From positions 682,001 through 746,000 of the forward strand of contig JAPLFF010000007.1 of assembly GCA_026390775.1 (NCBI GenBank): a DNA stretch of 64,000 bases. Reading direction: 5' to 3'. Made by a program: the position numbers and the translations under genes. The notes beneath the pieces are model-generated. The model was not told where the DNA came from and did not search any database. It saw nothing but the letters and a program-made list of their open reading frames with translations. Position 1 is the first letter of the stretch; every line of letters starts with the position of its first letter. Positions 1 through 64,000 of this stretch are shown here, piece after piece. This DNA comes from Ignavibacteriales bacterium (lineage in GTDB: Bacteria; Bacteroidota; Ignavibacteria; Ignavibacteriales; Melioribacteraceae).

Positions 1-30
1 AGAAAAAATAACAGTCAAAAAGGAACATCT

Positions 31-225
31 ATGTTTGAATTAAAAACCAAAGAGAAAATTATATATTCAAAAAGTGGTAGACCTAAAAGCGTGCTGGTGG
101 ACTATAAAACTTATCAGGAGATGTTGGAATTGATCGAGGATAACGAGTGCATCAAGATTATCCAGAACAGAAAGAGTGATTCTAACATTTCGGAAGAAGA
201 ATTTCAAAAAAGAGTTAAACTATAA
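31..225 (+). CDS. Antitoxin of a type II toxin-antitoxin pair (Phd/YefM-like)
   Basis: This 64-residue protein is the likely antitoxin for the RelE-like toxin that starts two bases after its stop codon. The N-terminal half, with a SKSGRPKSVLVDYKTYQEML core (residues about 13-32), looks like the Phd/YefM fold: a short beta pair followed by a helix that binds the operator DNA as a dimer. The acidic, lysine-rich C-terminus would wrap around the toxin. Antitoxin-first order and tight spacing fit a translationally coupled operon, and such pairs normally repress their own promoter. The promoter would lie at or before the window edge, so only 30 bases of upstream sequence are visible. Family assignment is by appearance and gene order, not by a profile search. 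Confidence 0.75.
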   Translation: MFELKTKEKIIYSKSGRPKSVLVDYKTYQEMLELIEDNECIKIIQNRKSDSNISEEEFQKRVKL

Positions 226-227
226 TA

Positions 228-482
228 ATGTATTCACTCGAATTAAAAGAGAGAGTAATAAAAGATTTTAACAAGATACCACAAAATGATAAAATTAAAA
301 TTTGGGATAAGCTGCAGAAACTTAAAAACGAACCGCGAATGAAAAGCACAAGAAAATTAACCGGAAGAGATGATGAATATAGAATTAGATTCGGCAACTA
401 CAGGGTTATTTACCAGATTGACGATCTATTACAGAAAGTTTTAATCATTCAAGTTGGACATAGAAAAGAAATTTATAAATAA
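228..482 (+). CDS. RelE/ParE-superfamily toxin
   Basis: The 84-residue basic protein has the layout of a RelE-type ribosome-dependent mRNA endonuclease. It begins with a strand (YSLELKERVIKDFNKIP), then a helical hairpin with the KLKNEPR segment, then the diagnostic RKLTGRDDEYRIRFGNYRVIYQID block, and ends with a VGHRKEIYK tail. The arginines in the RIRFGNYRVIY strand and the terminal H-R-x-x-Y group correspond to positions used for RNA binding and cleavage in RelE and YoeB relatives. Length is normal for the family. Its ATG lies two bases after the antitoxin stop, so the two are almost certainly one operon. Whether it is RelE-like (RNase) or ParE-like (gyrase poison) cannot be settled by eye; the C-terminal pattern favours RelE. 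Confidence 0.88.
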   Translation: MYSLELKERVIKDFNKIPQNDKIKIWDKLQKLKNEPRMKSTRKLTGRDDEYRIRFGNYRVIYQIDDLLQKVLIIQVGHRKEIYK

Positions 483-839
483 CATTTTGGAGATGAACTA
501 AACTTTATTAACGGCTATTGCCGAACTAAATAATTAACGCAGCTATTGCGTTGTTCTTAACAGAAAACTGCCAAGTTACAAGACTCAAGAACAAGCAAGA
601 GAGATGCGTCCATGTTGGACGCGCTTTCTTATGTCTTTGAGTCGGGCACGGCAGTGCCTCTATTAAGGATGTAATGGAAGTTGCGTCCTTTTTTTGTTTT
701 AAAAAAAGACACATTAAAAAACGGAATTAATAAACATTAGCAGGGAAATTAATAGATAGGCATTTGGCTTTACGGCAATGCGCGGGTGTCTGACTTTAAT
801 TTGTTAAAGCGTTGCTAAATTAAAGTAAGGAGGAATTAT
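483..839 (+). other. Intergenic stretch with nested hairpins, no convincing gene
   Basis: These 357 bases hold no credible coding region; a 62-codon minus-strand frame at 526-714 looks accidental. Three structures are visible. A long imperfect hairpin runs from 582 to 643, with outer arms GACTC (582-586) and GAGTC (639-643) and a perfect core GCGTCC/GGACGC (606-611 with 617-622) around a 5-base loop. Directly after it is a small hairpin GGCAC/GTGCC (645-649 with 654-658). Just before the next gene a 10-bp stem pairs 793-802 with 817-826 and overlaps the Shine-Dalgarno region of the lipoprotein gene, so it could damp its translation. The first pair could be a small RNA or a degenerate repeat. 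Confidence 0.4.
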
Positions 840-1492
840 ATGAAAACATTTATTCGTTTTTCAGTATTGTTATTTATTTTCATTAGCGGTTGTAAAAAAG
901 ATGATAGCAATATCACCAACCCGCCAAATCAGCAAGGCACAGTAACCGACATTGACGGCAACATTTACCATACCGTAACAATTGGCACGCAAGTGTGGAT
1001 GGTAGAAAACTTAAAAGTTACCAAATACCGCAATGGTGACACAATACCCTATTTAACCGACGGCCATCAATGGATTAATATTCAGAGTGGAGCTTATTGT
1101 AATTATGATAATAGTGCAGGAAATAGTGCTACTTATGGTCATCTATATAATTATTCTGCTGTAACTGACAGTAGAAATATTGCTCCATCGGGTTGGCATA
1201 TACCACCAAAAACAGAGTTTCTAACATTAAAAACAGCGGTTACGGTTAATAGTGATGGCAAAGCATTAATAGCAATAGGGACCACAATACCAGCGGCTTT
1301 TCTGCGTTGCTTGCGGGCTCCAACGGCTATTCCAACGGCTATTCTACTCAATTCTACGGTTTAGGGGATATTGCTAAATTTTGGAGTTCTACATATAGCA
1401 CCATGAGCCTGAGCAACAGTAGTAGTTACATCGACTTAGACAACCATGGCAATGATGGGGACGGGTGTAGTGTTCGTTGCATAAAGGATTAG
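840..1492 (+). pseudogene. FISUMP-domain lipoprotein, interrupted by a frameshift
   Basis: The first frame (840-1364) begins with a signal peptide and lipobox (FIFISGCKK, Cys near residue 18). It continues into a 'Fibrobacter succinogenes major paralogous domain' with the family hallmarks TIGTQVWMVENLKVTKYRNGD and GWHIPPKTEF. After about residue 140 the reading becomes atypical. The missing C-terminal half is present in another frame up to 1492, where HNTSGFSALLAGSNGY and the terminal GCSVRCIKD motif are intact. A single-base change around 1255-1285 therefore splits one gene of roughly 215 codons. It could be real decay, phase variation or a sequencing error. A strong GGAGG precedes the start. 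The protein would sit in the outer envelope; its role is unknown. Confidence 0.8.
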
Positions 1493-1528
1493 AATATTTT
1501 TATTTATGCTTTGTCTAACAAATTATTC

Positions 1529-1557
1529 AAGGCAATTCATTTTCGAGTTGCCTTTTT
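1529..1557 (+). terminator. Rho-independent terminator after the FISUMP gene
   Basis: A 7-bp stem AAGGCAA/TTGCCTT (1529-1535 with 1548-1554) is followed on the plus strand by a T-rich run. It lies 36 bases after the lipoprotein stop and between two convergent genes, so it may also serve the minus-strand gene that ends at 1563. Confidence 0.65.
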
Positions 1558-1562
1558 CATTT

Positions 1563-3086
1563 TTATAAATCTTGTATTGCATCTAATCCTTCAGCTTCCG
1601 GTAAAATATATTTTACATGATAGATATCAGCTTTTATTCCTTCCGGTTTAATTAGTTTCTTTTTAGATATAACAGAATGTTCTATCATGATATTGTCGCT
1701 AACATATGAACCGAAAATATATGAGAGACCTTTTACCGTAACATTTGAACCAATGTGCGTCGGGAAATTATCACTACCCGAAATTCGAACGCCGGATTTT
1801 ATTTTTGAGTTTTTCCCAATGTGAACATTCCCTTTTATAATATTGCCTGAATAAATTTCAACGTTATCATCTATGCTTATGGTTTGTCCATAGAAACAAG
1901 AAATCTGGACATTATCCTTAACTACAATATTTTTCCCAAGTTTTATTTTTCCTTCTAAGAAAACATTTTTTGAGAGCTTTAATGCATAGTTTAATTTTAC
2001 ATCTCTGCCAATGTAAACGCCTTTGCCGATTTGTATATCCAACGGAATTCCATCTTTATCCATCTTTAAAATTTCATCAACAACATTTTCTTCAATAAAA
2101 AAATCATCCTGGTCTTCAATCGTGATGATATCTTTCAGCTTTTCGTAAGTCAATTTACGCGCTATGGCATCCATTTCTTTAAGTACGGATTTATTATTGA
2201 AGCCCATTAATACATATTGTTCTTGCGGACCTTGCCTACCGGTAGGCAGGCTAATCGCTTCTACCGAATATCCGTTGTTATTAAATAGCCCGATCAAATC
2301 CGTTAGGTAGATTTCATTTTGAACATTGTTGCTCTGAATTTTGCTAATTAGATCGTTCAGTGGCTTGAACTTAAATGCATAAACACCGGAATTAAATTCC
2401 CGATTTTCTAGAAGCTCTTTCTGAGTAAACTTATAATTTTTTTTACTATAGATTGTTGTATATGGTTTTTTCTTATCAAGACTAAGAATGTCTTTGTATT
2501 CGAGTATTTTGATTACCTTATTCTTATTTTTCAATTTTATACTCTTTGCATCTTTATCCTTAACGTGTAAAATTCTGCCGTAATAATTATCTTCAACCGC
2601 ACCTTCAAAAATCCCGGTTAATACCATCATATCAGCATTAGATTTTTCAAACTCTTCTTTGAAAAATTTTACCGTTTTTGAATCAATTAGACCCATATCG
2701 CCAGGAAAAATATAAACCGTTCCTTTATAATTTTTGTCCTTAATATTATCAAGAGCAATTTGTACTGCGTGACCAGTTCCATTCTGAACTTCTTGGTACG
2801 CAAATGATACTGTACTTTTCTTCCCGATCGTTTTAATTACATCTTCAGCTTTAATACCGACAACAATAATAATGTTTGAATCGATCAATCCTTTATTACA
2901 TGCATTATAAACACGTTCTACAGTTGGTACTTTCCATATTTTATGAAGCATTTTTGAGGTTTGCGATTTTATTCGTTTCCCGTGTCCGGCTGCTAAAATT
3001 ATTACGGTCTCTTTATTTTTATATTCAAATTGTGAAGAGTATGATTCAACAGTATTAAGAACAGATGAAAGATTATGTGATTCCAA
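1563..3086 (-). CDS. GlmU-like sugar-1-phosphate nucleotidyltransferase with left-handed beta-helix domain
   Basis: The N-terminal half is a nucleotidyltransferase of the GlmU type. It has the nucleotide-binding loop LAAGHGKRI (about residues 31-39), the conserved GTGHAV (about 104-109) and the FPGDMGLI strand carrying the metal-binding Asp. The last 150 residues are hexapeptide repeats (IGKGVYIGRDV, LGKNIVVKDN, IGKNSKIKSG) forming a left-handed beta-helix. The helix lacks the His/Tyr/Lys acetyltransferase signature that I would expect in true GlmU, so UDP-GlcNAc pyrophosphorylase activity is plausible but the acetyltransferase step is doubtful. A longer frame begins at TTG 3101, but GGGAGG sits 7 bases before the TTG at 3086, which I take as the start. 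Residues about 279-286 (LPTGRQGP region) come from an inserted palindrome. The gene stands alone. Confidence 0.82.
   Translation of the reverse strand: MESHNLSSVLNTVESYSSQFEYKNKETVIILAAGHGKRIKSQTSKMLHKIWKVPTVERVYNACNKGLIDSNIIIVVGIKAEDVIKTIGKKSTVSFAYQEVQNGTGHAVQIALDNIKDKNYKGTVYIFPGDMGLIDSKTVKFFKEEFEKSNADMMVLTGIFEGAVEDNYYGRILHVKDKDAKSIKLKNKNKVIKILEYKDILSLDKKKPYTTIYSKKNYKFTQKELLENREFNSGVYAFKFKPLNDLISKIQSNNVQNEIYLTDLIGLFNNNGYSVEAISLPTGRQGPQEQYVLMGFNNKSVLKEMDAIARKLTYEKLKDIITIEDQDDFFIEENVVDEILKMDKDGIPLDIQIGKGVYIGRDVKLNYALKLSKNVFLEGKIKLGKNIVVKDNVQISCFYGQTISIDDNVEIYSGNIIKGNVHIGKNSKIKSGVRISGSDNFPTHIGSNVTVKGLSYIFGSYVSDNIMIEHSVISKKKLIKPEGIKADIYHVKYILPEAEGLDAIQDL
2231..2250. repeat. 20-bp near-perfect palindrome inserted in frame in a coding region
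   Basis: The bases CTTGCCTACCGGTAGGCAGG form an inverted repeat with one mismatch (second base). Read on the minus strand they encode LPTGRQG, which sits in a loop between the nucleotidyltransferase and beta-helix parts of the GlmU-like protein. The insert keeps the frame open. Short in-frame palindromes of this kind behave as dispersed elements in some bacterial genomes. Confidence 0.75.
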
Positions 3087-3243
3087 TTTGTGGCCTCCCA
3101 ATTATTAATTGTCTCCGTTCAAATGTAATAATAATTGGATTATTAATCGAAGAAACTGTTTGATAGTTTAACGGTTTTTTATTCTTGTTTCTTTATTCTT
3201 CCGCTTAATATTATTTTTGAATTAACCTTATAGTGGAGTTAAT

Positions 3244-5430
3244 ATGACAAATCATTTTACGTTACCTAAACCGGTCAAATTATTAATCTCGTTAGTTTTA
3301 TTGTCGTTCATACTTGGAATGATTCCGGTTTCACCTGAAGAAGGAATGTATCCTTTAAGTGAGATAAATAAAATTGATCTTCAAAAAGCCGGATTAAAAA
3401 TTGATTCTAAAGAAGTTTATAATCCTAATGGAGTTAGTCTTGTTGATGCACTTGTAAGTCTTGGCGGATGTACTGGATCGTTCATCTCCGATAATGGCTT
3501 GATTATAACCAATCATCATTGTGCTTTTGGTGCAATTACAAGAGCCAGTACCGTAGAGAATAATTATCTTGAAAATGGTTTTCTTGCAAAGACACTTGCA
3601 GAAGAAATCCCATCACAAGGAGGTATTTGCAGAATTACTGAATCTTATCAGGATGTTTCTGATATAATTCTCGGTGTAATTCAAAATGTAACTGATCCCG
3701 TAGAACGCACAAAAGTAATTGCGCAAAAGATAAAAGAACTTTCAGACGCTGCCGCAAATGAGAAAGAATCTATCGTTGCAGAAGTTTCCGAAATGTTTGC
3801 CGGCAAGACATACGTTTTGTTCAAGTATAGAGTGATTCGCGATGTCCGTCTTGCATACGCTCCTCCTCAATCGATCGGTAATTTTGGCGGTGAAACCGAT
3901 AATTGGGTTTGGCCAAGACACACAGGAGATTTTTCGTTGATGCGTGCTTACGTTGCACCTGACGGTAAAGCGGCTACTTATTCAAAAGATAATGTTCCCT
4001 TCAAACCAAAAAAATTCTTAAAGATAAATCCTAATGGAGTTGAAGAAGGAGATTTTGTTTTTCAACTTGGCTACCCGGGCAGAACATTCCGCCATCGTCC
4101 TGCACAGTATTTGAAATATCAGCAAGATTATTTACTTCCGTACACTTCCGATCTTTACCAGTATGCAATAGAAACAATGCAAGAACTTAGTGCAGGAAAT
4201 AAAGAACTTACACTTGCTTTTGCGAACCGCATAAAAGGTCTTGCTAACACAATGAAAAATTATCAAGGTAAGATTAAAGGTTTGAAGAAGATTAATCTTG
4301 TTGCACAAAAACAAGAAGAAGAAAAGCAGCTGCAGCTATTTATTAATTCCGATCCTGCTTTGAAAACAAAATACGGTAATCTATTGGAAGAGATAAAAAA
4401 TGTTTTTGAAAAGGTAAATCAAAATGCTATATCAGATTTGTGGTTAAGACAAATCAATAACTTTTCTCCAGCACTTCAACTTGCTACGTTTGTTTTAAAT
4501 TATACGGAAGACGCCCAAAAGCCTGATAATGAAAGAAGACTGGCTTACCAGGAGAAAAATATCAAACAAACTCTTGCAGCAATGGAAAATTCAAAGCAGA
4601 ATTACAATGCAGATTTTGAAAAAACGATGCTTATGAAAATGTTCATGGATGCAAATGAATTCAAAGAGTCCTCTCGAATTTTGGCAGTTGATGAGATACT
4701 AGAAGGAAACGGAGTTAATCCCGAAGAAGCTTTTCAGTTTTTTGTCAGTAGTAATATTATCAGCTCAAAAATCCGCGACAAAGAATATTTCAATTCACTT
4801 ATAACAAAGAAGCCCGAAGAGATTGCAGCATTACAAGATCCTCTCTTCATTTTTACCAGAAAACTTAGAATGCAGAACCAGGTAAGTGACAAGGAAAACC
4901 AAAAGAATGAAGGCAAGCTTAATAAACTTTATGGTGATCTTGTTGATGTAAAAATGCTGTGGAAGAAAACCAATTTCATTCCGGATGCGAACAGCACACT
5001 GCGGCTTACATACGGATATATTAAAGGTTATAATCCGGTAGATGCAGTTTATATGGAACCGTTCACTTCAATTGAAGGAGTAATTGAAAAAGGTGCTACT
5101 GGCGGTGATGATTTTGTTATTCCGGATAAGTTGCGAACAGTTTATGATAAAAAAGATTTTGGAAAATATGTAAGCAAGAAAACCGGCAAACTTCCGGTTG
5201 CTATGCTTTACGATATGGATACAACTGGAGGAAATTCCGGCAGTCCGGTTTTAGATGCTTACGGAAATTTGATCGGAGTTAATTTTGACCGTGCGTATGA
5301 AGCAACAATAAATGATTTTGCCTGGAATGAATCTTACAGCCGTTCAATAGGTGTTGATATACGTTATGTTTTGTGGGTTATGGATAAGATCGGTGGTGCA
5401 GAGAATATATTAAAAGAAATAGGATTGTAA
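3244..5430 (+). CDS. S46-family dipeptidyl-peptidase, DPP11-like (Asp/Glu-specific)
   Basis: The protein is 728 residues, the usual size of the S46 serine exopeptidases DPP7 and DPP11, which release dipeptides from oligopeptides in the periplasm. A signal peptide (about residues 1-30) precedes the PEEGMYPLSEI start of the mature enzyme. The chymotrypsin-like triad is visible: His92 in TNHHC, an Asp near 219 in GGETDNW, and Ser665 in GGNSGSP. Arg683 lies 18 residues after the catalytic Ser, matching the spacing of Ser655 and Arg673 in Porphyromonas gingivalis DPP11. That Arg sets preference for Asp or Glu at P1, whereas DPP7 has Gly there. GGAG is placed six bases before the ATG. The enzyme fits an asaccharolytic, peptide-using lifestyle. 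Confidence 0.92.
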   Translation: MTNHFTLPKPVKLLISLVLLSFILGMIPVSPEEGMYPLSEINKIDLQKAGLKIDSKEVYNPNGVSLVDALVSLGGCTGSFISDNGLIITNHHCAFGAITRASTVENNYLENGFLAKTLAEEIPSQGGICRITESYQDVSDIILGVIQNVTDPVERTKVIAQKIKELSDAAANEKESIVAEVSEMFAGKTYVLFKYRVIRDVRLAYAPPQSIGNFGGETDNWVWPRHTGDFSLMRAYVAPDGKAATYSKDNVPFKPKKFLKINPNGVEEGDFVFQLGYPGRTFRHRPAQYLKYQQDYLLPYTSDLYQYAIETMQELSAGNKELTLAFANRIKGLANTMKNYQGKIKGLKKINLVAQKQEEEKQLQLFINSDPALKTKYGNLLEEIKNVFEKVNQNAISDLWLRQINNFSPALQLATFVLNYTEDAQKPDNERRLAYQEKNIKQTLAAMENSKQNYNADFEKTMLMKMFMDANEFKESSRILAVDEILEGNGVNPEEAFQFFVSSNIISSKIRDKEYFNSLITKKPEEIAALQDPLFIFTRKLRMQNQVSDKENQKNEGKLNKLYGDLVDVKMLWKKTNFIPDANSTLRLTYGYIKGYNPVDAVYMEPFTSIEGVIEKGATGGDDFVIPDKLRTVYDKKDFGKYVSKKTGKLPVAMLYDMDTTGGNSGSPVLDAYGNLIGVNFDRAYEATINDFAWNESYSRSIGVDIRYVLWVMDKIGGAENILKEIGL

Positions 5431-5445
5431 AAACCTTTCTCATAT

Positions 5446-5470
5446 CCCCCTCCTTGTTATAAGGAGGGGG
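5446..5470. repeat. Perfect 10-bp-stem hairpin, likely repeat or bidirectional terminator
   Basis: CCCCCTCCTT (5446-5455) pairs exactly with AAGGAGGGGG (5461-5470) around a 5-base loop, between the convergent S46 peptidase gene and the NicO-like gene. It is followed by a second G-run (5478-5484). There is no clean T-run, so a dispersed intergenic repeat is as likely as a terminator. Confidence 0.6.
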
Positions 5471-5488
5471 AATAAAAGGGGGTGGTCA

Positions 5489-6142
5489 TCAATACTCCAC
5501 AAAAAATGCGAGCACACCAACAATGATCAAAACTATTCCACTAATTAGTTTATCATGATGCTCTAAAAAATGCCAATTAAGTTTGCGAACACCCTTCGAA
5601 GCAAAGTGCACAAGAAACATCATTCCAAGAACTGTAACGAAAAAATAAACTACAGAGACAATTCCAATTCCCAACCATCCTAAACGGCTGGCGGTGAAAT
5701 AGTATACTTCAATTTCCAAACATGGGGAGAAGAACATTGCTACACTTAGCGTTAGTACAATTGATCTTTTACTCTTTCGTTTTTCGATTATTTCATCAAT
5801 GTGAATATGATGATGGTGATGAGCTGTTTTGATTAAACTGTGCTGGTATTCCAAGTAGAAATAGATAATGCCAAGAATTATTAAAATTACCGGTGCAACA
5901 TAATGAGTAATGTAATGATAAGACTCGGATAGTTTATAACCGACCAAGCCAACAATAATTCCAATAATAACAGTGCTAATTGTATGTGAAACCCCGGTGA
6001 TTGCAGTTACAGTTAACGTTTCTTTGTCGGTCCACTTCTCAGCTTTGCCAATTGCAATTAAAGGAAGCCAGTGACTTGGTATTGTAGCGTGAACCAAGCT
6101 AAGCAGAAGACTTCCTAAAAATATTTGTATTATTGAATTCAC
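5489..6142 (-). CDS. NicO/LysE-like polytopic membrane protein with His-rich loop
   Basis: This 217-residue protein has about six hydrophobic segments. A cytosolic-type loop near the middle holds HHHHHIHID, a histidine cluster typical of nickel/cobalt or other divalent metal handling. The N-terminal HATIPSHWLPL stretch and a later FFSPCLEIEVYYF segment resemble the first and fourth helices of NicO/UreH/LysE-superfamily transporters, where His and Cys residues line the metal path. The simplest reading is an inner-membrane metal exporter or permease. The substrate cannot be told from sequence. No metal-enzyme genes are adjacent, and the start at 6142 has no strong Shine-Dalgarno. The gene is convergent with the S46 peptidase. 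Confidence 0.6.
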   Translation of the reverse strand: MNSIIQIFLGSLLLSLVHATIPSHWLPLIAIGKAEKWTDKETLTVTAITGVSHTISTVIIGIIVGLVGYKLSESYHYITHYVAPVILIILGIIYFYLEYQHSLIKTAHHHHHIHIDEIIEKRKSKRSIVLTLSVAMFFSPCLEIEVYYFTASRLGWLGIGIVSVVYFFVTVLGMMFLVHFASKGVRKLNWHFLEHHDKLISGIVLIIVGVLAFFVEY

Positions 6143-6184
6143 TAACCCAAAATATCAAAAAATATTGTATGTGTGGAAAGTAAT

Positions 6185-6233
6185 GTAGAGACGGGATATC
6201 CCGACAAGTCGGGACAAGTTGTCCCGTCTCTAC
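6185..6233. repeat. Nested palindromic intergenic repeat
   Basis: GTAGAGACGGGA (6185-6196) and its exact complement TCCCGTCTCTAC (6222-6233) enclose a second perfect hairpin, TCCCGAC/GTCGGGA (6199-6205 with 6208-6214). The two-level structure resembles REP-type dispersed elements rather than a simple terminator, because no T-run follows on either side. Confidence 0.7.
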
Positions 6234-6240
6234 TGGATTA

Positions 6241-6351
6241 TTATCCTACTGCAACTTTAATGTAATTTGCCACACCGGAATAATTCTCAAGCTGGTTTTC
6301 CAAAAACATTTCGTAAGAACCGAGATCTAAAAATCCATGTGTCAGGGACAT
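6241..6351 (-). CDS. Possible 36-codon small ORF after the tRNA terminator
   Basis: An ATG directly after the T-run of the tRNA-Lys terminator opens a 36-residue frame ending YSGVANYIKVAVG. It has ordinary amino-acid content but no Shine-Dalgarno and no recognisable family. It may be the remnant of the C-terminal end of a lost gene or simply chance, since the frame also reads open back through the terminator. Confidence 0.2.
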   Translation of the reverse strand: MSLTHGFLDLGSYEMFLENQLENYSGVANYIKVAVG

Positions 6352-6383
6352 AAAAAAGCCTAATACACGTTGTATTAGGCTTT
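6352..6383 (-). terminator. Rho-independent terminator of tRNA-Lys
   Basis: On the minus strand a 13-bp perfect stem (6371-6383 with 6355-6367) and a 3-base loop are followed by six T residues (the A-run at 6352-6357). It begins two bases after the tRNA discriminator base. Confidence 0.9.
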
Positions 6384-6384
6384 G

Positions 6385-6456
6385 TGAGCACGGGTGGGCT
6401 CGAACCACCGACCTTCACCTTAAAAGGGTGTTGCTCTACCACTGAGCTACGCGCCC
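6385..6456 (-). tRNA. tRNA-Lys, anticodon TTT
   Basis: The minus strand reads as a full 72-base cloverleaf. The 7-bp acceptor stem (6450-6456 with 6386-6392) has two G-T pairs. The D arm is GCTC-AGTGGTA-GAGC. The anticodon stem is ACACC/GGTGA-type with loop CTTTTAA, giving anticodon TTT. The T arm GGTGG-TTCGAGC-CCACC is canonical. The discriminator base is A (6385) and CCA is not encoded. An open frame beginning RARSSVVEQ on this strand is the usual artefact of translating a tRNA. Confidence 0.96.
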
Positions 6457-6587
6457 TCACCATTAAAATTGCGGGCGTAAATATAAACCTCTCCCCTTTA
6501 AATTCCAAAGCGACTTATTCGCACACTAATAAATTATTTTTCTCACTCTTTTTTTATATATTGAAACACAAGTAAAAATTACCACAT

Positions 6588-7931
6588 ATGAAAGACTCAA
6601 GAATTTTAATTGCCGATGACGATGAAACCCTTTGTTACCTTTTAAAAGAAGAATTGGTAAACGAAGGGTACTCGGTAGATGTTGTTTATGATGGAAAAGA
6701 TGCCATTGAAAATTTGAAGAAACGTTTTTATGATATTCTATTACTCGATCTTGAAATGCGCGAAGTTCATGGAGAAAAAGTTTTAGGTTATGCCAAAGAA
6801 AATCATCCTTCGTTACAAGTAATTGTTTTAACCGCAAAGTCAGATATGCGAACAGCTATTGACTGCATTAAGCAAGGTGCGTATGATTTCATTACTAAAC
6901 CATACGAGTTCGGTCAACTTTGTGTAATTATTGAACGCGCACTTGATCATAAAGACCTGCTGATTAAAAATAAAATACTTACATCAAAAATTAGTCAACT
7001 CCCTTCCAATACAATTATCGGGGAGAGTGATGTAATAAAAAAAATTAATCGTTTGGCAGAACGTGCGGCAAAATCTGATTCCAATATTTTGCTTGAAGGC
7101 GAAACCGGAACCGGCAAAGAATTATTCGCAGAATTTATTCATAAACATTCCAATCATGCCGATAAACCATTTGTTGCTATCAATTGTGCATCTCTTCCGG
7201 ATCAGCTAATAGAGAGCGAACTTTTCGGTTATGAAAAGGGGGCTTTCACTGATGCAAAATCTTCTAAACAAGGATTGGTCGAAATCGCACACGGAGGCAC
7301 ACTTTTTCTTGATGAGATTGGTGAATTAAGTTTAGCCTTACAGCCTAAACTTTTACGATTTCTTGAGAATGGAGAATTCAGAAGGGTAGGAGGAGTAGTA
7401 AATTTGAATTCTTCTGTCCGTGTTATTGGTGCAACAAATAAAAATTTAATGGAAGAAGCGGAAAAGAAAAATTTTCGCCGCGATCTGTTATTTAGACTAA
7501 ATGTTATCACATTAACAATTCCTCCGTTGCGTGAACGTGAAGGAGACGTGCTTCTGCTTTCAGAATATTTTCTTCAGAAGAAATCACCGGTTCGTTCGAT
7601 CAAAAAACTTTCTACCGATGCTAAAAATGATTTGCAGCGTTATAACTTCCCCGGTAATGTTAGAGAGCTGGAACATATAATTGAGCGGGCAATAATATTT
7701 TCCGAAAGCGATACAATTCAATCTAAAGATTTGAACGTGCCTAAAGAAGATTTTGATTTTGCCAACTTTGTAAAAGATGACGGCACTCTTCTAACTATGG
7801 ATGAATTGGAAAAAATTCATATTAAGCGGGCTTTAGAACATCATAATTGGAACCGCGAAAATACAGCCCGCGCTTTAGATATTAGCCAAAAGACACTCTA
7901 TTCAAAAATTCTAAAGTTCAATCTTAAATAG
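6588..7931 (+). CDS. Sigma-54-dependent response regulator, NtrC family
   Basis: The 447-residue protein has the full NtrC layout. A receiver (1-120) carries the acidic pair in IADDDE and the phospho-acceptor Asp54 in LLLDLEM. The AAA+ domain has Walker A GETGTGKE (about 170-177), the sigma-54-contacting GAFTDA loop (about 219), and Walker B GGTLFLDEIGE. A Fis-type helix-turn-helix ends the chain (NWNRENTARALDISQKTLYSKI). It would activate sigma-54 promoters after phosphorylation, probably by the kinase that begins one base after its stop codon. With the GAFTDA loop intact it is a true sigma-54 activator. Targets are unknown. The neighbouring type IV pilus locus is an obvious candidate because pilin genes are often sigma-54 controlled, but the visible pilin promoter looks sigma-70-like. 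Confidence 0.95.
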   Translation: MKDSRILIADDDETLCYLLKEELVNEGYSVDVVYDGKDAIENLKKRFYDILLLDLEMREVHGEKVLGYAKENHPSLQVIVLTAKSDMRTAIDCIKQGAYDFITKPYEFGQLCVIIERALDHKDLLIKNKILTSKISQLPSNTIIGESDVIKKINRLAERAAKSDSNILLEGETGTGKELFAEFIHKHSNHADKPFVAINCASLPDQLIESELFGYEKGAFTDAKSSKQGLVEIAHGGTLFLDEIGELSLALQPKLLRFLENGEFRRVGGVVNLNSSVRVIGATNKNLMEEAEKKNFRRDLLFRLNVITLTIPPLREREGDVLLLSEYFLQKKSPVRSIKKLSTDAKNDLQRYNFPGNVRELEHIIERAIIFSESDTIQSKDLNVPKEDFDFANFVKDDGTLLTMDELEKIHIKRALEHHNWNRENTARALDISQKTLYSKILKFNLK

Positions 7932-7932
7932 A

Positions 7933-8967
7933 ATGAAAAAGGATTCCTCTGTAAAACATCTTGCACATGATCTTAATAATATTTTCACACGCATACTTAA
8001 CAGTATAGACCTTCTTAAAAGAAAAGTTGCTAACATTGATTCTATCCTTCCTATCCTGAATAACATTGAAAGCGGCACTTATCTTGCATCAGAGATGATT
8101 GATGATACATTTGGCAATACTTCAAATAAAATTATCCAGCGAAAAATTAATTTAAATTCGATTATCGCAGATATAGTCCGTTCATATACTTTACAACAAA
8201 AAGACAAAATTGGTTTTCACCTTTCACTTGAAAAAAACCTTAAACAAGTAAACGGCAAGTATTCTGATTTTTATCGGGTAATCTTAAATCTCGTAATTAA
8301 TTCAATTGAAGCAATTGATGGGAATGGATTAATAAGAATTAAAACATGCAATTTAGAAAATGAAGATAAAATTCAAATTATCATAAACGATAACGGAAGC
8401 GGTATCGAAGAGCAGTTTCTTTCTCAAGTATTCAATGAAGACTATTCAACTAAAAATAAAAATAAAATTTCCGGCGTTGGATTATCTATCGTTAAAGAGA
8501 TTATTGAAGATTATAATGGAACTATTTCCGTTTCAAGTGAAGTAAGCAAAGGTTCTGAATTTACTATCACATTAAATTCTGCACCGATACTGCATGATAA
8601 ACCTGCACAAAGCGGAAAAACAATTTTGATTGCAGAAGATGAAGATATACTTCGCGAACTTCTTACAGAACTTTTACAATCTTATGATTACTCAATACTT
8701 ACTGCAACAAACGGAATTGAAGTTCTGGATATACTTAAAGTGAGAACGCCAGATCTACTGATCATTGATAAAAAAATGCCTGAGATGGATGGACTAACAT
8801 GTTTGCATGAAATTAATAAAGCAGGTTACGTTTTACCAATCGTCCTTGCTTCAGGCTCACCTTCTGAATTTGATGAAACTCTTCCCAATAATTTTATAAG
8901 TAAAATCATCAACAAGCCGTACAACTTTGAGGAATTGCATTCTTTAGTAAAAGAATTAATTGGGTAG
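7933..8967 (+). CDS. Soluble hybrid histidine kinase with C-terminal receiver
   Basis: The 344-residue protein has no membrane segment. It opens directly with a dimerisation helix whose HLAHDLNNIFTRI carries the candidate phospho-His. The ATPase domain shows the N box NLVINSIEAI (about residue 119), the G1 box INDNGSGIEE and the G2 box SGVGLSIVKEI. A receiver follows (about 230-344) with IAEDED and the acceptor Asp near 278 in LLIIDKKMPEMDG. There is no sensor domain, so the input must come from a partner protein, possibly the facing receiver-DHp protein. The start is one base after the NtrC-type regulator, implying translational coupling and a cognate pair. Its last 12 bases overlap the 3' end of the convergent gene. 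Confidence 0.9.
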   Translation: MKKDSSVKHLAHDLNNIFTRILNSIDLLKRKVANIDSILPILNNIESGTYLASEMIDDTFGNTSNKIIQRKINLNSIIADIVRSYTLQQKDKIGFHLSLEKNLKQVNGKYSDFYRVILNLVINSIEAIDGNGLIRIKTCNLENEDKIQIIINDNGSGIEEQFLSQVFNEDYSTKNKNKISGVGLSIVKEIIEDYNGTISVSSEVSKGSEFTITLNSAPILHDKPAQSGKTILIAEDEDILRELLTELLQSYDYSILTATNGIEVLDILKVRTPDLLIIDKKMPEMDGLTCLHEINKAGYVLPIVLASGSPSEFDETLPNNFISKIINKPYNFEELHSLVKELIG

Positions 8968-9639
8968 GTCTTTTTTCTCATCTGACTTCAAATCAATTAT
9001 ATTAAGATCGTTAACGTAAGGCGTGATTACCGGTTTTTTAATAGAACCAAGCTTATTAAGAACCGCAATAATATCTCTTGCGGCATTTTCAATAAACTCA
9101 ATTCTCTTTAAGATGTTTTCTGAAGAATAATTTGTTTTAGAAAATTCTCTACGAATAGCTGCAGTTGAAAGATTGATCAATGTTAAGGGTTGTTTTATCT
9201 CGTGATTTGCAGTTACAACAGTTGCAGCAAATGTTTTAATCTTTTCTATTTCAATAAGAAATTTATTTGTCTCACTGAATCTAAGCGCTGAATTTATTCG
9301 TGCAATTAATTCAATGCGGTTAAAAGGTTTCTTGATATAATCGAAAGCACCCGACTGCAATCCTTTTTTTAAATTGTCTGCTTCTGTCAAAGCGGTTAAT
9401 AAAATTATCGGAATAAGTTTTGTTTCATCTTTAGAAGACAAAGTTTTACAGACGTCATAACCGGAAATATCAGGCATCATAATATCTAAAAGTATAAGAT
9501 CCGGTTTTTCATCAACAGCTTTTTGAATCCCCATTTCACCATTATAAGCTTTTGCAATTTCAAAACCTTCACGCTCCAGTCTGTCTTGAAGTAAAAAGAC
9601 GCTATCCGGACTATCATCAATGATCAGAATTTTTTTCAT
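8956..9639 (-). CDS. Response regulator with C-terminal kinase-like dimerisation domain lacking an ATPase
   Basis: Residues 1-120 are a canonical receiver (IIDDS, acceptor Asp52 in LILLDIMMPD, T82 and K104-type switch residues). Residues about 125-200 resemble a histidine-kinase DHp helix pair: TANHEIKQPLTLINL carries an H-E-x-K-x-P box with His146. The chain ends after 227 residues with no ATP-binding domain. It may be phosphorylated in trans on His146, act as a phosphotransfer hub, or be a truncated hybrid kinase. It follows the large hybrid kinase after only six bases, so the two are one operon, and it overlaps the tail of the facing kinase gene. Confidence 0.85.
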   Translation of the reverse strand: MKKILIIDDSPDSVFLLQDRLEREGFEIAKAYNGEMGIQKAVDEKPDLILLDIMMPDISGYDVCKTLSSKDETKLIPIILLTALTEADNLKKGLQSGAFDYIKKPFNRIELIARINSALRFSETNKFLIEIEKIKTFAATVVTANHEIKQPLTLINLSTAAIRREFSKTNYSSENILKRIEFIENAARDIIAVLNKLGSIKKPVITPYVNDLNIIDLKSDEKKDLPN

Positions 9640-9645
9640 TGGTGG

Positions 9646-12600
9646 TTAACTAACTTTGGCTTTTAAATATTTTTTTAATTTCGAGGCAAGTACTTGTGAG
9701 TTTATCGGTTTTGTTACTAGATCATTAAAACCATTTTTTTCAATAACCTCTTTATTATCCAGCATTGCATAAGCTGTTAGTGCAATTACAGGAATATTTT
9801 CAAATCTTTTTTCATTACGTATTTGTTTTATTGTTTCAAATCCATCCATCTGCGGCATCATTATATCTAAAAATATTAAATCCGGTTCAATATGATTCAA
9901 TGTTAATAAACATTCCATCCCATTATGTGCAAATATGGTATTACAATTCATTTCCTTAACGAACTCACCAATAGTAAAAAGTGCATCGTTATCATCATCA
10001 ACAATTAAAACTGTTGGTTTCGAATCTTTGCTGTTTTCATTCTTCAGATAATAATTTGTTTGTTCATTTGGATACGTTTCTTCAATAAGATTATTTTTTC
10101 TATTTGTAGTATCGTCATCAATCTTTAATCTGTCGCGTAATACTTTCAACACATCCAACGGGTGTGATTTAACTATTAATGCTATTTCCTTAAACTTATT
10201 ATTCAATTTATTTATTTGATCGTGAGTGAAGACTTTTGGTACCTTTAATATAACCGGAACATTTTTTAACTGTCTGTCTTGAGATATTTCATAAATCATT
10301 TGTAATGATTGTTCCATAAAGGTAGCAATATCTATTATAATCAAATTCGGTTTCTCATTTTGAATTCGCTCACCAACATTTGCTGAAGTAGAAATAATAG
10401 CAATATCAAAAGCATCTCCAAAAGATTTTTTGAGTGTTTCAAATTCATTTTGATGGGTATCTATAAAAATAATCTTTCGAATATTTTTTTCAAAATGCGA
10501 TTCAACCTTCGATATCAATTCCTTAAACTCATTGTAATTAATTTTTTCAATAATAAAATCAAAGATCTCCGGTTCCCATCCGACTTTTTCTTCTTCTACA
10601 ATTATTGTAAGAACAATCGGTATGTGCCGTGTTGATGCGTTGCTTTTCATAGCAGGAATAAAAGTCCATAGATTACCTTCATTTATAAATGGGTTAAATA
10701 TAACTGCATATGGTAACTTTTCTTTCGCCAAACGTAACCCGTCATCAGTGTTTGAAGTTATAATAACATTGTAATCATATGAAGCCAAATAATCACCAAT
10801 TAACTTTTGCGTATCAATATTATCGTTAATTATGAGTATGGATTTTGTCAGTTGTCTTTCTTTTTCTGGATCAGTTAAAGTTAAAAATTGATGCTCTTGA
10901 ACTTCAACAACATCGAGTACGGTATCAGGTAACATAAAATAAAATCGTGAACCATTTCCGGATTCGCTTTGAAGAGAAAGTGTTCCTCCAAGCAGTTCAA
11001 CATATTTTTTACAGATAGCAAGACCTAAACCTGCACCACCATATTTTCTGGATGTGCTGCTGTCTACCTGTCTAAACTCGCTAAAAATAATTTTCTTGTT
11101 TTCATCAGAGATGCCTATGCCTGTATCAGTTACACTGAACTCGATATCAGTTCCATTGATTAGTTTAATACCAAGTCGGACAGATCCTTTATCGGTAAAC
11201 TTAACTGCATTTACCAATAAGTTAATTAGAATCTGTTCCAGCTTACTCCTATCAGTATTAAGAAGAACATTAGAATTTCTCTTAACATCAAAATTAAACT
11301 CAATATTTTTCTCTGATGTGATTTGTTGAATGTTCGGATAAATTTCTTCAAGTATATCATTCAACAAAAAGCTCTCTTTCTTAACTTCAATTTTGCCGGA
11401 CTCAAATTTTGAGAATTCCAAAATATTGGTAATTAAAGAAAGCAATTTTTTCCCGTTTCGATGAACTATATTCAAGCGGTCCTTAGCTTTTATAACAACC
11501 GAACTATCTTTAATCAATAATTCTGTCAATCCAAGAATAGAAATTAAAGGTGTTCGGAGTTCATGAGACATACTAGCTAAAAATTCGGATTTCACTTTTG
11601 TTAATTCAACTGCTTTGATTCTCTGTCGTTCAATTTCATCAGCTTTGTCTTTTAATTGCTCGTGTAGTTCTTTCAATTCATCGTTTTGCTTAATGATCTG
11701 TTTATTCTGCTTTTGATATTCTTCATTGAGTTTCTTCAATTCACCAATAAAATTTTCAAGCTGTTCAAAAGATTTTGCATTGATAATTCCAACTGCAAGC
11801 TGTTCATGAATATTATCAATATAATTACGAACATCTGTATGAGGGTCGGACTCTGCAGCTAATTCAAGTACTCCAATTGTCTCTTTGTTATAAATAATCG
11901 GGTATATCATTAAATACTTAATCTTTATAGAAGCTATACCAGTTTTTATTTCGGGGAAGTTATCGCTGAACCGGAATTCAACTTTTTCTTTCTTCTCAAT
12001 CGCATTACTATATAGACTCACGTCTTGTTTTAATTCAATAAATTTTTTACTGATTCCAAATGACGATATTAATCTTAAAGATTTTTGCTCAACAAGATAT
12101 AGTACACCAAATGTTAATCCGGTTGACTTAATTATTTTAGAAAGTGAGGCATCGGATATTTCAATTAAGGTTGGGTTTTGGTTAATGAGAGTTAAGAACT
12201 CAGAATATTCTTTTTCAGCTCTTTTATTCCGGACTAATTCATCAAGCATATGGTTGAATGTTTCACCGAACTTACCGACTTCATCTTTTGTAAGAATCGG
12301 GACGCGGTGATCAAGATTTCCCTTCCCTGTGATTTCTGCTGCCTGACTTAATAGAGAGACCTGTTCTCTAAGCTTAGCAGTAAAAACCCAAACTACAATA
12401 AAGGTTATAACACTTCCTGCAATTACAACAAGCAACATTACTAATCTTAATGTATCCCGGAATTCAACACCTTCTTTATAAACATTAAAAACAATAAAAT
12501 TAATTTTTGCACCTGGAGTTAGAATAGATTTTGGAATAAATAGTGCAGCGGTAAAATCTGCATTGTCCAACTCGGCAGTAAATAAATCAAAACTATTACG

Positions 12601-13182
12601 GTATTTTAAATTCCGTACTGCATTTATTATACTTAAAAGATGAACTTGGTTTTTTTCCGGATTGGAGATCTCATCCGGAGAATTATTAATTACCAAAGCA
12701 ACTTCAGCGCGTATTTTTTGGGAGATTCGATTTAAATACTTGGACGAAATTTGATTTCCGTAATAAACAGTTTTGCCGTGGGGAAATTGTGCATATTTAA
12801 GAATTACATTTGGATTATCGGAAAAAAATTGTCTAAATGATGAAGATCTAATATTGAGATATGAGCCGGATTTTACTTTGAATTCCCGATTGTTAATAAG
12901 AGAATCATTTACAAGTGTAAAACAAAAATCTATTGAAGTTGAATCTAGATTTATTCTATTAAAAGAATTAACGAAAGAAGAGATTAGACGAAAATCCTCT
13001 TCCAATTTTACTTGTTCGTTTTGGAATGCAAATGCAAAATCATTAGTAGAATTTAAAACAATTTTTGACTGTTGCTGAGTTAAAACTTTTCCCGTTAATG
13101 AATAGAAAACAAAAGTTGAAGCAATGGACATGACAAGAACGATAAGAAAAGCAATCAATATAAATCTATAGTTAAGCTTCAT
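9646..13182 (-). CDS. Membrane hybrid histidine kinase with GAF and three receiver domains
   Basis: The 1178-residue chain has a first membrane helix (about 7-29), a periplasmic sensor of about 210 residues and a second helix (about 246-268). After these come a HAMP linker, a GAF-like domain (about 335-485) and a coiled coil rich in K, E and Q. The DHp box SMSHELRTPL has its His near 540, followed by an ATPase with N, G1 (VTDTGIGIS) and G2 boxes. Three receivers follow. The first (from about 777) has Asn in place of the acceptor Asp (VIFNPFINE) and is probably inert. The second (about 897) keeps LIIIDIA. The third (about 1055) is canonical with FLDIMMPQMDG. It is co-transcribed with the receiver-DHp gene and is the likely sensor of that module. 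Confidence 0.93.
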   Translation of the reverse strand: MKLNYRFILIAFLIVLVMSIASTFVFYSLTGKVLTQQQSKIVLNSTNDFAFAFQNEQVKLEEDFRLISSFVNSFNRINLDSTSIDFCFTLVNDSLINNREFKVKSGSYLNIRSSSFRQFFSDNPNVILKYAQFPHGKTVYYGNQISSKYLNRISQKIRAEVALVINNSPDEISNPEKNQVHLLSIINAVRNLKYRNSFDLFTAELDNADFTAALFIPKSILTPGAKINFIVFNVYKEGVEFRDTLRLVMLLVVIAGSVITFIVVWVFTAKLREQVSLLSQAAEITGKGNLDHRVPILTKDEVGKFGETFNHMLDELVRNKRAEKEYSEFLTLINQNPTLIEISDASLSKIIKSTGLTFGVLYLVEQKSLRLISSFGISKKFIELKQDVSLYSNAIEKKEKVEFRFSDNFPEIKTGIASIKIKYLMIYPIIYNKETIGVLELAAESDPHTDVRNYIDNIHEQLAVGIINAKSFEQLENFIGELKKLNEEYQKQNKQIIKQNDELKELHEQLKDKADEIERQRIKAVELTKVKSEFLASMSHELRTPLISILGLTELLIKDSSVVIKAKDRLNIVHRNGKKLLSLITNILEFSKFESGKIEVKKESFLLNDILEEIYPNIQQITSEKNIEFNFDVKRNSNVLLNTDRSKLEQILINLLVNAVKFTDKGSVRLGIKLINGTDIEFSVTDTGIGISDENKKIIFSEFRQVDSSTSRKYGGAGLGLAICKKYVELLGGTLSLQSESGNGSRFYFMLPDTVLDVVEVQEHQFLTLTDPEKERQLTKSILIINDNIDTQKLIGDYLASYDYNVIITSNTDDGLRLAKEKLPYAVIFNPFINEGNLWTFIPAMKSNASTRHIPIVLTIIVEEEKVGWEPEIFDFIIEKINYNEFKELISKVESHFEKNIRKIIFIDTHQNEFETLKKSFGDAFDIAIISTSANVGERIQNEKPNLIIIDIATFMEQSLQMIYEISQDRQLKNVPVILKVPKVFTHDQINKLNNKFKEIALIVKSHPLDVLKVLRDRLKIDDDTTNRKNNLIEETYPNEQTNYYLKNENSKDSKPTVLIVDDDNDALFTIGEFVKEMNCNTIFAHNGMECLLTLNHIEPDLIFLDIMMPQMDGFETIKQIRNEKRFENIPVIALTAYAMLDNKEVIEKNGFNDLVTKPINSQVLASKLKKYLKAKVS

Positions 13183-13290
13183 TACGTGATTTTACCTTCC
13201 GGTTTAATGAGTATTAAAACGGAATGAAAAGCTATTGTTAATTGCTTGACGGTAAGATAACTAACCGCATTAAAATAATTTGTTCTAATA

Positions 13291-14529
13291 CTATTTTTTA
13301 TCGTCTTCTTTTTTCTTGGATTGCTCTTTATATTTCTCGATATCGTTCTTCTGCTGCTCTAATGTGTTTTGTAATGTGTTTTGTGCCTTCGGTCTTAAAA
13401 ATCTTTCCCTTAAAGTTGGAAGAATGTCAGCTTTTATCAAAAGAATTATTTCTTTTTGAGAAACTGTAGTCTGATCGTATCCAAAAATATATCTTAGACC
13501 TAAAAACCACCACGGAAGATCTCTCAACAACGGAATTCCTCTTCGCACAGTTGTTTCTTCGTTTACAATCAATCCGCCAATCGCAGTTTCTTCTCCGTCA
13601 AGTAAAAGAAGATTTGTTGTTACTTCAGTTTTCGGTTTTTCAGTTGATAGCGAACCGATTATTACAGAACTTCTTTCCATCCTAACTTTTAGATAAACAT
13701 AGTCTATTCCGTCTTGATTTAAAATTGTTGGAGTAACATCAATGATCGTTCCGGCTTGAAAGAACTTATCAACCAAGTTCCCAGAGAAATCCCTTTCTTT
13801 AATAGAGAAATCCGAACCTACTTGTGTTTTTCCAGATTTTTTGTTTATTGCCGTAATAACCGGACGGGAAATTATTCTACCAAGATTTTCTTCCTCAAAA
13901 AATTTCAATAACGAAGTAGCGGTTCCATCAAACGGACCCATAGAAAAAGTTGACTTGCTGCTTAAATTAAAGTCTGTAGGAACTTGTTGCTGTTGAGTTG
14001 TTGTAGATGAAGAAGCCTGGCCTTGAAGAGAAACCAATTTTCCGCCGACTGTTAATCCCGTTTGAGACAACATGAATTCCCAATTAACACCTTTTTCTTT
14101 CATCTCTTGAACATTTGCTTCAAACATTACTGCCGATATTTTTACTTCTCTTTCATCAATGGAAACAGAACTTGTATCGGAACCAATTTTTGTATCTGTT
14201 TTTCTCCTAACGATAATTGTTGATTCTGTTTCTTCAAAAATCAGATTATTGTATTGAACAATTATGACCAACGCTTTTTTGTACTGCATCTTATCAATTT
14301 CAATTCCGATCGGAGTTGTGATAGTTATCGGCGATACAACCTTCTTACCGGAGATTTTCTCACTAACTTTGCTTATTACTTGTATAGCCTGGTCAAAACT
14401 GATGCTTTCTGATAACGTAACAAGCTCAGCCGGATTAACATACCCTTTTAATTTATCCTTCAAATCAATTTGACCATGAGTAGTTAACATAAATCCGAAT
14501 AGAATTAAAATTACGATTAGCTTTTTCAT
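13291..14529 (-). CDS. pilQ: PilQ/GspD-type secretin
   Basis: The protein would form the outer-membrane pore of the type IV pilus. It has a signal peptide (KLIVILILFGFML) and a short N-domain with AIQVISKVSEKISGKK and TTPIGIEIDKMQYKKAL. The C-terminal secretin domain follows, marked by EANVQEMKEKGVNWEF, RPVITAINKKSG, DVTPTI and GGLIVNEETTVRRGIPLLRD. It is shorter than most PilQ proteins (412 residues) and has only one visible N-domain repeat. An upstream TTG at 14559 would give 10 extra residues, but the ATG at 14529 starts right at the signal peptide and one base after the preceding stop. The C-terminus is a charged Q/K/E-rich tail. It is the last gene of the pilus operon. Confidence 0.88.
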   Translation of the reverse strand: MKKLIVILILFGFMLTTHGQIDLKDKLKGYVNPAELVTLSESISFDQAIQVISKVSEKISGKKVVSPITITTPIGIEIDKMQYKKALVIIVQYNNLIFEETESTIIVRRKTDTKIGSDTSSVSIDEREVKISAVMFEANVQEMKEKGVNWEFMLSQTGLTVGGKLVSLQGQASSSTTTQQQQVPTDFNLSSKSTFSMGPFDGTATSLLKFFEEENLGRIISRPVITAINKKSGKTQVGSDFSIKERDFSGNLVDKFFQAGTIIDVTPTILNQDGIDYVYLKVRMERSSVIIGSLSTEKPKTEVTTNLLLLDGEETAIGGLIVNEETTVRRGIPLLRDLPWWFLGLRYIFGYDQTTVSQKEIILLIKADILPTLRERFLRPKAQNTLQNTLEQQKNDIEKYKEQSKKKEDDKK

Positions 14530-14530
14530 T

Positions 14531-15418
14531 TTATTTACTCTGCTTTTTTTCTTTTTCAAGTTTCAAATTGTAATTCTCGATTACTCCGCCTTTATTAAGT
14601 ACAAAATTTACTTCGCTGTTCTGATAATTAATATTTGTAAGATAACCGAGATATACCTGATCACCTTCCCATAATAAATATGTGTTGCCGCTTGCATCAG
14701 AAAGGAAAGCCCCGTCCGGAATTAGCGCTAGCAAATGAGCTGATTGAGCATCCAATAATTTATCCTTATTCGGCGGGATCTCGTTTCTAATAAGAGGAAA
14801 GAAGAAATCATAAACCGGATTTGGAATTATCTGATTTTCTTTAAAATTCTTTACAAAAAAACGATTATCATTCGAATAATATACTTTTGCCTTAAACTTG
14901 TAACTTACTAGATAATGCGGCGTACCGTCTTGCTCTACTTTAACATTATTTGTTAAATCAATGTCACTAACTTTTTTAAGTTGTTTACTTTCCTCTAATG
15001 CATAAATTAGTTTAACAAAATCATTGAATTCAGCAATGCCATTTAAAGTGTAATGATAAATATTGTAATCAGCAGAAGTTTCTGTCTCAACATATTCTAT
15101 GTTAACATATGAGTTCGGTGAAAAATTAAAACTCACTTGATTCACAAAATTGAAGAACGATGCCTGTGTAAGATTATAGGGTATGTTATACTTTCTATTT
15201 GCTAATATTGAATCAAGTTCAGCAACTCGTTTTTTGAGAAGATCTAATTGTTGATTCAGAGCATCGGTATCAAGTTGGTAAAGTTTTAATTCTTTGATCT
15301 TCTTTTGCTTATCATTAATTTTTCCTTTTTGTAAAAAGAAATGGAAGAATCCCCCGCCAACAAGGATGGCTATAAAAATTATTAAAATTATGATTGTATT
15401 TTTTACTTTACTGCTCAT
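14531..15418 (-). CDS. pilO: PilO-like pilus assembly protein with PilP-like C-terminus
   Basis: A single membrane helix (about residues 8-28) is followed by a coiled-coil segment (KGKINDKQKKIKELKLYQ to AELDSIL) and a ferredoxin-like domain typical of PilO (LTQASFFNFVNQVS and LNGIAEFNDFVKLIYALEE). The last 80 residues (LLALIPDGAFLSDASGNTYL to GGVIENYNLKLE) look like the small beta-domain of PilP, which links the inner-membrane PilMNO complex to the secretin. It therefore probably combines two alignment-complex roles in one chain. The gene overlaps the upstream pilM-pilN fusion by four bases (ATGA) and is one base from pilQ. Confidence 0.78.
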   Translation of the reverse strand: MSSKVKNTIIILIIFIAILVGGGFFHFFLQKGKINDKQKKIKELKLYQLDTDALNQQLDLLKKRVAELDSILANRKYNIPYNLTQASFFNFVNQVSFNFSPNSYVNIEYVETETSADYNIYHYTLNGIAEFNDFVKLIYALEESKQLKKVSDIDLTNNVKVEQDGTPHYLVSYKFKAKVYYSNDNRFFVKNFKENQIIPNPVYDFFFPLIRNEIPPNKDKLLDAQSAHLLALIPDGAFLSDASGNTYLLWEGDQVYLGYLTNINYQNSEVNFVLNKGGVIENYNLKLEKEKKQSK

Positions 15419-16983
15419 TTTGTAGTAAGAGTCTCCTTCATTAACTTCAAATTAAGAATGTATGCAAAAGCGCTTTTTTCTCGAAGTTGTTCATAATTAA
15501 TACTTTTCAGTAAGGACCCTTTATTCAGATCTGCAAACTCGGTAAGTACACTTCTATTTAATGAATAACCATTCAATTTGATTTCGTCAGGCGTTACTGT
15601 TTCAATTTTAGTTACCCAAAAATTTCTTCTTCTTTCAATAAAGTCGGACATTTTAAAAATTGTTTTATTCCAAAGACTGGAACCTTCTGCGGCTTGATCT
15701 AGAATTTTTTGAGTAGCATCGAAATTTCTAATTCTTTCATCAATAGGGGCTATTTCAGCAACAAGAGCTTGATTTTCAATTTGTCTCTGATTAAGCCGGG
15801 CAATTTCATAATCCAGATCCTTCATTTCACGAATATTGGAAAGTATTTGAAACGTAAAATAAAATGCCGCTCCAAAAAGCAGAGGCATAACAGCATAACT
15901 ATGCCATCCGAATTGCAGGAATTTTTGATTCTCCTGAATGTACTTCGGCAAAAAATTAACGCCTACATATGTTTTATCAAGTTCGTCAAAATATTCTACA
16001 GCAACGGAGATTGGAATTGCATACAAAGCTAAATTTGTTTTGTCTTCTTCACTAATTGAAGAAGTATTAAAATTCTCAAATTTAAGCTCGGAGACATTTG
16101 CTTCGGGAAATGTTCCATAGAAAGAAAGGATTAAATTTTCAGATCTGTCTTCACCGCATATAATAATATTATCTAACTTAGGAATACCGCCATTCTCCAT
16201 CTCCAGAAGTATCTTTGAAAAATAAACATCATAAGTATGAAGATTTTTTGTCCCAATATCTAAAGTTGATCCGATATGAGTAAGTTTTTGTCCTTCCATA
16301 AAGATCAGCTTGCTATATTCTTTTCCTATATAAACTATTAGAGAGTAATCTTCAGGAAAAAATTTTGTGGATTTTGAAACGTAATATGCTAATGATAATT
16401 CTGCGGTTTTAATTGTAGGTATTTTTAAATATCGTTTCTTATTATAATTGGCTAGTTGATTTATCAAACCAACACAAGGAATCTCTCCTTCAATAAATAC
16501 TCCAAGCATAGATTTTTCATTCAACTCAAAAACATCTATCAAATCTTCAGTTACTTCTATTCCTTTAGAGGTTTTCAAATCACTAATAACATTTTCGATC
16601 AACTTTTTCTTATTAGTATCACTCTGCCCTTCATAAGTATGAAAATTTATTACAGGTTCTGTTACAATTGGAATGAAAAGCATATTACTAAGTTTAAGTT
16701 CAGATAGAAGAGAGTTGAGTTGACCTACATCAGATTGATCAATCGGTATAGATGAAGATGAAAGTACTCCTTCAGTATCAAGATTATCAAAAGAGACTTG
16801 ATCTGCAGAGATTAGATCCTGTCCATCAAGTTCAGCCATTACATCTTGTTTTAAAGACGACTGAAGCGTGCGGGACATAGTAAGAGAACCAACACTATGA
16901 ATATTAATACCGTCTTTATCTCTTGATAAAACAGCAAGTTTAGCATCGGTGCCTTCACAATATAGACAGACAATCTGTTTCAT
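15415..16983 (-). CDS. PilM-PilN fusion of the pilus alignment complex
   Basis: The first 350 residues have the outline of the actin-like cytosolic protein PilM (phosphate-loop-like starts at IVCLYCEGTDAKLAVL, and SLIVYIGKEYSKLIF followed by a THIGSTLDIG stretch). A membrane helix follows (SYAVMPLLFGAAFYFTFQIL, about 362-381). A coiled coil and a small alpha-beta domain then match PilN (MKDLDYEIARLNQRQ, then WVTKIETVTPDEIKLNGYS). In most bacteria PilM and PilN are separate and bind through the PilN N-terminus; here they appear joined. The gene starts directly after the PilT-like stop and overlaps pilO by four bases, so the whole set is translationally linked. Confidence 0.75.
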   Translation of the reverse strand: MKQIVCLYCEGTDAKLAVLSRDKDGINIHSVGSLTMSRTLQSSLKQDVMAELDGQDLISADQVSFDNLDTEGVLSSSSIPIDQSDVGQLNSLLSELKLSNMLFIPIVTEPVINFHTYEGQSDTNKKKLIENVISDLKTSKGIEVTEDLIDVFELNEKSMLGVFIEGEIPCVGLINQLANYNKKRYLKIPTIKTAELSLAYYVSKSTKFFPEDYSLIVYIGKEYSKLIFMEGQKLTHIGSTLDIGTKNLHTYDVYFSKILLEMENGGIPKLDNIIICGEDRSENLILSFYGTFPEANVSELKFENFNTSSISEEDKTNLALYAIPISVAVEYFDELDKTYVGVNFLPKYIQENQKFLQFGWHSYAVMPLLFGAAFYFTFQILSNIREMKDLDYEIARLNQRQIENQALVAEIAPIDERIRNFDATQKILDQAAEGSSLWNKTIFKMSDFIERRRNFWVTKIETVTPDEIKLNGYSLNRSVLTEFADLNKGSLLKSINYEQLREKSAFAYILNLKLMKETLTTK

Positions 16984-18207
16984 CTATCCCTTTAATAATT
17001 GAAGAATTCTAGTTTTATTGTTAGCATAAGCAATAGCACTTTCTTTAGAGATTTTCTTTTCGGCACATAAACGTAACAAATCCTGTTCCATCGTAACCAT
17101 GCCCTGAGGGCCTCCTTGATTGATCATCATGTAAATTTCACTGGTATTATTGTTCTTTATTGCCGCTCTAACCGAAGGAGTAACAATTAAAACCTCTTTA
17201 GCCAGCACTCTTTTGCCGTCTAAACTTGGTACAAGTTTCTGAGATGCGACAGAAATTAAAACGTCTGCCAGACGGTTTCTTACTCTTTCTTGCTCTGTGG
17301 GATTAACCTCTGCAATTATACGATCTATAGATTCTACAGCAGATGATGTATGTAATGTTGAGAATACTTTATGCCCGGTATCTGTTACTTCTAAAGCCGC
17401 CATGATTGTATCGGAATCCCTCATTTCTCCAATTACAATAATATCGGGATCTTGACGTAATGCTTGAATAACTCCTTCTTTAAACGAATTTACATCTCTG
17501 CCAACCTCACGATGTTTGATTATTGCTTTTCGTGATTTGTGGACATATTCTATTGGAGAAGCAATAATTACAATATGGCATGGGTTAGTATCATTATGAA
17601 AATCAATAATTGCATCAAGTGTGGTTGATTTACCAGATCCTGTAATTCCTGTAATCAACGAGAGACCGAATTTAATATAACTATGGCTCATTGTTTTAAT
17701 TGCGACAGGATGAAAGTCTAAAGATTCAATCGGACGTATTCGCGTCTGTATTGATCGCATATTTAGAGCAACACTATCCAAATCAAAATATGCATCGGCT
17801 CTAAATCTAACGTCTAAGTTTGCTTTATCGAAATGGAATGAATAACTGAAATCAAGATTTCTTTCTTGTAATAAAAAATCTATTTGGTTTTTACTGAGTA
17901 AAGTCATTACAAGAGTAGATGTTTCATCTTCAGTAAATTGAGGAATATCTGCAACACGTTCTTTTTTTCCAAATATTCTGAACCAAACATAATTTTGAGC
18001 ACCGTGTCCGCCTAATTCAACATCAGATGCTTGACGGTCTATCATTATTTCTAAAATACTATTGATCAATTGTAAGATGTGAAGCCGCTGTTCAACCTGA
18101 AGCTCGTGAATGTGTTCTGTTATATAATTAACACGCTCGGGGCCAAGAACAGTAGAAGGAATTTTTGCAGTAAAAGCCGTAAGTATCTGTTTTGCATCTG
18201 AAATCAT
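16984..18207 (-). CDS. pilT: PilT-like pilus retraction ATPase
   Basis: The 407-residue protein has the PilT order of motifs: Walker A GITGSGKS (187-194), an Asp-box position at 216-221, Walker B IIVIGE (256-261) and the His box TGHKVFSTLH (277-286). An N-terminal PAS-like domain is present. PilT proteins lack the zinc-binding Cys cluster found in PilB, and none is seen here. The Asp box normally reads EDPIEF or EDPIEY, but here it reads ASPIEY, so two acidic residues near the catalytic site are lost. The N-terminus is about 40 residues longer than in typical PilT. The gene lies 76 bases after pilB and abuts the pilM-pilN fusion. Retraction activity is inferred from family only. Confidence 0.85.
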   Translation of the reverse strand: MISDAKQILTAFTAKIPSTVLGPERVNYITEHIHELQVEQRLHILQLINSILEIMIDRQASDVELGGHGAQNYVWFRIFGKKERVADIPQFTEDETSTLVMTLLSKNQIDFLLQERNLDFSYSFHFDKANLDVRFRADAYFDLDSVALNMRSIQTRIRPIESLDFHPVAIKTMSHSYIKFGLSLITGITGSGKSTTLDAIIDFHNDTNPCHIVIIASPIEYVHKSRKAIIKHREVGRDVNSFKEGVIQALRQDPDIIVIGEMRDSDTIMAALEVTDTGHKVFSTLHTSSAVESIDRIIAEVNPTEQERVRNRLADVLISVASQKLVPSLDGKRVLAKEVLIVTPSVRAAIKNNNTSEIYMMINQGGPQGMVTMEQDLLRLCAEKKISKESAIAYANNKTRILQLLKG

Positions 18208-18283
18208 TAATATCCGCCACTTAAATGAATAAATAGCAAGGTGAATTATACTTTAATTACAATATAAAAAAAAGATTGCTGAA

Positions 18284-20071
18284 TTAGTCTTCCATTGTTG
18301 CGCCAATTACTTCTTGAATAGAAGTTAATCCAAGTTGTACTTTCTCAAAACCTGAATCGCGCAAACTTTTTGTCCCGTCTCTTCTTGCTTGATCGCGTAA
18401 TGATTCTTCATCAATTTCTTCGCCAGCACGTACAATTAATCTTCTAACTTCTTTTGTAAAATAAAGAGCTTCATGTATTGCCATTCTTCCTTTATAACCA
18501 CTGTGATTACACTTCTCGCATCCTGCAGCATCATAAATTTCATGTCCCATCCAATCTTTTATATCGAGTCCAGTTGGAAGTATATGATCTTCGAGATTCA
18601 CAATTTTCTTCTTACAACTTTCGCATAATTTTCTGATAAGTCTTTGGGCAACAATAATGTTAATAGCATAAGCAATTAGAAATGGTTCAACACCCATCTT
18701 AAATAAACGCGCAACGGCACTGGGTGCATCGTTTGTATGTAATGTGGAAAATGTTAAGTGACCTGTGTTGGCAAGTTTAATAGCTGTTTCGGCTGTCTCT
18801 TTATCACGCATCTCACCAACGAGAACGATATCCGGATCGTGCCGTAAGATTGATCTGATTGCCTGTTCAAAATTCATTTTGTAACCAATCTTAAGCTGAC
18901 GCGCTCCTTCGATAACATATTCTACAGGATCTTCTACTGTTAAAACATTTTTTGTGGGATTGATTACCTGATAAAGTGCTGCAACTAATGTTGTTGATTT
19001 ACCGCTTCCTGTTGGTCCAGTTAAAATAATCATTCCCTGGGGTTGACTTATTGCTTTTACAAATGCTGTGTTTGCGTAACCAGTAAGACCTAATTTTCCT
19101 AAATCCCGGATTACTTTTCTATCATCAAGAATTCTTATTACTATACTTTCAAATTTATTTTTTAATTCTGTGCCAACAGTAGGGAGAACAGAAACTCTAT
19201 AACGAATAATATGTCCATCGATTTCTCTTTGCATAAAACCATCTTGAGCACGTTCTCTCTCAAATCTGTCCAGTCCTTTCGATCGATCTTTTACAACTGC
19301 CATTACGGCCTCGGGTAATGTGTTTTCCTGAGTATGCCAAAGCATTAATTTACCATCTAAGCGAAAATGTATTTCTGTTTTGTTGCCGGACTTTGGAATA
19401 ATATGAATATCACTTACACCTTTTCGAGTTCCTTCAATAAGTGCAGCTTCAACTAAATTGATTAACGCACTTTTATTAATTTCTGCATCAAGTTCTTCTT
19501 CGTCAACTGATGCTTCATCCTGAACTACTTGAATTTCTTCTCCTGCTTCCTGAACTAATTTCAAATATTCGTTTTCGGAAGTAACAAGAAGAGAAATTAA
19601 TTTTTCATAATCTTTTTTTCTGAGGTAATTTATCTCATACTTTTTAATGTTTAATGTATATGCTACCTTTGCAATATTTCTATCAGTTGGATCAACCGCT
19701 GCAAGAATCAATTTGTCTTTTTGTCTTTCATCGTACTTAAAAGGAATAACGCGGTGTTCAAGAAGCATTTTCTGAACTTCTTTTCCTTGCCGGGTCATTA
19801 AATTTTTAATTTCGGCAATACGTTCGTCAGGTAATTCTTCGGGATGAATATTTAATTCTTTGAAAGCATAAAGAACTGCAACTTCTCTAAATATCATATC
19901 ATGATCATAACCAAATTCGTCTACCAAAATTTGAGCAAGATTTCTTTTAAGTTTGGTTTGGTCGCTATCTTTTATTTTGAGAGATTGTTCTAAAATTTTG
20001 TGATCAATAATTCCTTTTTTTAGAAGGAGATAACCGATCTTATCGGTCATTTCTAACTGAGCATCAAGCAT
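18284..20071 (-). CDS. pilB: PilB/GspE-type pilus assembly ATPase
   Basis: The N-terminal 150 residues are an MshEN/GspE_N domain (KIGYLLLKKGIIDHKILEQSL, ELNIHPEELP), which in relatives can bind c-di-GMP. The motor part has Walker A GPTGSGKS (about residue 353), an intact Asp box VEDPVEY, Walker B DIVLVGEMRD and the His box TGHLTFSTLHT. A zinc finger of four cysteines (CESCKK and CEKCNHSGYKGR) is the assembly-ATPase mark that separates PilB from PilT. It would power pilin polymerisation through PilC. Length (595) is normal. The gene starts 15 bases after pilC ends. Confidence 0.94.
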   Translation of the reverse strand: MLDAQLEMTDKIGYLLLKKGIIDHKILEQSLKIKDSDQTKLKRNLAQILVDEFGYDHDMIFREVAVLYAFKELNIHPEELPDERIAEIKNLMTRQGKEVQKMLLEHRVIPFKYDERQKDKLILAAVDPTDRNIAKVAYTLNIKKYEINYLRKKDYEKLISLLVTSENEYLKLVQEAGEEIQVVQDEASVDEEELDAEINKSALINLVEAALIEGTRKGVSDIHIIPKSGNKTEIHFRLDGKLMLWHTQENTLPEAVMAVVKDRSKGLDRFERERAQDGFMQREIDGHIIRYRVSVLPTVGTELKNKFESIVIRILDDRKVIRDLGKLGLTGYANTAFVKAISQPQGMIILTGPTGSGKSTTLVAALYQVINPTKNVLTVEDPVEYVIEGARQLKIGYKMNFEQAIRSILRHDPDIVLVGEMRDKETAETAIKLANTGHLTFSTLHTNDAPSAVARLFKMGVEPFLIAYAINIIVAQRLIRKLCESCKKKIVNLEDHILPTGLDIKDWMGHEIYDAAGCEKCNHSGYKGRMAIHEALYFTKEVRRLIVRAGEEIDEESLRDQARRDGTKSLRDSGFEKVQLGLTSIQEVIGATMED

Positions 20072-20086
20072 CGTTTTTCCTATCTG

Positions 20087-21430
20087 TTATTTCATCATTG
20101 GTGATTTAGGGCTTATGGTTGCAGTTTCAGCAGATACAAGAGTAAGACCAATCATAACAACCATTATAACCATTGCAATTCCAACTTGAATTAATTCAAT
20201 AACATTTTTCAATCTGTAAACTGTTTCACTTTCATAATAATTTGCCAGTTGTAGTGCAGTATTTTTTATTGTACCTGTTTCTTCGCCTGAATGAAATCTT
20301 GAAAGAGCAGTTTCAGTAAAAACACCGCAAGCAGTAAAAGCTTCAGTAATGCCAATACCTTTTTTTATCATTAAAGGTATAGCTACATTTTTAATTTGAT
20401 GTTCAAAATAAGTATTACCCGCCGCTTCTGCTGCTATTCGTATTGGTTCTATGCTTTCTGCCGATCCGCTGTATAAAGTATAAAATACTCTGCAAAAAAC
20501 TTCAATAAGAGTTTTATGTATCAAGGAACCCATGATTGGCATCTTGAGCATGTAACGATCAATTATCAATCTGCCAGCTTCTGTCTTACCGAATCGCCAA
20601 AGTGCAATTGGTGGAATGATACAGACAAGAGCAACCAGTAAACCATTATTCATTAAAAAGTTGCTAATATTTAACGTAGCTGCAGTTAAAGGCGGAAGTT
20701 TTATATTAAACTTTACAAAAAGTTTTGCCGTGGCAGGAAAGATGTATCCGACATAAAAAAGTACGGCTAGGAAAAGTACGAATAAAGTTACCATTGGAGT
20801 AATAAGAGCACTTCGTATATTTTTCTTGAACTCTTGCTGTCTTTCTAAAAATTTTGCTGTAGCTTTATAAATTTCTGCCATATTACCGCTCTTAGAAGCT
20901 AACCCCAACATGTATGCAGTAAATTTTCCAAATACTGATTGATAACGTAAAAATGTAGCTTCGCTATCAGCGCCTTTTTTCATTTCATTGTTAATTTGTT
21001 TTAGTGTTTCCCTCAATGTTTTATTTTCGATGTCATTAACAAGTAATGTAAGAATCTCACTATAAGGAAGTTTTTGATCAAGAAGTTCAGCGCTAATTTT
21101 AACAAATGAAACTATATCTTTCTGTGGAGGTTTAAAATTAAGTTCTAAAAGTTTTCTGTTGATCGAAAGTACTTCGTAACCAAGTTTTCTAAGAGCAGCA
21201 ACTACTTCTTCTTTATTAAATGCGCGTTGCTCTCCTCTTATTGGTTTTTCTTTCCCTTTTTTGATTTTATAAAGGTAAGTGTTTTTCTTTTCAATAGATT
21301 GAACTTTAAGCTGATTTTTTTTAGCAAGTTTTTCAATTTTCTTTTTTGCTTCAGAAAAAGTCGGCTCGCTAAATGATCCGCTTATAACCTGTCCATTTGC
21401 CTTTTGCGCAGTAAATCTAATTTCTATCAT
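20087..21430 (-). CDS. pilC: PilC/GspF-type inner-membrane platform protein
   Basis: An N-terminal basic cytosolic domain (about 1-70) carries RFTAQKANGQVISGSFSE, typical of the GspF start. It is followed by two GspF repeats. Each repeat has the FVKISAELLDQKLPYSEIL or FCRVFYTLYSGSAESIEPI segment and membrane helices (about residues 205-230, 260-280 and 415-435). The protein anchors the assembly ATPase and channels pilin subunits into the growing fibre. Length is 447, slightly over the usual 400, because of the N-terminal extension. A terminator separates it from the upstream pilin gene, so expression from the pilin promoter would depend on read-through. Otherwise it heads the run pilC-pilB-pilT-pilMN-pilO-pilQ. 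Confidence 0.92.
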   Translation of the reverse strand: MIEIRFTAQKANGQVISGSFSEPTFSEAKKKIEKLAKKNQLKVQSIEKKNTYLYKIKKGKEKPIRGEQRAFNKEEVVAALRKLGYEVLSINRKLLELNFKPPQKDIVSFVKISAELLDQKLPYSEILTLLVNDIENKTLRETLKQINNEMKKGADSEATFLRYQSVFGKFTAYMLGLASKSGNMAEIYKATAKFLERQQEFKKNIRSALITPMVTLFVLFLAVLFYVGYIFPATAKLFVKFNIKLPPLTAATLNISNFLMNNGLLVALVCIIPPIALWRFGKTEAGRLIIDRYMLKMPIMGSLIHKTLIEVFCRVFYTLYSGSAESIEPIRIAAEAAGNTYFEHQIKNVAIPLMIKKGIGITEAFTACGVFTETALSRFHSGEETGTIKNTALQLANYYESETVYRLKNVIELIQVGIAMVIMVVMIGLTLVSAETATISPKSPMMK

Positions 21431-21446
21431 AAGTAAAATCTAATAT

Positions 21447-21492
21447 GAAAAAGAAAGCCGATAATCCCAATTAGTTGGGACTATCGGCTTTC
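21447..21492 (-). terminator. Terminator after the first pilin-like gene
   Basis: On the minus strand a long stem (arms 21485-21492 with 21453-21460, continued inward by TAGTCCCA/TGGGATTA-type pairing) is followed by a T-rich tract (the A-rich bases 21447-21452). It separates the highly expressed pilin gene from pilC, a common way to keep pilin abundant and machinery scarce. Confidence 0.85.
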
Positions 21493-21517
21493 AATTTAAC
21501 AAAATTATTGTTAAAAA

Positions 21518-21916
21518 TTAATTGTTTATCACAGTTGAGATTGAACTTGGGTTGACTGTCATAGTTACCTTAACTTTCGTAGATCCATCAGTACCTGTTT
21601 CAGTTCCTACTGCAACAAGGGTTACCACTTGTGCAGCTACTGTAACTGTTAATGCCGCGCTCATATTTGCTGTTGGATTTAAAGATGCCGGAACTGTCCA
21701 GCCGGCGCCGCCGTTGAAAGCATTACCGCCGCCGCCAAGAGCTGTAGGTTTTCTATAGAATTGTTGTGCAAGTGATGATAAGTTTGTTAAGTCTGCAATA
21801 ACTCCATCACGATTAGCTTGTGATGCACTTGCTGTAAATACATTGATACCCACAACTACTGCGATACCAACTATAATTACACCAAGAACGATTAGTAATA
21901 ATTGTTGTTGACCCAT
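21518..21916 (-). CDS. Pilin-like protein with non-canonical N-terminus (copy 1)
   Basis: The 132-residue protein starts MGQQQLLLIVLGVIIVGIAV, a long hydrophobic helix like the pilin assembly helix. It is followed by a small beta-rich domain (WTVPASLNPTANM, VTLVAVGTETGTDG, KVKVTMTV). Classical type IV pilins have a basic leader, a G/FTLIE cleavage site and Glu at +5. Here the only candidate site is after Gly2, and position +5 would be Leu. It has its own strong promoter, an AAGGAG Shine-Dalgarno at 21925-21930 and its own terminator, which together suggest the major subunit. The position directly upstream of pilC supports a pilus role. Homology to the other two copies is clear along the full length. 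Confidence 0.82.
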   Translation of the reverse strand: MGQQQLLLIVLGVIIVGIAVVVGINVFTASASQANRDGVIADLTNLSSLAQQFYRKPTALGGGGNAFNGGAGWTVPASLNPTANMSAALTVTVAAQVVTLVAVGTETGTDGSTKVKVTMTVNPSSISTVINN

Positions 21917-21961
21917 TTTTGTAACTCCTTCTTGTTTGTTTGTGTTTGTTAATTAGATTAA

Positions 21962-21989
21962 AGAATATATATCCTGAAATAATTGTCAA
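21962..21989 (-). promoter_or_regulatory. Sigma-70-like promoter of pilin copy 1
   Basis: The minus strand has a perfect TTGACA (21984-21989) and TATTCT (21962-21967) separated by 16 bases, about 46 bases upstream of the ATG. No sigma-54 GG/GC pair was seen here, so the NtrC-type regulator elsewhere in the window does not obviously act at this site. Confidence 0.5.
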
Positions 21990-22133
21990 TTTTTGTCGAA
22001 GTAACCAAACATAGTCCCACTATATAGTTACTTTCATATTTCATGTTCTGTTATATCCTTGTTCATTTTCTGTGCCAACGAATTCTCTTCACATCGTGGC
22101 TATTAATCAACTTAATTTGCGTAAGGTGACTTA

Positions 22134-22526
22134 CTAATTATTAATTGTTGTTGAAGTAATTGCATTTGGCCCGACTAGCATTGTTACTTTAACAACCGTA
22201 GTTCCATCATTACCTTTTTCGGTACCAACACCAACAAGTATTACCGATTGTGCTGCTACTGTATACGTTACTGCTACACTCATATTTGCGGTTAATGATA
22301 AGTTTGCAGGAACTATCCATCCTGTAAATGTATGACCGCCGCCCTTTAATGTTATTGGTTCTCTATAATATTTTTGTGCCATGGAAGCAATATTCGTTAA
22401 ATCTGCAATAATTGCTTCTCTATTTGCTTTTCCTGAACTTGATGAAAAATAATTTATTCCAACTACTATAGCTATTCCGATAATTATTATACCAAGAACA
22501 ATAAATAGTAGTTGCTGTTGACCCAT
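22134..22526 (-). CDS. Pilin-like protein with non-canonical N-terminus (copy 2)
   Basis: This 130-residue paralogue shares the MGQQQLLFIVLGIIIIGIAI opening helix with copy 1. It also shares the central KYYREPITLKGGGHTF segment and the VGVGTEKGNDGTTVVKVTM strands. It starts 18 bases downstream of the copy-3 gene with a GAGG Shine-Dalgarno and is followed by a 217-base gap that carries the copy-1 promoter. It is probably a minor or alternative subunit co-transcribed with copy 3. Glycine and threonine-rich strands in the second half fit an extracellular beta domain. No cysteines are present. The assignment rests on similarity among the three copies and on context. Confidence 0.78.
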   Translation of the reverse strand: MGQQQLLFIVLGIIIIGIAIVVGINYFSSSSGKANREAIIADLTNIASMAQKYYREPITLKGGGHTFTGWIVPANLSLTANMSVAVTYTVAAQSVILVGVGTEKGNDGTTVVKVTMLVGPNAITSTTINN

Positions 22527-22543
22527 CTTTAATCCCTCACAAT

Positions 22544-22924
22544 TTATTTAATTATGGTCGTTGTAAATGAAGTAGATGTCACATTTATTCTTACTGTTAC
22601 AGAGTCATTACCAGTTACAACCTCATTACCTACTCCCGTAATGATTACATTATCCAGAGAAACGACCGCAGTAAAATTACCATTGGCAGTCACAGATAAT
22701 TCGGTTGGAATAGTCCAACCCGAAAAAGTTCTTGAACCACCACCCATAGCACCTGGCTTCATGTAGTATTGCTGGGCCATTGAAGCTAAATTTACCAATT
22801 CATTTGTAACATTATTCCGCTTAGTTTCGATAGCATTAGCTCTAAAAAGATTGATACCAACGAATATCGCAATTCCAACTATAATAACTCCCAGCGCTAT
22901 AAGTAATAGTTGCTGTTGACCCAC
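22544..22924 (-). CDS. Pilin-like protein with non-canonical N-terminus (copy 3)
   Basis: The 126-residue paralogue begins with GTG (22922-22924) preceded by GGAG at a good distance. It opens MGQQQLLLIALGVIIVGIAI, then has NELVNLASMAQQYYMKPGAM and a beta-rich end (VIITGVGNEVVTGND). It is the most diverged of the three. It is the first gene of the pilin group; the left end of the IS1-like transposon lies 235 bases upstream of its start, so its promoter region may have been altered by that insertion. Function is inferred from position in the pilus locus. Confidence 0.75.
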   Translation of the reverse strand: MGQQQLLLIALGVIIVGIAIFVGINLFRANAIETKRNNVTNELVNLASMAQQYYMKPGAMGGGSRTFSGWTIPTELSVTANGNFTAVVSLDNVIITGVGNEVVTGNDSVTVRINVTSTSFTTTIIK

Positions 22925-23151
22925 CTAATTCTCCGCTGCATTTGATAATCGGTAAATTCTTCCGCCCAACTTTCTCTCCATTCTTATTTGAGAATTCTAA
23001 TAAGTCAATTATCAAACCAACTTTTAGATAGAATAAAAAGTGCATTTTCGTTGAAAGGAATATAAAAAACGGAAAGATTAATAGAAAGAGAAATCTACTT
23101 TAAGTTGGATGGATTTGTCCGTGAAGTAATACTTACATGTAAAGATGGGTA

Positions 23152-23158
23152 AGACTAT
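23152..23158. repeat. Left copy of the target-site duplication
   Basis: AGACTAT directly precedes the left terminal inverted repeat and recurs at 26336-26342 directly after the right one. The two copies are identical. Confidence 0.85.
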
Positions 23159-23178
23159 GGTAGTGTCCTAATTTGAAC
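23159..23178 (+). repeat. Left terminal inverted repeat
   Basis: GGTAGTGTCCTAATTTGAAC differs at two positions from the complement of the right end. It is followed inward by a T-rich segment. Confidence 0.88.
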
Positions 23179-23329
23179 GACTTTTTTTGTTTTGTTATTT
23201 TTTAATAAATAGAAGTTCTTAAAAATATTGATTGATTGCAATCTCAAAGTAGATTGGATAGAAATGCACAGATATAAATTACGCTTGTATATATTAAGTA
23301 GTCAGCATATATTTTATATATGTTAAAAT

Positions 23330-23767
23330 ATGGGTTGTTACTTTTTGCAAGTAGACGAAGCAACTATAGAGCATATTATCAATTCCCTAAGAACTTGGCT
23401 TGATGCCGATCCGGTGTGGGCAAGGAAAGAGAATTCATATTTAATTGACTTACCAATTAAAAACGAGGAGAATTTAGAACTTCGCTTTTGTGCTACTAAA
23501 AATGATACCGCTATTGCAGTTCCTAATTTTGTATATTTATTTAATAACAAGAGAATACGTGGATTAGATTATCATACGTCGTATATAGATTGTTATGGTA
23601 AAAAAAATTCTGGTGTTCACGAACATAAATGGTCAAACAAAAATCAAGATAACGATAAATTTCCAAACAATGACTTTGAACATATTCCCTCCGATAGACA
23701 GATAAATTATATTCTTAAACTTTGGAAAATTGACTATCGGGAACAATTAAGATTGGAGTTAAAATAA
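23330..23767 (+). CDS. Passenger gene of unknown function (possibly DUF6978-like)
   Basis: The 145-residue soluble protein has no signal peptide or membrane segment. It begins with a helical segment (VDEATIEHIINSLRTWL), then alternating strands (YLIDLPIKNEENLELRFCATK, IAVPNFVYLFNNKRIRGLDYH), then a polar, Asn-rich region with H-x-H-K-W-S (near residue 97) and an amphipathic C-terminal helix. It resembles small proteins found beside DUF1828 genes, which I recall as DUF6978, but that name is uncertain. Its stop is followed after one base by the DUF1828/1829 gene, so the two form one cassette. A paired role, such as toxin-antitoxin or defence, is possible but unproven. Confidence 0.7.
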   Translation: MGCYFLQVDEATIEHIINSLRTWLDADPVWARKENSYLIDLPIKNEENLELRFCATKNDTAIAVPNFVYLFNNKRIRGLDYHTSYIDCYGKKNSGVHEHKWSNKNQDNDKFPNNDFEHIPSDRQINYILKLWKIDYREQLRLELK

Positions 23768-23768
23768 A

Positions 23769-24509
23769 ATGAAATGTGAAATCTTATTAGACAGTTACTT
23801 AAGAGCTGTAGCAAACAACTCTGAAATTAGACGCATTCAAGATAACTGTGTGCTTATTACTCCATATCTGCATTCTCACGGAGTGTATATTTCTGTGTTC
23901 GCTAATGAATCTGATAACAAGATTAAAGTTCACGATAATGGCGAAACCTTACAATCTCTTTTCTTGAGAGGAGTTAAAATAGTTGATAATTCTCACCGAG
24001 AAGAATTATTAAAAGATATATGCAGAACTTATAATGTCGAAGTCAATGGCTGGACAATTCAAAAAATAATTGAAGTTGATTATCTTGGCGAAGCAATTAT
24101 TGATTTAATAAACGCCGTTAAATCTGCTAATGATTTAATATATCTTCATCAGGCAAGCTCTTCAAATGTTTTTAGATTCGAAGTAGAAATGTTTCTCAAA
24201 GGGAAAAATTTAAGTTATACTCCAAACAAGAAAATTAATGGCAGAACAACAGAACATCGAATTGATTTTCATTATAAAAAAGAGAAAGATAATTTTATTA
24301 ATGTAATTTCAGGCTCCGACTTACAAACCAAAGTTATCAAATCAGGATTTAGCTATTACGATATCAAAGAGAATCATACAAATTTTGCTTGGATAAGCGT
24401 TCTGAATCCCGAAGATAAATGGACAGCACATTCATTAGAGATTCTAAATCAATTCTCACAAACAGTCACTTGGCAAAACAAAGACAGCTTAATAAATCTA
24501 TTAAATTAA
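23769..24509 (+). CDS. DUF1828/DUF1829-domain protein carried by the transposon
   Basis: The 246-residue protein has the DUF1828 pattern in its first half. There is an N-terminal ITPYLHSHGVYISVF strand pair, then IKVHDNGETLQSLFLRGV, in which a conserved D-x-G-E-T motif is plain. The second half (about 130-246) matches DUF1829: an RFEVEMFLKGKNL helix, TEHRIDFHYKK strands and SVLNPEDKWTAHS. The DUF1828/1829 combination is found on phage and mobile elements with unknown biochemistry. It begins one base after its partner gene and stops two bases before the convergent transposase ends. It has no membrane segment. I assign the domain names from remembered motifs, not a search. Confidence 0.8.
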   Translation: MKCEILLDSYLRAVANNSEIRRIQDNCVLITPYLHSHGVYISVFANESDNKIKVHDNGETLQSLFLRGVKIVDNSHREELLKDICRTYNVEVNGWTIQKIIEVDYLGEAIIDLINAVKSANDLIYLHQASSSNVFRFEVEMFLKGKNLSYTPNKKINGRTTEHRIDFHYKKEKDNFINVISGSDLQTKVIKSGFSYYDIKENHTNFAWISVLNPEDKWTAHSLEILNQFSQTVTWQNKDSLINLLN

Positions 24510-24511
24510 AT

Positions 24512-25354
24512 TTAAGCAACTTGTTTTTGCTTTACCGAAATTCCTAAAAATTCTTCCCAACTCCAAATACGATTTGTAATATTTGATTCCATCGCCGGAG
24601 TTGATTTCAACGTCTGATGAACACGCATAAAGTTGTAGTAAAAGAAGTGAAGCGAACACGCACATTTTAAGTTTTCAAGTTTCTTAGAGAAAGCATTTGT
24701 TAATCTTGTGAATCTTCTCATATTCATTCGCATAGTTAAATTTTGTCTTTCGATGTGAGAAGTTGAGATTCTCGAAAATTCAGGATTTCCGTTAATCCAT
24801 TTTTTGTGTAAACATATTATTTTGGGTGGTGAATATCTTCTCTCATACTGGTTATCGTTTGCATACATTTTAGAAATTTGTGCAAACTCAATGTTCTCGC
24901 CGAAAGATTCATTAACAGCTTCACAATAAGCGGGGAAAGAATCAGTAGAAAGCTGAAACCGATTAACAATTCTTTCTCTTCGTTGATTTATAAACGTTAC
25001 GGTAGAATCAAGATTTCTTTTGCCGACATAAAAAGCGGGAACAAGTTTAGTCTCTGAATCCATAGCGACAAAAACATACTGATCGCCGATTTCGATATTT
25101 TTCTTTTCGTCTTTAGATTGGGTGGTTCTTTTTTTATAACAGTAAGTCCAGATCTCATCTGCTTGAATGTAGTTCGATTTTAAGTTCACAAATTTTTCGT
25201 TCATAGTTTCTTGTGCTCTATTTCCTGCAGAGACTAAAAGTCTCATAATTGTATCTCGGTGAGTATTGGAAAGTCTTTCTGTTGATCTGATTGAGTTCCC
25301 CTCACAAAGAGATTGTAAAATTAAAACTTGTTTTTCGATTGATAACTTATTCAT
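24512..25354 (-). CDS. IS1-family DDE transposase
   Basis: The protein has an N-terminal helix-turn-helix (QVLILQSLCEGNSIRSTERL) and an IS1-type catalytic core. The acidic triad is in IQADEIWTY, QLSTDSFPAY and SHIERQNLTMRMNMRRFT. Counting from the longer 283-residue frame these are Asp69, Asp141 and Glu205. The helix after the Glu with R-Q-N and the C-terminal HFFYYNFMRVHQTLKSTPAM are typical of IS1-family enzymes. It is one uninterrupted frame, unlike classical IS1, which needs a frameshift between InsA and InsB. A longer start at 25363 exists, but AAGGA is 8 bases before the ATG at 25354, so that start is preferred. All catalytic residues are present, so the element is probably active. Confidence 0.88.
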   Translation of the reverse strand: MNKLSIEKQVLILQSLCEGNSIRSTERLSNTHRDTIMRLLVSAGNRAQETMNEKFVNLKSNYIQADEIWTYCYKKRTTQSKDEKKNIEIGDQYVFVAMDSETKLVPAFYVGKRNLDSTVTFINQRRERIVNRFQLSTDSFPAYCEAVNESFGENIEFAQISKMYANDNQYERRYSPPKIICLHKKWINGNPEFSRISTSHIERQNLTMRMNMRRFTRLTNAFSKKLENLKCACSLHFFYYNFMRVHQTLKSTPAMESNITNRIWSWEEFLGISVKQKQVA

Positions 25355-25363
25355 TACAGGCAT

Positions 25364-25605
25364 CCTTATTTTTACATTGATTAAACGCCTGCTATGAATT
25401 ATATTTGATTTGAGATTGATAGCTTGTTCACGCAGGCTATTAGTTTAGGGTTTGTAGGTGTTAGCGCACTTGCAGACCCGTTTATAAAGCCCGTTCTATT
25501 CAAACGGGCAACGATATTATTTTCAACAACGTTTTCACCTTTACTCCTTTCATATTATTAGCGTAATCAGTTATTTAGAGGGTAGTTCGAGCTACCCTTT
25601 CTTTT
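25364..25605. other. Hairpin-rich region upstream of the transposase
   Basis: Between the transposase and the HARE-HTH gene lie several inverted repeats. GCCTGC/GCAGGC pairs 25387-25392 with 25432-25437. GCCCGTT/AACGGGC pairs 25489-25495 with 25503-25509. GGGTAG/CTACCC lies near 25577-25597 and is followed by a T-rich run on the plus strand. They may include a terminator shielding the transposase, or a structured leader or small RNA belonging to the element. No open frame of note lies here. Confidence 0.45.
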
Positions 25606-26100
25606 CTAACTTTCTTTTTCTTCTTTTTTCACTTCAAGTTTTTCATCAATTAATACATCGGCTTTTCTTTTCTCTCTCTTTTTATCTGGGTAAAACTCCC
25701 ATAGCCCATAAGCATTACTACTTTTCACATAAACAAAATCACTTGAGTTTTTGCCTAATGAAATTGCAAGATTGCGATATTGAATGGCTTCATTCTTGTT
25801 TCCCGTAAACTCAAAACCACCAGTTTTAAGAGCGTCATAAATTTCTTTTGCTGTTACAGCTTGTCCACGCATCTTTAGATATTCTTTTACAGCGGTAGCC
25901 AGACCCTTGCCGAAGAATTGATCTGGTCTGATGTTCGCCGAATTACCGATAGAAGAAAATTCAGAATCGGTAAAAGGTTGCTCTTTTCCCATTAATGCGG
26001 AAAGACTATTAATGTTCTTTTTAATTTCGTTGGCTCTTTTGGTCAGAGTTTCTAATTCAGCGTAAAGAGACTCAATCGCACTTGTAAGATCTGCTGACAT
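25606..26100 (-). CDS. HARE-HTH-like winged-helix protein carried by the transposon
   Basis: The 164-residue protein has an N-terminal coiled coil (ESLYAELETLTKRANEIKKN), a polar linker, then a compact domain at about 68-140 reading AVKEYLKMRGQAVTAKEIYDAL, with AIQYRNLAISLGKNS and YGLWEFYP. This pattern fits the HARE-HTH winged helix known from HB1, ASXL, restriction-endonuclease and RNA polymerase delta proteins and proposed to recognise modified DNA. The C-terminus is a K/E-rich tail. It lies inside the right half of the transposon, divergent to nothing and co-directional with the transposase. Accessory DNA-binding in transposition, regulation of the element and target choice are all possible roles. 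Confidence 0.7.
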   Translation of the reverse strand: MSADLTSAIESLYAELETLTKRANEIKKNINSLSALMGKEQPFTDSEFSSIGNSANIRPDQFFGKGLATAVKEYLKMRGQAVTAKEIYDALKTGGFEFTGNKNEAIQYRNLAISLGKNSSDFVYVKSSNAYGLWEFYPDKKREKRKADVLIDEKLEVKKEEKES

Positions 26101-26296
26101 TTTAACCTCGACTTAATTATTTTTGTTAGTGCGAATATAGTCTAAGTGAGATGATATGTCAAGAACAAAATGGGGACTTAGGGTAGTCAGTTTCCCAAGT
26201 TATTATATTGTAATGAGTTAGCTCTTAAAAATATTTTGGGAGAGATCATGTTTCCGTGCATCTTTAACCTTAACATAAAGTATTTATAAACTTAAG

Positions 26297-26314
26297 AGGT
26301 AAATTTATTTACCT
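26297..26314. repeat. Subterminal hairpin inside the right end
   Basis: AGGTAAAT and ATTTACCT form a perfect 8-bp inverted repeat around two bases, one base inside the right terminal repeat. It has no counterpart at the left end. Confidence 0.6.
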
Positions 26315-26315
26315 A

Positions 26316-26335
26316 ATTCAACTTAGGACACTACC
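26316..26335 (-). repeat. Right terminal inverted repeat
   Basis: Read on the minus strand it is GGTAGTGTCCTAAGTTGAAT, 18 of 20 identical to the left end. The element ends 22 bases before the aspS stop codon. Confidence 0.88.
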
Positions 26336-26342
26336 AGACTAT
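26336..26342. repeat. Right copy of the target-site duplication
   Basis: AGACTAT, identical to 23152-23158. Removing the element and one copy restores a continuous host sequence. Confidence 0.85.
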
Positions 26343-26357
26343 CACTGCCTTTTAGAG

Positions 26358-28124
26358 TTACTTTACTCTTATATGAAGCTCTGTAAGTTGTGCATCATCC
26401 ACATGAGAAGGAGAATCATCCATTAATGAAATACCACTAGAAGTTTTTGGAAATGCAATAACATCTCTTATTGATGATACACCGGCAAATAGCATTGCTA
26501 ATCTATCAAAACCAAATGCTATTCCTCCATGCGGTGGAGCGCCAAATTTAAATGCATTCATTAAAAATCCAAATTTTTCATTTGCTTCTTCTTCCCCAAT
26601 ACCTAAAGCATCAAACATTTTAGATTGCAATTTTGAATCATGAATTCGAATACTTCCTCCGGCAATTTCATTACCGTTTAGAACTAAATCATAAGCACGA
26701 GCTTTCACTTTGGCAGGATCAGTTTTCATTAAAGAAACATCCTCTAATCTTGGAGAAGTGAAAGGATGATGCATAGCATAAAATCGTTTTGTTTCTTCAT
26801 CCCACTCAAATAACGGAAATTCTGTAACCCAGAGTAGCGATGGTTTTGAATCCGGTTTGATTAATTCCATTCTTTTTGCCATTTCAAGACGAAGAGCGCC
26901 CATGATCGAAAGTGTTTTTATTTTCTGTCCGGTTAAAATGAAAAGTAAATCTCCTGGCGCTGCATTCATTTTCTTAATAATATTTTGTTTTTCATCCTCG
27001 GATAAAAATTTTGCTATTGGAGCTTCTAGATCATTTTCTTTTACTCTCATCCAAATCAATCCGCCGGCGCCAAGTTTTTTTACAAAATCCGTAAGCACAT
27101 CAAGTTGATTGCGGGTATAATCGCCACAATTTTTTGCAAGTAATCCGGTAACAGTACCGTTGTTAGTTACAGAATCTTTGAAGACTCTAAAATCAGAGTT
27201 TTCGAATACATCATTCAGAGTAATCATTTCAAGATCGAAACGCAGATCAGGTTTATCGCTTCCGTATTTTTCCATTGCATTATCATAACTCAAACGGGGA
27301 AGCGGCAAAGTAATTTCATAATTAAGAATTTTTTTTAAAAATTCTTTCATCAATCCTTCTACCATCTCAAAAATATCTTCTACATCCACAAAAGACATTT
27401 CAACATCAATCTGTGTAAATTCATATTGGCGGTCTGCCCTTAAATCTTCATCTCTAAAACATTTTACAATCTGAAAATATCGGTCAAGTCCGGCAACCAT
27501 TAAGATTTGCTTATATGTTTGCGGTGACTGTGGTAATGCGTAAAATTTTCCTTTATGCATTCTGCTTGGAACTAAAAAATCACGCGCTCCTTCAGGAGTA
27601 CTTTTCATTAGCACTGGAGTTTCAACTTCAACAAATCCGTTTTCATCAAAATATTTTCTTGTTATTTGATACATCTTATGGCGAAGCAGAAGGTTTTTTT
27701 GCATTTCGTTTCGGCGCAGATCCAAAAAACGGTACTTCAACCGTAGATCTTCATGTACATCAATCATATCCTCAATTGGAAATGGAGGAGTCTCTGAATG
27801 ATTTAGGATGATTAGTTTATCTACCATAACATCTACTTGCCCAGTAGGTAATGCCGGATTCTCGGTACCTTCAGGGCGTTTTCTGACTTTTCCTTCAATA
27901 GATATTACATATTCACTTCTTAATTTTTTTCCATGTTCGTGTTCATTTGAATTATAGGAAGGTTCAAAAACAACTTGTGTTATTCCGTGGCGGTCACGCA
28001 TCTCTATAAAAATTACACCGCCTAAATCGCGTCGAACTGCAACCCACCCGTTCAAAACTACATTCTGACCAATATTATTCTCTCTTAGTTCTCCGCATGT
28101 ATGCGTTCTTCTTTTGAATTCCAT
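26358..28124 (-). CDS. aspS: Aspartyl-tRNA synthetase
   Basis: The 588-residue class II synthetase charges tRNA-Asp (or tRNA-Asp and tRNA-Asn if the discriminating residues allow). The N-terminal OB fold (VVLNGWVAVRRDLGGVIFIEMRDRHG) binds the anticodon. Motif 2 is visible at CFRDEDLRADRQYEFTQID and motif 3 at GGIAFGFDRLAMLF. A bacterial insertion domain lies at about 300-420. The length is normal for the bacterial type. Transcription runs toward the pilin genes, but the IS1-like transposon now separates them, starting 22 bases after the stop. The gene is intact. Confidence 0.97.
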   Translation of the reverse strand: MEFKRRTHTCGELRENNIGQNVVLNGWVAVRRDLGGVIFIEMRDRHGITQVVFEPSYNSNEHEHGKKLRSEYVISIEGKVRKRPEGTENPALPTGQVDVMVDKLIILNHSETPPFPIEDMIDVHEDLRLKYRFLDLRRNEMQKNLLLRHKMYQITRKYFDENGFVEVETPVLMKSTPEGARDFLVPSRMHKGKFYALPQSPQTYKQILMVAGLDRYFQIVKCFRDEDLRADRQYEFTQIDVEMSFVDVEDIFEMVEGLMKEFLKKILNYEITLPLPRLSYDNAMEKYGSDKPDLRFDLEMITLNDVFENSDFRVFKDSVTNNGTVTGLLAKNCGDYTRNQLDVLTDFVKKLGAGGLIWMRVKENDLEAPIAKFLSEDEKQNIIKKMNAAPGDLLFILTGQKIKTLSIMGALRLEMAKRMELIKPDSKPSLLWVTEFPLFEWDEETKRFYAMHHPFTSPRLEDVSLMKTDPAKVKARAYDLVLNGNEIAGGSIRIHDSKLQSKMFDALGIGEEEANEKFGFLMNAFKFGAPPHGGIAFGFDRLAMLFAGVSSIRDVIAFPKTSSGISLMDDSPSHVDDAQLTELHIRVK

Positions 28125-28261
28125 AAACCTTTTATAACTCCATAATAAAATTTAGGGGCAAAGATAAACATTTAAGAAGGGGTATTCAAATTAGGGATTA
28201 GATACGGTTTCTTTGAACGTGTTGAATTATATTTACAAGTAATTAATTCGTAAATAACGAA

Positions 28262-29398
28262 ATGAAGATTGTTGTAGATGAAAATATTCCTCAAGCCCGT
28301 GAAGCTTTTGATAGTTTTGGGGAATTAATATTTTCAACCGGACGAAAAATCTCGAAAGAACTTTTAGCTGATATTGATGTCTTACTAGTTCGTTCAATCA
28401 CTAATGTTAATGAAAAATTATTAACCGGCACAAATGTAAAATTTGTTGCCACTGCAACAGCCGGTACAGATCATGTTGATAAAGAATATCTAATTAGGAA
28501 TAAAATAACTTTTGCCGATGCAGCCGGCTGCAATTCTTTTTCGGTTGCTGAGTACTTGATTGCTGCTTTATCTAACATTTTTTCGAATAATAATTTTTCT
28601 TTTAATGGAAAAAGTCTAGGCATTGTTGGAATTGGTAATGTCGGAAGCAAAGTGGCCAGCTTTGCAAAAGCCCTTGGTTTTAATGTACTACAAAACGATC
28701 CGCCGATTGAAAGAAAATCGGGTGTAAAAGATTTTGTACCTCTCGAAGATATTCTTCAATGTGATATTATTTCACTTCACGTTCCGCTTACTCATTCGGG
28801 AATTGATAAAACATATCATTTGCTGAACGAGAAAAATCTTAATCAAATAAAAAGTGGAACAATTTTAATTAACACTTCGCGCGGTGAAGTTGTTGATAAC
28901 GAAGCTTTGAAAAAAAGATTACAAAACAAAAATGATCTAATCACGGTTTTAGATGTTTGGGAGAATGAACCAAATATAGATTTTGAATTACTCAAGATGG
29001 TAAATCTTTGCTCGGCACATATTGCGGGTTATTCACTTGAAGGGAAAGTTAACGGTACAGAAATAATTTATAATAAACTTTGTGACTTCTTAGGCATTAC
29101 CCCAAATTGGGAAGCAAAATATCCAGCAATCTCTAATTCAGTAATCACAATTGACAGGAGATTATCTTTAGAAGAATTATTGAACGATATCATCAACCAA
29201 ATTTATACAATTGAGAAGGATGATAAATTATTACGAGAAGGAATAAATTTAGGCATGCATCAGCAAGCAAAACATTTCGATGATCTTAGAAAAAACTATC
29301 CGGTAAGACGTGAGTTTAACAATTATACAATCAAATTAAATTTTGCTGATCCTGAAATAAAAAAAAAATTAGAATCTCTCCGATTTAACGTTATTTAG
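28262..29398 (+). CDS. pdxB: Erythronate-4-phosphate dehydrogenase
   Basis: This D-2-hydroxyacid dehydrogenase of 378 residues fits PdxB, which oxidises 4-phosphoerythronate in the DXP-independent branch of vitamin B6 synthesis. It begins MKIVVDENIPQAREAF, the typical PdxB opening. The NAD-binding loop is GIVGIGNVGSKVA, the substrate Arg lies in LVRSITNVNE, and the catalytic set includes NTSRGEVVD, DVWENEPNID and HIAGYSLEGKVNG. The C-terminal ~90 residues are the dimerisation domain found in PdxB and not in other family members. Divergent from aspS with 137 bases between. It seems to be a single-gene unit. Confidence 0.9.
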   Translation: MKIVVDENIPQAREAFDSFGELIFSTGRKISKELLADIDVLLVRSITNVNEKLLTGTNVKFVATATAGTDHVDKEYLIRNKITFADAAGCNSFSVAEYLIAALSNIFSNNNFSFNGKSLGIVGIGNVGSKVASFAKALGFNVLQNDPPIERKSGVKDFVPLEDILQCDIISLHVPLTHSGIDKTYHLLNEKNLNQIKSGTILINTSRGEVVDNEALKKRLQNKNDLITVLDVWENEPNIDFELLKMVNLCSAHIAGYSLEGKVNGTEIIYNKLCDFLGITPNWEAKYPAISNSVITIDRRLSLEELLNDIINQIYTIEKDDKLLREGINLGMHQQAKHFDDLRKNYPVRREFNNYTIKLNFADPEIKKKLESLRFNVI

Positions 29399-29600
29399 CT
29401 AATACCATTTTCCGCACTATTAAAATAAAACAGAAGGTAATTTTTCTAATCAAGATAAACCCTAATTGCTACTGCTAATTTAAAAAAGAATGGTCTTAAG
29501 ACAATGCAATTTTAATTCGCACAGGTACTTGCATATTTACTCAACCCGCCTTATATTTTCAGTCGAATTTATAGAATAGCCTAAATAATTTAGAAAATAT

Positions 29601-30062
29601 ATGCTTGATGACTTAGATATAACAATACTTAGAAAACTACAGGAAAACGGAAGGACTAAAAGAAATGAACTGGCTGAGGCAATTGGTTTATCCATTCCTT
29701 CTCTAAGCGAGCGTCTAAAAAAGTTGGAAGACAATGGCGTAATTGAAGGTTACTACACAAAAGTTAATCGTCATGTTTTTGGTTTAGATATGATGGCTTT
29801 TGTTTCTGTGATTATGGATTCATCAAAGAATTATGAAAAATTTTCCGACCTGGTAAAAAAGACTCCAGAAATTCTTGAATGTCATTCAATACTTGGCGAA
29901 GGATCTCATATTCTAAAAATTGTAGTAAAAGAAACTAAAGCCCTTGAATTACTTCTAAGCAAGATTCAATCTTGGCCGGGAGTTACGCGAACTATAACAA
30001 GTTTTGTTTTATCGTCAATGAAAGAGACAACAAGTTTAAACTTACAATCTAAAAAGGAGTAG
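29601..30062 (+). CDS. Lrp/AsnC-family transcriptional regulator
   Basis: The 153-residue protein starts [20 protein letters not shown], the standard Lrp opening, and has the helix-turn-helix at about 20-45 ([21 protein letters not shown]). The C-terminal half is a RAM ligand-binding domain ([38 protein letters not shown]). Lrp proteins sense amino acids as octamers and control nitrogen metabolism. Its stop codon overlaps the Shine-Dalgarno of glutamine synthetase, with two bases before that ATG, so the pair is one operon. It probably tunes glnA in response to glutamine or another amino acid. Confidence 0.92.
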
Positions 30063-30064
30063 CA

Positions 30065-31492
30065 ATGGCAAAAGCAAATTCTCCCGCACTCAATGTGCTT
30101 GCGTACATAAAAACGAACAAGATCCAATTCGTTGATTTCAAGTTCATGGATTTTCCCGGACAGTGGCAACATTTCTCTGTTCCTGTCAATCAATTAAGTG
30201 AAGATTCTTTTGAGGACGGATTCGGATTTGACGGTTCATCAATCCGTGGTTGGAAACAAATCCATGAAAGCGATATGCTTATCATTCCGGATGCAACAAC
30301 AATGTTCCTCGATCCGTTTATAACATTGCCGACAATCTCTATGATCTGTGATGTATATGAACCGGCTACAAAAGAAAAATATTCGCGGTGCCCGCGCAAC
30401 ATTGCACAAAAAGCCGAGGCATATTTGAAATCAACCGGCATTGCCGATACAGCATACTTTGGGCCTGAAGCCGAATTTTTTGTTTTCGACGATGTACGCT
30501 TTGATTCAGGACCAAACTTTTCTTTTTACTCTGTTGATTCTGTAGAAGGAAAATGGAATAGCGGTCGTGAAGAAGATCCAAATCTTGGTTACAAACCTCG
30601 CTATAAAGAAGCTTACTTTCCCGTTCCTCCGACTGATAAACTAAATGATCTTAGAAATGAAATGGTTGTAAATCTAATGAACATGGGAATTGAAGTTGAA
30701 ACACAACATCACGAAGTTGCAAGTGGAGGACAATGCGAAATTGATTTGCGATTTGCGCCGTTATTAAAAGCTGCCGATCAATTACTAATGTTTAAATATG
30801 TTGTAAAAAATACTGCAAAGAAAAACGGAAAGACCGTTACATACATGCCAAAACCGATCTTTGGAGATAACGGAAGCGGTATGCACGTACATACAAGTCT
30901 ATGGATGAAAGGTAAACCTCTTTTTGCAGGCGTCGGTTATGCAGGTTTAAGTGAAATGGCTCTTTATTATATCGGTGGACTTTTAAAACATGCGCCATCA
31001 TTACTTGCTTTTACAAACCCGACAACTAATTCATATAAGAGATTAGTTCCGGGTTTTGAAGCTCCAGTAAATTTAGCATACTCGCAAAGGAACAGGAGCG
31101 CTTCCATAAGAATTCCAATGTTCTCTAACAATCCAAAAACTAAACGTGTTGAATTCCGCTGTCCAGATCCATCAAGTAATCCTTACCTTGCTTTCTCTGC
31201 TATTATGATGGCCGGTCTTGATGGAGTGAAAAATCGAATTGATCCAGGTGATCCATTAGATAAAGATATTTACGATCTGTCACCGGAAGAATTGAAAGAT
31301 GTTCCTTCAACTCCAGAATCTCTTGGAAAAGCTTTGGAAGCTTTAGCTGATGATCATGAATATTTATTAAAGGGTGATGTGTTTACAGAAGATGTTATTA
31401 ATACATGGATAAATTATAAGATCACTAAAGAAATAAAGCCAATGGCATTACGTCCTCATCCTTTTGAATTTGAAATGTACTATGATGTATAA
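30065..31492 (+). CDS. glnA: Glutamine synthetase, type I
   Basis: The enzyme joins ammonia to glutamate with ATP. The 475-residue chain shows the family signatures [11 protein letters not shown], the metal-binding [26 protein letters not shown], the ATP-binding [12 protein letters not shown] and the [12 protein letters not shown] loop. Tyr403 in IYDLSPEE corresponds to the adenylylation Tyr397 of E. coli GlnA, so covalent control by GlnE is possible, although glnE is not in the window. A strong AAGGAG precedes the ATG. It is translated directly after the Lrp gene and ends at a bidirectional terminator. Confidence 0.97.
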
Positions 31493-31527
31493 AAAATTAG
31501 TATAGATAGAAAATATTAAAAACAATC

Positions 31528-31551
31528 AAAGGCGGATATTTATCCGCCTTT
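31528..31551. terminator. Bidirectional terminator between glnA and the T9SS cargo gene
   Basis: A perfect 11-bp stem AAAGGCGGATA/TATCCGCCTTT with a 2-base loop lies between two convergent genes, 36 bases after glnA. T-runs on both sides are short, so the strength is uncertain. Confidence 0.75.
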
Positions 31552-31566
31552 ACTGTAAATTACCTA

Positions 31567-32652
31567 TTATTTTATTAACAACATCTTTTTTACTTCCACA
31601 AATTTTCTCCCGCTTTCAACTGATTGAGCTATCATCTTCACTAGATAAACGCCGCTTGAACGATTACTGCCGTTAAAATTTAATTCATAGTGTCCTTCAT
31701 TTTGGATATCATTTACTAAAGTAGATATATGTTCTCCCAATATTGTAAAAATAGAAATTTTAACTTGGCTTTGGCGTGGTAGATCATAACGAATAAGTGT
31801 ACTTGGATTAAACGGATTAGGATAATTTTGAAGAAGTAAATAATCAGAAGGAATTATACTTACATTATCTATAGAAGTCAGAGTTTTAAGTTTTACTTCC
31901 TGAGTATATTCTGATTCCGTACTTGCGCTATATGCTGCAACTCTGTAAGTGTATTCAGTCTCAACATCTAAGCTTTGATCTTTATATGTTGTTACATTAG
32001 CGCCGACAATTGCAATTTCTGTCCAGGCACCAGTTGCAGTTTTCTTCCTATCAATTCTAAATCCCGTTTCATTATTAGAATTATCATTCCATTGCAGATT
32101 AATAGTTTTAGCAGGATTTTCATTAATAATTAAATTAGATGGATCAGCAACCGGATTCTGTTTTGTTATTTGTACAGTTCCGCTAATTGGATTAGAACCT
32201 GCCGGAGTCCAGCGAAATGAAAATGTACCATTAATATTAAGATTGTTGAATGTGCCTGTAGCTGCAATATTACTTGCATTAGGATTTGGAATATTGATTG
32301 CTGTACCGGAATAAGCTCCTGTATAAAAACCGGTGCCACTTATATCACCCCAAATTATTGAATTAAAGTTTGCTGTAAATCCGGTTGATGTTAGAGTAAT
32401 ATCTGTTAAAAAACCCGGTCTATTATCTACGCCTAATATAGCGCCTCCAACAGTCCAATTGCCATGAGCTTTTTGCTGAACTTCATCAACAGTGATTACA
32501 ACACTTATGTTTCCCGTACTACCATAATAATTGTTTACCCATTGTCCGGTCCATGTTCCTTCCATAGATTTAAAGTTACGAATTTGGCCAAAGGCTGTGC
32601 TCGAAATAAAAAGTATAAAGAGCAAAGAAAAATTTAGAAGAATTCGTTTCAT
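31567..32652 (-). CDS. Secreted protein with fibronectin type III domain and T9SS sorting tail
   Basis: A signal peptide (1-23, ending AFGQ) leads to an unrecognised N-terminal beta-rich region (about 24-165). A fibronectin type III-like domain (about 170-255) follows, with DPSNLIINENP, LQWNDNSNNETGFRI and YTYRVAAYS. The last 90 residues are a type A T9SS sorting domain with the hallmark LLLQNYPNPFNPSTLIRYDL and a final KKMLLIK. It would cross the outer membrane through the type IX system, which is also implied by PorQ in this window. The sorting tail is a signature of the Ignavibacteria-Bacteroidota branch. Substrate or role is unknown. Confidence 0.9.
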   Translation of the reverse strand: MKRILLNFSLLFILFISSTAFGQIRNFKSMEGTWTGQWVNNYYGSTGNISVVITVDEVQQKAHGNWTVGGAILGVDNRPGFLTDITLTSTGFTANFNSIIWGDISGTGFYTGAYSGTAINIPNPNASNIAATGTFNNLNINGTFSFRWTPAGSNPISGTVQITKQNPVADPSNLIINENPAKTINLQWNDNSNNETGFRIDRKKTATGAWTEIAIVGANVTTYKDQSLDVETEYTYRVAAYSASTESEYTQEVKLKTLTSIDNVSIIPSDYLLLQNYPNPFNPSTLIRYDLPRQSQVKISIFTILGEHISTLVNDIQNEGHYELNFNGSNRSSGVYLVKMIAQSVESGRKFVEVKKMLLIK

Positions 32653-32759
32653 TTTATTTCCTCCAATTAGATATTATTTTATAAAACAATATTTTTTGAA
32701 TAACAATTCTTCGCAGAAGAGATAAAGCGCTTGTCTTCGATAACTGTTAAGCAAATTCA

Positions 32760-33817
32760 TCATGGCTTTGCCTGCCAAAGGAAAATATTCACACCGAGCT
32801 TGAAGGTATTGTCCTCGCGGCTGAAGGCGTAGTTATACCCTGGTGATGCCGTGGGATTGTTGAGGTTCGCGACCAGCCACCAAGTGTGTTGATATTGTAT
32901 TGTCAGCGATACCGGCTTTCCGAAACTCTGCAAGAAGCTCGGCTGGAATTCACCACCGATACCGAGAGTGAAACCCAGCACTGTCGTGTTGCTCGATGTA
33001 ACGGGTCCGCCGAAGTTGATGTTGAGATCGTGGTTAAGCAAGCTCACGCCACCGATCCCGTAAATGAAAATATCCGAAGTTGTTACGACGCCTCCCTTCA
33101 CTCCTGCAGCGGCAATCCAATGCGTTGTGGTACCGAGGAAAGTTCCGCCGCCGAACGTGTGGTTGATGGTCTGGTTGATTAAATCGAATGAGATGAACGG
33201 ACCACCCACAATATTATTGTTCCACAGCGCCAAGTTGTAGCCCGCAACTATGTCTGCTCCTAACGGATCGCCCGAATCTGTGAACTGGTTGGTAACCGCT
33301 CCGGTAGCAGCCGAAGTTTCCGTTGATCGGACACGACCCGAATTCTTCATGAGCTCACCGCCACAAGATACATGCCTGACCAACCGGGAGTTAAAGAGGA
33401 AACCTTAGGCGACTCGGGTGTAGTGCTGGTTGTGGACAGTGGACATGGGACGCGGACAAAATTCTGGCCGGTCTTAGGGTTGAAAGCGTGCTTACCGTCG
33501 AGATCGACATCACTCCCGTGTGGTGTTGTAGGAATAGACTGACCAGTCTTTGAGTCTCTCCAATTTCCATTGTCATCTAAGAAATAATTCTTACCACTTT
33601 TGGAGTTAAAGGCGTGTTTACCGTCGAGATCGACATCACTGCCGCGTGGCTTTGTGGGGACTTGTTTTCCTGTCTTCGCATCTATCCATATCCAGCAATC
33701 GCTCTTAGTTTCTTTGCCGGCACTTTGCCCGAAAATACTTCCATGATAAAGCAGTACTAACATAATCGTAAAAAATAATTTTACGAAAAAACTTTTACAG
33801 AATTCTATTTCTTTCAT
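32760..33817 (-). pseudogene. Outer-membrane beta-barrel protein with repeat-bearing N-terminus, frameshifted
   Basis: One gene appears split into two overlapping frames. The first (33347-33817) has a signal peptide and two near-identical 42-residue repeats (KTGKQVPTKPRGSDVDLDGK, then KTGQSIPTTPHGSDVDLDGK), then ends after PGWSGMYLVAVSS. The second (32760-33383) continues the barrel: GGELMKNSGRVRSTE, then strands of an opacity-like eight-stranded barrel ending in FKLGVNIFLWQAKP. The motif PGWSGMYL followed by GGEL is the usual start of such barrels, so a single-base shift near 33365 broke it. The DNA of this region is much richer in G+C than its neighbours, which suggests transfer. A sequencing error remains possible. 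Confidence 0.78.
33493..33660. repeat. Tandem 126-bp coding repeat
   Basis: Copies of the segment starting TACCGTCGAGATCGACATCA occur 126 bases apart (33493 and 33619), giving the two 42-residue protein repeats. Slippage between copies could change the repeat number. Confidence 0.7.
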
Positions 33818-34089
33818 TTTATATCCTCTGCTTAGATATTTATTGTTTATACAAATTATTTGAAATCATTTTCCGTTGTGAACCGGACAACGAATTTACA
33901 AGTCGAATACTAATTTCAAAAAAAATATTTTTTCATTTGATGGAAGTGAAGTACAAGACATGATATACTTTTATAATAAGATAAATTATAAGATTAACAT
34001 TATCAATCTAATTTTTGTAAATCCGAGATAACCAGCAGGCGTTTATCTTAATTTGATTTGTAAGTAGGAATGATTGTTAAAAAGTTTTA

Positions 34090-35520
34090 TTAATGTTGTA
34101 AAATTATCTCTTGCGTTCTAAATGCTCGCGGGAATTGGCTTTTCAATCCTTCTTTGGACGCAACTGCCGTTCCTAGAAAATAGTTTTTGTATTTAACAAC
34201 TTTTTGCCCACCAACTTCTAAATGTTTTTTTATTGTTCCGCCGCTGAAGTAAATATTAAGTTCGGAGACATTCTCAAGTTCAATAATATTTTTAGTAATT
34301 GCTACACCAAAAACCTGAGCTGCAAGCGGATTTAGTTGAAGGATGCCGCGTTTATCAATAGTACCAAGTCGTGTTCCAATTCTATTAAAGGATTCGAGAT
34401 GATCGCTGTTCCAATCGTTACTAACAAAATGAATATAATTGTTCTTGATTAAATATTTGAAGTCATCAAATTTATTTCGATCTATTCCATAATAATCAGA
34501 AAGAATTTTTAGATAACTATTTACTTTCCCGCTGGATGATTTGATCAGATCATATTTTTTTTCTTGTCTCACGGTTCGCTCTAACGGTTCGGTCTTATCA
34601 ATCTTTTTCAGTTTGGCAACAAAAAAACCTTCGCTTTCAATTTCCCAAGGAAAGATCCGTCGGGTTTTCTTTAACTCACTGCTAAGAGTTTCATCTCCAA
34701 ATTTTGTATATCCTTCATTGCTTTTAACTGGCAAATCTATTTCTTCCAGTTCAACAGGATATTTATTCAACACTTTATTGATTACCATTTCATTTTCTTC
34801 AAACGTAAGCGTACATGTCGAGTAAACAATTTCGCCGCCTATCGCGCACATTTTTATAGCAGCAATAAGAAGCCGTAATTGTAAGTCTGACATTCCTTCA
34901 GCTTTGCGCTGATTCCACCAATTACTAACTTCACCTTTTTTCTGAACGATTCCCAAAGCGCTGCACGGTGCATCAACTAAAATTTTATCAAACCGGTTTT
35001 CAAATTGCTTACTCAGCAATTCTCCTTTGCCGTGAAGAATACCAACATTCACCAGACTCATTTTATCTACATTAAAAACCAAGCTTTTCAACCGGTCAAC
35101 GGAAATTTCATTTGCTATCAATGTTCCGTGGTTATTCATTAACTCTGCGAGCTGTGTTGTTTTAGAACCCGGTGCAGCACATAAATCTAAAACTGCATCG
35201 CTGCTGCTTGGATTAAGAACAAGTGCCGGGATCATTGACGACAAACTTTGTATATAATACTTGCCGAGAATAAACTCGAGCGTTTTGCTTACAACTTCTT
35301 CGCCGGAGATTATACGAAATGCATTTTTAATATTGGGAATAGTCTGGAGATTGATTCCGTAACTCCTTAAACGTTCTTCCAGATCATAATTATCATTCAG
35401 TAAAGAAGTTCTGAGATAAGGTTTGTACTGGCTGTTATGATATTGTTTATAATTAATTAGAAATTCTTCCCCGAGGTGCGTGCGGATATAATCTGTTATG
35501 TTACTGCTAAGTTCGATCAA
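34090..35520 (-). CDS. RsmF/RsmB-like 16S rRNA 5-methylcytosine methyltransferase
   Basis: The 476-residue protein has a Rossmann methyltransferase core with SAM-binding VLDLCAAPGSKTTQLAELM. The two catalytic cysteines of the NOL1/NOP2/Sun family lie in VDAPCSALG and VYSTCTLTFEENE. The N-terminal ~90 residues match the family's RNA-binding cap, and a C-terminal ~170-residue extension (NNYIHFVSNDW, RIGTRLGTIDKRG, IYFSGGTIKKHLEVGG) resembles the PUA-like part of RsmF. RsmF methylates C1407 of 16S rRNA in E. coli. The gene starts two bases after an uncharacterised small gene, with which it is likely co-transcribed. RsmB or RsmF cannot be separated with full confidence. Confidence 0.88.
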   Translation of the reverse strand: MIELSSNITDYIRTHLGEEFLINYKQYHNSQYKPYLRTSLLNDNYDLEERLRSYGINLQTIPNIKNAFRIISGEEVVSKTLEFILGKYYIQSLSSMIPALVLNPSSSDAVLDLCAAPGSKTTQLAELMNNHGTLIANEISVDRLKSLVFNVDKMSLVNVGILHGKGELLSKQFENRFDKILVDAPCSALGIVQKKGEVSNWWNQRKAEGMSDLQLRLLIAAIKMCAIGGEIVYSTCTLTFEENEMVINKVLNKYPVELEEIDLPVKSNEGYTKFGDETLSSELKKTRRIFPWEIESEGFFVAKLKKIDKTEPLERTVRQEKKYDLIKSSSGKVNSYLKILSDYYGIDRNKFDDFKYLIKNNYIHFVSNDWNSDHLESFNRIGTRLGTIDKRGILQLNPLAAQVFGVAITKNIIELENVSELNIYFSGGTIKKHLEVGGQKVVKYKNYFLGTAVASKEGLKSQFPRAFRTQEIILQH

Positions 35521-35521
35521 A

Positions 35522-35947
35522 CTATTGTCGTGTGAGGTTGAGTGAGTTGAATACTTGTATTGAAATTCTTTTAAATCCTTTCGAGTTCGGAAAATTCTGT
35601 TTGAATTCTTTTTCCATTTCTTTTAAGAATGAGTCAAGATGTTTTTCGTAATCGCGCACGGTTTCATAAACATGCATTCCTTCCTTCGGTATTTTTATCT
35701 GAAGTGGTTTTAATCTGTTTGCATAGAGAACATATTTTGCTTTAAAGTGATCGTCAGTAGTAAAAATAGTGTCGCCAGGTTCATTTGTGATTTGGTAGCT
35801 GTCAAAAAATGGCGGTGGAAGAAAGAGAATTTTTCCGGGAAGAGAAATTTCTTCGTATTCAGCCGAGCCGATAAAATCATCCGGGAATGATTTTAACTTC
35901 TCTTTGATTTTCTCAACCCAATTTTGTGTAAATTCTTTTTCTGTCAT
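35522..35947 (-). CDS. Conserved small protein of unknown function upstream of the rRNA methylase
   Basis: The 141-residue protein is soluble and charged with no signal peptide. It has a helical start (EKEFTQNWVEKIKEKLKSFPDDF), a beta-rich middle (KILFLPPPFFDSYQITNEPG, ITIFTTDDHFKAKYVLY-like strands) and a long helical end. A central hydrophobic LFLPPPFFD may be a structural core. I do not recognise the family. It overlaps no gene and ends two bases before the start of the methyltransferase gene, so they are probably one operon. Confidence 0.7.
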   Translation of the reverse strand: MTEKEFTQNWVEKIKEKLKSFPDDFIGSAEYEEISLPGKILFLPPPFFDSYQITNEPGDTIFTTDDHFKAKYVLYANRLKPLQIKIPKEGMHVYETVRDYEKHLDSFLKEMEKEFKQNFPNSKGFKRISIQVFNSLNLTRQ

Positions 35948-35973
35948 GACCTAAATAAAAAAATTAAGTTTTT

Positions 35974-36060
35974 GTTATCACGACCCCGAGAGACTTCGGG
36001 GGAAGTGATCTGGTTTCAATTAAAGATTGATTCTCCCGCTAAAGCGGGATTGCACTGACA
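35974..36060. repeat. Dispersed intergenic repeat, GTCATTGCGA type (diverged copy)
   Basis: The segment reads GTTATCACGA, then CCCCGAGAGACTTCGGGG, then AAGTGATC. A second hairpin TCCCGCTAAAGCGGGA follows, and the segment ends GCACTGAC. The plan (start motif, hairpin, GAAGCAATC-like box, second hairpin, inverted end) is shared with repeats at 45213 and 57392. Confidence 0.6.
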
Positions 36061-36068
36061 ATTGAAAA

Positions 36069-37235
36069 TTATTTTACCGATTTAAAATTTATATCAACTG
36101 CCTCCGGGTTTTCAATCCAATCAGCAACAAAAACATTAGTATCGTGTGACGGTTTCCTATCTGTTCTTCTGTTAGAACTAAAAGCTATTTTTTTACCATC
36201 GTATGAAAACATAGGAAATGCATCGAACGTTTCTGAATTAGTGATTTTTTCAAGCCCGGTACCGTCAATATTAATCATAAAAACATCAAATGTCCTTCCA
36301 CCCTTATCCACCGAGTGATTATTAGAACAGAACAAAATCTTTTTTCCATTAGGGTGAAAGAAAGGAGCCCAATTAGCACCCGGAAGGTGCGTAACTTGTT
36401 TTGCATTCTTGCCGTCAATATCAGCCATAAAAATATTTAGTTCTTTCGGTTCAACATAACCTTCAGAAAGCAATTTCTTATAAGTTTCTGCTTCATCGCC
36501 CTGCGGTCTGCTGGCACGCCAAATAATTTTTTTAGAATCGCGAGAAAAGAAAGCGCCGCCGTCGTATCCTAATGTGTTAGTAAGTTGTAAATATTTTCCT
36601 GTTTTCATTTCATACCGCCATAGTTCCAAATCACCTGAACGTGTTGAAGTAAAGATTATATATTTACCGTCCGGTGATTCAGTGGCTTCGGCATCGTAAC
36701 CTTCTCCGCCAATCAATATTTTTAGGTTAGATCCGTCTTTGTTTGCAATATAAATATCATAGCTGTTGAACAACGGCCAAACATATCTTCCGCCGCTAAA
36801 CGTCTGATGTTCAGGGCATTTATCACCTGCAGCATGAGTAGAGGCATAAATAATTCTTCCATCTTTAAGAAAATAGCTGCAAGTAGTTCTTCCCTTTCCT
36901 GTTGAAATTAATTCATACCGTTTCCCATTTTCAAGTAAAGAGCCATCAATATTCATTTTGAAAATTTGATCGCACGGTTGTGAATTAATTTCATTCCAAT
37001 CGCTTTGAAATGTCAATTGTTTATTATCAAAACTCCAATATGCTTCGGCATTGTTCCCGCCGAAGGTAAGCTGTTTTATGTTACGAAGATGAGTTTCACC
37101 GGTAAACCGAGGTGTGTCTAACGATGGATTATAATTTTGTTTTTGCACCGTTGATGTAAAAGAAAAAAGTAACGGCATTACAAAAAGAATTAGTAATAAA
37201 GAAGTTCGCGAAGAAATAATTTTATTTTTCATCAA
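36069..37235 (-). CDS. TolB-like beta-propeller protein (PD40 repeats)
   Basis: A signal peptide (about 1-28) is followed by six or more PD40/WD40-like beta repeats. Examples are AYWSFDNKQLTFQSDWNE, ATESPDGKYIIFTSTRSGDL, GAFFSRDSKKIIWRASRP, WAPFFHPNGKKILFCSNNH and AFPMFSYDGKKIAFSSNRRT. The last is the TolB-type motif with a Ser-Asn-Arg end. The fold is a periplasmic or secreted six-bladed propeller, as in the C-terminal part of TolB. It is not TolB itself, since the N-terminal domain is missing. Partner and ligand are unknown. The gene ends 9 bases after the repeat at 35974 and starts 20 bases after lgt. Confidence 0.85.
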   Translation of the reverse strand: MMKNKIISSRTSLLLILFVMPLLFSFTSTVQKQNYNPSLDTPRFTGETHLRNIKQLTFGGNNAEAYWSFDNKQLTFQSDWNEINSQPCDQIFKMNIDGSLLENGKRYELISTGKGRTTCSYFLKDGRIIYASTHAAGDKCPEHQTFSGGRYVWPLFNSYDIYIANKDGSNLKILIGGEGYDAEATESPDGKYIIFTSTRSGDLELWRYEMKTGKYLQLTNTLGYDGGAFFSRDSKKIIWRASRPQGDEAETYKKLLSEGYVEPKELNIFMADIDGKNAKQVTHLPGANWAPFFHPNGKKILFCSNNHSVDKGGRTFDVFMINIDGTGLEKITNSETFDAFPMFSYDGKKIAFSSNRRTDRKPSHDTNVFVADWIENPEAVDINFKSVK

Positions 37236-37255
37236 AGTTTGTTCTTTCTAAAAGG

Positions 37256-38041
37256 TTACTGAATTTTAATGACTTTTTTATCTTTGCGGAATAGAAAATA
37301 AATTCCCATGATCACAAAAGGAATGCTTAAGAGTTGTCCCATATTCAAAAATAATTTTTGCTCGAAGAGGGATTGATTCTCCTTAAAAAACTCAACAAAA
37401 AATCTGAACCCGAAAATGGAGATAAGAAACAATCCGAACAGCAGTCCATTCTTGAATTTTCCTTTAACTCTAAAATAAAACGAAAGCAAAAAAATAAAGA
37501 TTAACAAATATGCAATTGCTTCGTAAAGCTGAGCCGGATGACGTGGAATATTATCCACAGAGACAAATATAAATCCCCAATTTCCATTAGTTGGTTTACC
37601 AATTATTTCCGAGTTAAATAGATTTCCCAAACGGATAAAAAATCCTGAGAGCGCAACTGTTATAACAACACGATCCATAATCCATAAAAATGAAATTTCT
37701 TTTTTCTTTCGGGTATAAAGCATAAGAGCTGTTATTATTCCAATTCCCGCACCATGACTTGCCAAACCGCCTTTCCAAATTTGAAGTATTTCTAACGGAT
37801 GACTTAAATAATAATCGGGATTATAAAAAAGACAATGACCGAGGCGTGCACCGAGAACAGTTCCAAGAATCATATACCAAACTAAATCGTTTAGATCATG
37901 TTCTGATTTATTTTCTCTCTTAAAAATGATCATCATAATCTGGTATCCGACAACAAACGACATTGCAAAAAGAAGTCCATACCAGCGAATTGTAACAGGA
38001 CCGATCGAGAAAATATCAGGGCTTATATTCCAATTTATCAA
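37256..38041 (-). CDS. lgt: Prolipoprotein diacylglyceryl transferase
   Basis: The 261-residue inner-membrane enzyme adds diacylglycerol to the lipobox cysteine, the first step of lipoprotein maturation. Seven hydrophobic segments are visible. The family signatures are present: IRWYGLLFA near the start, LGHCLFYNPDYY with the essential His region, GLASHGAGIG, IRLGNLFNSEIIGKPT and HPAQLYEA. Lipoproteins encoded here, such as BamD and the FISUMP protein, are its substrates. It starts 162 bases after ccmB ends and is followed by the propeller gene. Confidence 0.95.
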   Translation of the reverse strand: MINWNISPDIFSIGPVTIRWYGLLFAMSFVVGYQIMMIIFKRENKSEHDLNDLVWYMILGTVLGARLGHCLFYNPDYYLSHPLEILQIWKGGLASHGAGIGIITALMLYTRKKKEISFLWIMDRVVITVALSGFFIRLGNLFNSEIIGKPTNGNWGFIFVSVDNIPRHPAQLYEAIAYLLIFIFLLSFYFRVKGKFKNGLLFGLFLISIFGFRFFVEFFKENQSLFEQKLFLNMGQLLSIPFVIMGIYFLFRKDKKVIKIQ

Positions 38042-38203
38042 GTTTACCTTTTTTTATGGTTTGTCTTTAACTGACTTGAAGATAGCAGCCTAAGAGACAA
38101 AATAGATTTTGGCGTTCGGCTGTGATAGCAAATTTACATAATAGGCGGTTAATAAAGCAACTAAGCAAATATGCTCTTTTGAATCAAAAAAAGGATTAGA
38201 CAA

Positions 38204-38863
38204 TCATTCTTCCCAAATAAAATCGAATAACAGATAGGAAGCCGTTAACATGATTACATCGTAACAAACGAGAACGGCAATTTCTACAAATGAACTGCTG
38301 ACGGAATTACCATCCATTGCAAATTTGGTTAGCTCAAGAAGTGTGAGAATTAATGGAAGTAAAATCGGGAAAGATAAAACCGGGTAGAGTGTTCCTTTTG
38401 AACTGGCTTTGGATATTATTGCTGCGATGATCGTTGATGAAATTGCAATTCCGATATTTCCAAACAGAAATGCAATTGCAAATAATGTGAAATTTTTTAT
38501 TATGAAAGAATTGAATAGGATCGAAAAAAGAAAAGTAATTACAAAGTTCATTAAGAAAACGAGCAAGAGATTAAAAATAAGTTTGCCTGAAAATATAGTT
38601 GATGGTGCAGCAATTAAATGAAGTGTCATTGTTGTTCCGCGCTCTTCTTCTGATACAAAAGCGCGTGAGAGTCCCGACATTGCTGAAAAAAATATTACTA
38701 CCCATAAAAGCCCGCCAGTTAGATACTCTGAGATCTTTTCACTTCCAATTGAAAACATTATTACGCTGATTGTAACCATGATGAACATCGCGAGCGCATT
38801 AATTGCATAACGCGTGCGCAGTTCCGATTGCCAATCCTTTTTAAAAAGCGAATATGCTTTCAT
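38204..38863 (-). CDS. ccmB: CcmB-like heme exporter membrane subunit
   Basis: The 219-residue protein has six hydrophobic segments and begins KAYSLFKKDWQSELRTRYA, as CcmB does. Residues about 60-80 carry LSRAFVSEEERGTTMTLHLI, a coupling-helix motif of the CcmB family. The protein pairs with the ABC ATPase whose stop lies three bases upstream of its start. The CcmAB complex moves heme or a reductant for c-type cytochrome maturation; here no other ccm gene is adjacent. The assignment is family-level; the transported molecule is not settled even in model species. Confidence 0.85.
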   Translation of the reverse strand: MKAYSLFKKDWQSELRTRYAINALAMFIMVTISVIMFSIGSEKISEYLTGGLLWVVIFFSAMSGLSRAFVSEEERGTTMTLHLIAAPSTIFSGKLIFNLLLVFLMNFVITFLFSILFNSFIIKNFTLFAIAFLFGNIGIAISSTIIAAIISKASSKGTLYPVLSFPILLPLILTLLELTKFAMDGNSVSSSFVEIAVLVCYDVIMLTASYLLFDFIWEE

Positions 38864-38866
38864 CTA

Positions 38867-39505
38867 TCAATTTGCTCTTTTAAATTTTTCCAATTCAATT
38901 ACTTGACTACATAATGCAATGTCCGAATCTTCATTTGAAGCAATTATAACCAAATTATTTTCAGCTTCTTTCTTAATTAATTCATAAACTTTTTCTTTGC
39001 CGAGATTATCTAAATTTGATGTTGGTTCATCTAAAATTATTAGAGATGGCTTGTGCAGAAGCGCAAAAATAAATTTCAACCGTTGTTTCATTCCTGAAGA
39101 ATACCCGCGGACAAGATCATTTTTTCTGTCAATAAGTTTTAGTTCATTAAGTAAGTAGTCTGAACGTTCTTTATCGAAACTAATCCTTCTAATATTCGAA
39201 AAGTGTAAAAGATTTTCTTCGGCGGTGAATTCATCATAAAGAAAAAGATATGGTGAAACAAAACCAATGTGATTGTGAAGTTTGACGGATTCCACTTCTT
39301 TCAAATTATTTTTATGAATAACTTTTCCGCGCGTGGGTGAAATTAAATTTGCAATAATTTTTACTAACGTTGATTTGCCTGAACCATTCGGTCCGGATAT
39401 TCCATAAATATGTTGCGATGAAAAAGAAAAATTAATTCCGTCAAAGATCAGTCGTCTTCCGAAATATTTAACAAGATTATTTAGCTCTACTGTGTAATTA
39501 ATCAT
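38867..39505 (-). CDS. ccmA: CcmA-like ABC transporter ATPase
   Basis: The 212-residue ATPase has Walker A GPNGSGKSTL, the signature YSSGMKQRLKF and Walker B LIILDEPTSNLDN. The short length with no extra domain fits CcmA. The Q-loop region reads VSPYLFLYDEFTAEENL and lacks the usual Gln, as in many CcmA proteins. It starts within the last eight bases of the metalloprotease gene upstream and is followed by ccmB after three bases, so all three share one transcript. It would energise export by CcmB. Confidence 0.87.
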   Translation of the reverse strand: MINYTVELNNLVKYFGRRLIFDGINFSFSSQHIYGISGPNGSGKSTLVKIIANLISPTRGKVIHKNNLKEVESVKLHNHIGFVSPYLFLYDEFTAEENLLHFSNIRRISFDKERSDYLLNELKLIDRKNDLVRGYSSGMKQRLKFIFALLHKPSLIILDEPTSNLDNLGKEKVYELIKKEAENNLVIIASNEDSDIALCSQVIELEKFKRAN

Positions 39506-41144
39506 TGTGAATAACGAACTTCCCTTTTTTAATTGTATCCCCCGTTTTAGTTACAAAGATATAAACGCCAGTTCCCAACTTCTTGCTGTTATTATCCAAA
39601 CAATTCCACGAAATTATTTGATTGCCAACAATATTAATTAGACCTGAATAAACCAAATTCATATCAACAGAATAAATGTAAAGTTGTGCTGTTTTTTCAC
39701 CGTTAGCGGCAACCGGAAAGTTTATTACATTATACAAAGAATATTTGAACGGCTGCGGGAAAGGATAATCTATCACAGTAAACATAACATTACCGCTCAA
39801 TACATTTGCTTCGGTTAAACTATTGCTTGGTGGCTCCAGCTTTGAGTAGAAATTTTCCGCAATCTTTTTCCCGCCAGTTATTGATGATGTAGATAAAGTA
39901 TATATAAAAGATAAAGTAGAAACAGGTGAAGAAATTCCGCCGGCAATATCACTATTGGTGATAAGTGTAATAACAGAATCTTTTCCACCGTTTGAATTAG
40001 AATACATCTTATAAAAATTATTCGATACGGCTTCGGAACTCACAGTAATAGAATTTGTAATTTCAGTCGGGTTAATAAGAGGATAGTTGGCTGCTTCCTT
40101 GAAATATTTATTAAGAATGGATCGCCCACCCGTAAAATATGTCCACTGTCCAAATTTGTTAAACTCTGTTTTAAAATCAGAGCCAGTTTGCTGTTGCTGG
40201 ATTGCTTTGTCAATTGCATTGAGTGCACGCTCTACCGGCATTAATTCCCATGTTAGTTTAATAATGTTTGCCCCGAATCTGTCTTTAAGAAAGATATTCC
40301 AGATTGCAAGATCATATCCATCGTTAGAAGAAAATGCTCTTTGCGGATTTCTGAAATATGTGTCCAAATATTGATAATAGTCGTTAATGTTATCGTAAAC
40401 AAACTCTTCCATTGATGTTGATGTTAGCTCATGATAAAATAAATCTTTTGGCCAGAAGCCGTAATGACCTAGCTGTATTGCGTGATGAAATTCGTGTGCA
40501 ATTGTTACCTTAGCAGCATTTATTCTATGCGTGTAAAACCCTGTTCCAAAAGCGTTATCCATTATAATATAACTCGTAGAAGATAGGGGATTTAATGAAT
40601 CTTCAGGTACAGTTTCCCCGTAATAACCTAAACCTGATATAAGATAAATATCATAGCGATCATCACCGCCATTTAGAAAATCTTTGGGTGGCGGAAGATA
40701 ATTCAGAAATCCAACCTCATAGTTATAAGTAGAATCCGCAGCAATGGCTAATGAGTCCAAATACTTCTTTTTATAGATCGTCAATTGATCAGCAGATAAT
40801 GTATTTCGAATATTCTCAGGAACATAATCTGGGAAGTTGGCTTTGTTAAAATGTATCCTGAATATTTTAGAAGGGCTTACAAAACTTGTATCGGTTGTAG
40901 GTCTATTCAGTACTGATTTAAGAAGAGTTTTTTGTTGTACACTAAATTTATCGTAATTCATTTTCACTTGATTAACAATCCCGAATCCGCATTTGATAGG
41001 AAGATTGGCTTCGCCGGTAATTTGCGTTTTTACATTTTGATTTATTCCTCTTACACGTAAAAATTCATTGTACAATGAATCTATATTTTGTGCTGATGAT
41101 ATTAAGACCGGGATAACAAAAAGAAGTACTGAAAATTTCTTCAT
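39498..41144 (-). CDS. Secreted MXAN_6640-like metalloprotease with T9SS tail
   Basis: A signal peptide (1-18, ending SSAQ) precedes a long N-terminal region. The zinc site is AHEFHHAIQLGHYG (about residues 216-229), with a downstream TSTSMEEFVYDNIND glutamate that could be the third ligand; this plan fits the MXAN_6640 family of putative metallopeptidases. The last ~65 residues (LYIYSVDMNLVYSGLINI, GTGVYIFVTKTGDTIKKGKF) form a T9SS-type C-terminal domain with the G-x-Y-I-F strand. It would be exported and possibly surface-attached. The gene overlaps its upstream neighbour by four bases (ATGA) and ccmA by eight. Confidence 0.85.
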   Translation of the reverse strand: MKKFSVLLFVIPVLISSAQNIDSLYNEFLRVRGINQNVKTQITGEANLPIKCGFGIVNQVKMNYDKFSVQQKTLLKSVLNRPTTDTSFVSPSKIFRIHFNKANFPDYVPENIRNTLSADQLTIYKKKYLDSLAIAADSTYNYEVGFLNYLPPPKDFLNGGDDRYDIYLISGLGYYGETVPEDSLNPLSSTSYIIMDNAFGTGFYTHRINAAKVTIAHEFHHAIQLGHYGFWPKDLFYHELTSTSMEEFVYDNINDYYQYLDTYFRNPQRAFSSNDGYDLAIWNIFLKDRFGANIIKLTWELMPVERALNAIDKAIQQQQTGSDFKTEFNKFGQWTYFTGGRSILNKYFKEAANYPLINPTEITNSITVSSEAVSNNFYKMYSNSNGGKDSVITLITNSDIAGGISSPVSTLSFIYTLSTSSITGGKKIAENFYSKLEPPSNSLTEANVLSGNVMFTVIDYPFPQPFKYSLYNVINFPVAANGEKTAQLYIYSVDMNLVYSGLINIVGNQIISWNCLDNNSKKLGTGVYIFVTKTGDTIKKGKFVIHND

Positions 41145-43273
41145 TTAATTTTTTCAAAAGTTATTGTATTAAGTAAGCTGTTTGAATAGATCAAAAATGT
41201 TTTTCTATTGTTTAAGACAGTAACAAGATAATTATTGATATTTTTTGAAACAAATAAATCCTTTTCGATTGGTGTTTTTTCTACACCCATAAATGAAATT
41301 CTCCGAAGTTTACCGCTTGCATTATAAAAATAAAAAGACAGTTCATCACCATCGCTGCTTATATTATATGCGGTTGTTACATTTTTATATATAGAAATTT
41401 TTAAGTGATACTTGTTCATCTTGCTATTGCTGAATGTATAAAGAAAAGAATTGTTATTGTTAGTAATCCAGAATGTAACGGGTTTTGCCCGGCCGATTAA
41501 TTCGTTTAGACAAATAACTGTATAATTAAATTTATCTCTTTCATTCAAATTAAAATTGAGAAGAATTTTACGATCAATAACTTTATTATCAAAAACTGTT
41601 TTAACCAGATTGATTTGATTTTCTTTTTTCTCAACACTGTATATATCTTTATAAATTCCGAATGTTAACCATGATCTTTCAACGTTAGAATCAATTAAAT
41701 TAATTTGTGAAGAGAAAAGACTGAAATCTCTAAACTCGAATTCCTGTAAATATGTTTTATTATCTTTTATAATCAACGCATAAATATTTTGACGGTCTTT
41801 CAAACGATCACTTATTACTTTAAAATCTTCAAGTAAACCGTCCGCGTACAAAGTTTGTCTTTTGTAACTATGATCGTCAAAATTCATTCTAATAATTTCA
41901 ATCGTGCTTTTATTTGAATAACAATAGAAAGTTTTTATTCTTGATTTATTTTCATCAACAATTATGTCTGTACAATCAGATAGAAGCGGAATACTAAAAT
42001 ATGTTCTGAACAAATTTCTTCTCTCACTTAATACAAGTTTTAGTGCATTCTCTGTCTCATCAATAAAACAAACATCCTTAAATTTATCGTTCAGATAATC
42101 AAAAGTTGTTAATGCGGTTGGTTTAAGTCCAAGCGAAATCGAAAAAGAATCGTCATTAATTCCCGGTTTGTTAATAAGGTATATTTTCCCTTCAGTGCTA
42201 ATGAGAGCTAATTTCTTTCCGGTTCGATCTATGTATGCTGTTAAGTCTGCAAGTCCATTTTTCTGCAGATAAATAATTGGCGGGTAAAACTCATTTGTAC
42301 TTTTCGCAAATGAAATATATAATGTTCCGCTTTGAGTATTTATAAAAGCAATATCGTTATAACCGTCTCCGTTAAAATCAAGAATTGCATATTTATCAGG
42401 CTTAACAGGGGTTTCTAAAATAAACTTTTTTTGAAATGAGGAAACCGAATCCCCAAGCAGAACTTCGAAATGATTATCCTTGATATAAACCAAATCATTA
42501 AATCCGTCGGAATTAAAATCGGCAGTTTTGAATTCGCTTATATCACCGTTCAATCCGATAGAACGAGATTCTGTAAAATTTCCAGATCCGTTATTATAGA
42601 ATAACAAAATAGAATTTGAATAGAGATCAACAGCAGCAATATCCGGGAATGAATCGTAATCCAAGTCAATAAATGTTGAAGCCAAAAATACTTTCCCGGG
42701 TTCAATGCTTGTTTCATGAAGACTTCTATTTTTTTCTTTTATGATAGAAAGTCCGTTGAGCGAAGTCCCGGAAACTAATACTTCCGGTTTTCCGTCACCA
42801 TCTATATCACCAACATCAATGTTTGAAGGATAACCATTCAATTTAATTTTACTTTGTGAAGAGATCGTACCGGTTTTAGAGAATGAAGCAACTCCGATTT
42901 GTCTTGTTTTGCGCGAGAGAAAAATAAATTTTTTCCCAGATGAATTATTACTAAAGGAATGAATATTAGAAATGGCAATCGGAGAATATTTTTCTGATAG
43001 ATTTATTAGGTCTGATTTTTTATCTGATAGAGCCGAAACATATTTATTGTTCAATGAATTATAGATCAATAAATCTCTATAACCATCTGAGTTGTAATCT
43101 ATGGGAAATATATTAGTGAAATTCTTCTTTACAGAAAATTCCCTGTATCTGCAAAAACCGTTTATTGGAATTTGAGCAATGATGTCGGAGAAAAAAAAGA
43201 GAGTGACAAGAAATGAATATAATATAATTTGTTTAACCGCCGAGACGATTTTTTCTTCTTTGAAGTGCTTCAT
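41141..43273 (-). CDS. FG-GAP/VCBS-repeat secreted protein
   Basis: The protein has a signal-anchor-like segment (IILYSFLVTLFFFSDIIAQ) and a series of FG-GAP beta repeats with calcium-binding-like D-x-D-x-D loops: GDIDGDGKPEVLVSG, FIDLDYDSFPDIAAVD, FNSDGFNDLVYIK and FNGDGYNDIAFIN. They form an incomplete beta-propeller typical of surface or secreted adhesion-like proteins. The second half is less repetitive. A longer frame starts at 43342 inside the thioesterase gene; the ATG at 43273 starts just before the signal segment and overlaps the thioesterase by 41 bases. It lacks a recognisable T9SS tail and is translated directly into the metalloprotease gene. Confidence 0.75.
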   Translation of the reverse strand: MKHFKEEKIVSAVKQIILYSFLVTLFFFSDIIAQIPINGFCRYREFSVKKNFTNIFPIDYNSDGYRDLLIYNSLNNKYVSALSDKKSDLINLSEKYSPIAISNIHSFSNNSSGKKFIFLSRKTRQIGVASFSKTGTISSQSKIKLNGYPSNIDVGDIDGDGKPEVLVSGTSLNGLSIIKEKNRSLHETSIEPGKVFLASTFIDLDYDSFPDIAAVDLYSNSILLFYNNGSGNFTESRSIGLNGDISEFKTADFNSDGFNDLVYIKDNHFEVLLGDSVSSFQKKFILETPVKPDKYAILDFNGDGYNDIAFINTQSGTLYISFAKSTNEFYPPIIYLQKNGLADLTAYIDRTGKKLALISTEGKIYLINKPGINDDSFSISLGLKPTALTTFDYLNDKFKDVCFIDETENALKLVLSERRNLFRTYFSIPLLSDCTDIIVDENKSRIKTFYCYSNKSTIEIIRMNFDDHSYKRQTLYADGLLEDFKVISDRLKDRQNIYALIIKDNKTYLQEFEFRDFSLFSSQINLIDSNVERSWLTFGIYKDIYSVEKKENQINLVKTVFDNKVIDRKILLNFNLNERDKFNYTVICLNELIGRAKPVTFWITNNNNSFLYTFSNSKMNKYHLKISIYKNVTTAYNISSDGDELSFYFYNASGKLRRISFMGVEKTPIEKDLFVSKNINNYLVTVLNNRKTFLIYSNSLLNTITFEKIK

Positions 43274-43703
43274 CAAATCTTCTTTTTTCGTCATCTGTTT
43301 CAGGTGCAATTTCGAATGTATCAACCGGATTTCCATTATCATCTACACTAACAAAAGTTAAGTATGCTGTATTAGTGTGAATGCGTATTCCATCTAAGAG
43401 TGATTCTGCAAATACCGTTACTCCAACTTCCATAGAAGTTCTATATGCACGGTTCACTGATGCAATTAAAGTTACAACATTGCCAAGTTTAATGGGATGA
43501 TGAAAATCAATCCGGTCAACAGAAGCAGTAACACAAACGCGTTGAGAATGTTTGGCGGAAGAAAGCGCTGCGCAAATATCTATCCAGTGCATTAGTTGAC
43601 CGCCCAATAAATTTCCGAGTTGATTCGTATAATTTGGTAGAACGAGTTCGGTCATTGTAATAATTGATTCGCTTACTTTCTTTTTTTTTCTTGGTTCGAT
43701 CAT
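43233..43703 (-). CDS. Hotdog-fold acyl-CoA thioesterase
   Basis: The 156-residue protein has the acyl-CoA thioesterase pattern of the YciA/BACH group: TELVLPNYTNQLGNLLGG followed by LMHWIDICAAL, then VCVTASVDRIDFHHPIKLG and SMEVGVTVFAESL. The N-x-x-G-x-x-x-G-G-x-x-M-x-W-x-D motif, with the catalytic Asp, is intact. It hydrolyses acyl-CoA, probably of medium or long chain, as a hexamer. It overlaps bamD by four bases (ATGA) upstream, so the two are translated together. Confidence 0.9.
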   Translation of the reverse strand: MIEPRKKKKVSESIITMTELVLPNYTNQLGNLLGGQLMHWIDICAALSSAKHSQRVCVTASVDRIDFHHPIKLGNVVTLIASVNRAYRTSMEVGVTVFAESLLDGIRIHTNTAYLTFVSVDDNGNPVDTFEIAPETDDEKRRFDEALQRRKNRLGG

Positions 43704-44455
43704 TTTTTGCTCATTAACTGCGTTTCTGTTTCTTTAAGCTCTTTTGCGTTTGTGTTATCGGGGTAACGATTAACAAATAAACTTATGTCCGCAAGCGCAT
43801 CATTATTCAATCCTTTTTTCATCTCTAACTTTATTCTATTGTAAAGAGACAATGGTGCATACTTAGTATCATGATATGTTTCTGCAACAGTGCCGTAATA
43901 TTTTATAGCTGCACTTTCATATTTCATTTTTTCATAAATCAACGCGCTTTGATAATCTTTCTGAGCCAATTTTTCTGTGAGTATTTTTATTTTTTGTTCT
44001 GCTTCTTCAACTTTCTTATTTGCAGGGAAAAAATCTATAAACGCCTGCATTTCCTCAATTGCTTTTTTAGTATATGCTTGATCAAGTTGATAAGGCGGTG
44101 ATAACTGAAAATACGATTCACCAAGCATGAATTGTGCCTCCGGTACAAACGGACTTGCCGGAATATTCCTGATCAGTTTACTGAATTCATACGCTGATAA
44201 TAAATATTGCCCGCGTTTGAAGTAGGTCATCCCTAAATAATATTGTGCATCATCATTAAATGCACTGCCGGAATATTGTAATAGAAAACTCTGGAATTGC
44301 TGAATTGCCTGTTCATAATCTTCATCATTATAAAGTTGATAAATATAATTATAATATTGTTCTGCGTTGAATTTGCTTGTATCTGCAGAGTTTGAACATC
44401 CGATTATAAATGATAAAGATAGAATGACCGCTAATAATTTCATCTTGTTTAACAA
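43700..44455 (-). CDS. bamD: Outer-membrane assembly lipoprotein BamD
   Basis: A lipoprotein signal ends in SFIIGCSNS with Cys20. The rest is TPR-like helical repeats: YQLYNDEDYEQAIQQFQSFL, AQYYLGMTYFKRGQYLLSAY, AQFMLGESYFQLSPPYQLDQ and YESAAIKYYGTVAETY. The order and PPYQLDQ feature match BamD, the essential partner of the BamA barrel. Length (251) is normal. Start is TTG at 44455 with AGAGG five bases upstream; an internal ATG at 44443 is possible. It heads a chain of overlapping genes: bamD, thioesterase, FG-GAP protein, metalloprotease, ccmA and ccmB. Confidence 0.9.
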   Translation of the reverse strand: MLNKMKLLAVILSLSFIIGCSNSADTSKFNAEQYYNYIYQLYNDEDYEQAIQQFQSFLLQYSGSAFNDDAQYYLGMTYFKRGQYLLSAYEFSKLIRNIPASPFVPEAQFMLGESYFQLSPPYQLDQAYTKKAIEEMQAFIDFFPANKKVEEAEQKIKILTEKLAQKDYQSALIYEKMKYESAAIKYYGTVAETYHDTKYAPLSLYNRIKLEMKKGLNNDALADISLFVNRYPDNTNAKELKETETQLMSKK

Positions 44456-44523
44456 GTATTTCCTCTCTTTTAAACGTTGTAAAAATAAACAATTTAGGTT
44501 AGCTGTGAAATACCAATTCTACG

Positions 44524-45123
44524 CTATTTACCGCGAATGCTAAATAGTAAAACAATCGTTACGATTAGAGTCCCGACAACAATAATCGGTTCCCATAAAT
44601 TTGATAAAAGAGGTGTTGATGGTATTGATGATTGTGTAAACGGTAGTGTTTGATTTTCCAATCCGGATATTTCATCAAGTTTTACGGTATCAATTTGATT
44701 TTCTGTATAACTAAATGACTTAATAGTTTTATCGGTTCTTGTAATAGTTAAAGAATAGTTGAACGATATTTCCCTATACAGCAAAAGACCGCCAAACAAA
44801 CCACCGGAAAAAGGATTTCTGTATTCTACTTTTAGAGAAGTGACTGTATAATTTACTGCTGAGTTTGATTCATTAGCGGAAGTTGTTAATAAATATCCGT
44901 GTTCATTGAATGTTTGAAATATTTTCGGTTTAAGAACTTCGAGAATTGGAGACGATGTAAATGAAAGATTAATTGTTTGTTTTGTACCAAGAATAGAATC
45001 TGCTCTTGAAACAGATCTGTCAATTAATTTATAAATAACATCAATATTGGTTTTTGTCTGAGCGATAGATGAAACGGAAATCAATAAAGTTAAAATTGGA
45101 ATTATAAACGGTTTTGTTTTCAA
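44524..45123 (-). CDS. Secreted or membrane-tethered protein of unknown function
   Basis: The 199-residue protein has an N-terminal signal peptide (ending SSIAQ at about 22) and a C-terminal membrane helix (LWEPIIVVGTLIVTIVLLFS). The region between is a soluble domain with LTTSANESNSAVNYTVTSLK strands and a glycine-rich SGGLFGGLLLY segment. The start is a TTG at 45123. I do not recognise the family. It lies 68 bases upstream of bamD and on the same strand, which may mean an envelope role. Confidence 0.7.
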   Translation of the reverse strand: MKTKPFIIPILTLLISVSSIAQTKTNIDVIYKLIDRSVSRADSILGTKQTINLSFTSSPILEVLKPKIFQTFNEHGYLLTTSANESNSAVNYTVTSLKVEYRNPFSGGLFGGLLLYREISFNYSLTITRTDKTIKSFSYTENQIDTVKLDEISGLENQTLPFTQSSIPSTPLLSNLWEPIIVVGTLIVTIVLLFSIRGK

Positions 45124-45212
45124 TTAATTACAAATTTTGTTGAGGATTGATTTCAAATTAGAAATTCACGAAAGTAAATCCAAACAATAATTTATTTGAA
45201 TCCTCCAGCTCT

Positions 45213-45305
45213 GTCATTGCGAACTGATCCCGACTATCGGGAGAAGTGAAGCAATCTCTTGCTTAGCGATTGCTTCATCACTACTTCGTAGTGATTCGCA
45301 ATGAC
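45213..45305. repeat. Dispersed intergenic repeat, GTCATTGCGA type (complete copy)
   Basis: The element starts GTCATTGCGAA (45213-45223) and ends TTCGCAATGAC (45295-45305), exact inverted repeats. Inside are a CCCGA/TCGGG hairpin, the box GAAGCAATCTC and a second palindrome ACTACTTCGTAGTG. It lies between two minus-strand genes. Confidence 0.8.
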
Positions 45306-45316
45306 ATACATAAGAT

Positions 45317-46171
45317 CTATCTTCTTCCAGCAGCAATTTCCTGAAGACGTGCAATTCTTTCTTCAATAGGCGGATGTGTTGAAAATAACTTCATCAAAGA
45401 TTTTCCGCTCAATGGATTTACAATGAACATATGTGCAGAAGATGTTCCGGCATTTGTCATAGGAATTAATTTATTGCCTTGCTGAAGCTTATTCAATGCA
45501 GAAGCTAATGCAAGCGGGTTGCCTGAGATTTGCGCTCCGCCTTCATCTGCCATATACTCACGGGATCGTGAAATTGCCATTTGGATTAATAATGCTGCTA
45601 TTGGTGCTATGATTATTAAAGCCAAATCAGAAAAAACATTTCCTCTATCACGTTCATTCCTTCCGCCGCTGAACATTGCCGCCCATCCAGCCATTCTTGC
45701 AATAAAAGTAATTGTTCCAACTAAAGTCGCCGCTATTGTTCCGACCAAAATATCTCTGTTCTTCACATGAGTTAATTCATGAGAAATTACACCTTCAAGT
45801 TCTTCCCGCTTTAATAGACTTAATATTCCTGTTGTTACTGCTACCGCACTATGCTGTGGATTTCTTCCTGTAGCAAAAGCGTTCGGTGTTGGATTTTCCA
45901 TTACATAAACTTTTGGCATCGGCAGCTCAGCTTTCATTGCTAAGTTCTCAATAGAATCATAAAGTTGAGGATACTGCTCGCGTGTAACTTCCTGTGCATG
46001 ATACATCTTTAAAACTATTTTATCCGAAAACCAGTACGAACCAAAATTCATTACAAGCGAAATTAAAAATGCCACCATCATTCCGGACTGACCACCGATC
46101 AAATTTCCGACGAGTATAAATAACACCATCATCACAGTCATCAGTATAACTGTCTTAAAGCCGTTCATCAA
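45317..46171 (-). CDS. htpX: Zinc metalloprotease HtpX
   Basis: The 284-residue membrane protease has two N-terminal helices and the zinc-binding HELTHVKNRD. Two further helices follow (residues about 140-160 and 180-205). The third ligand, a Glu, is in SREYMADEGGAQISG. HtpX degrades damaged inner-membrane proteins. AAAGGAG lies before the ATG. It is divergent from the PorQ gene, with 170 bases between, and its end lies 11 bases from the repeat at 45213. No regulatory site was identified. Confidence 0.94.
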   Translation of the reverse strand: MMNGFKTVILMTVMMVLFILVGNLIGGQSGMMVAFLISLVMNFGSYWFSDKIVLKMYHAQEVTREQYPQLYDSIENLAMKAELPMPKVYVMENPTPNAFATGRNPQHSAVAVTTGILSLLKREELEGVISHELTHVKNRDILVGTIAATLVGTITFIARMAGWAAMFSGGRNERDRGNVFSDLALIIIAPIAALLIQMAISRSREYMADEGGAQISGNPLALASALNKLQQGNKLIPMTNAGTSSAHMFIVNPLSGKSLMKLFSTHPPIEERIARLQEIAAGRR

Positions 46172-46344
46172 TTACTCCTTTTTTTGAATCAAATTTAGGT
46201 TGAAAGTTTAGTTCTATCAAGTTTGTTAGAGTTGTTATTCTAACAGATATTGAAATTAAATTGTTCCAAAATAAAAAGCGGCTGAAGTTTGGCTTGCCTT
46301 TATTGGCATTTATCTGTAAAATCGCATCAAAATTTGCCGGGAAT

Positions 46345-47274
46345 ATGAAAAAGATTTCAATTGTCTTAACAACATTGTTAATTTCGTCTACACTTTTTGC
46401 ACAAAGCACATTTGAATTTTTAAAATTAGATACAAGTCCGCGCGCTGCTGCTGTTGCCGGAAGTTTTGTAGCTAACAATGATGACCCCAATGTTGTTTTC
46501 TATAATCCTGCTGGGATTAATTTACTTACAGGTACACCAGTTTCATTTTCATTTTTAAAGCATCTGTTAGATATCAATTCAGCAAGTTTAGCATATTCAA
46601 AAGAGTTTGAAGGTATTGGAAGATTTGCAGCCGGAATTCAATACATAAATTATGGTTCGTTTATTCAGGCAGACGCAAGCGGAACAAAACTTGGCGAGTT
46701 TAGCGCTGGAGAGATGGCTTTACTTATCGGCTATGGAAATCAACTTGATAACAATTTTTATTACGGTGCTAATCTAAAATTTATTTATTCAAGTATTGCA
46801 GGACAATCTTCAACAGGGTTAGCTATTGATCTCGGTCTGCATTATGCAATACCGGAATCAAGATGGAATTTTGGTTTTTCTATTTTAAATCTTGGCAAAC
46901 AACTTTCAAGTTACTTCAGCACTAAAGAAGATTTACCTCTTGATATGCGTTTGGGATTTTCAAAGGAACTTGAAAAACTTCCATTTAAATTTTATTGGTC
47001 ATTTAACAAACTCAACGAGAGACAAAACAATTTTTTTGACCGCTTCGGTCAAATTACACTTGGCGGAGAATTCCGTTTAGGTCAAAGCATGCGTTTGCGG
47101 TTCGGTTATGATAATGAGAAAAGACGCGAGATGAAAATTGGAACTTCTGCAGGATTAGCCGGGTTCAGTGTAGGACTCGGATTTATCGTCAGCAAATACA
47201 ATGTTGATTATTCATTCTCATCAATGGGGTCAATTGGTGCGCTTCACAGATTTGGGATTTCGACAAACCTATAA
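46345..47274 (+). CDS. PorQ/PorV-family type IX secretion protein
   Basis: A signal peptide (MKKISIVLTTLLISSTLFAQ) begins at 46345. A longer frame from 46261 only adds a basic leader in front of it. The mature part starts STFEFLKLDTSPRAAAVAGS and then NNDDPNVVFYNPAGINLLTG, the typical opening of PorQ and PorV barrels. It is followed by amphipathic beta strands to the end (SAGLAGFSVGLGFIVSKYNV and GALHRFGISTNL). PorV-type proteins shuttle cargo to the T9SS attachment complex and PorQ belongs to the same complex. This supports an active T9SS, consistent with the two sorting-domain proteins here. Confidence 0.8.
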   Translation: MKKISIVLTTLLISSTLFAQSTFEFLKLDTSPRAAAVAGSFVANNDDPNVVFYNPAGINLLTGTPVSFSFLKHLLDINSASLAYSKEFEGIGRFAAGIQYINYGSFIQADASGTKLGEFSAGEMALLIGYGNQLDNNFYYGANLKFIYSSIAGQSSTGLAIDLGLHYAIPESRWNFGFSILNLGKQLSSYFSTKEDLPLDMRLGFSKELEKLPFKFYWSFNKLNERQNNFFDRFGQITLGGEFRLGQSMRLRFGYDNEKRREMKIGTSAGLAGFSVGLGFIVSKYNVDYSFSSMGSIGALHRFGISTNL

Positions 47275-47296
47275 GAACAATTTAGAATTGCGAATG

Positions 47297-47352
47297 GAGA
47301 ATTGAAAATTCAATGATTTTAGATAATTTTCAATTTGCAATTTTCAATTCTC
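47297..47352. terminator. Inverted repeat between convergent genes
   Basis: GAGAATTGAAAATT (47297-47310) and AATTTTCAATTCTC (47339-47352) are exact complements, 28 bases apart, in the gap between the PorQ gene and a convergent TPR gene. The surrounding bases are A/T-rich with near copies of the same motif. It may be a bidirectional terminator or a dispersed repeat. Confidence 0.5.
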
Positions 47353-47354
47353 AA

Positions 47355-48506
47355 TTATTTTTTATACGGTGTTTTGAGATATTGTTCGGCTAACTTATGA
47401 GAATCATTCCGATCACGTAATTGCAAAGTCTCGTTATAATATTTGATTGCTTTATCGCGCTTTCCCATTTGATCATACAACGTCCCGAGATAAAAGACAG
47501 TATTAATTAAAAAACCGGATTCATTTTCTTTATCTAATTCTCGGGAAAGTTTTTCTGATTTTTCAAAATAAACCGCAGCAGAATCAACTTTCTCTTTTAA
47601 TTTAAAATCCATTCCGAGATAATAAGTTGCTTCGCGTGCAAAGCGTTTATTATAACCGGGTATACCACTTCTACATTTGTTATAAATATCCCTAAAAGTT
47701 TTAACCGCTTCGGAATAATTATTTTCTTTTACAAAAGAAAGACCAAAATATTTTTGAAAGTTGGGATTATTCGGAAAATCAGCTAATAAAATTCGCGCCC
47801 ACTTGCGCGATTCATTCATATTATCTTCAAACTGAAAATTGAGAGTCATTAAAAAGTAACGCGATTCAAGACGGGCATATCGTCCGTTTATTGCAACGTT
47901 TTCAAGTTCTTTCAGACCTCTTGCTTTATCACCTTTCGGGAAAAAGACCATGAATGGTTTTACTGCTGAATATTTTTGCGGAATTACATCCGCATAATAA
48001 TGATAGATTCCAAATCCCAATTGCACATCAACATTTTTCGAATTCTCTGCGTAGGATTTGAACACAAGAGCAAGTCCGTCTTTTCCATCAAGCGCAGCTT
48101 TGAACCAGCTTTCGCGTATTGCACGCATGCGTCCTCTAAATCCAAGTGCACCGCCTTTGAAAAACATTGCATCAACACTCTTATCATTTTTATCAAGAAT
48201 GTTGTCGCATATCTCAATACACTCTTCAAGCTGATTGTAAAATTTTTCGTCTAAACTTTCGTTATCAAGATCAAGAAGAATTCTCCACCATGTAATCATT
48301 GCTTTAAAAAATTTTCCGGAAGGATGTGTTGAATAATCTTTTGTTACAACATCGAAAGTCTTTTCTGCTTTATCGAATTCGATACCGTAAATTTGATTCA
48401 CTCCGGCTTTAACAAGTGAATCATGCTTGACCCAATTATAATTTTGAGCGGAGATGCTGAAAGTGACTAATAAAAAAAATAATAGTATGTATTTTTTTAA
48501 TTTCAT
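47355..48506 (-). CDS. Secreted TPR-repeat protein
   Basis: The 383-residue protein has a signal peptide (ending SISAQ at about 21) and a chain of helical repeats that resembles tetratricopeptide units. Examples are ALGFRGRMRAIRESWFKAALDG, KYFGLSFVKENNYSEAVKTF and YLGTLYDQMGKRDKAIKYYN. The middle contains a bulky aromatic stretch (LGFGIYHYYADVIPQKYSAV) that is not TPR-like. Related proteins in Bacteroidota are uncharacterised periplasmic scaffolds. No partner can be named from context. It is convergent with the PorQ gene. Confidence 0.8.
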   Translation of the reverse strand: MKLKKYILLFFLLVTFSISAQNYNWVKHDSLVKAGVNQIYGIEFDKAEKTFDVVTKDYSTHPSGKFFKAMITWWRILLDLDNESLDEKFYNQLEECIEICDNILDKNDKSVDAMFFKGGALGFRGRMRAIRESWFKAALDGKDGLALVFKSYAENSKNVDVQLGFGIYHYYADVIPQKYSAVKPFMVFFPKGDKARGLKELENVAINGRYARLESRYFLMTLNFQFEDNMNESRKWARILLADFPNNPNFQKYFGLSFVKENNYSEAVKTFRDIYNKCRSGIPGYNKRFAREATYYLGMDFKLKEKVDSAAVYFEKSEKLSRELDKENESGFLINTVFYLGTLYDQMGKRDKAIKYYNETLQLRDRNDSHKLAEQYLKTPYKK

Positions 48507-48583
48507 AAATAATTATTAGATAATTTTTCTAATCATAGTAATCAGATGAATCAACGTTGTCAGTAAATTATCCTCAAAGGATT

Positions 48584-48853
48584 TTAAGCCACTTTCCATT
48601 CATCGCGACTAATGTTTAATAATTTACCTTGTTCTTTTAGTTTAGATATTCCCCAATCAATTTTTGCTAATCCTTTTGATTTAACGCCTGCAGATTCAGA
48701 TACGAAATCATCCTCAATTTCCCAAAATCCTTTTGCTCTAATTGCTCTTTCTGCAGCATCCATAAGGCTACGCCTATTAAATATACTGTTACCAAAATGG
48801 CTTTTTGCCACTTTTATAATAATGAGATTTAATTCCCTAGATTTAATAAGCAT
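48584..48853 (-). CDS. Small protein with possible winged-helix fold
   Basis: The 89-residue basic protein carries FNRRSLMDAAERAIRAKG, an acidic middle and then IDWGISKLKEQGKLLNIS. The order of a helix, an acidic turn and a helix followed by a short strand pair resembles the N-terminal winged helix of Mrr-type proteins. It is too short for a restriction enzyme. It is not adjacent to other defence genes and lies 24 bases downstream of lpd on the same strand. Function unknown. Confidence 0.6.
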   Translation of the reverse strand: MLIKSRELNLIIIKVAKSHFGNSIFNRRSLMDAAERAIRAKGFWEIEDDFVSESAGVKSKGLAKIDWGISKLKEQGKLLNISRDEWKVA

Positions 48854-48877
48854 GTTTATTTTCCTCTTAAGAAATTA

Positions 48878-50296
48878 TTATTTTCTTTTTGGACGATACA
48901 TATCTGTTGCACGTCCGTAAAAAACTTCTGCAGCTGCCATCATCGTTTCAGATAAAGTCGGATGAGGATGAATGGTTAATTCCAAATCTTTTACAACCGC
49001 ACCCATTTCAATTGCTAATGTTCCTTCAGCTATCATATCTCCGGCACCAACTCCAACAATACCCACACCAAGAATTCTTTCAGTCTCCGGTTCAATAATT
49101 AACTTAGTCATTCCGTCATTTCTATCCAATGTAGTAGCACGTCCGCTTGCACCCCACGGAAATTTTGCAACTTCAACTTTAATTCCTTTTTCTCTTGCTT
49201 CTGTTTCGCTTAATCCTGTCCATGCAAGTTCAGGGTCGGTAAATACAACTGCAGGAATTGCATTTGGTTCGAACACAACTTTATGACCAAGTATTGCTTC
49301 AACAGCAACTTTTCCTTCGGCTGCTGCTTTATGCGCCAACATAGGATTACCAACAACATCCCCGATCGCATAAATATTTTGATCATCTGTTCTTAATGTT
49401 TTATCAACAACAATAAATCCGCGTTCATTTACTTTTACATTTGTTTTTTCTAAACCTAATCCATTTGTTATCGGCTTACGTCCGACCGATATCAAAATTT
49501 TATCAAAAATTTGTACCGGCTCTGTTACATTTTTTCCTTCAAGCTTAACTTGAATTCCTTCTTTTGTTTCTTTCAGTTCAACAACTTTAGTTTCTACAAA
49601 AATATTTTGCATCATTGCTTTAACACGTTTTTCCAAAACAGCCACAAGATCACGATCAGCACCGGGCAAAATTCCAGGTAACATTTCTACAATAGTAACT
49701 TTACTCCCAAGTGCGGCATAAACTGTACTTAGTTCTAAACCGATGTATCCGCCACCAATAACAAGAAGCCGATTAGGAATATCGTTTAATTCAAGTGCAG
49801 ATGTTGAATCCATAATATTGGGAGAATCTATGGAAAGCCCTGGCACTTTTGCGGGCGTTGATCCGGTTGCAATAATCGCTTTTTCAAAAACTATCTCTTC
49901 GGTTGTGCCATCAGATTTATTTATAAGTAGAGTATTCGAATTTACAAACGATGCTTTTCCTTGAATGAAATTAACTTTGCGCTGTTTGGCTAATTGACCT
50001 AGTCCACTGGTGAGTTTATTCACGACTCCATTTTTAAAATCGCGTAGTTTATTAATATCTATTTTCGGTTCGCCAAATTCAACGCCCCATCTTTTTGCCT
50101 CTTCAGCTTCCTTAATAAGTTTAGCAATATGTAAAAGTGCTTTCGAAGGGATACATCCGCGGTATAAGCATACGCCACCAGGATTTTTTTCTAGATCAAT
50201 CAATGTGACTTGCATACCTAAGTCGGCTGCAAGAAATGCAGCGGCATATCCGCCGGGTCCACCACCGATTACTGCCAATTGTGTTTTAGTTGACAT
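48878..50296 (-). CDS. lpdA: Dihydrolipoyl dehydrogenase (E3)
   Basis: The 472-residue flavoprotein reoxidises the lipoyl groups of 2-oxo-acid dehydrogenases with NAD+. FAD-binding GGGPGGYAAAFLAADLG (about 9-25), the redox disulfide GGVCLYRGCIPSK, the NAD-binding GGGYIGLELSTVYAALG, the second FAD motif YAIGDVVGNPMLAHKAAAEG and the C-terminal HPHPTLSE with its catalytic His-Glu are all present. It probably serves the pyruvate dehydrogenase genes 6-11 kb away. The separation from E1 and E2 is occupied by the DUF5916 pair and SDR gene. Confidence 0.96.
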   Translation of the reverse strand: MSTKTQLAVIGGGPGGYAAAFLAADLGMQVTLIDLEKNPGGVCLYRGCIPSKALLHIAKLIKEAEEAKRWGVEFGEPKIDINKLRDFKNGVVNKLTSGLGQLAKQRKVNFIQGKASFVNSNTLLINKSDGTTEEIVFEKAIIATGSTPAKVPGLSIDSPNIMDSTSALELNDIPNRLLVIGGGYIGLELSTVYAALGSKVTIVEMLPGILPGADRDLVAVLEKRVKAMMQNIFVETKVVELKETKEGIQVKLEGKNVTEPVQIFDKILISVGRKPITNGLGLEKTNVKVNERGFIVVDKTLRTDDQNIYAIGDVVGNPMLAHKAAAEGKVAVEAILGHKVVFEPNAIPAVVFTDPELAWTGLSETEAREKGIKVEVAKFPWGASGRATTLDRNDGMTKLIIEPETERILGVGIVGVGAGDMIAEGTLAIEMGAVVKDLELTIHPHPTLSETMMAAAEVFYGRATDMYRPKRK

Positions 50297-50509
50297 CGTT
50301 TATACCAATCAGTTAATTTTAATGTGAGTAAAATAAGAAAAAAGACATGAATTAATTTTATGATGAATTATTACACTAAGAATATTTTGGAATTACTATT
50401 ATTGTTATTATTTTAGGAAAAGTAAGAATCGCTACAAAAATTTATTTAAGAATATTCACTCATTTAATTATTAGAAATATATACACATTAGAATAAAGTT
50501 GGGGGCAAA

Positions 50510-52687
50510 TTGAAGAATGTTTACCGCATAAGATTTACGTTTTTTTTCTTTTCACTTCTTGCATTGCAACAAATAACTGCACAAGGCAATCTCAAACCGT
50601 TTAAAACCGATAGACCACCTATAATAGATGGTAATCTCAATGATCAATTATGGAAAGATGCTTTATCTGTTTCGGGATTTAAAACATTTGCACCGGATTT
50701 TGGAAAAGAAGGCACAGAAAAAACTATATCTTATGCTGCTTATGATAGTGAGAATCTTTATTTCGCTTGCCGCTGTTATGATAGGGATCCGAGTAAAATA
50801 AAATCAAGTGTTTCTAACCGCGATAATATTCGTCCCGATGATTGGGTGTGCATAAATCTTGATTCATTCAATGATCAGCAATCTCTGTATGCTTTTTATG
50901 TAAATCCCTTAGGAATACAAATGGATAGCCGGTTTGCATCTGGACAGGAAGATGTTAGTGCTGATTTTGTTTGGTATAGCGCCGGACAAAAACTTTCGGA
51001 TGGTTATAGTGTTGAGATAAGCATACCGCTAAAAAGTATCCGATATTCAGAAGGAAATCCTATTACTATGTCTGTCTTCTTCGAGAGATATATTAGCAGA
51101 TTCTCCGAGCATGATTCTTATCCCGAATTGGATCCGGCTAAAGGATTTGCATTTCTCACTCAGATGATGCCTCTAGTTTATTATGATTTAAAACATTACA
51201 CCTTGTTCGAAGTACTTCCCGCGTTTACTTACAATCAAAAATACAATCTCAATGCCGGTCAATTAGAAAAAAATGTAAACCAAGGAGAAATAAGTTTAAC
51301 TACAAAATATGGAATTACTTCAGATCTAATTCTCGATGGAACTTACAATCCAGATTTCAGTCAAATCGAAGCAGATGCAGGACAAGTAGATGTAAACTTA
51401 AGATATCAATTGTACTTTCCTGAAAAGAGGCCATTTTTTCTGGAAGGAAATGAAATTTATAATATCGCCGCTACTAAATCATCTGAAATTGATCCGCTTA
51501 TATCTTTAGTTCATACAAGAACAATTATAAATCCATTAACAGGAATTAAACTTTCTGGAAAAGTTAGTTCCAATAATACTATTGCTTTTTTGTTCGCTGT
51601 GGATAGACTACCTTTAGATACGACGGCATTATCAGGCGGCTATTCTTATGTACCGATACTTAGATATAAACATTCTCTCTCGGATGATAGTTATATTGGC
51701 GGAGTTTTTACGGACAGAGAAATAAAAAATAGTTATGACCGAGTTATTGGAATTGATGGTATGTTAAGACTAACCGATGCCGGCACTCTTGAATGGAATG
51801 CTTTCTATTCAAGTTCGAATTCAAATATTCTTCAAGAAATTCAAGCTGGGCACGCATTAGGATTAGTTTATAATTACGATTCAAGGAATTTGTATTACAG
51901 TTTTACCGGAAAAGAAATCTCGGAAAATTTTAATGTTGAGACTGGCTACTTAACTCGTACCGGAGTTTTTGCTCTAACCGGATTAATCAGACCAAAAATT
52001 TATCCTAATTCATCATTTATACAAAGAATTGATTTAGAAACTTTCTCTGCGCAAACACAAGATAAGCCAAGCAGTATGTGGGAAACGTATAACTATGTTT
52101 CAGCTCAAGCTTTTTTTCTCGGTTCGTGGAATTTTAAATTGAAATATTCATATTCAACAGAAATATTTTTAACTGAGAAATTTAAAACCGGAGGATTTCA
52201 AGTCAGTTTTGGAAGTCAATTTACTAAACGGCTTGCCGTTTTTTTATCCTACATGAGAACAAATTCAATATATTATTCACAAAATCCTTATCAAGGAAAG
52301 AGTAACCGCGTTAGCGCAATTATGGTTTATAATCTTTCAGAAAATTTTGAATCTTACTCGACTTTTACATTCTCTGATTTCTACCGCGATTCCGATTCTC
52401 AATTGATTTATGAGTATCCTATATTCAGAGAGCGATTAACTTACCAACTAAATAAATATCTTTTTTTCCGCGGAATAGTTGAGTACAATAAATACAAAAG
52501 GCAATTACTTAGCGATTTTCTAGTTTCATTTACATACGTGCCTGGAACAGTAATACATTTAGGTTACGGATCACTTTATCAAAAAACGGAATGGAATGAA
52601 TTTCAAAATAGGTATGTTGACAACAATAATTTTCTTGAAGCACAAAGAGGTTTCTTTTTCAAAATGTCTTACTTGTGGAGAAATTAG
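50510..52687 (+). CDS. DUF5916 outer-membrane protein with CBM9-like domain (copy A)
   Basis: A signal peptide (1-24, ending ITAQ) precedes a carbohydrate-binding-module-9-like beta sandwich (about 30-225), with PPIIDGNLNDQLWKDA and DNIRPDDWVCINLDSFNDQQ. The remainder is the DUF5916 barrel, marked by YNPDFSQIEADAGQVDVN and LYFPEKRPFFLEGNEIY. The protein probably sits in the outer membrane and may bind glycans. The start is TTG at 50510 with GGGGG five bases upstream. It is a paralogue of the gene at 53659. The SDR gene follows after 12 bases, and an E2 3'-end relic lies further on. Confidence 0.88.
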   Translation: MKNVYRIRFTFFFFSLLALQQITAQGNLKPFKTDRPPIIDGNLNDQLWKDALSVSGFKTFAPDFGKEGTEKTISYAAYDSENLYFACRCYDRDPSKIKSSVSNRDNIRPDDWVCINLDSFNDQQSLYAFYVNPLGIQMDSRFASGQEDVSADFVWYSAGQKLSDGYSVEISIPLKSIRYSEGNPITMSVFFERYISRFSEHDSYPELDPAKGFAFLTQMMPLVYYDLKHYTLFEVLPAFTYNQKYNLNAGQLEKNVNQGEISLTTKYGITSDLILDGTYNPDFSQIEADAGQVDVNLRYQLYFPEKRPFFLEGNEIYNIAATKSSEIDPLISLVHTRTIINPLTGIKLSGKVSSNNTIAFLFAVDRLPLDTTALSGGYSYVPILRYKHSLSDDSYIGGVFTDREIKNSYDRVIGIDGMLRLTDAGTLEWNAFYSSSNSNILQEIQAGHALGLVYNYDSRNLYYSFTGKEISENFNVETGYLTRTGVFALTGLIRPKIYPNSSFIQRIDLETFSAQTQDKPSSMWETYNYVSAQAFFLGSWNFKLKYSYSTEIFLTEKFKTGGFQVSFGSQFTKRLAVFLSYMRTNSIYYSQNPYQGKSNRVSAIMVYNLSENFESYSTFTFSDFYRDSDSQLIYEYPIFRERLTYQLNKYLFFRGIVEYNKYKRQLLSDFLVSFTYVPGTVIHLGYGSLYQKTEWNEFQNRYVDNNNFLEAQRGFFFKMSYLWRN

Positions 52688-52699
52688 ATTTTTATCATT

Positions 52700-53359
52700 A
52701 TGAAAATTAAAACTATAATAACCGGTTCAACAGGAATGGTGGGCGAGGGTGTTCTTTATGAATGCCTCAAACACCCCGATGTCGAATCAGTACTTGTAAT
52801 AAATAGAAAACCATGCGGAGTTATGCACGATAAACTAAAAGAAATCATTCATAAAGATTTTTTTGATTTATCGCAGGTCGAAAGTCAACTATCAGGATAT
52901 AATGCATGTTACTTCTGCGCAGGAGTTTCTTCTGTTGGAAAAAAGGAAGAAGAGTATAAGCGAATCACTTATGATTTAACAATAAATTTCGCAAATACTC
53001 TTCTAAGATTAAATCCGGAAATGGTTTTTACTTATGTATCGGGAGTTGGAACCGACAGTACCGAAAAAGGAAAAAGCATGTGGGCACGTGTAAAAGGCAA
53101 AACGGAAAATGATTTGTTGAAACTTCCTTTCAAAGCCACTTATATGTTTAGGCCCGGTTATATTCAGCCAACAAAAGGACTGAGAAACACTTACAAGATT
53201 TATAAAGTACTCGCTTTGTATTATCCGTTTTGGAAAATTCTTTTCCCGAAATTTGTTATTACACTTGAAGAGCTTGGCAAGGCAATGATAAATGTAGTTC
53301 TGAAAGGTTCTGAGAAAAAAATATTGGGTTGTGTTGATATTAGAAAGGTTGCAGAGTAG
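52700..53359 (+). CDS. Atypical SDR/NAD(P)-binding epimerase-like protein
   Basis: The 219-residue protein has an N-terminal Rossmann start, TIITGSTGMVGEGVLYECL, with the T-G-x-x-G-x-x-G nucleotide motif. The Y-x-x-x-K pair typical of classical SDRs is not clear; TYVSGVGTDSTEKGKSMWAR may hold a variant, since Ser and Lys are near but Tyr is absent. The tail (YMFRPGYIQPTKG) resembles the NAD-dependent epimerase/NmrA group. It starts 12 bases after the DUF5916 gene. Substrate unknown. Confidence 0.8.
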   Translation: MKIKTIITGSTGMVGEGVLYECLKHPDVESVLVINRKPCGVMHDKLKEIIHKDFFDLSQVESQLSGYNACYFCAGVSSVGKKEEEYKRITYDLTINFANTLLRLNPEMVFTYVSGVGTDSTEKGKSMWARVKGKTENDLLKLPFKATYMFRPGYIQPTKGLRNTYKIYKVLALYYPFWKILFPKFVITLEELGKAMINVVLKGSEKKILGCVDIRKVAE

Positions 53360-53388
53360 AAACATACAACGGTACGTCTCATAATAAA

Positions 53389-53451
53389 TTATCCTTCCAA
53401 AGAAAGTAAGAAGCGATTCTCAAAAGCGTTAATGATCCATCTTAAAAATCT
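53389..53451 (-). pseudogene. Relic of the 3' end of the dihydrolipoamide acyltransferase gene
   Basis: Read on the minus strand, these 63 bases encode RFLRWIINAFENRFLLSLEG followed by a stop. The intact E2 gene ends RFLKWVVNALENPFLLSLEG and then stop. The match extends to the DNA level (about 50 of 61 positions by eye) and ends abruptly upstream, where the rest of E2 is missing. The same order, DUF5916 gene then E2 end, occurs around 53659-55967, so the fragment looks like the edge of an old tandem duplication rather than chance. Confidence 0.85.
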
Positions 53452-53658
53452 AGTTTTTTCATTTTTTTAATTATTCCATTTTCAGTTCTATAGCGAACAA
53501 AAAATCAATAAGAGAGATTTATAAGAATTATGGCAAATTTTATACACTGTCTTACAAGTAATATTATTAGCATTAAAAGAAACTTTTTACTGACTCATTA
53601 GTCTAAATAGCTGGTATTAACTATTAATTTATTCTAACAAACCCCCTGGAACCAAGTT

Positions 53659-55896
53659 ATGATAACAAAATTTTCTATGATTATTCTTTTGTGTTCAGTA
53701 TTAATAATCACATCTAAAAGCTATTCTCAAGCAGAGAGCGATATTAAAAAACCAATAATGACTATTTTAAAAATCGGTAAGGAGTTGGAATTAACTGGTA
53801 AACTTGATAATCCTATTTGGTCAAAAGCTGAACCGATAGAGCTTAAGTATGAGATTACCCCGGGTGATAACACACCCTCCCCTCAGAGAACAATTGTTAG
53901 AGCACTCTATGATGAAAAATATATTTATTTTGGATTCCAGTGCTTTGATACTAACCCGGAATTGATACGCGCTAACATTTCCGACCGCGACAAATTGTAC
54001 CAGGATGATTGGGTGTTTGTTGGTTTAGACACTTATGGCGACTTTCAAAGATCTTATGAGTTTTGCGTTAACCCATTCGGTATAATGGGAGATTTACTCG
54101 CAACAAATAATAGTGAAGATGCAAGCGTTGATTGGATTTGGCATGCATCTGCATCTAAAAATGAAACCGGTTGGACTGCAGAAATGAAAATTCCATTTTC
54201 AAGTTTAAATTTTCCCGATGCTGAAGTACAAAATTTCAGAGCTAATATTCTTCGTACAATTCCAAGAAGCAGCCGCGTTCAAATTTCATGGACTTCACAA
54301 GACAGAAACATTCCCGGTTTCATGTCTCAAGCTGGATATTTAACCGGTATTCAAAATATTAAATCAGGCAGTTCCATCGAACTATTACCTTATGCCGTCG
54401 GTCAAAAAATGGGTTCTTTTTCAAACATGAGTAATCCAAACTCGGATTTCAAATTCGATCCTATTCAAACCCGTTTTGGCGGCGGTATAAAATATTCTCC
54501 CAGCACTAACTTTTCTTTAGATGCCGTTATTAATCCGGATTTCAGTCAAATCGAATCTGATGCCGCACAGATTAGTGTAAATACAACATTCGCTCTTTAC
54601 TATAATGAAAAGCGTCCTTTCTTCTTAATTGGTCAAGAGTTATTGCAGACACAAATGTATTACTCACGTTCAATTAATGATCCTCTCGCTGCCGCAAGAA
54701 TCAACGGTAAGACAGGTTCTCTTTCATATTTGTATATGGGAGCTTATGATAGAAATACTGTTTTCGTAATTCCCGGTGAAGAAAGAAGCAATACTGTAGC
54801 AACAAATTTAAAATCATTTGTAAACATTGGCAGACTTAGATATAATTTAGGTAATGAATCGTATGTAGGTAGTTACATTATGACAAGAAATTTAGATGGC
54901 GGTCATAATTATCTATTAGGCGTTGATTGGAATTACAGATTTTGGGACAATTGGAATTTCTTAGGAGAAGGATTTCTTTCACAAACTCAAGAGTTGAATG
55001 AACCGGCAATTTTCAATTCTTCAAGAATGTTTGGAAGTACTGAATATAATGCCGCTTTTAACGGTGAGAAGTATTCCGGAAACGGTATTCGATTGGAAGT
55101 CAATTATAATTCCACCGCTTATTATGCAGGACTTAATATTAATAGTTATTCACCTACTTATCAGACTTATAACGGACTTTTCAATTCTAATTCATATCAT
55201 TCTATAAATTTTAATAATCAATACATGATATATCCAAAGGATTCATTCATTGATCGAGGTTCGATAGGAATTTCATCTTATTTGAAGTTCAATTATGATG
55301 GACTTAAAAGAGAACAAGTAATCCAACCACATGTCAATGCAAGTTTAAAAGGACCAATTAATTTATATGTCGGTTATCTTCTTGTTAACGATGAACAATT
55401 TAGCGGAATATTTTTTAAAGGAATTAACCGCATTTTTATGAGTTTAAGCTCTAATCCTATTAATGAAATATCTTTATCTTCATATGCAGAGTTAGGTAAA
55501 TTCATTTATAGAGCAAGTTCACCTACAATGGGTTACGGACATGATTTTTCTGCGAGTGTTACTTTAAAACCAACATCGCAATTAAATATTTCTTTTTCTT
55601 ATTCACGTGCAAGATTATCAGACAACGAAACAAATGAATTATTTTATGACGGGAATATTTATCGTGCAGTGGGCAATTATCAATTTTCCTCTGAGATTTT
55701 ATTCCGTACTATTTTTCAATATGATTCCTTTAATAAAGCATTTCAATTTTATCCGCTATTCAGTTATAAGCTAAGTGCTTTTACAACTTTCTACGCCGGC
55801 GCCACAAGTAACTATTCGGATTATGGTGAAGGATTCGGATTCTCTAATACTAATCAACAATACTTCGTTAAAGTGCAGTATTTGTTAGGAGTTTAA
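53659..55896 (+). CDS. DUF5916 outer-membrane protein with CBM9-like domain (copy B)
   Basis: The 745-residue protein has a signal peptide (ending KSYSQA), a CBM9-like sandwich (about 35-235; LDNPIWSKAEPIELKYEI, DDWVFVGLDTYGDFQRSYEF) and the DUF5916 barrel (INPDFSQIESDAAQISVN, YYNEKRPFFLIGQELL, then strands to the C-terminal YFVKVQYLLGV). It is related to copy A along its length, but differs strongly, indicating an old duplication. Length is normal for the family. It lies between the E2 relic and the intact E2 gene. Confidence 0.88.
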   Translation: MITKFSMIILLCSVLIITSKSYSQAESDIKKPIMTILKIGKELELTGKLDNPIWSKAEPIELKYEITPGDNTPSPQRTIVRALYDEKYIYFGFQCFDTNPELIRANISDRDKLYQDDWVFVGLDTYGDFQRSYEFCVNPFGIMGDLLATNNSEDASVDWIWHASASKNETGWTAEMKIPFSSLNFPDAEVQNFRANILRTIPRSSRVQISWTSQDRNIPGFMSQAGYLTGIQNIKSGSSIELLPYAVGQKMGSFSNMSNPNSDFKFDPIQTRFGGGIKYSPSTNFSLDAVINPDFSQIESDAAQISVNTTFALYYNEKRPFFLIGQELLQTQMYYSRSINDPLAAARINGKTGSLSYLYMGAYDRNTVFVIPGEERSNTVATNLKSFVNIGRLRYNLGNESYVGSYIMTRNLDGGHNYLLGVDWNYRFWDNWNFLGEGFLSQTQELNEPAIFNSSRMFGSTEYNAAFNGEKYSGNGIRLEVNYNSTAYYAGLNINSYSPTYQTYNGLFNSNSYHSINFNNQYMIYPKDSFIDRGSIGISSYLKFNYDGLKREQVIQPHVNASLKGPINLYVGYLLVNDEQFSGIFFKGINRIFMSLSSNPINEISLSSYAELGKFIYRASSPTMGYGHDFSASVTLKPTSQLNISFSYSRARLSDNETNELFYDGNIYRAVGNYQFSSEILFRTIFQYDSFNKAFQFYPLFSYKLSAFTTFYAGATSNYSDYGEGFGFSNTNQQYFVKVQYLLGV

Positions 55897-55912
55897 TTTT
55901 AGGAAAAAACAG

Positions 55913-55945
55913 AAATAAAAAAGGCGGACTAAAATTGTCCGCCTT
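55913..55945 (-). terminator. Terminator of the E2 gene
   Basis: On the minus strand a perfect 9-bp stem (55937-55945 with 55921-55929) with a 7-base loop is followed by T-rich bases (the A-run at 55915-55920). It also lies at the end of the convergent DUF5916 gene. Confidence 0.8.
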
Positions 55946-55966
55946 GATTTAATTTCAAATTTAGAA

Positions 55967-57373
55967 TCATCCTTCCAAAGAAAGCAAGAAAGGATTTTCA
56001 AGAGCGTTAACAACCCATTTCAAAAATCTAATTCCATCAGCTCCATCTATTATTCGATGATCGTACGAAAGTGATAACGGCATGATCAATCGTGGTTCAA
56101 ATTTCTCGTTTATGTAAACCGGTTCATAAGACGATTTTGAAACACCAAGAATTGCAACTTCAGGCGAATTAACAATCGGAGTGAAATACGTTCCGCCAAT
56201 TCCGCCAAGATTAGAAATTGTAAAACAACCTCCTTGCATTTCTTCAAGAGAAAGTTTCTTATCGCGTGCTTTTTTAGAAACTTCCTGAAGTTCAATTGAA
56301 AGCTGAATAATATTTTTCTTATCTACATCTCGAATAACAGGAACAAGCAAACCTCGGTCAGTATCTACGGCAACACCAACATTTATAAATTTTTTGAATA
56401 TGATCTCGCTCTTATCCACATCAACACTTGTGTTGAATTGAGGAAAAACTTTAAATGCTGATGCAATTACTTTAAGAAGAATTGCAGTTACAGTTAATTT
56501 GCCGCCCGCCTCAATAACTTTTTTCCCGAATTGCTTCCGCAAATTTTCTAGTTCAGTTATATCTGCTTTATCAAATTGAGTTACATGCGGAACAGTTGAC
56601 CATGAATATGATAAATGTTCTGCCGTTTTTCTTCGGATGTTGCTCATCGACTGGTGTTCTATTTCTCCCCACTTTGAAAAATCGGGAAGCGATTCTTTTA
56701 CAGCTCCAACACCACCTAAAGTAAACCCACCTTGCTGCCCCGGCAGCCAAGTTTGAATTTGTTCGTTCAAAGTTTTTGCATAAGCCTTAACGTCTTCAAT
56801 AGATATTCTTCCGCTTGATCCGCTGCCTCGTACTAGTGAAATATCAACTCCGATCTCACGTGTAAATCTTCTTACAGAGGGCGCTGCAGGAACTACAACT
56901 TTGGAAATATTTTTTGGTACTGTAATAATTTTCGGCATATGGTGAACAAGATCTATTGGTGAAGGAATTGAAGATTGTTCGTTTTCTGTGATCAGCGATC
57001 GGTTACTAGTGATTAGTGATTGGTTGTTGACGACTGGTTCTACTACGAGTTCTCCTTCTGATTTCTTATTTCTTATTTCTGATTCCTTTTCTTTTCTAAC
57101 CTCTTCCTTCTCACTGCCAACTGCTGACTGCAAACTGCTAACTTCAATAGCTACCAACGGCTCGCCTACTTCAGCTTTTTGTCCGTCTTTCACATAAACT
57201 TTTTTTACTATTCCGGAAATATCAGAGGGGATTTCTACTGTTGCTTTATCTGTTTCGATCTCAACAACAACTTGATCCGTATTAATATTATCGCCTTCTT
57301 TGACAAGTATCTTAATAACATCAGCCGAGTGAATGCCATCTCCAAGATGCGGTAATCTAAAATCTACAATCAT
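55967..57373 (-). CDS. Pyruvate dehydrogenase E2, dihydrolipoamide acetyltransferase
   Basis: The 468-residue protein has one lipoyl domain with Lys43 in IETDKATVEIP, a linker, a peripheral subunit-binding domain (APSVRRFTREIGVDISLVRG) and the catalytic domain with SYDHRIIDGADG, where His and Asp are the catalytic pair. A single lipoyl domain is common outside proteobacteria, while E. coli has three. The linker includes LPGQQGG, a possible second palindrome insertion. It starts 109 bases after aceE ends, so the two are probably co-transcribed. It would move acetyl groups from E1 to CoA. Confidence 0.94.
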   Translation of the reverse strand: MIVDFRLPHLGDGIHSADVIKILVKEGDNINTDQVVVEIETDKATVEIPSDISGIVKKVYVKDGQKAEVGEPLVAIEVSSLQSAVGSEKEEVRKEKESEIRNKKSEGELVVEPVVNNQSLITSNRSLITENEQSSIPSPIDLVHHMPKIITVPKNISKVVVPAAPSVRRFTREIGVDISLVRGSGSSGRISIEDVKAYAKTLNEQIQTWLPGQQGGFTLGGVGAVKESLPDFSKWGEIEHQSMSNIRRKTAEHLSYSWSTVPHVTQFDKADITELENLRKQFGKKVIEAGGKLTVTAILLKVIASAFKVFPQFNTSVDVDKSEIIFKKFINVGVAVDTDRGLLVPVIRDVDKKNIIQLSIELQEVSKKARDKKLSLEEMQGGCFTISNLGGIGGTYFTPIVNSPEVAILGVSKSSYEPVYINEKFEPRLIMPLSLSYDHRIIDGADGIRFLKWVVNALENPFLLSLEG

Positions 57374-57391
57374 TTCCTTTTCCTTTAAGTG

Positions 57392-57476
57392 TCATTGCGA
57401 GTCCCGACTTGTCGGGTGAAGCAATCTTTATATAAAATTACTTCTCCCGAATAAATTCGGGATCGTAATAACAATG
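57392..57476. repeat. Dispersed intergenic repeat, GTCATTGCGA type (third copy)
   Basis: GTCATTGCGAG, then a CCCGAC/GTCGGG hairpin, then GAAGCAATC, a second hairpin TCCCGAATAAATTCGGGA, and an AACAATGA end. It shares plan and start with the copies at 35974 and 45213 and lies between aceE and the E2 gene. Confidence 0.75.
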
Positions 57477-57482
57477 AATATT

Positions 57483-60161
57483 TTATGCTTTTGCCGGATT
57501 CTTTTTATCCGGATTAATTCCCAAATCCTTAGCCGCTTTTTTTACAACTTCTGCTTTTATCTTTCCTTCTTTCATCAAAGAATAAAGTGTTGCGTAAATA
57601 ATATGTTTTGCATCTACTTCGAAAAAATCACGCAAAGACGTTCTTCCTTCACTTCTTCCGAATCCGAATGTACCGAGAGAATGAAGCAGACCCGGGAGCC
57701 ATTTCGAAATTGCATCGCTCGATAGCTGAACATAATCGGAAGCAGAAATAAAAACTCCGCTTTCACCTTTTGTAACTTGAGAGATATAAGGAACCCGTGC
57801 TTCTTTATCCGGATGAAACATATTCCAGCGCTCAGTTTCTTGTGCATCAAGATGTAAATTTTTGTAACTGGTTACACTCCAAATATCGGCTGAGACATTG
57901 TATTTACTCTCAAGAATTTCTTGCGCTTTGATTACTTCGTTTAAAATTGTTCCGCTGCCAAGCAAGTGAGCTTTTACTTTTTGGTCTTTAACTCCACTCG
58001 CTCTAAATTTATACATTCCTTTTAATATTCCATCCTTAACACCTTTCGGCATTTCAGGCTGGGCATAATTCTCATTCATAATTGTAGTGTAGTAATAAAC
58101 ATTCTCTTGCTTTTCATACATGCGGTAAATTCCATCTCGAATAATTACAGCAAGCTCGTAAGCAAACGCCGGATCATAAGCAACAACATTTGGAATTGTA
58201 TATGCAAGCAAGTGACTATTTCCGTCTTGATGCTGTAAACCTTCACCTGCAAGTGTTGTTCGTCCTGCAGTCGCACCTAGTAAAAATCCTTTACATCGCA
58301 TATCGCCCGCCGCCCATGCAAGATCACCAAATCTTTGGAAGCCAAACATAGAATAATAGGTAAAGAATGGAATTGTATTAATGCCGTGTGTTGCATAAGA
58401 AGTTCCGGCAGCCATGAATGACGACATCGATCCGGCTTCGGTAATTCCTTCTTCAAGGATTTGTCCGTTCTTTGCTTCTTTATAATATAGCAAGCTGTCT
58501 TTGTCAACCGGCTCATAAAGTTGACCTGCATGAGAATAAATTCCGATTTGTCTGAACAAAGCTTCCATACCAAATGTACGCGCTTCGTCTGGAACTATTG
58601 GCACAATTAAATGACCAAGTTCTTTATCACGTAAAAGTTTTGCTAGAATTTTTACGAACACCATTGTTGTTGAAACTTCACGCCCTTCTGTGCCCGAATA
58701 AAATTCTTCAAATAATTCTTCAGAAGGAGTTTTAAGCGGAGTGGCTTTAGTAACTCTTTTGGGAACGTAACCGCCAAGAGCTTTCCTTCTTTCTTTTAAA
58801 TATTTGATCTCGGCAGAATCTTCGGGAGGACGGTAGAATGGCGTTTTTGCTATTTCATCATCGCTGATAGGAATTGAGAACCGTGTTCTAAATTCTTTCA
58901 ACTCTTCTTCATTCATTTTTTTTTGTTGATGTGTAATATTCTTTCCTTCGCCCGCTTCACCGAGTCCGTAACCTTTAACTGTCTTTGCAAGAATTACTGT
59001 CGGTGCACCTTTATGTTCAACGGCAGCTTTGTAAGCTGCATAAACTTTTTCCGGATCGTGTCCGCCGCGTTTCATTTTTTCTAATTGTTCATCAGTATAT
59101 TTTTCAACAAGTTTTTGGAGTTCCGGATATTTACCAAAGAAATTTTCACGGATATATTTTCCATCGTGCACAATATAATTTTGAGATTCACCGTCGAGAA
59201 TTTCATTCATTCTTTTAATCAGTAATCCCGATTTATCTGCAACAAGTAAAGGATCCCAATCGCTTCCCCAAATAACTTTTATTACGTTCCATCCCGCACC
59301 ACGGAAATTTGCTTCGAGTTCCTGAACTATATTTCCATTACCGCGAACCGGTCCGTCTAGTCTTTGTAAGTTGCAATTGATGACAAAAATTAAATTATCA
59401 AGTTTCTCTCGCGATGCTAAAGAAATTGCACCTAATGCTTCCGGTTCATCTGTTTCACCATCGCCAAGAAATGCCCAAACTTTTTGATCGCTAACTTTCT
59501 TTAATCCACGGTCTTCAAGATATCTGTTGAACCTTGCTTGATAGATTGCTTGAATTGGTCCTAGTCCCATCGATACGGTCGGGAATTCCCAGAAGTCAGG
59601 CATTAACCAAGGATGCGGATAAGAAGAAAGCCCGCCGCCCGGTTTTAATTCTCTTCTAAAATTTTCTACCTGCTCTTTTGATATTCTTCCTTCAAGAAAA
59701 GCGCGAGCATAAATTCCGGGTGAAGCATGACCTTGAAAATAAATTATATCACCTTCCGAGTCACCGTCTTTACCTCTGAAGAAATGATTGAAACCAATTT
59801 CGTAGAGTGTTGCCGCTGATGCGTAAGTGGAAATGTGTCCGCCTATTCCAGTTTCTTCTTTATTTGCACGGACAACCATTGCCATTGCATTCCAACGGAT
59901 CAAACTTTTTATTCTGCGTTCAATTTCTCTTCCACCTGGGAAAGGAGGTTCTTGTTCTTTCGGGATTGTATTTATGTGAGGTGTGTTTGCAGTGAACGGA
60001 AGATCAACACCGGATTCATGTGCGTAAGTATCAAGATTATGCAACAGTTCTCTTACTTTTTCCGGTCCGCCTGATTGCAATACATATTCTAATGATTCCA
60101 ACCATTCACGGACTTCAATTTCATCCAAGCCAGAACGTCCGTTGCTATTATTTTCATTCAT
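57483..60161 (-). CDS. aceE: Pyruvate dehydrogenase E1, homodimeric type
   Basis: The 892-residue enzyme decarboxylates pyruvate with thiamine diphosphate. Length matches the E. coli type AceE (887). The TPP-binding GDGETDEPEALGAISLASRE and NCNLQRLDGPVRGNGNIVQE are present, and FQGHASPGIYARAFLEGRIS and EGLQHQDGNSHLLAYTIPN are family landmarks. This single-chain form differs from the alpha-beta E1 common in Gram-positives. It is the first gene of the E1-E2 unit, with no clear Shine-Dalgarno before the ATG at 60161. E3 is encoded at 48878. Confidence 0.97.
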   Translation of the reverse strand: MNENNSNGRSGLDEIEVREWLESLEYVLQSGGPEKVRELLHNLDTYAHESGVDLPFTANTPHINTIPKEQEPPFPGGREIERRIKSLIRWNAMAMVVRANKEETGIGGHISTYASAATLYEIGFNHFFRGKDGDSEGDIIYFQGHASPGIYARAFLEGRISKEQVENFRRELKPGGGLSSYPHPWLMPDFWEFPTVSMGLGPIQAIYQARFNRYLEDRGLKKVSDQKVWAFLGDGETDEPEALGAISLASREKLDNLIFVINCNLQRLDGPVRGNGNIVQELEANFRGAGWNVIKVIWGSDWDPLLVADKSGLLIKRMNEILDGESQNYIVHDGKYIRENFFGKYPELQKLVEKYTDEQLEKMKRGGHDPEKVYAAYKAAVEHKGAPTVILAKTVKGYGLGEAGEGKNITHQQKKMNEEELKEFRTRFSIPISDDEIAKTPFYRPPEDSAEIKYLKERRKALGGYVPKRVTKATPLKTPSEELFEEFYSGTEGREVSTTMVFVKILAKLLRDKELGHLIVPIVPDEARTFGMEALFRQIGIYSHAGQLYEPVDKDSLLYYKEAKNGQILEEGITEAGSMSSFMAAGTSYATHGINTIPFFTYYSMFGFQRFGDLAWAAGDMRCKGFLLGATAGRTTLAGEGLQHQDGNSHLLAYTIPNVVAYDPAFAYELAVIIRDGIYRMYEKQENVYYYTTIMNENYAQPEMPKGVKDGILKGMYKFRASGVKDQKVKAHLLGSGTILNEVIKAQEILESKYNVSADIWSVTSYKNLHLDAQETERWNMFHPDKEARVPYISQVTKGESGVFISASDYVQLSSDAISKWLPGLLHSLGTFGFGRSEGRTSLRDFFEVDAKHIIYATLYSLMKEGKIKAEVVKKAAKDLGINPDKKNPAKA

Positions 60162-60334
60162 TGTATATAATCCTTTTTCTCTTCAGTCTAATTGATAATA
60201 GGAATATAAATTTGAGTGCCCGCTAAATGCGGACATAAATTTAATAATTCTGTTGCTTGAATTCTATTCTACTTAGTCAAGAATGTTCTTACAATAGATA
60301 ACGAGGTCTGTGAAGGGTAAGTTCAATATTTTGT

Positions 60335-60358
60335 CGGGGCACATGAACTTGTACCCCG
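60335..60358. repeat. Imperfect 24-bp palindrome downstream of the acyltransferase
   Basis: CGGGG (60335-60339) pairs with CCCCG (60354-60358), with most inner positions also complementary. It lies between the acyltransferase end and aceE and could act as a weak terminator or repeat. Confidence 0.45.
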
Positions 60359-60375
60359 TAACAAAAACAAAAATG

Positions 60376-61587
60376 TTAATTGTTGATCTCAGTTTGCAGA
60401 ACTTTTTCTGTTGTTTGTATATGAATGATAGCTTCAGCTTTGCGAATTGGCTTCATTCCAAAGAGTAAGCGCGTTATATTATAACGTTTAATGAATAATT
60501 CGTAAATCAATAAACTTATACCGAACGTAACAAAAACCAATAAAACAAACTTCGGCAGGACTCCCCAATCCAATTGAATTATATAGTAAGTGAAAATCAA
60601 TTCAACGCTTTGATGCAAAATGTACAATGGGTAAACCGATTCATTTGCATATGAAAGCACTTTACTTGGCTTGTTCAAATAAACTCTTCCGTATCCAAGT
60701 GTTGCATAGAGTAAGGAAGGAATCATCACCATTTTGAAAATACCATACACATATATGAACCAATCTGCATCTTCATTTACGATTGTAAAAGTAGGACCCC
60801 AAACAAAAAGCGCGAGAACTAAAGTTGGAATAAGAGCAAGAATTAATGATTGCTTCCTTTTTGCAACTAGTACATCCCAAAATCCATTGATTGCAGAAAT
60901 ACCAAAACCTACAATGAATAAAGTAAATGAAACACTATGTAGATACCAATCATCAATTAGTCCATGTGTCTCAGGAAATTTTTGGCTAAGCGTGTAATAA
61001 TAAATTAGTAATGGAACTATGAGTAAATAAATTGAATTTGGATGTTTTTTAATAAACAATCCGATTTTATTTCTAAAGTTGAGCGATTTTTCATTTCTTA
61101 AATATTTGAAAAGTGGATAAGCAATTAAAGAATAAATAAAAATGTAGAGCACATACCAGAGATGATGCCAGCTTAAACTTCCGCCCATTGGATAAGGGAC
61201 AAAATTGAAAACTGTTTTCCAAAATTCCCAATAATTCGCGAAATGAAATCCATGGAATAATCTATCGTAATAGATTTGCGGCGGGACAATAACTAACATC
61301 CCGAATATGAGAGGAATCAAAAGTCTTCTGCTTCGCTCTGCAAAAAATGATTTTCCAAGACGAGCGCCCATTGAATGATAAAGAACAATTCCGGAAATCA
61401 TAAACAATAGCGGCAGTCGCCATTGATGCAGAAATGCCATCCAAGTTTCGAACCATTCAACTGTTTGATTATTCTTTAAGTGAAATTCCCATGGAACGAA
61501 CACCATTCCTACGTGGAAGAATATTAAAATATAGAATGCTATTACTCTCAGCCAATCTATATCGTGACGTTTTTCTTTCGTTTCCAT
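60376..61587 (-). CDS. Acyltransferase-3-family membrane protein
   Basis: The 403-residue protein has about ten hydrophobic segments and starts ETKEKRHDIDWLRVIAFYIL, a characteristic opening of the acyltransferase-3/OpgC family. An RRLLIPLIFGMLVIVPPQIYY segment and SLSWHHLWYVLYIFIYSLI hold conserved Arg and His residues. Such enzymes move acyl groups to sugars or glycans on the periplasmic side, as in O-acetylation or OpgC succinylation. AAAGGAG precedes the ATG. It is divergent from the LytS gene, so the direct repeats in front of that gene might affect it. Confidence 0.85.
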   Translation of the reverse strand: METKEKRHDIDWLRVIAFYILIFFHVGMVFVPWEFHLKNNQTVEWFETWMAFLHQWRLPLLFMISGIVLYHSMGARLGKSFFAERSRRLLIPLIFGMLVIVPPQIYYDRLFHGFHFANYWEFWKTVFNFVPYPMGGSLSWHHLWYVLYIFIYSLIAYPLFKYLRNEKSLNFRNKIGLFIKKHPNSIYLLIVPLLIYYYTLSQKFPETHGLIDDWYLHSVSFTLFIVGFGISAINGFWDVLVAKRKQSLILALIPTLVLALFVWGPTFTIVNEDADWFIYVYGIFKMVMIPSLLYATLGYGRVYLNKPSKVLSYANESVYPLYILHQSVELIFTYYIIQLDWGVLPKFVLLVFVTFGISLLIYELFIKRYNITRLLFGMKPIRKAEAIIHIQTTEKVLQTEINN

Positions 61588-61781
61588 TGTAACTCCTTTT
61601 GTTTATTAATTTCGACGGGAAAAATATTGTGTCGGTTTTATTTTTAGAGATGAATTGTCATGAGCGGAGATTTATTGTACATAAGCGGGATAAACTCCAA
61701 TGTAATTTCGTACATGTTGGAATGAATGAATGGAGACTTAAACTAATTTTGTGATTTCATAGTAATTACTTTAAAGTTGTT

Positions 61782-61816
61782 TCCCTTTTATACCACTGTA
61801 AATCCCTTTTATACCA
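61782..61816 (+). promoter_or_regulatory. Perfect 14-bp direct repeat, likely LytTR operator
   Basis: TCCCTTTTATACCA occurs twice, at 61782-61795 and 61803-61816, exactly 21 bases apart and thus on the same helix face. LytTR regulators bind direct repeats with this kind of spacing; YpdB of E. coli has a comparable 21-bp period. The site lies just before a LytS/LytTR operon and in the gap facing the acyltransferase gene. Direct binding is an inference. Confidence 0.55.
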
Positions 61817-61887
61817 TAATGAATGGGAATCATTATTCTATTTGTAATATTAGATTCAAGAATTTCATAAATTATTTATGTAATAAA

Positions 61888-63027
61888 ATGATTCCGAATA
61901 AAATGCTTAAAGTGAAAACAAAGAAGAGAATTAAATTCTCTCTCATAATGTTTGGTGTTGCAACTGTTATTGGTTTGATGAGCTTTGCGGTTGTTGTTAC
62001 AACGGAATTAGCTGAAAATTTTACCAATCTAACTTCAAAAGATTTTGTAAAGATTAGTTACCCTTTAGTTGATGAGTTAACCGGAGCTTACACATTTGTA
62101 TTACTTCTACCATTGTTGCTTATTTTTTTTAAAAGGGTACCGCTGACAAAAGAAAATTGGTTCCACAAATTTCCTCTCTATTTAATAGCATCGATTATTG
62201 TTGGTTTAACTCACACTTCAATGATGTACATCTCACGCTCAATAATATACCCGATTCTTCATTGGGGAAACTATGACTACGGTTACATTCCATTTAGAAT
62301 TGTGATGGAGTATTTAAAACAGTTCGTCATATTCTGGGGAGTGTTTACTGTTTATGCTTTGATAAAAACATTCCAAGAAAAAGAAGCACATAAAATCAAG
62401 ACGGCACAACTTGAAGAACAGCTTACAAAAGCCAGACTGGAAACTTTAAAGATGCAGCTCAATCCACATTTTCTTTTCAATACATTGAACATGATTTCAT
62501 CCACAATGTACGAAGACACACAAGCCGCCGATAAAATGATTGCAAACTTAAGCGACCTTCTCAGAATCACTTTAAAAAGTTCTTCGAAAGGTGAAAACAT
62601 ACTGGCAAAAGAGATTGACATTCTTAATCTCTACATAGAAATAATGAAAGCACGTTTTAAAGATAAACTTGAGATTGTATTACAAATTGATGAAGAAACT
62701 ATCGAAGCTCTGGTCCCTAATTTTATTTTTCAGCCGCTCGTGGAAAATTCCATTAAGTACGGAATGGAAAATTTAACAAGCACTAAAATTGAAGTCTCTG
62801 CTAAAAAATCTTTAGACAAATTGATTATAAAAATAAGAGACAATGGACCCGGCATTCAGAAAGAAAACGCTGCAGTATTAAACAGTGGTGTTGGTTTATC
62901 AAACACTGTTGAACGGTTGGAGAAATTATATGGAAACAACTTCGAATTCAATTGGGTTAATTTAGATGAAGGCGGTTTGCTGCTTACAATAGAAATCCCA
63001 TTCAAAGAAGAGGAAGAACAAAATTGA
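61888..63027 (+). CDS. LytS-family sensor histidine kinase
   Basis: The N-terminal part has about four membrane helices (LIMFGVATVIGLMSFAVVV, FVLLLPLLLIFF, LYLIASIIVGLTHTSMMYI, FVIFWGVFTVYAL). A coiled-coil linker and the PF06580-type domain follow, with LKMQLNPHFLFNTLNMIS, where the His is the likely phosphorylation site. The ATPase domain has RDNGPGIQ and SGVGLSNTVERL. The ORF can be read from a TTG at 61777, but that start would lie just before the direct repeats, so a later ATG is preferred; ATG 61819, 61888 and 61903 are all possible. It overlaps the regulator gene by four bases (TTGA), so both are coupled. Confidence 0.9.
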   Translation: MIPNKMLKVKTKKRIKFSLIMFGVATVIGLMSFAVVVTTELAENFTNLTSKDFVKISYPLVDELTGAYTFVLLLPLLLIFFKRVPLTKENWFHKFPLYLIASIIVGLTHTSMMYISRSIIYPILHWGNYDYGYIPFRIVMEYLKQFVIFWGVFTVYALIKTFQEKEAHKIKTAQLEEQLTKARLETLKMQLNPHFLFNTLNMISSTMYEDTQAADKMIANLSDLLRITLKSSSKGENILAKEIDILNLYIEIMKARFKDKLEIVLQIDEETIEALVPNFIFQPLVENSIKYGMENLTSTKIEVSAKKSLDKLIIKIRDNGPGIQKENAAVLNSGVGLSNTVERLEKLYGNNFEFNWVNLDEGGLLLTIEIPFKEEEEQN

Positions 63028-63779
63028 AAGTATTAGTCGTTGACGATGAACAGCCGGCACGAAAAAAGATTATTTCATTTTTAAAAGATGAAAGTGAAAT
63101 AGAACAAATTCTAGAAGCCGGGAATGGAATTGAAGCAATAAAAAAAATAAAAAGTGAAAAGCCAGAAATAATTTTTCTTGATATACAGATGCCGGGCTTA
63201 AATGGTTTTGAAGTTATAAAAGAGATTGGCTCTGAAAATATGCCGCCGGTAGTTTTTGTTACTGCTTATGATCAATATGCTATCAATGCATTTGATGTAA
63301 ATGCAGTGGATTATCTTTTGAAACCATTTGACAAGGAAAGATTCTCAAAATCATTTCATCGTGTAACTGAAAAAATAAAATTCAAGAAAAGAAATACCAA
63401 TGACATTAAACTGATTCTAGATGAAGTTAAAAAGGAAAGGAAATATTTAGAGAGGTTTTTGGTAAGTCTTGGTTCCAAATACTTTTTTGTTGCTGTTAGA
63501 GAAATAATATTTATTTCATCCGCAGAAAAATATGTTGAACTGCATACAGCAAAAGGAAAATATCTATTAAGAGATACGATGAACAATGTTGAAGAATCGC
63601 TAGATCCGGAAAAGTTTGCACGCATCCATCGTTCATATATTGTTAATGTCGAACAGATTCAAGAAATGCAGCCATGGTCCCACGGTGATTATATCGTGAT
63701 TTTAAAGAATGGTGAAAAATTAAATATGAGCCGCAGGTACAGAGAGAATCTTTTCCGTAAAACGAATTTGTCAGATTAA
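63024..63779 (+). CDS. LytTR-family response regulator
   Basis: The 251-residue protein has a receiver (1-120: VVDDEQPARKK, acceptor Asp in IIFLDIQMPGLNG, Lys in LLKPF) and a LytTR DNA-binding domain (about 145-250) with FVAVREIIFISSAEKYVELHT, FARIHRSYIVNVEQI and LNMSRRYRENLF. Start is TTG at 63024, which overlaps the kinase stop; GAGGAAG lies upstream. It would regulate its own operon and possibly the divergent acyltransferase through the direct repeats at 61782-61816. LytTR proteins often control exported or surface functions. Confidence 0.95.
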   Translation: MKVLVVDDEQPARKKIISFLKDESEIEQILEAGNGIEAIKKIKSEKPEIIFLDIQMPGLNGFEVIKEIGSENMPPVVFVTAYDQYAINAFDVNAVDYLLKPFDKERFSKSFHRVTEKIKFKKRNTNDIKLILDEVKKERKYLERFLVSLGSKYFFVAVREIIFISSAEKYVELHTAKGKYLLRDTMNNVEESLDPEKFARIHRSYIVNVEQIQEMQPWSHGDYIVILKNGEKLNMSRRYRENLFRKTNLSD

Positions 63780-63782
63780 AAC

Positions 63783-64000
63783 CTATCTATCCGGTTCCGC
63801 ATGAACCATCACTTTTACATTTTTAATTTTACTGCTGATTGCTTCTTCAACCATGTGAGAAATTTCGTGCGCTTGATCTATGGTCATATTTTTATCAACA
63901 TGAATATTTAGATCAACAAATTTATACGGACCGGATTCGCGGACTTTTATATCATGAAATTGTTTTACTTCCGGTAAATTTTTCACAATATCTTCTACTC
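63783..64000 (-). CDS. C-terminal end of a cation diffusion facilitator transporter (partial)
   Basis: The frame runs to the window edge, so the N-terminal part is missing. The 72 visible residues are a cytoplasmic CDF domain with NLPEVKQFHDIKVRESG, VDLNIHVDKNMTIDQAHEIS and a VMVHAEPDR tail. The H-D-I-K-V-R and H-x-E-P motifs near the end match zinc or iron exporters of the CDF/YiiP group. It is convergent with the LytTR gene, with three bases between stops. Confidence 0.88.
   Translation of the reverse strand, partial: VEDIVKNLPEVKQFHDIKVRESGPYKFVDLNIHVDKNMTIDQAHEISHMVEEAISSKIKNVKVMVHAEPDR

Follow-up and report, generated by a model that had tools for sequence, protein, structure and literature searches.

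An IS1-like transposon with passenger genes in an Ignavibacteriales genome, from a family that prefers to insert upstream of promoters

The present analysis shows that a family of transposons prefers to insert 15 bp before the -35 box of sigma70-type promoters. One member of this family lies in the window, by which we mean the whole stretch of 64,000 nucleotides that was analysed. The initial annotation had read the block as an IS1-like passenger transposon, and this much is retained; the choice of insertion site, the more unexpected of its properties, lay out of its view. We consider it probable that the element is a distinct IS1-related passenger transposon, that its insertion upstream of promoters occurs by way of RNA polymerase and that its first two passenger genes are of a defence-like or toxin-antitoxin-like type.

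The element, its locus and its relatives

It is confirmed that the block is a real unit transposon with ends, duplications and passengers (Table 1). Re-measurement of the sequence bore out the boundaries, the 18/20 ends and the AGACTAT duplications claimed for it earlier, as well as a complete DDE transposase and three passenger ORFs, making four main ORFs. The left end reads GGTAGTGTCCTAATTTGAAC and the right end, reverse-complemented, GGTAGTGTCCTAAGTTGAAT, the first 13 positions being identical. The duplication is taken as 7 bp because extension to 8 bp gives a mismatch (AAGACTAT versus AGACTATC). There is one copy of the element in the 3.01-Mb genome, where the exact 13-mer occurs twice, at the element's two ends, and a reversed control pattern once. 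The right end folded as a single strand has ordinary stability (z -0.98). By the direction of the transposase the left terminal inverted repeat is the transposase-side end, and it faces the pilin gene.

Table 1. Features of the element and its surroundings in the window
Feature	Position	Strand	Remarks
Host gene, presumably type IV pilin-like	22544..22924	-	beyond the -35-like motif and downstream of it; named from its sequence
-35-like TTTACA	23138..23143	-	starts at offset 15 from the left end, on the side of the pilin gene
Left target-site duplication AGACTAT	23152..23158	.	same letters as 26336-26342
Whole element	23159-26335		3177 bp, bordered by inverted ends and 7-bp duplications
Left terminal inverted repeat	23159..23178	+	18/20 to right end
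Passenger ORF1	23330..23767	+	145 aa, weakly PDC-M24A-like (PADLOC PDC-M24A E=0.0022)
Passenger ORF2	23769..24509	+	246 aa, DUF1828 protein, PDC-M24B-like; 1 bp beyond ORF1
DDE transposase, IS1-like	24512..25363	-	single ORF, 283 aa; profile matches, alignment, structure model
Passenger/accessory ORF4	25606..26100	-	164 aa; transposase strand, upstream of transposase
Sigma70-like site TTGACA-17-TATATT	26134..26162	-	1 mismatch; about 33 bp before ORF4
Right terminal inverted repeat	26316..26335	-	18/20 to left end
Right target-site duplication AGACTAT	26336..26342	.	same letters as 23152-23158
Host gene, presumably aspS (aspartyl-tRNA synthetase)	26358..28124	-	right-hand synteny anchor; named from its sequence

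The locus was compared with the aspS regions of nine genus relatives. Homology to the pilin side and aspS lie close together, with the block absent, in eight of the nine; in G011 the alignment is on the aspS side only. Across the junction, the joined flanks can be aligned in G001 and G006 and, less cleanly, in G002, G004 and G010. No clean empty site is present in G008, which carries another element of 619 bp there with its own 7-bp duplication AAATTTA, or in G005 and G003, in each of which one bare end is left. The initial annotation had proposed that empty sites in relatives should lack the block and one AGACTAT copy. The first part holds in the congeners, and for the second their identity at the junction is too low for base-by-base proof. 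That ORF1 to ORF4 are host genes lying between two chance inverted repeats, and not the cargo of a mobile unit, is hardly credible and already contradicted: a single copy in the genome would agree with it, but the flanking 7-mers are identical, congeners have the pilin-aspS gap without the block, and the architecture recurs in 128 further elements of more than 1.5 kb.

At least 561 relatives were confirmed, of which 80 were kept. Elements were delimited by their ends plus the duplication. In set 1, 97 transposases yielded 71 elements; in set 2, 114 yielded 60, of which 59 were kept. No new delimited element came from 26 of the 97 and 54 of the 114, these being undelimited or duplicate. The total is 130 non-redundant elements from many phyla, the window's included. 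The duplication is 8 bp in 128 of the 130. The window element and the element in G008 have 7 bp. The carriage of passengers, which had been called unusual, is not an oddity of this copy, since 129 of the 130 (again with the window's) are longer than 1.5 kb and a single one is shorter than 1500 bp. Passenger-carrying IS derivatives form a published category, the transporter ISs, in the accessible text of PMC3129680, PMC9330008 and PMC7986276.

Insertion upstream of promoters

In 35 of 258 flanks, against 0.98 expected (binomial P 2e-42), TTGACA with at most one mismatch begins 15 bp beyond the end of the element, and exact TTGACA does so in 15 against 0.095 expected. No other part of the insertion-site signal is as strong as this -35 box. 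A -10 box lies at the correct spacing from the TTGACA-like box in the family flanks, and among the 223 flanks without a -35 box TATAAT (at most one mismatch) is found at offset 38 or 39 in 20, with 0.83 expected per offset. In set 1, where the observation is post hoc, the -35 box is present at offset 15 in 24 of 142 flanks and at offsets 14 and 16 in none, and the result was replicated in set 2 (11 of 118 flanks, about 0.52 expected). The composite promoter criterion picks out 52 of the 130 elements, scattered over the tree, against a mean of 2.8 and a maximum of 6 for shifted offsets. Classical IS1 elements served as a control and have the offset-15 box in 0 of 83 flanks, with no offset above 3. 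At the site of the window element a canonical -10 is missing from the expected position, and TTTACA is also present at the position of its -35-like motif in G001, G006 and G010.

The preference is either partial or the consensus too narrow, because 78 of the 130 elements fail the composite criterion and, by a permissive measure, an open frame of at least 450 nt surrounds 58 of the 119 testable insertions. Outward ORF starts show no clear excess at flanks with the -35 box (20 of 35 versus 91 of 223 others, P 0.10; 43 of 55 versus 136 of 203 under other limits). Three stacks of two elements were observed, each with one duplication common to both members, and in two of the three a promoter box lies at the predicted offset.

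It could be supposed that insertion is near-random and that selection keeps those copies which spare promoters and genes. A copy upstream of a -35 box would do the host little harm, and beside many elements no promoter can be recognised. However, selection leaves the single-base spacing of set 1 unexplained, and the ends of classical IS1 show nothing of the kind, which makes this account very improbable.

Other descriptions of the target were tried and rejected. Hairpins or terminators are not favoured, as the folds of empty sites are less stable than those of controls 500 bp away (-26.1 versus -30.4 kcal/mol). The GC content of the flanks is near background, which disposes of AT-rich targeting, and a tRNA gene is present in 2 of 258 flanks of up to 400 bp. 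The promoter preference is neither tied to the KGG gene (22 of 49 elements with it, 30 of 81 without) nor confined to a subclade (43 label changes versus 40.9 for shuffled labels).

In the mechanism that we propose, one DDE transposase would act on GGTAGTG-type ends and mobilise a variable set of passengers as a unit, the insertion duplicating 8 bp in the family and 7 bp in the window copy. New copies would enter preferentially 15 bp before a sigma70-type -35 box, about 50 bp upstream of the transcription start, and the neighbouring promoter would be left intact by insertion upstream of its -35. We infer that the transposase recognises RNA polymerase bound at the promoter because the -35 and -10 boxes both mark the site. 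Passengers would be exchanged and could function in defence, the ORF1-ORF2 pair may help to pay for the element's keep, and the element may be active at present.

A different possibility is that the transposase, or a DNA-binding protein encoded by the element, reads promoter-like DNA directly and without RNA polymerase. The predominance of the -35 box would fit such reading, as would the small HTH-type and KGG-type proteins encoded by many elements; some of the offset-15 flanks with TTGAC may moreover be coding, and about half of the testable insertions are in open frames. Against it, enrichment of the -10 box at its proper offset persists where the -35 is poor (the 20 of 223 flanks), the boxes are 17-18 bp apart as in the target of the sigma-holoenzyme, and the rates with the KGG motif (22/49) and without it (30/81) are similar. 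We regard direct reading as unlikely.

Promoter-spaced insertion has been described in Mutator-like elements. TnGBS, ISLre2 and ISKra4 (p-MULT 3 and 4) insert 15-17 bp upstream of the sigma-A -35, and for TnGBS-type elements polymerase contact was proposed by analogy with Ty3 (both from the accessible text of PMC3942029). The offset of 15 in the element's family falls within this range. On the other hand, those elements have Mutator-superfamily transposases, whereas the present transposase has no Mutator match by sequence, and unlike TnGBS the element is without conjugation genes. In the literature searched, which took in few subscription journals, we found no report of promoter-spaced insertion by IS1-like elements, nor of a non-Mutator transposase that combines the 15-bp promoter-upstream rule with near-universal passengers.

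As a tentative extension, which we think possible and on the whole rather doubtful, an IS1-like clade in many phyla would shuttle defence or toxin-antitoxin modules, dock on promoter-bound polymerase and stack, its specificity having arisen separately from that of TnGBS and ISLre2. If this is true, the surviving promoter would let further elements land there and stack end to end, and gene islands could be built module by module at one spot. Part of the near-universal passengers of an IS-like clade would then be of defence or toxin-antitoxin type, and small gene modules would have a simple route to spread without breaking promoters and to pile up. It would also provide a sequence rule for new modules, namely to read the DNA that such ends enclose, and would add a compact second system for testing the published idea that some transposases read the RNA polymerase initiation complex.

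Affiliation of the transposase

The kinship with IS1 stated in the initial annotation stands in so far as the transposase is nearest to IS1; membership in IS1 proper was not established, since the NCBIfam IS1 model NF033558 requires 100 bits and the score is 51.3. The match to Pfam IS1 (PF03400) covers the C-terminal part only (25.0, cut-off 24.1), PF13610 (IS240-type DDE) scores 27.5, just above its cut-off of 27, and NF033547 (IS1595 family) gives 25.2 bits, below 75. Neither Pfam nor NCBIfam gave a Mutator-family match up to E=1, and the transposase profile has no sequence match among solved structures up to E=1. D69, D141 and E205 are invariant in an alignment of 61, and of four relatives examined in their plasmid context, three are annotated as 'IS1 family transposase'. 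The predicted structure (pLDDT 89.7) has its best structural match in ISCth4, which we take to be a member of the IS256 family (TM 0.43 over 173 columns), a value near the 0.39-0.41 of retroviral integrases; on this model a TM of 0.43 would represent a generic DDE-core level of likeness. The IS256 family is placed in p-MULT 1 in the accessible text of PMC3942029, and the fold match to ISCth4 would leave room for a remote link to Mutator-like elements.

As regards the element as a whole, the target duplication of IS1 is 8-9 bp, against 8 bp in 128 of the 130 family elements and 7 bp in the window copy. The classical IS1 group has two ORFs, InsA and InsB', joined by frameshift, whereas the element has one ORF of 283 aa. 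Near-universal passengers among the delimited elements and promoter-spaced insertion are further differences from IS1. The ISMhu11 subgroup of IS1 reaches lengths of about 4.6 kb according to an ISfinder-type table, and a literature search on ISMhu11 returned no papers. A related DDE transposase is common to the element and the IS1595 transporter ISs; passengers are known in the IS1595 family, and its ends are unlike those of the element. IS1 is stated to have GGnnnTG ends (accessible text of PMC6807381), and GGTAGTG is found at both ends of the element. Placement in a clade that is related to IS1 yet distinct appears to be the best explanation.

Passenger genes

Certain passengers recur in the family. 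HTH plus IrrE/ImmA-type proteins are encoded in 13 of 72 elements; PADLOC RmrA models match up to 12 of 150 passenger ORFs and PD-Lambda-2_B 8 of 150, whereas in 150 neighbouring ORFs each PADLOC family has a single match at most. These recurrent matches are largely one protein type, an HTH plus IrrE/ImmA peptidase. In random samples a PADLOC match was present in 4 of 20 passenger ORFs versus 1 of 20 neighbouring ORFs, which is a small difference. The tally of families matched (285 by 150 passenger ORFs versus 83 by 150 neighbouring ORFs) overstates defence because single ORFs match many families, one alone 147 and another 65; with this inflation and the result of the random samples, the description of passengers as rich in defence genes was dropped. 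Likeness to toxin-antitoxin or anti-phage proteins is seen in some passengers, and most match nothing.

The passengers could instead be assorted hitch-hikers without a common role, among which ORF1-ORF2 would be present by chance. Transporter ISs are known (accessible text of PMC3129680 and PMC7986276), 16 of the 20 randomly drawn passenger ORFs are without a PADLOC match, and 79 ORFs of at least 100 aa are singletons, although spurious ORFs may be among them. The recurrence of HTH plus IrrE/ImmA-type proteins, and of PADLOC families in up to 12 of 150 passengers versus 1 of 150 neighbours, speaks against such a collection, to which we give somewhat less than even weight. This reading bears on the cargo alone and does not conflict with promoter targeting.

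The gene set of this copy had been noted as unfamiliar, which remains so for ORF4; ORF1 and ORF2 match PDC-M24, weakly and strongly respectively. ORF2 matches PDC-M24B over nearly its whole length (E=1.8e-29, residues 3-243 of 246) and DUF1828 at E=8.4e-13, and the two ORFs are an adjacent pair as in PDC-M24. The pair differs in that ORF1 is only weakly M24A-like, with nothing matched in Pfam, NCBIfam or PHROG up to E=1, and in that it sits on a small transposon. PDC-M24 itself is only a candidate phage-defence pair in PADLOC, and no paper naming it was found in a literature search. ORF1-ORF2 is predicted, from family matches, to be probably a two-gene anti-phage or toxin-antitoxin-like unit of PDC-M24-like type. 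No ORF1 relative was detected by phmmer at 29 other M24B loci examined.

ORF4 has no family at E 0.001 or better in Pfam, NCBIfam, PADLOC or PHROG, and its only clustering partner in the first set is an ORF of element L085. The sigma70-like site before it reads toward ORF4 and the transposase. As a promoter of these two genes it is only suggestive; 24 such sites were found in the window against 19.3 expected by chance, and 2 of the 24 have one mismatch.

For ORF2 the predicted structure is a failed fold (pLDDT 37.7, two-row alignment), and no sequence match to solved structures was obtained up to E=1. A single-protein query gave no homologue in viral contigs, and a query of five close rows gave one. 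Two distant relatives of ORF2 are present in phage records.

Preferential insertion of the family upstream of promoters

Relatives of the IS1-like, passenger-bearing window element were collected by a protein-pattern scan of reference genomes, which supplied the best 80 of at least 561 confirmed relatives from many phyla, and from viral contigs, plasmids and genomes of the window's phylum. Elements were delimited by GGnnnTG ends, a match of 11 or more of 13 end bases and an identical duplication of 7 bp or longer. Under these rules the 97 transposases of set 1 yielded 71 elements and the 114 of set 2 yielded 60, reduced to 59 by removing duplicate flanks; the remaining transposases lie at contig ends or are decayed, diverged or duplicate. 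The duplication measures 8 bp in 128 of 130 elements, 9 bp in one and 7 bp in one, the window copy. Lengths range from 1323 to 6033 bp. The initial annotation held passenger-bearing IS1 relatives to be unusual, a view that fails within this family: passengers are the rule among the elements that can be delimited, since just one of the 130 (L269) is shorter than 1500 bp.

A promoter rule was first noticed as a TTGAC recurring at one distance in the insertion-site list, and was then examined in set 1. There, a TTGACA allowing a single mismatch began 15 bp outside the element end (offset 15) in 19/71 transposase-side and 5/71 far-side flanks, against 0.43 expected per offset for both together, and never at offsets 14 and 16. 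Offsets 38-39, which give the proper spacing of 17-18 bp, are enriched for a -10 box. In set 2, fetched after this test, offset 15 was occupied in 6/59 and 5/59 flanks (0.26 expected each) and paired boxes in 5 and 5 (0.13 and 0.27 expected). Both sets together give 35 of 258 flanks against 0.98 expected (P 2e-42), the exact TTGACA occurring 15 times against 0.095; flanks lacking a good -35 carry a -10 box at offset 38 or 39 in 20/223 cases (0.83 expected per offset). A composite promoter criterion selects 52/130 elements, dispersed across the whole transposase tree, as compared to a mean of 2.8 and a maximum of 6 at shifted offsets. In classical IS1, sampled from viral contigs through a single exact end (at least 87 flanks, 83 non-redundant), there were among the matches listed none at offset 15 and at most 3 at any offset to 63. 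On the other hand, 78/130 elements insert where no promoter is recognisable, roughly half of the testable insertions sit in open frames and outward ORF starts show no clear excess beside the -35 flanks, all of which count against the rule.

At locus L085 the transposase-side flank contains a tRNA-Leu gene whose start is 56 bp from the element end, so this copy is likewise placed directly before a gene's promoter region. In three cases two elements are stacked, a single 8-bp duplication separating them and recurring on their outer sides. Such stacks are what successive insertions into one promoter-defined spot would produce. Offset 15 beside the L330 stack carries TTGACT and offset 38 beside the L086 stack TATAAT; in L121 a TTGACA stands at offset 7 instead. 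Beside the L227 element, another family-type end comes after the duplication.

Transposase and nearest known systems

The best NCBIfam match of the 283-aa window transposase is the IS1 model (51.3 bits, cut-off 100), ahead of IS1595 (25.2, cut-off 75). Pfam barely admits both IS1 (25.0, cut-off 24.1) and an IS240-type DDE domain (27.5, cut-off 27), and no Mutator-type family was among the Pfam and NCBIfam matches. Three of four fetched plasmid relatives are annotated as IS1 family transposase and one as HTH protein. In a tree of 130 transposases the window element groups with Bacteroidota relatives, and D69, D141 and E205 are invariant in the alignment (n=61). The predicted fold is of good quality (pLDDT 89.7): an RNase H-like core preceded by three N-terminal helices. 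Foldseek placed ISCth4 first (TM 0.43), retroviral integrases reaching 0.39-0.41, which is the level of the common DDE core. ISCth4 is an IS256-family and hence Mutator-like enzyme, so a remote link to such enzymes may exist.

The closest match in the literature is the behaviour of TnGBS, ISLre2 and some ISKra4 elements. These have Mutator-like transposases, insert 15-17 bp upstream of sigma-A promoters and were proposed to contact the RNA polymerase initiation complex (PMC3942029). The present family inserts like them, with at most a possible kinship, and is therefore named a new variant: IS1-like, cargo-bearing and promoter-spaced. We propose that its transposase could contact RNA polymerase.

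Passenger genes

A motif search found a small basic GG-KGG protein in 49/130 elements, usually some 200 bp inward of the end distal to the transposase; by similarity it groups ORFs from 31 of the first 72 elements. It is annotated as histone H1 in one record and is possibly an accessory of transposition. HTH plus IrrE/ImmA-type proteins occur in 13/72, and two unnamed groups in 8/72 (one a duplicate locus) and 6/72. Among 150 passenger ORFs, Pfam recognised, among others, Peptidase_M78 (11), P63C (5), Clp or SDH protease (4), DUF5343 (3), Schlafen AlbA_2 (2) and DNA methylase (2). The commonest PADLOC families were RmrA (up to 12/150) and PD-Lambda-2_B (8/150), largely of the HTH plus IrrE/ImmA type, against at most 1/150 for every family in neighbouring ORFs. 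In random samples any match was found in 4/20 passenger and 1/20 neighbouring ORFs, a weak contrast. Ten hand-picked passengers gave a match in 6 and none in 4, long ones including RmrA, PD-Lambda-2_B, MTase_II and HEC-04. By sequence similarity, then, defence or toxin-antitoxin types account for part of the cargo, and the larger share falls into no known type. Cargo exchange is shown by the two adjacent elements of L086: they are 92% identical along 1206 bp with scarcely any similarity elsewhere, and their transposases are near-identical.

In L106, a 539-aa passenger matches PADLOC's pAgo model (E=1.9e-38) over residues 71-454, much of its length, and is worth a look as a candidate Argonaute-associated or Schlafen-type protein. 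On an Acidiphilium plasmid (L217), a RES-domain/Xre antitoxin pair directly follows the family transposase, mostly beyond the delimited element.

In the window copy, ORF1 and ORF2 are separated by one base. ORF2 (DUF1828) matches PADLOC PDC-M24B near full length (E=1.8e-29), and ORF1 matches PDC-M24A weakly (E=0.0022). The M24B model has matches in 53/395 genomes of the window's phylum, thus the gene exists well beyond this element; phmmer detected no ORF1 relative at 29 other M24B loci examined. A defence role of the two is a candidate only. ORF4, encoded upstream of the transposase in the same orientation, is preceded by a TTGACA-17-TATATT site, and one L085 ORF falls into its cluster; by position ORF4 may be accessory to transposition.

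The window element and its locus

The inverted ends and AGACTAT duplication described initially were borne out: the first 13 bases of the ends match (18/20 overall), the duplication is 7 bp, and the element has four main ORFs and a single copy in the genome. The expected empty site was recovered in part. The block is absent from the pilin-aspS interval of other genus members, with unbroken alignment of the joined flanks in G001 and G006, gappier alignment in G002, G004 and G010, and alignment on the aspS side only in G011; flank identity is too low for proving the loss of one AGACTAT copy.

The close relative G008 has another element in this interval, 619 bp long. Its ends are of the same kind and its duplication, also 7 bp, reads AAATTTA; holding a different small ORF and the remains of a transposase, it is a decayed or non-autonomous cargo carrier. 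One bare end is left in G003 and G005. Each intact duplication matches within its own genome, but those of the window and G008 differ, so this place probably received two or more insertions; an old insertion, later replaced, may be the alternative. On the transposase side of the window element, toward the pilin gene, offset 15 carries TTTACA; TTTACC stands at offset 15 in G008 and G005, and at 16 in G003. A canonical -10 is absent at the window element's site, thus the window alone would not reveal the promoter rule.

Coordinates of the elements, genes and loci discussed
Sequence	Positions	Strand	Feature
Window	21518-22924	-	Three tandem short genes
Window	23159-26335		Transposon
Window	23330-23767	+	ORF1
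Window	23769-24509	+	ORF2
Window	24512-25363	-	Transposase
Window	25606-26100	-	ORF4
L037 (G008)	8756-9374		619-bp element
L046 (G004)	~3314-4150		Transposase remnant
L086	5388-11666		Stacked pair
L106	2328-3944		539-aa passenger
L121	723-8324		Stacked pair
L217	3767-6400		Delimited element
L217	6383-7221		RES/Xre pair
L227	3997-6840		Element followed by another end
L330	2428-11588		Stacked pair

In G004, a transposase remnant lies beside a degenerate family end with another ORF adjoining, and a 34-bp stretch is 91% identical to the interior of the window element's left part. The products of the three tandem short genes in the window begin MGQQQLL and look like type IV pilins; the number and sequence of these genes seem to differ among congeners.
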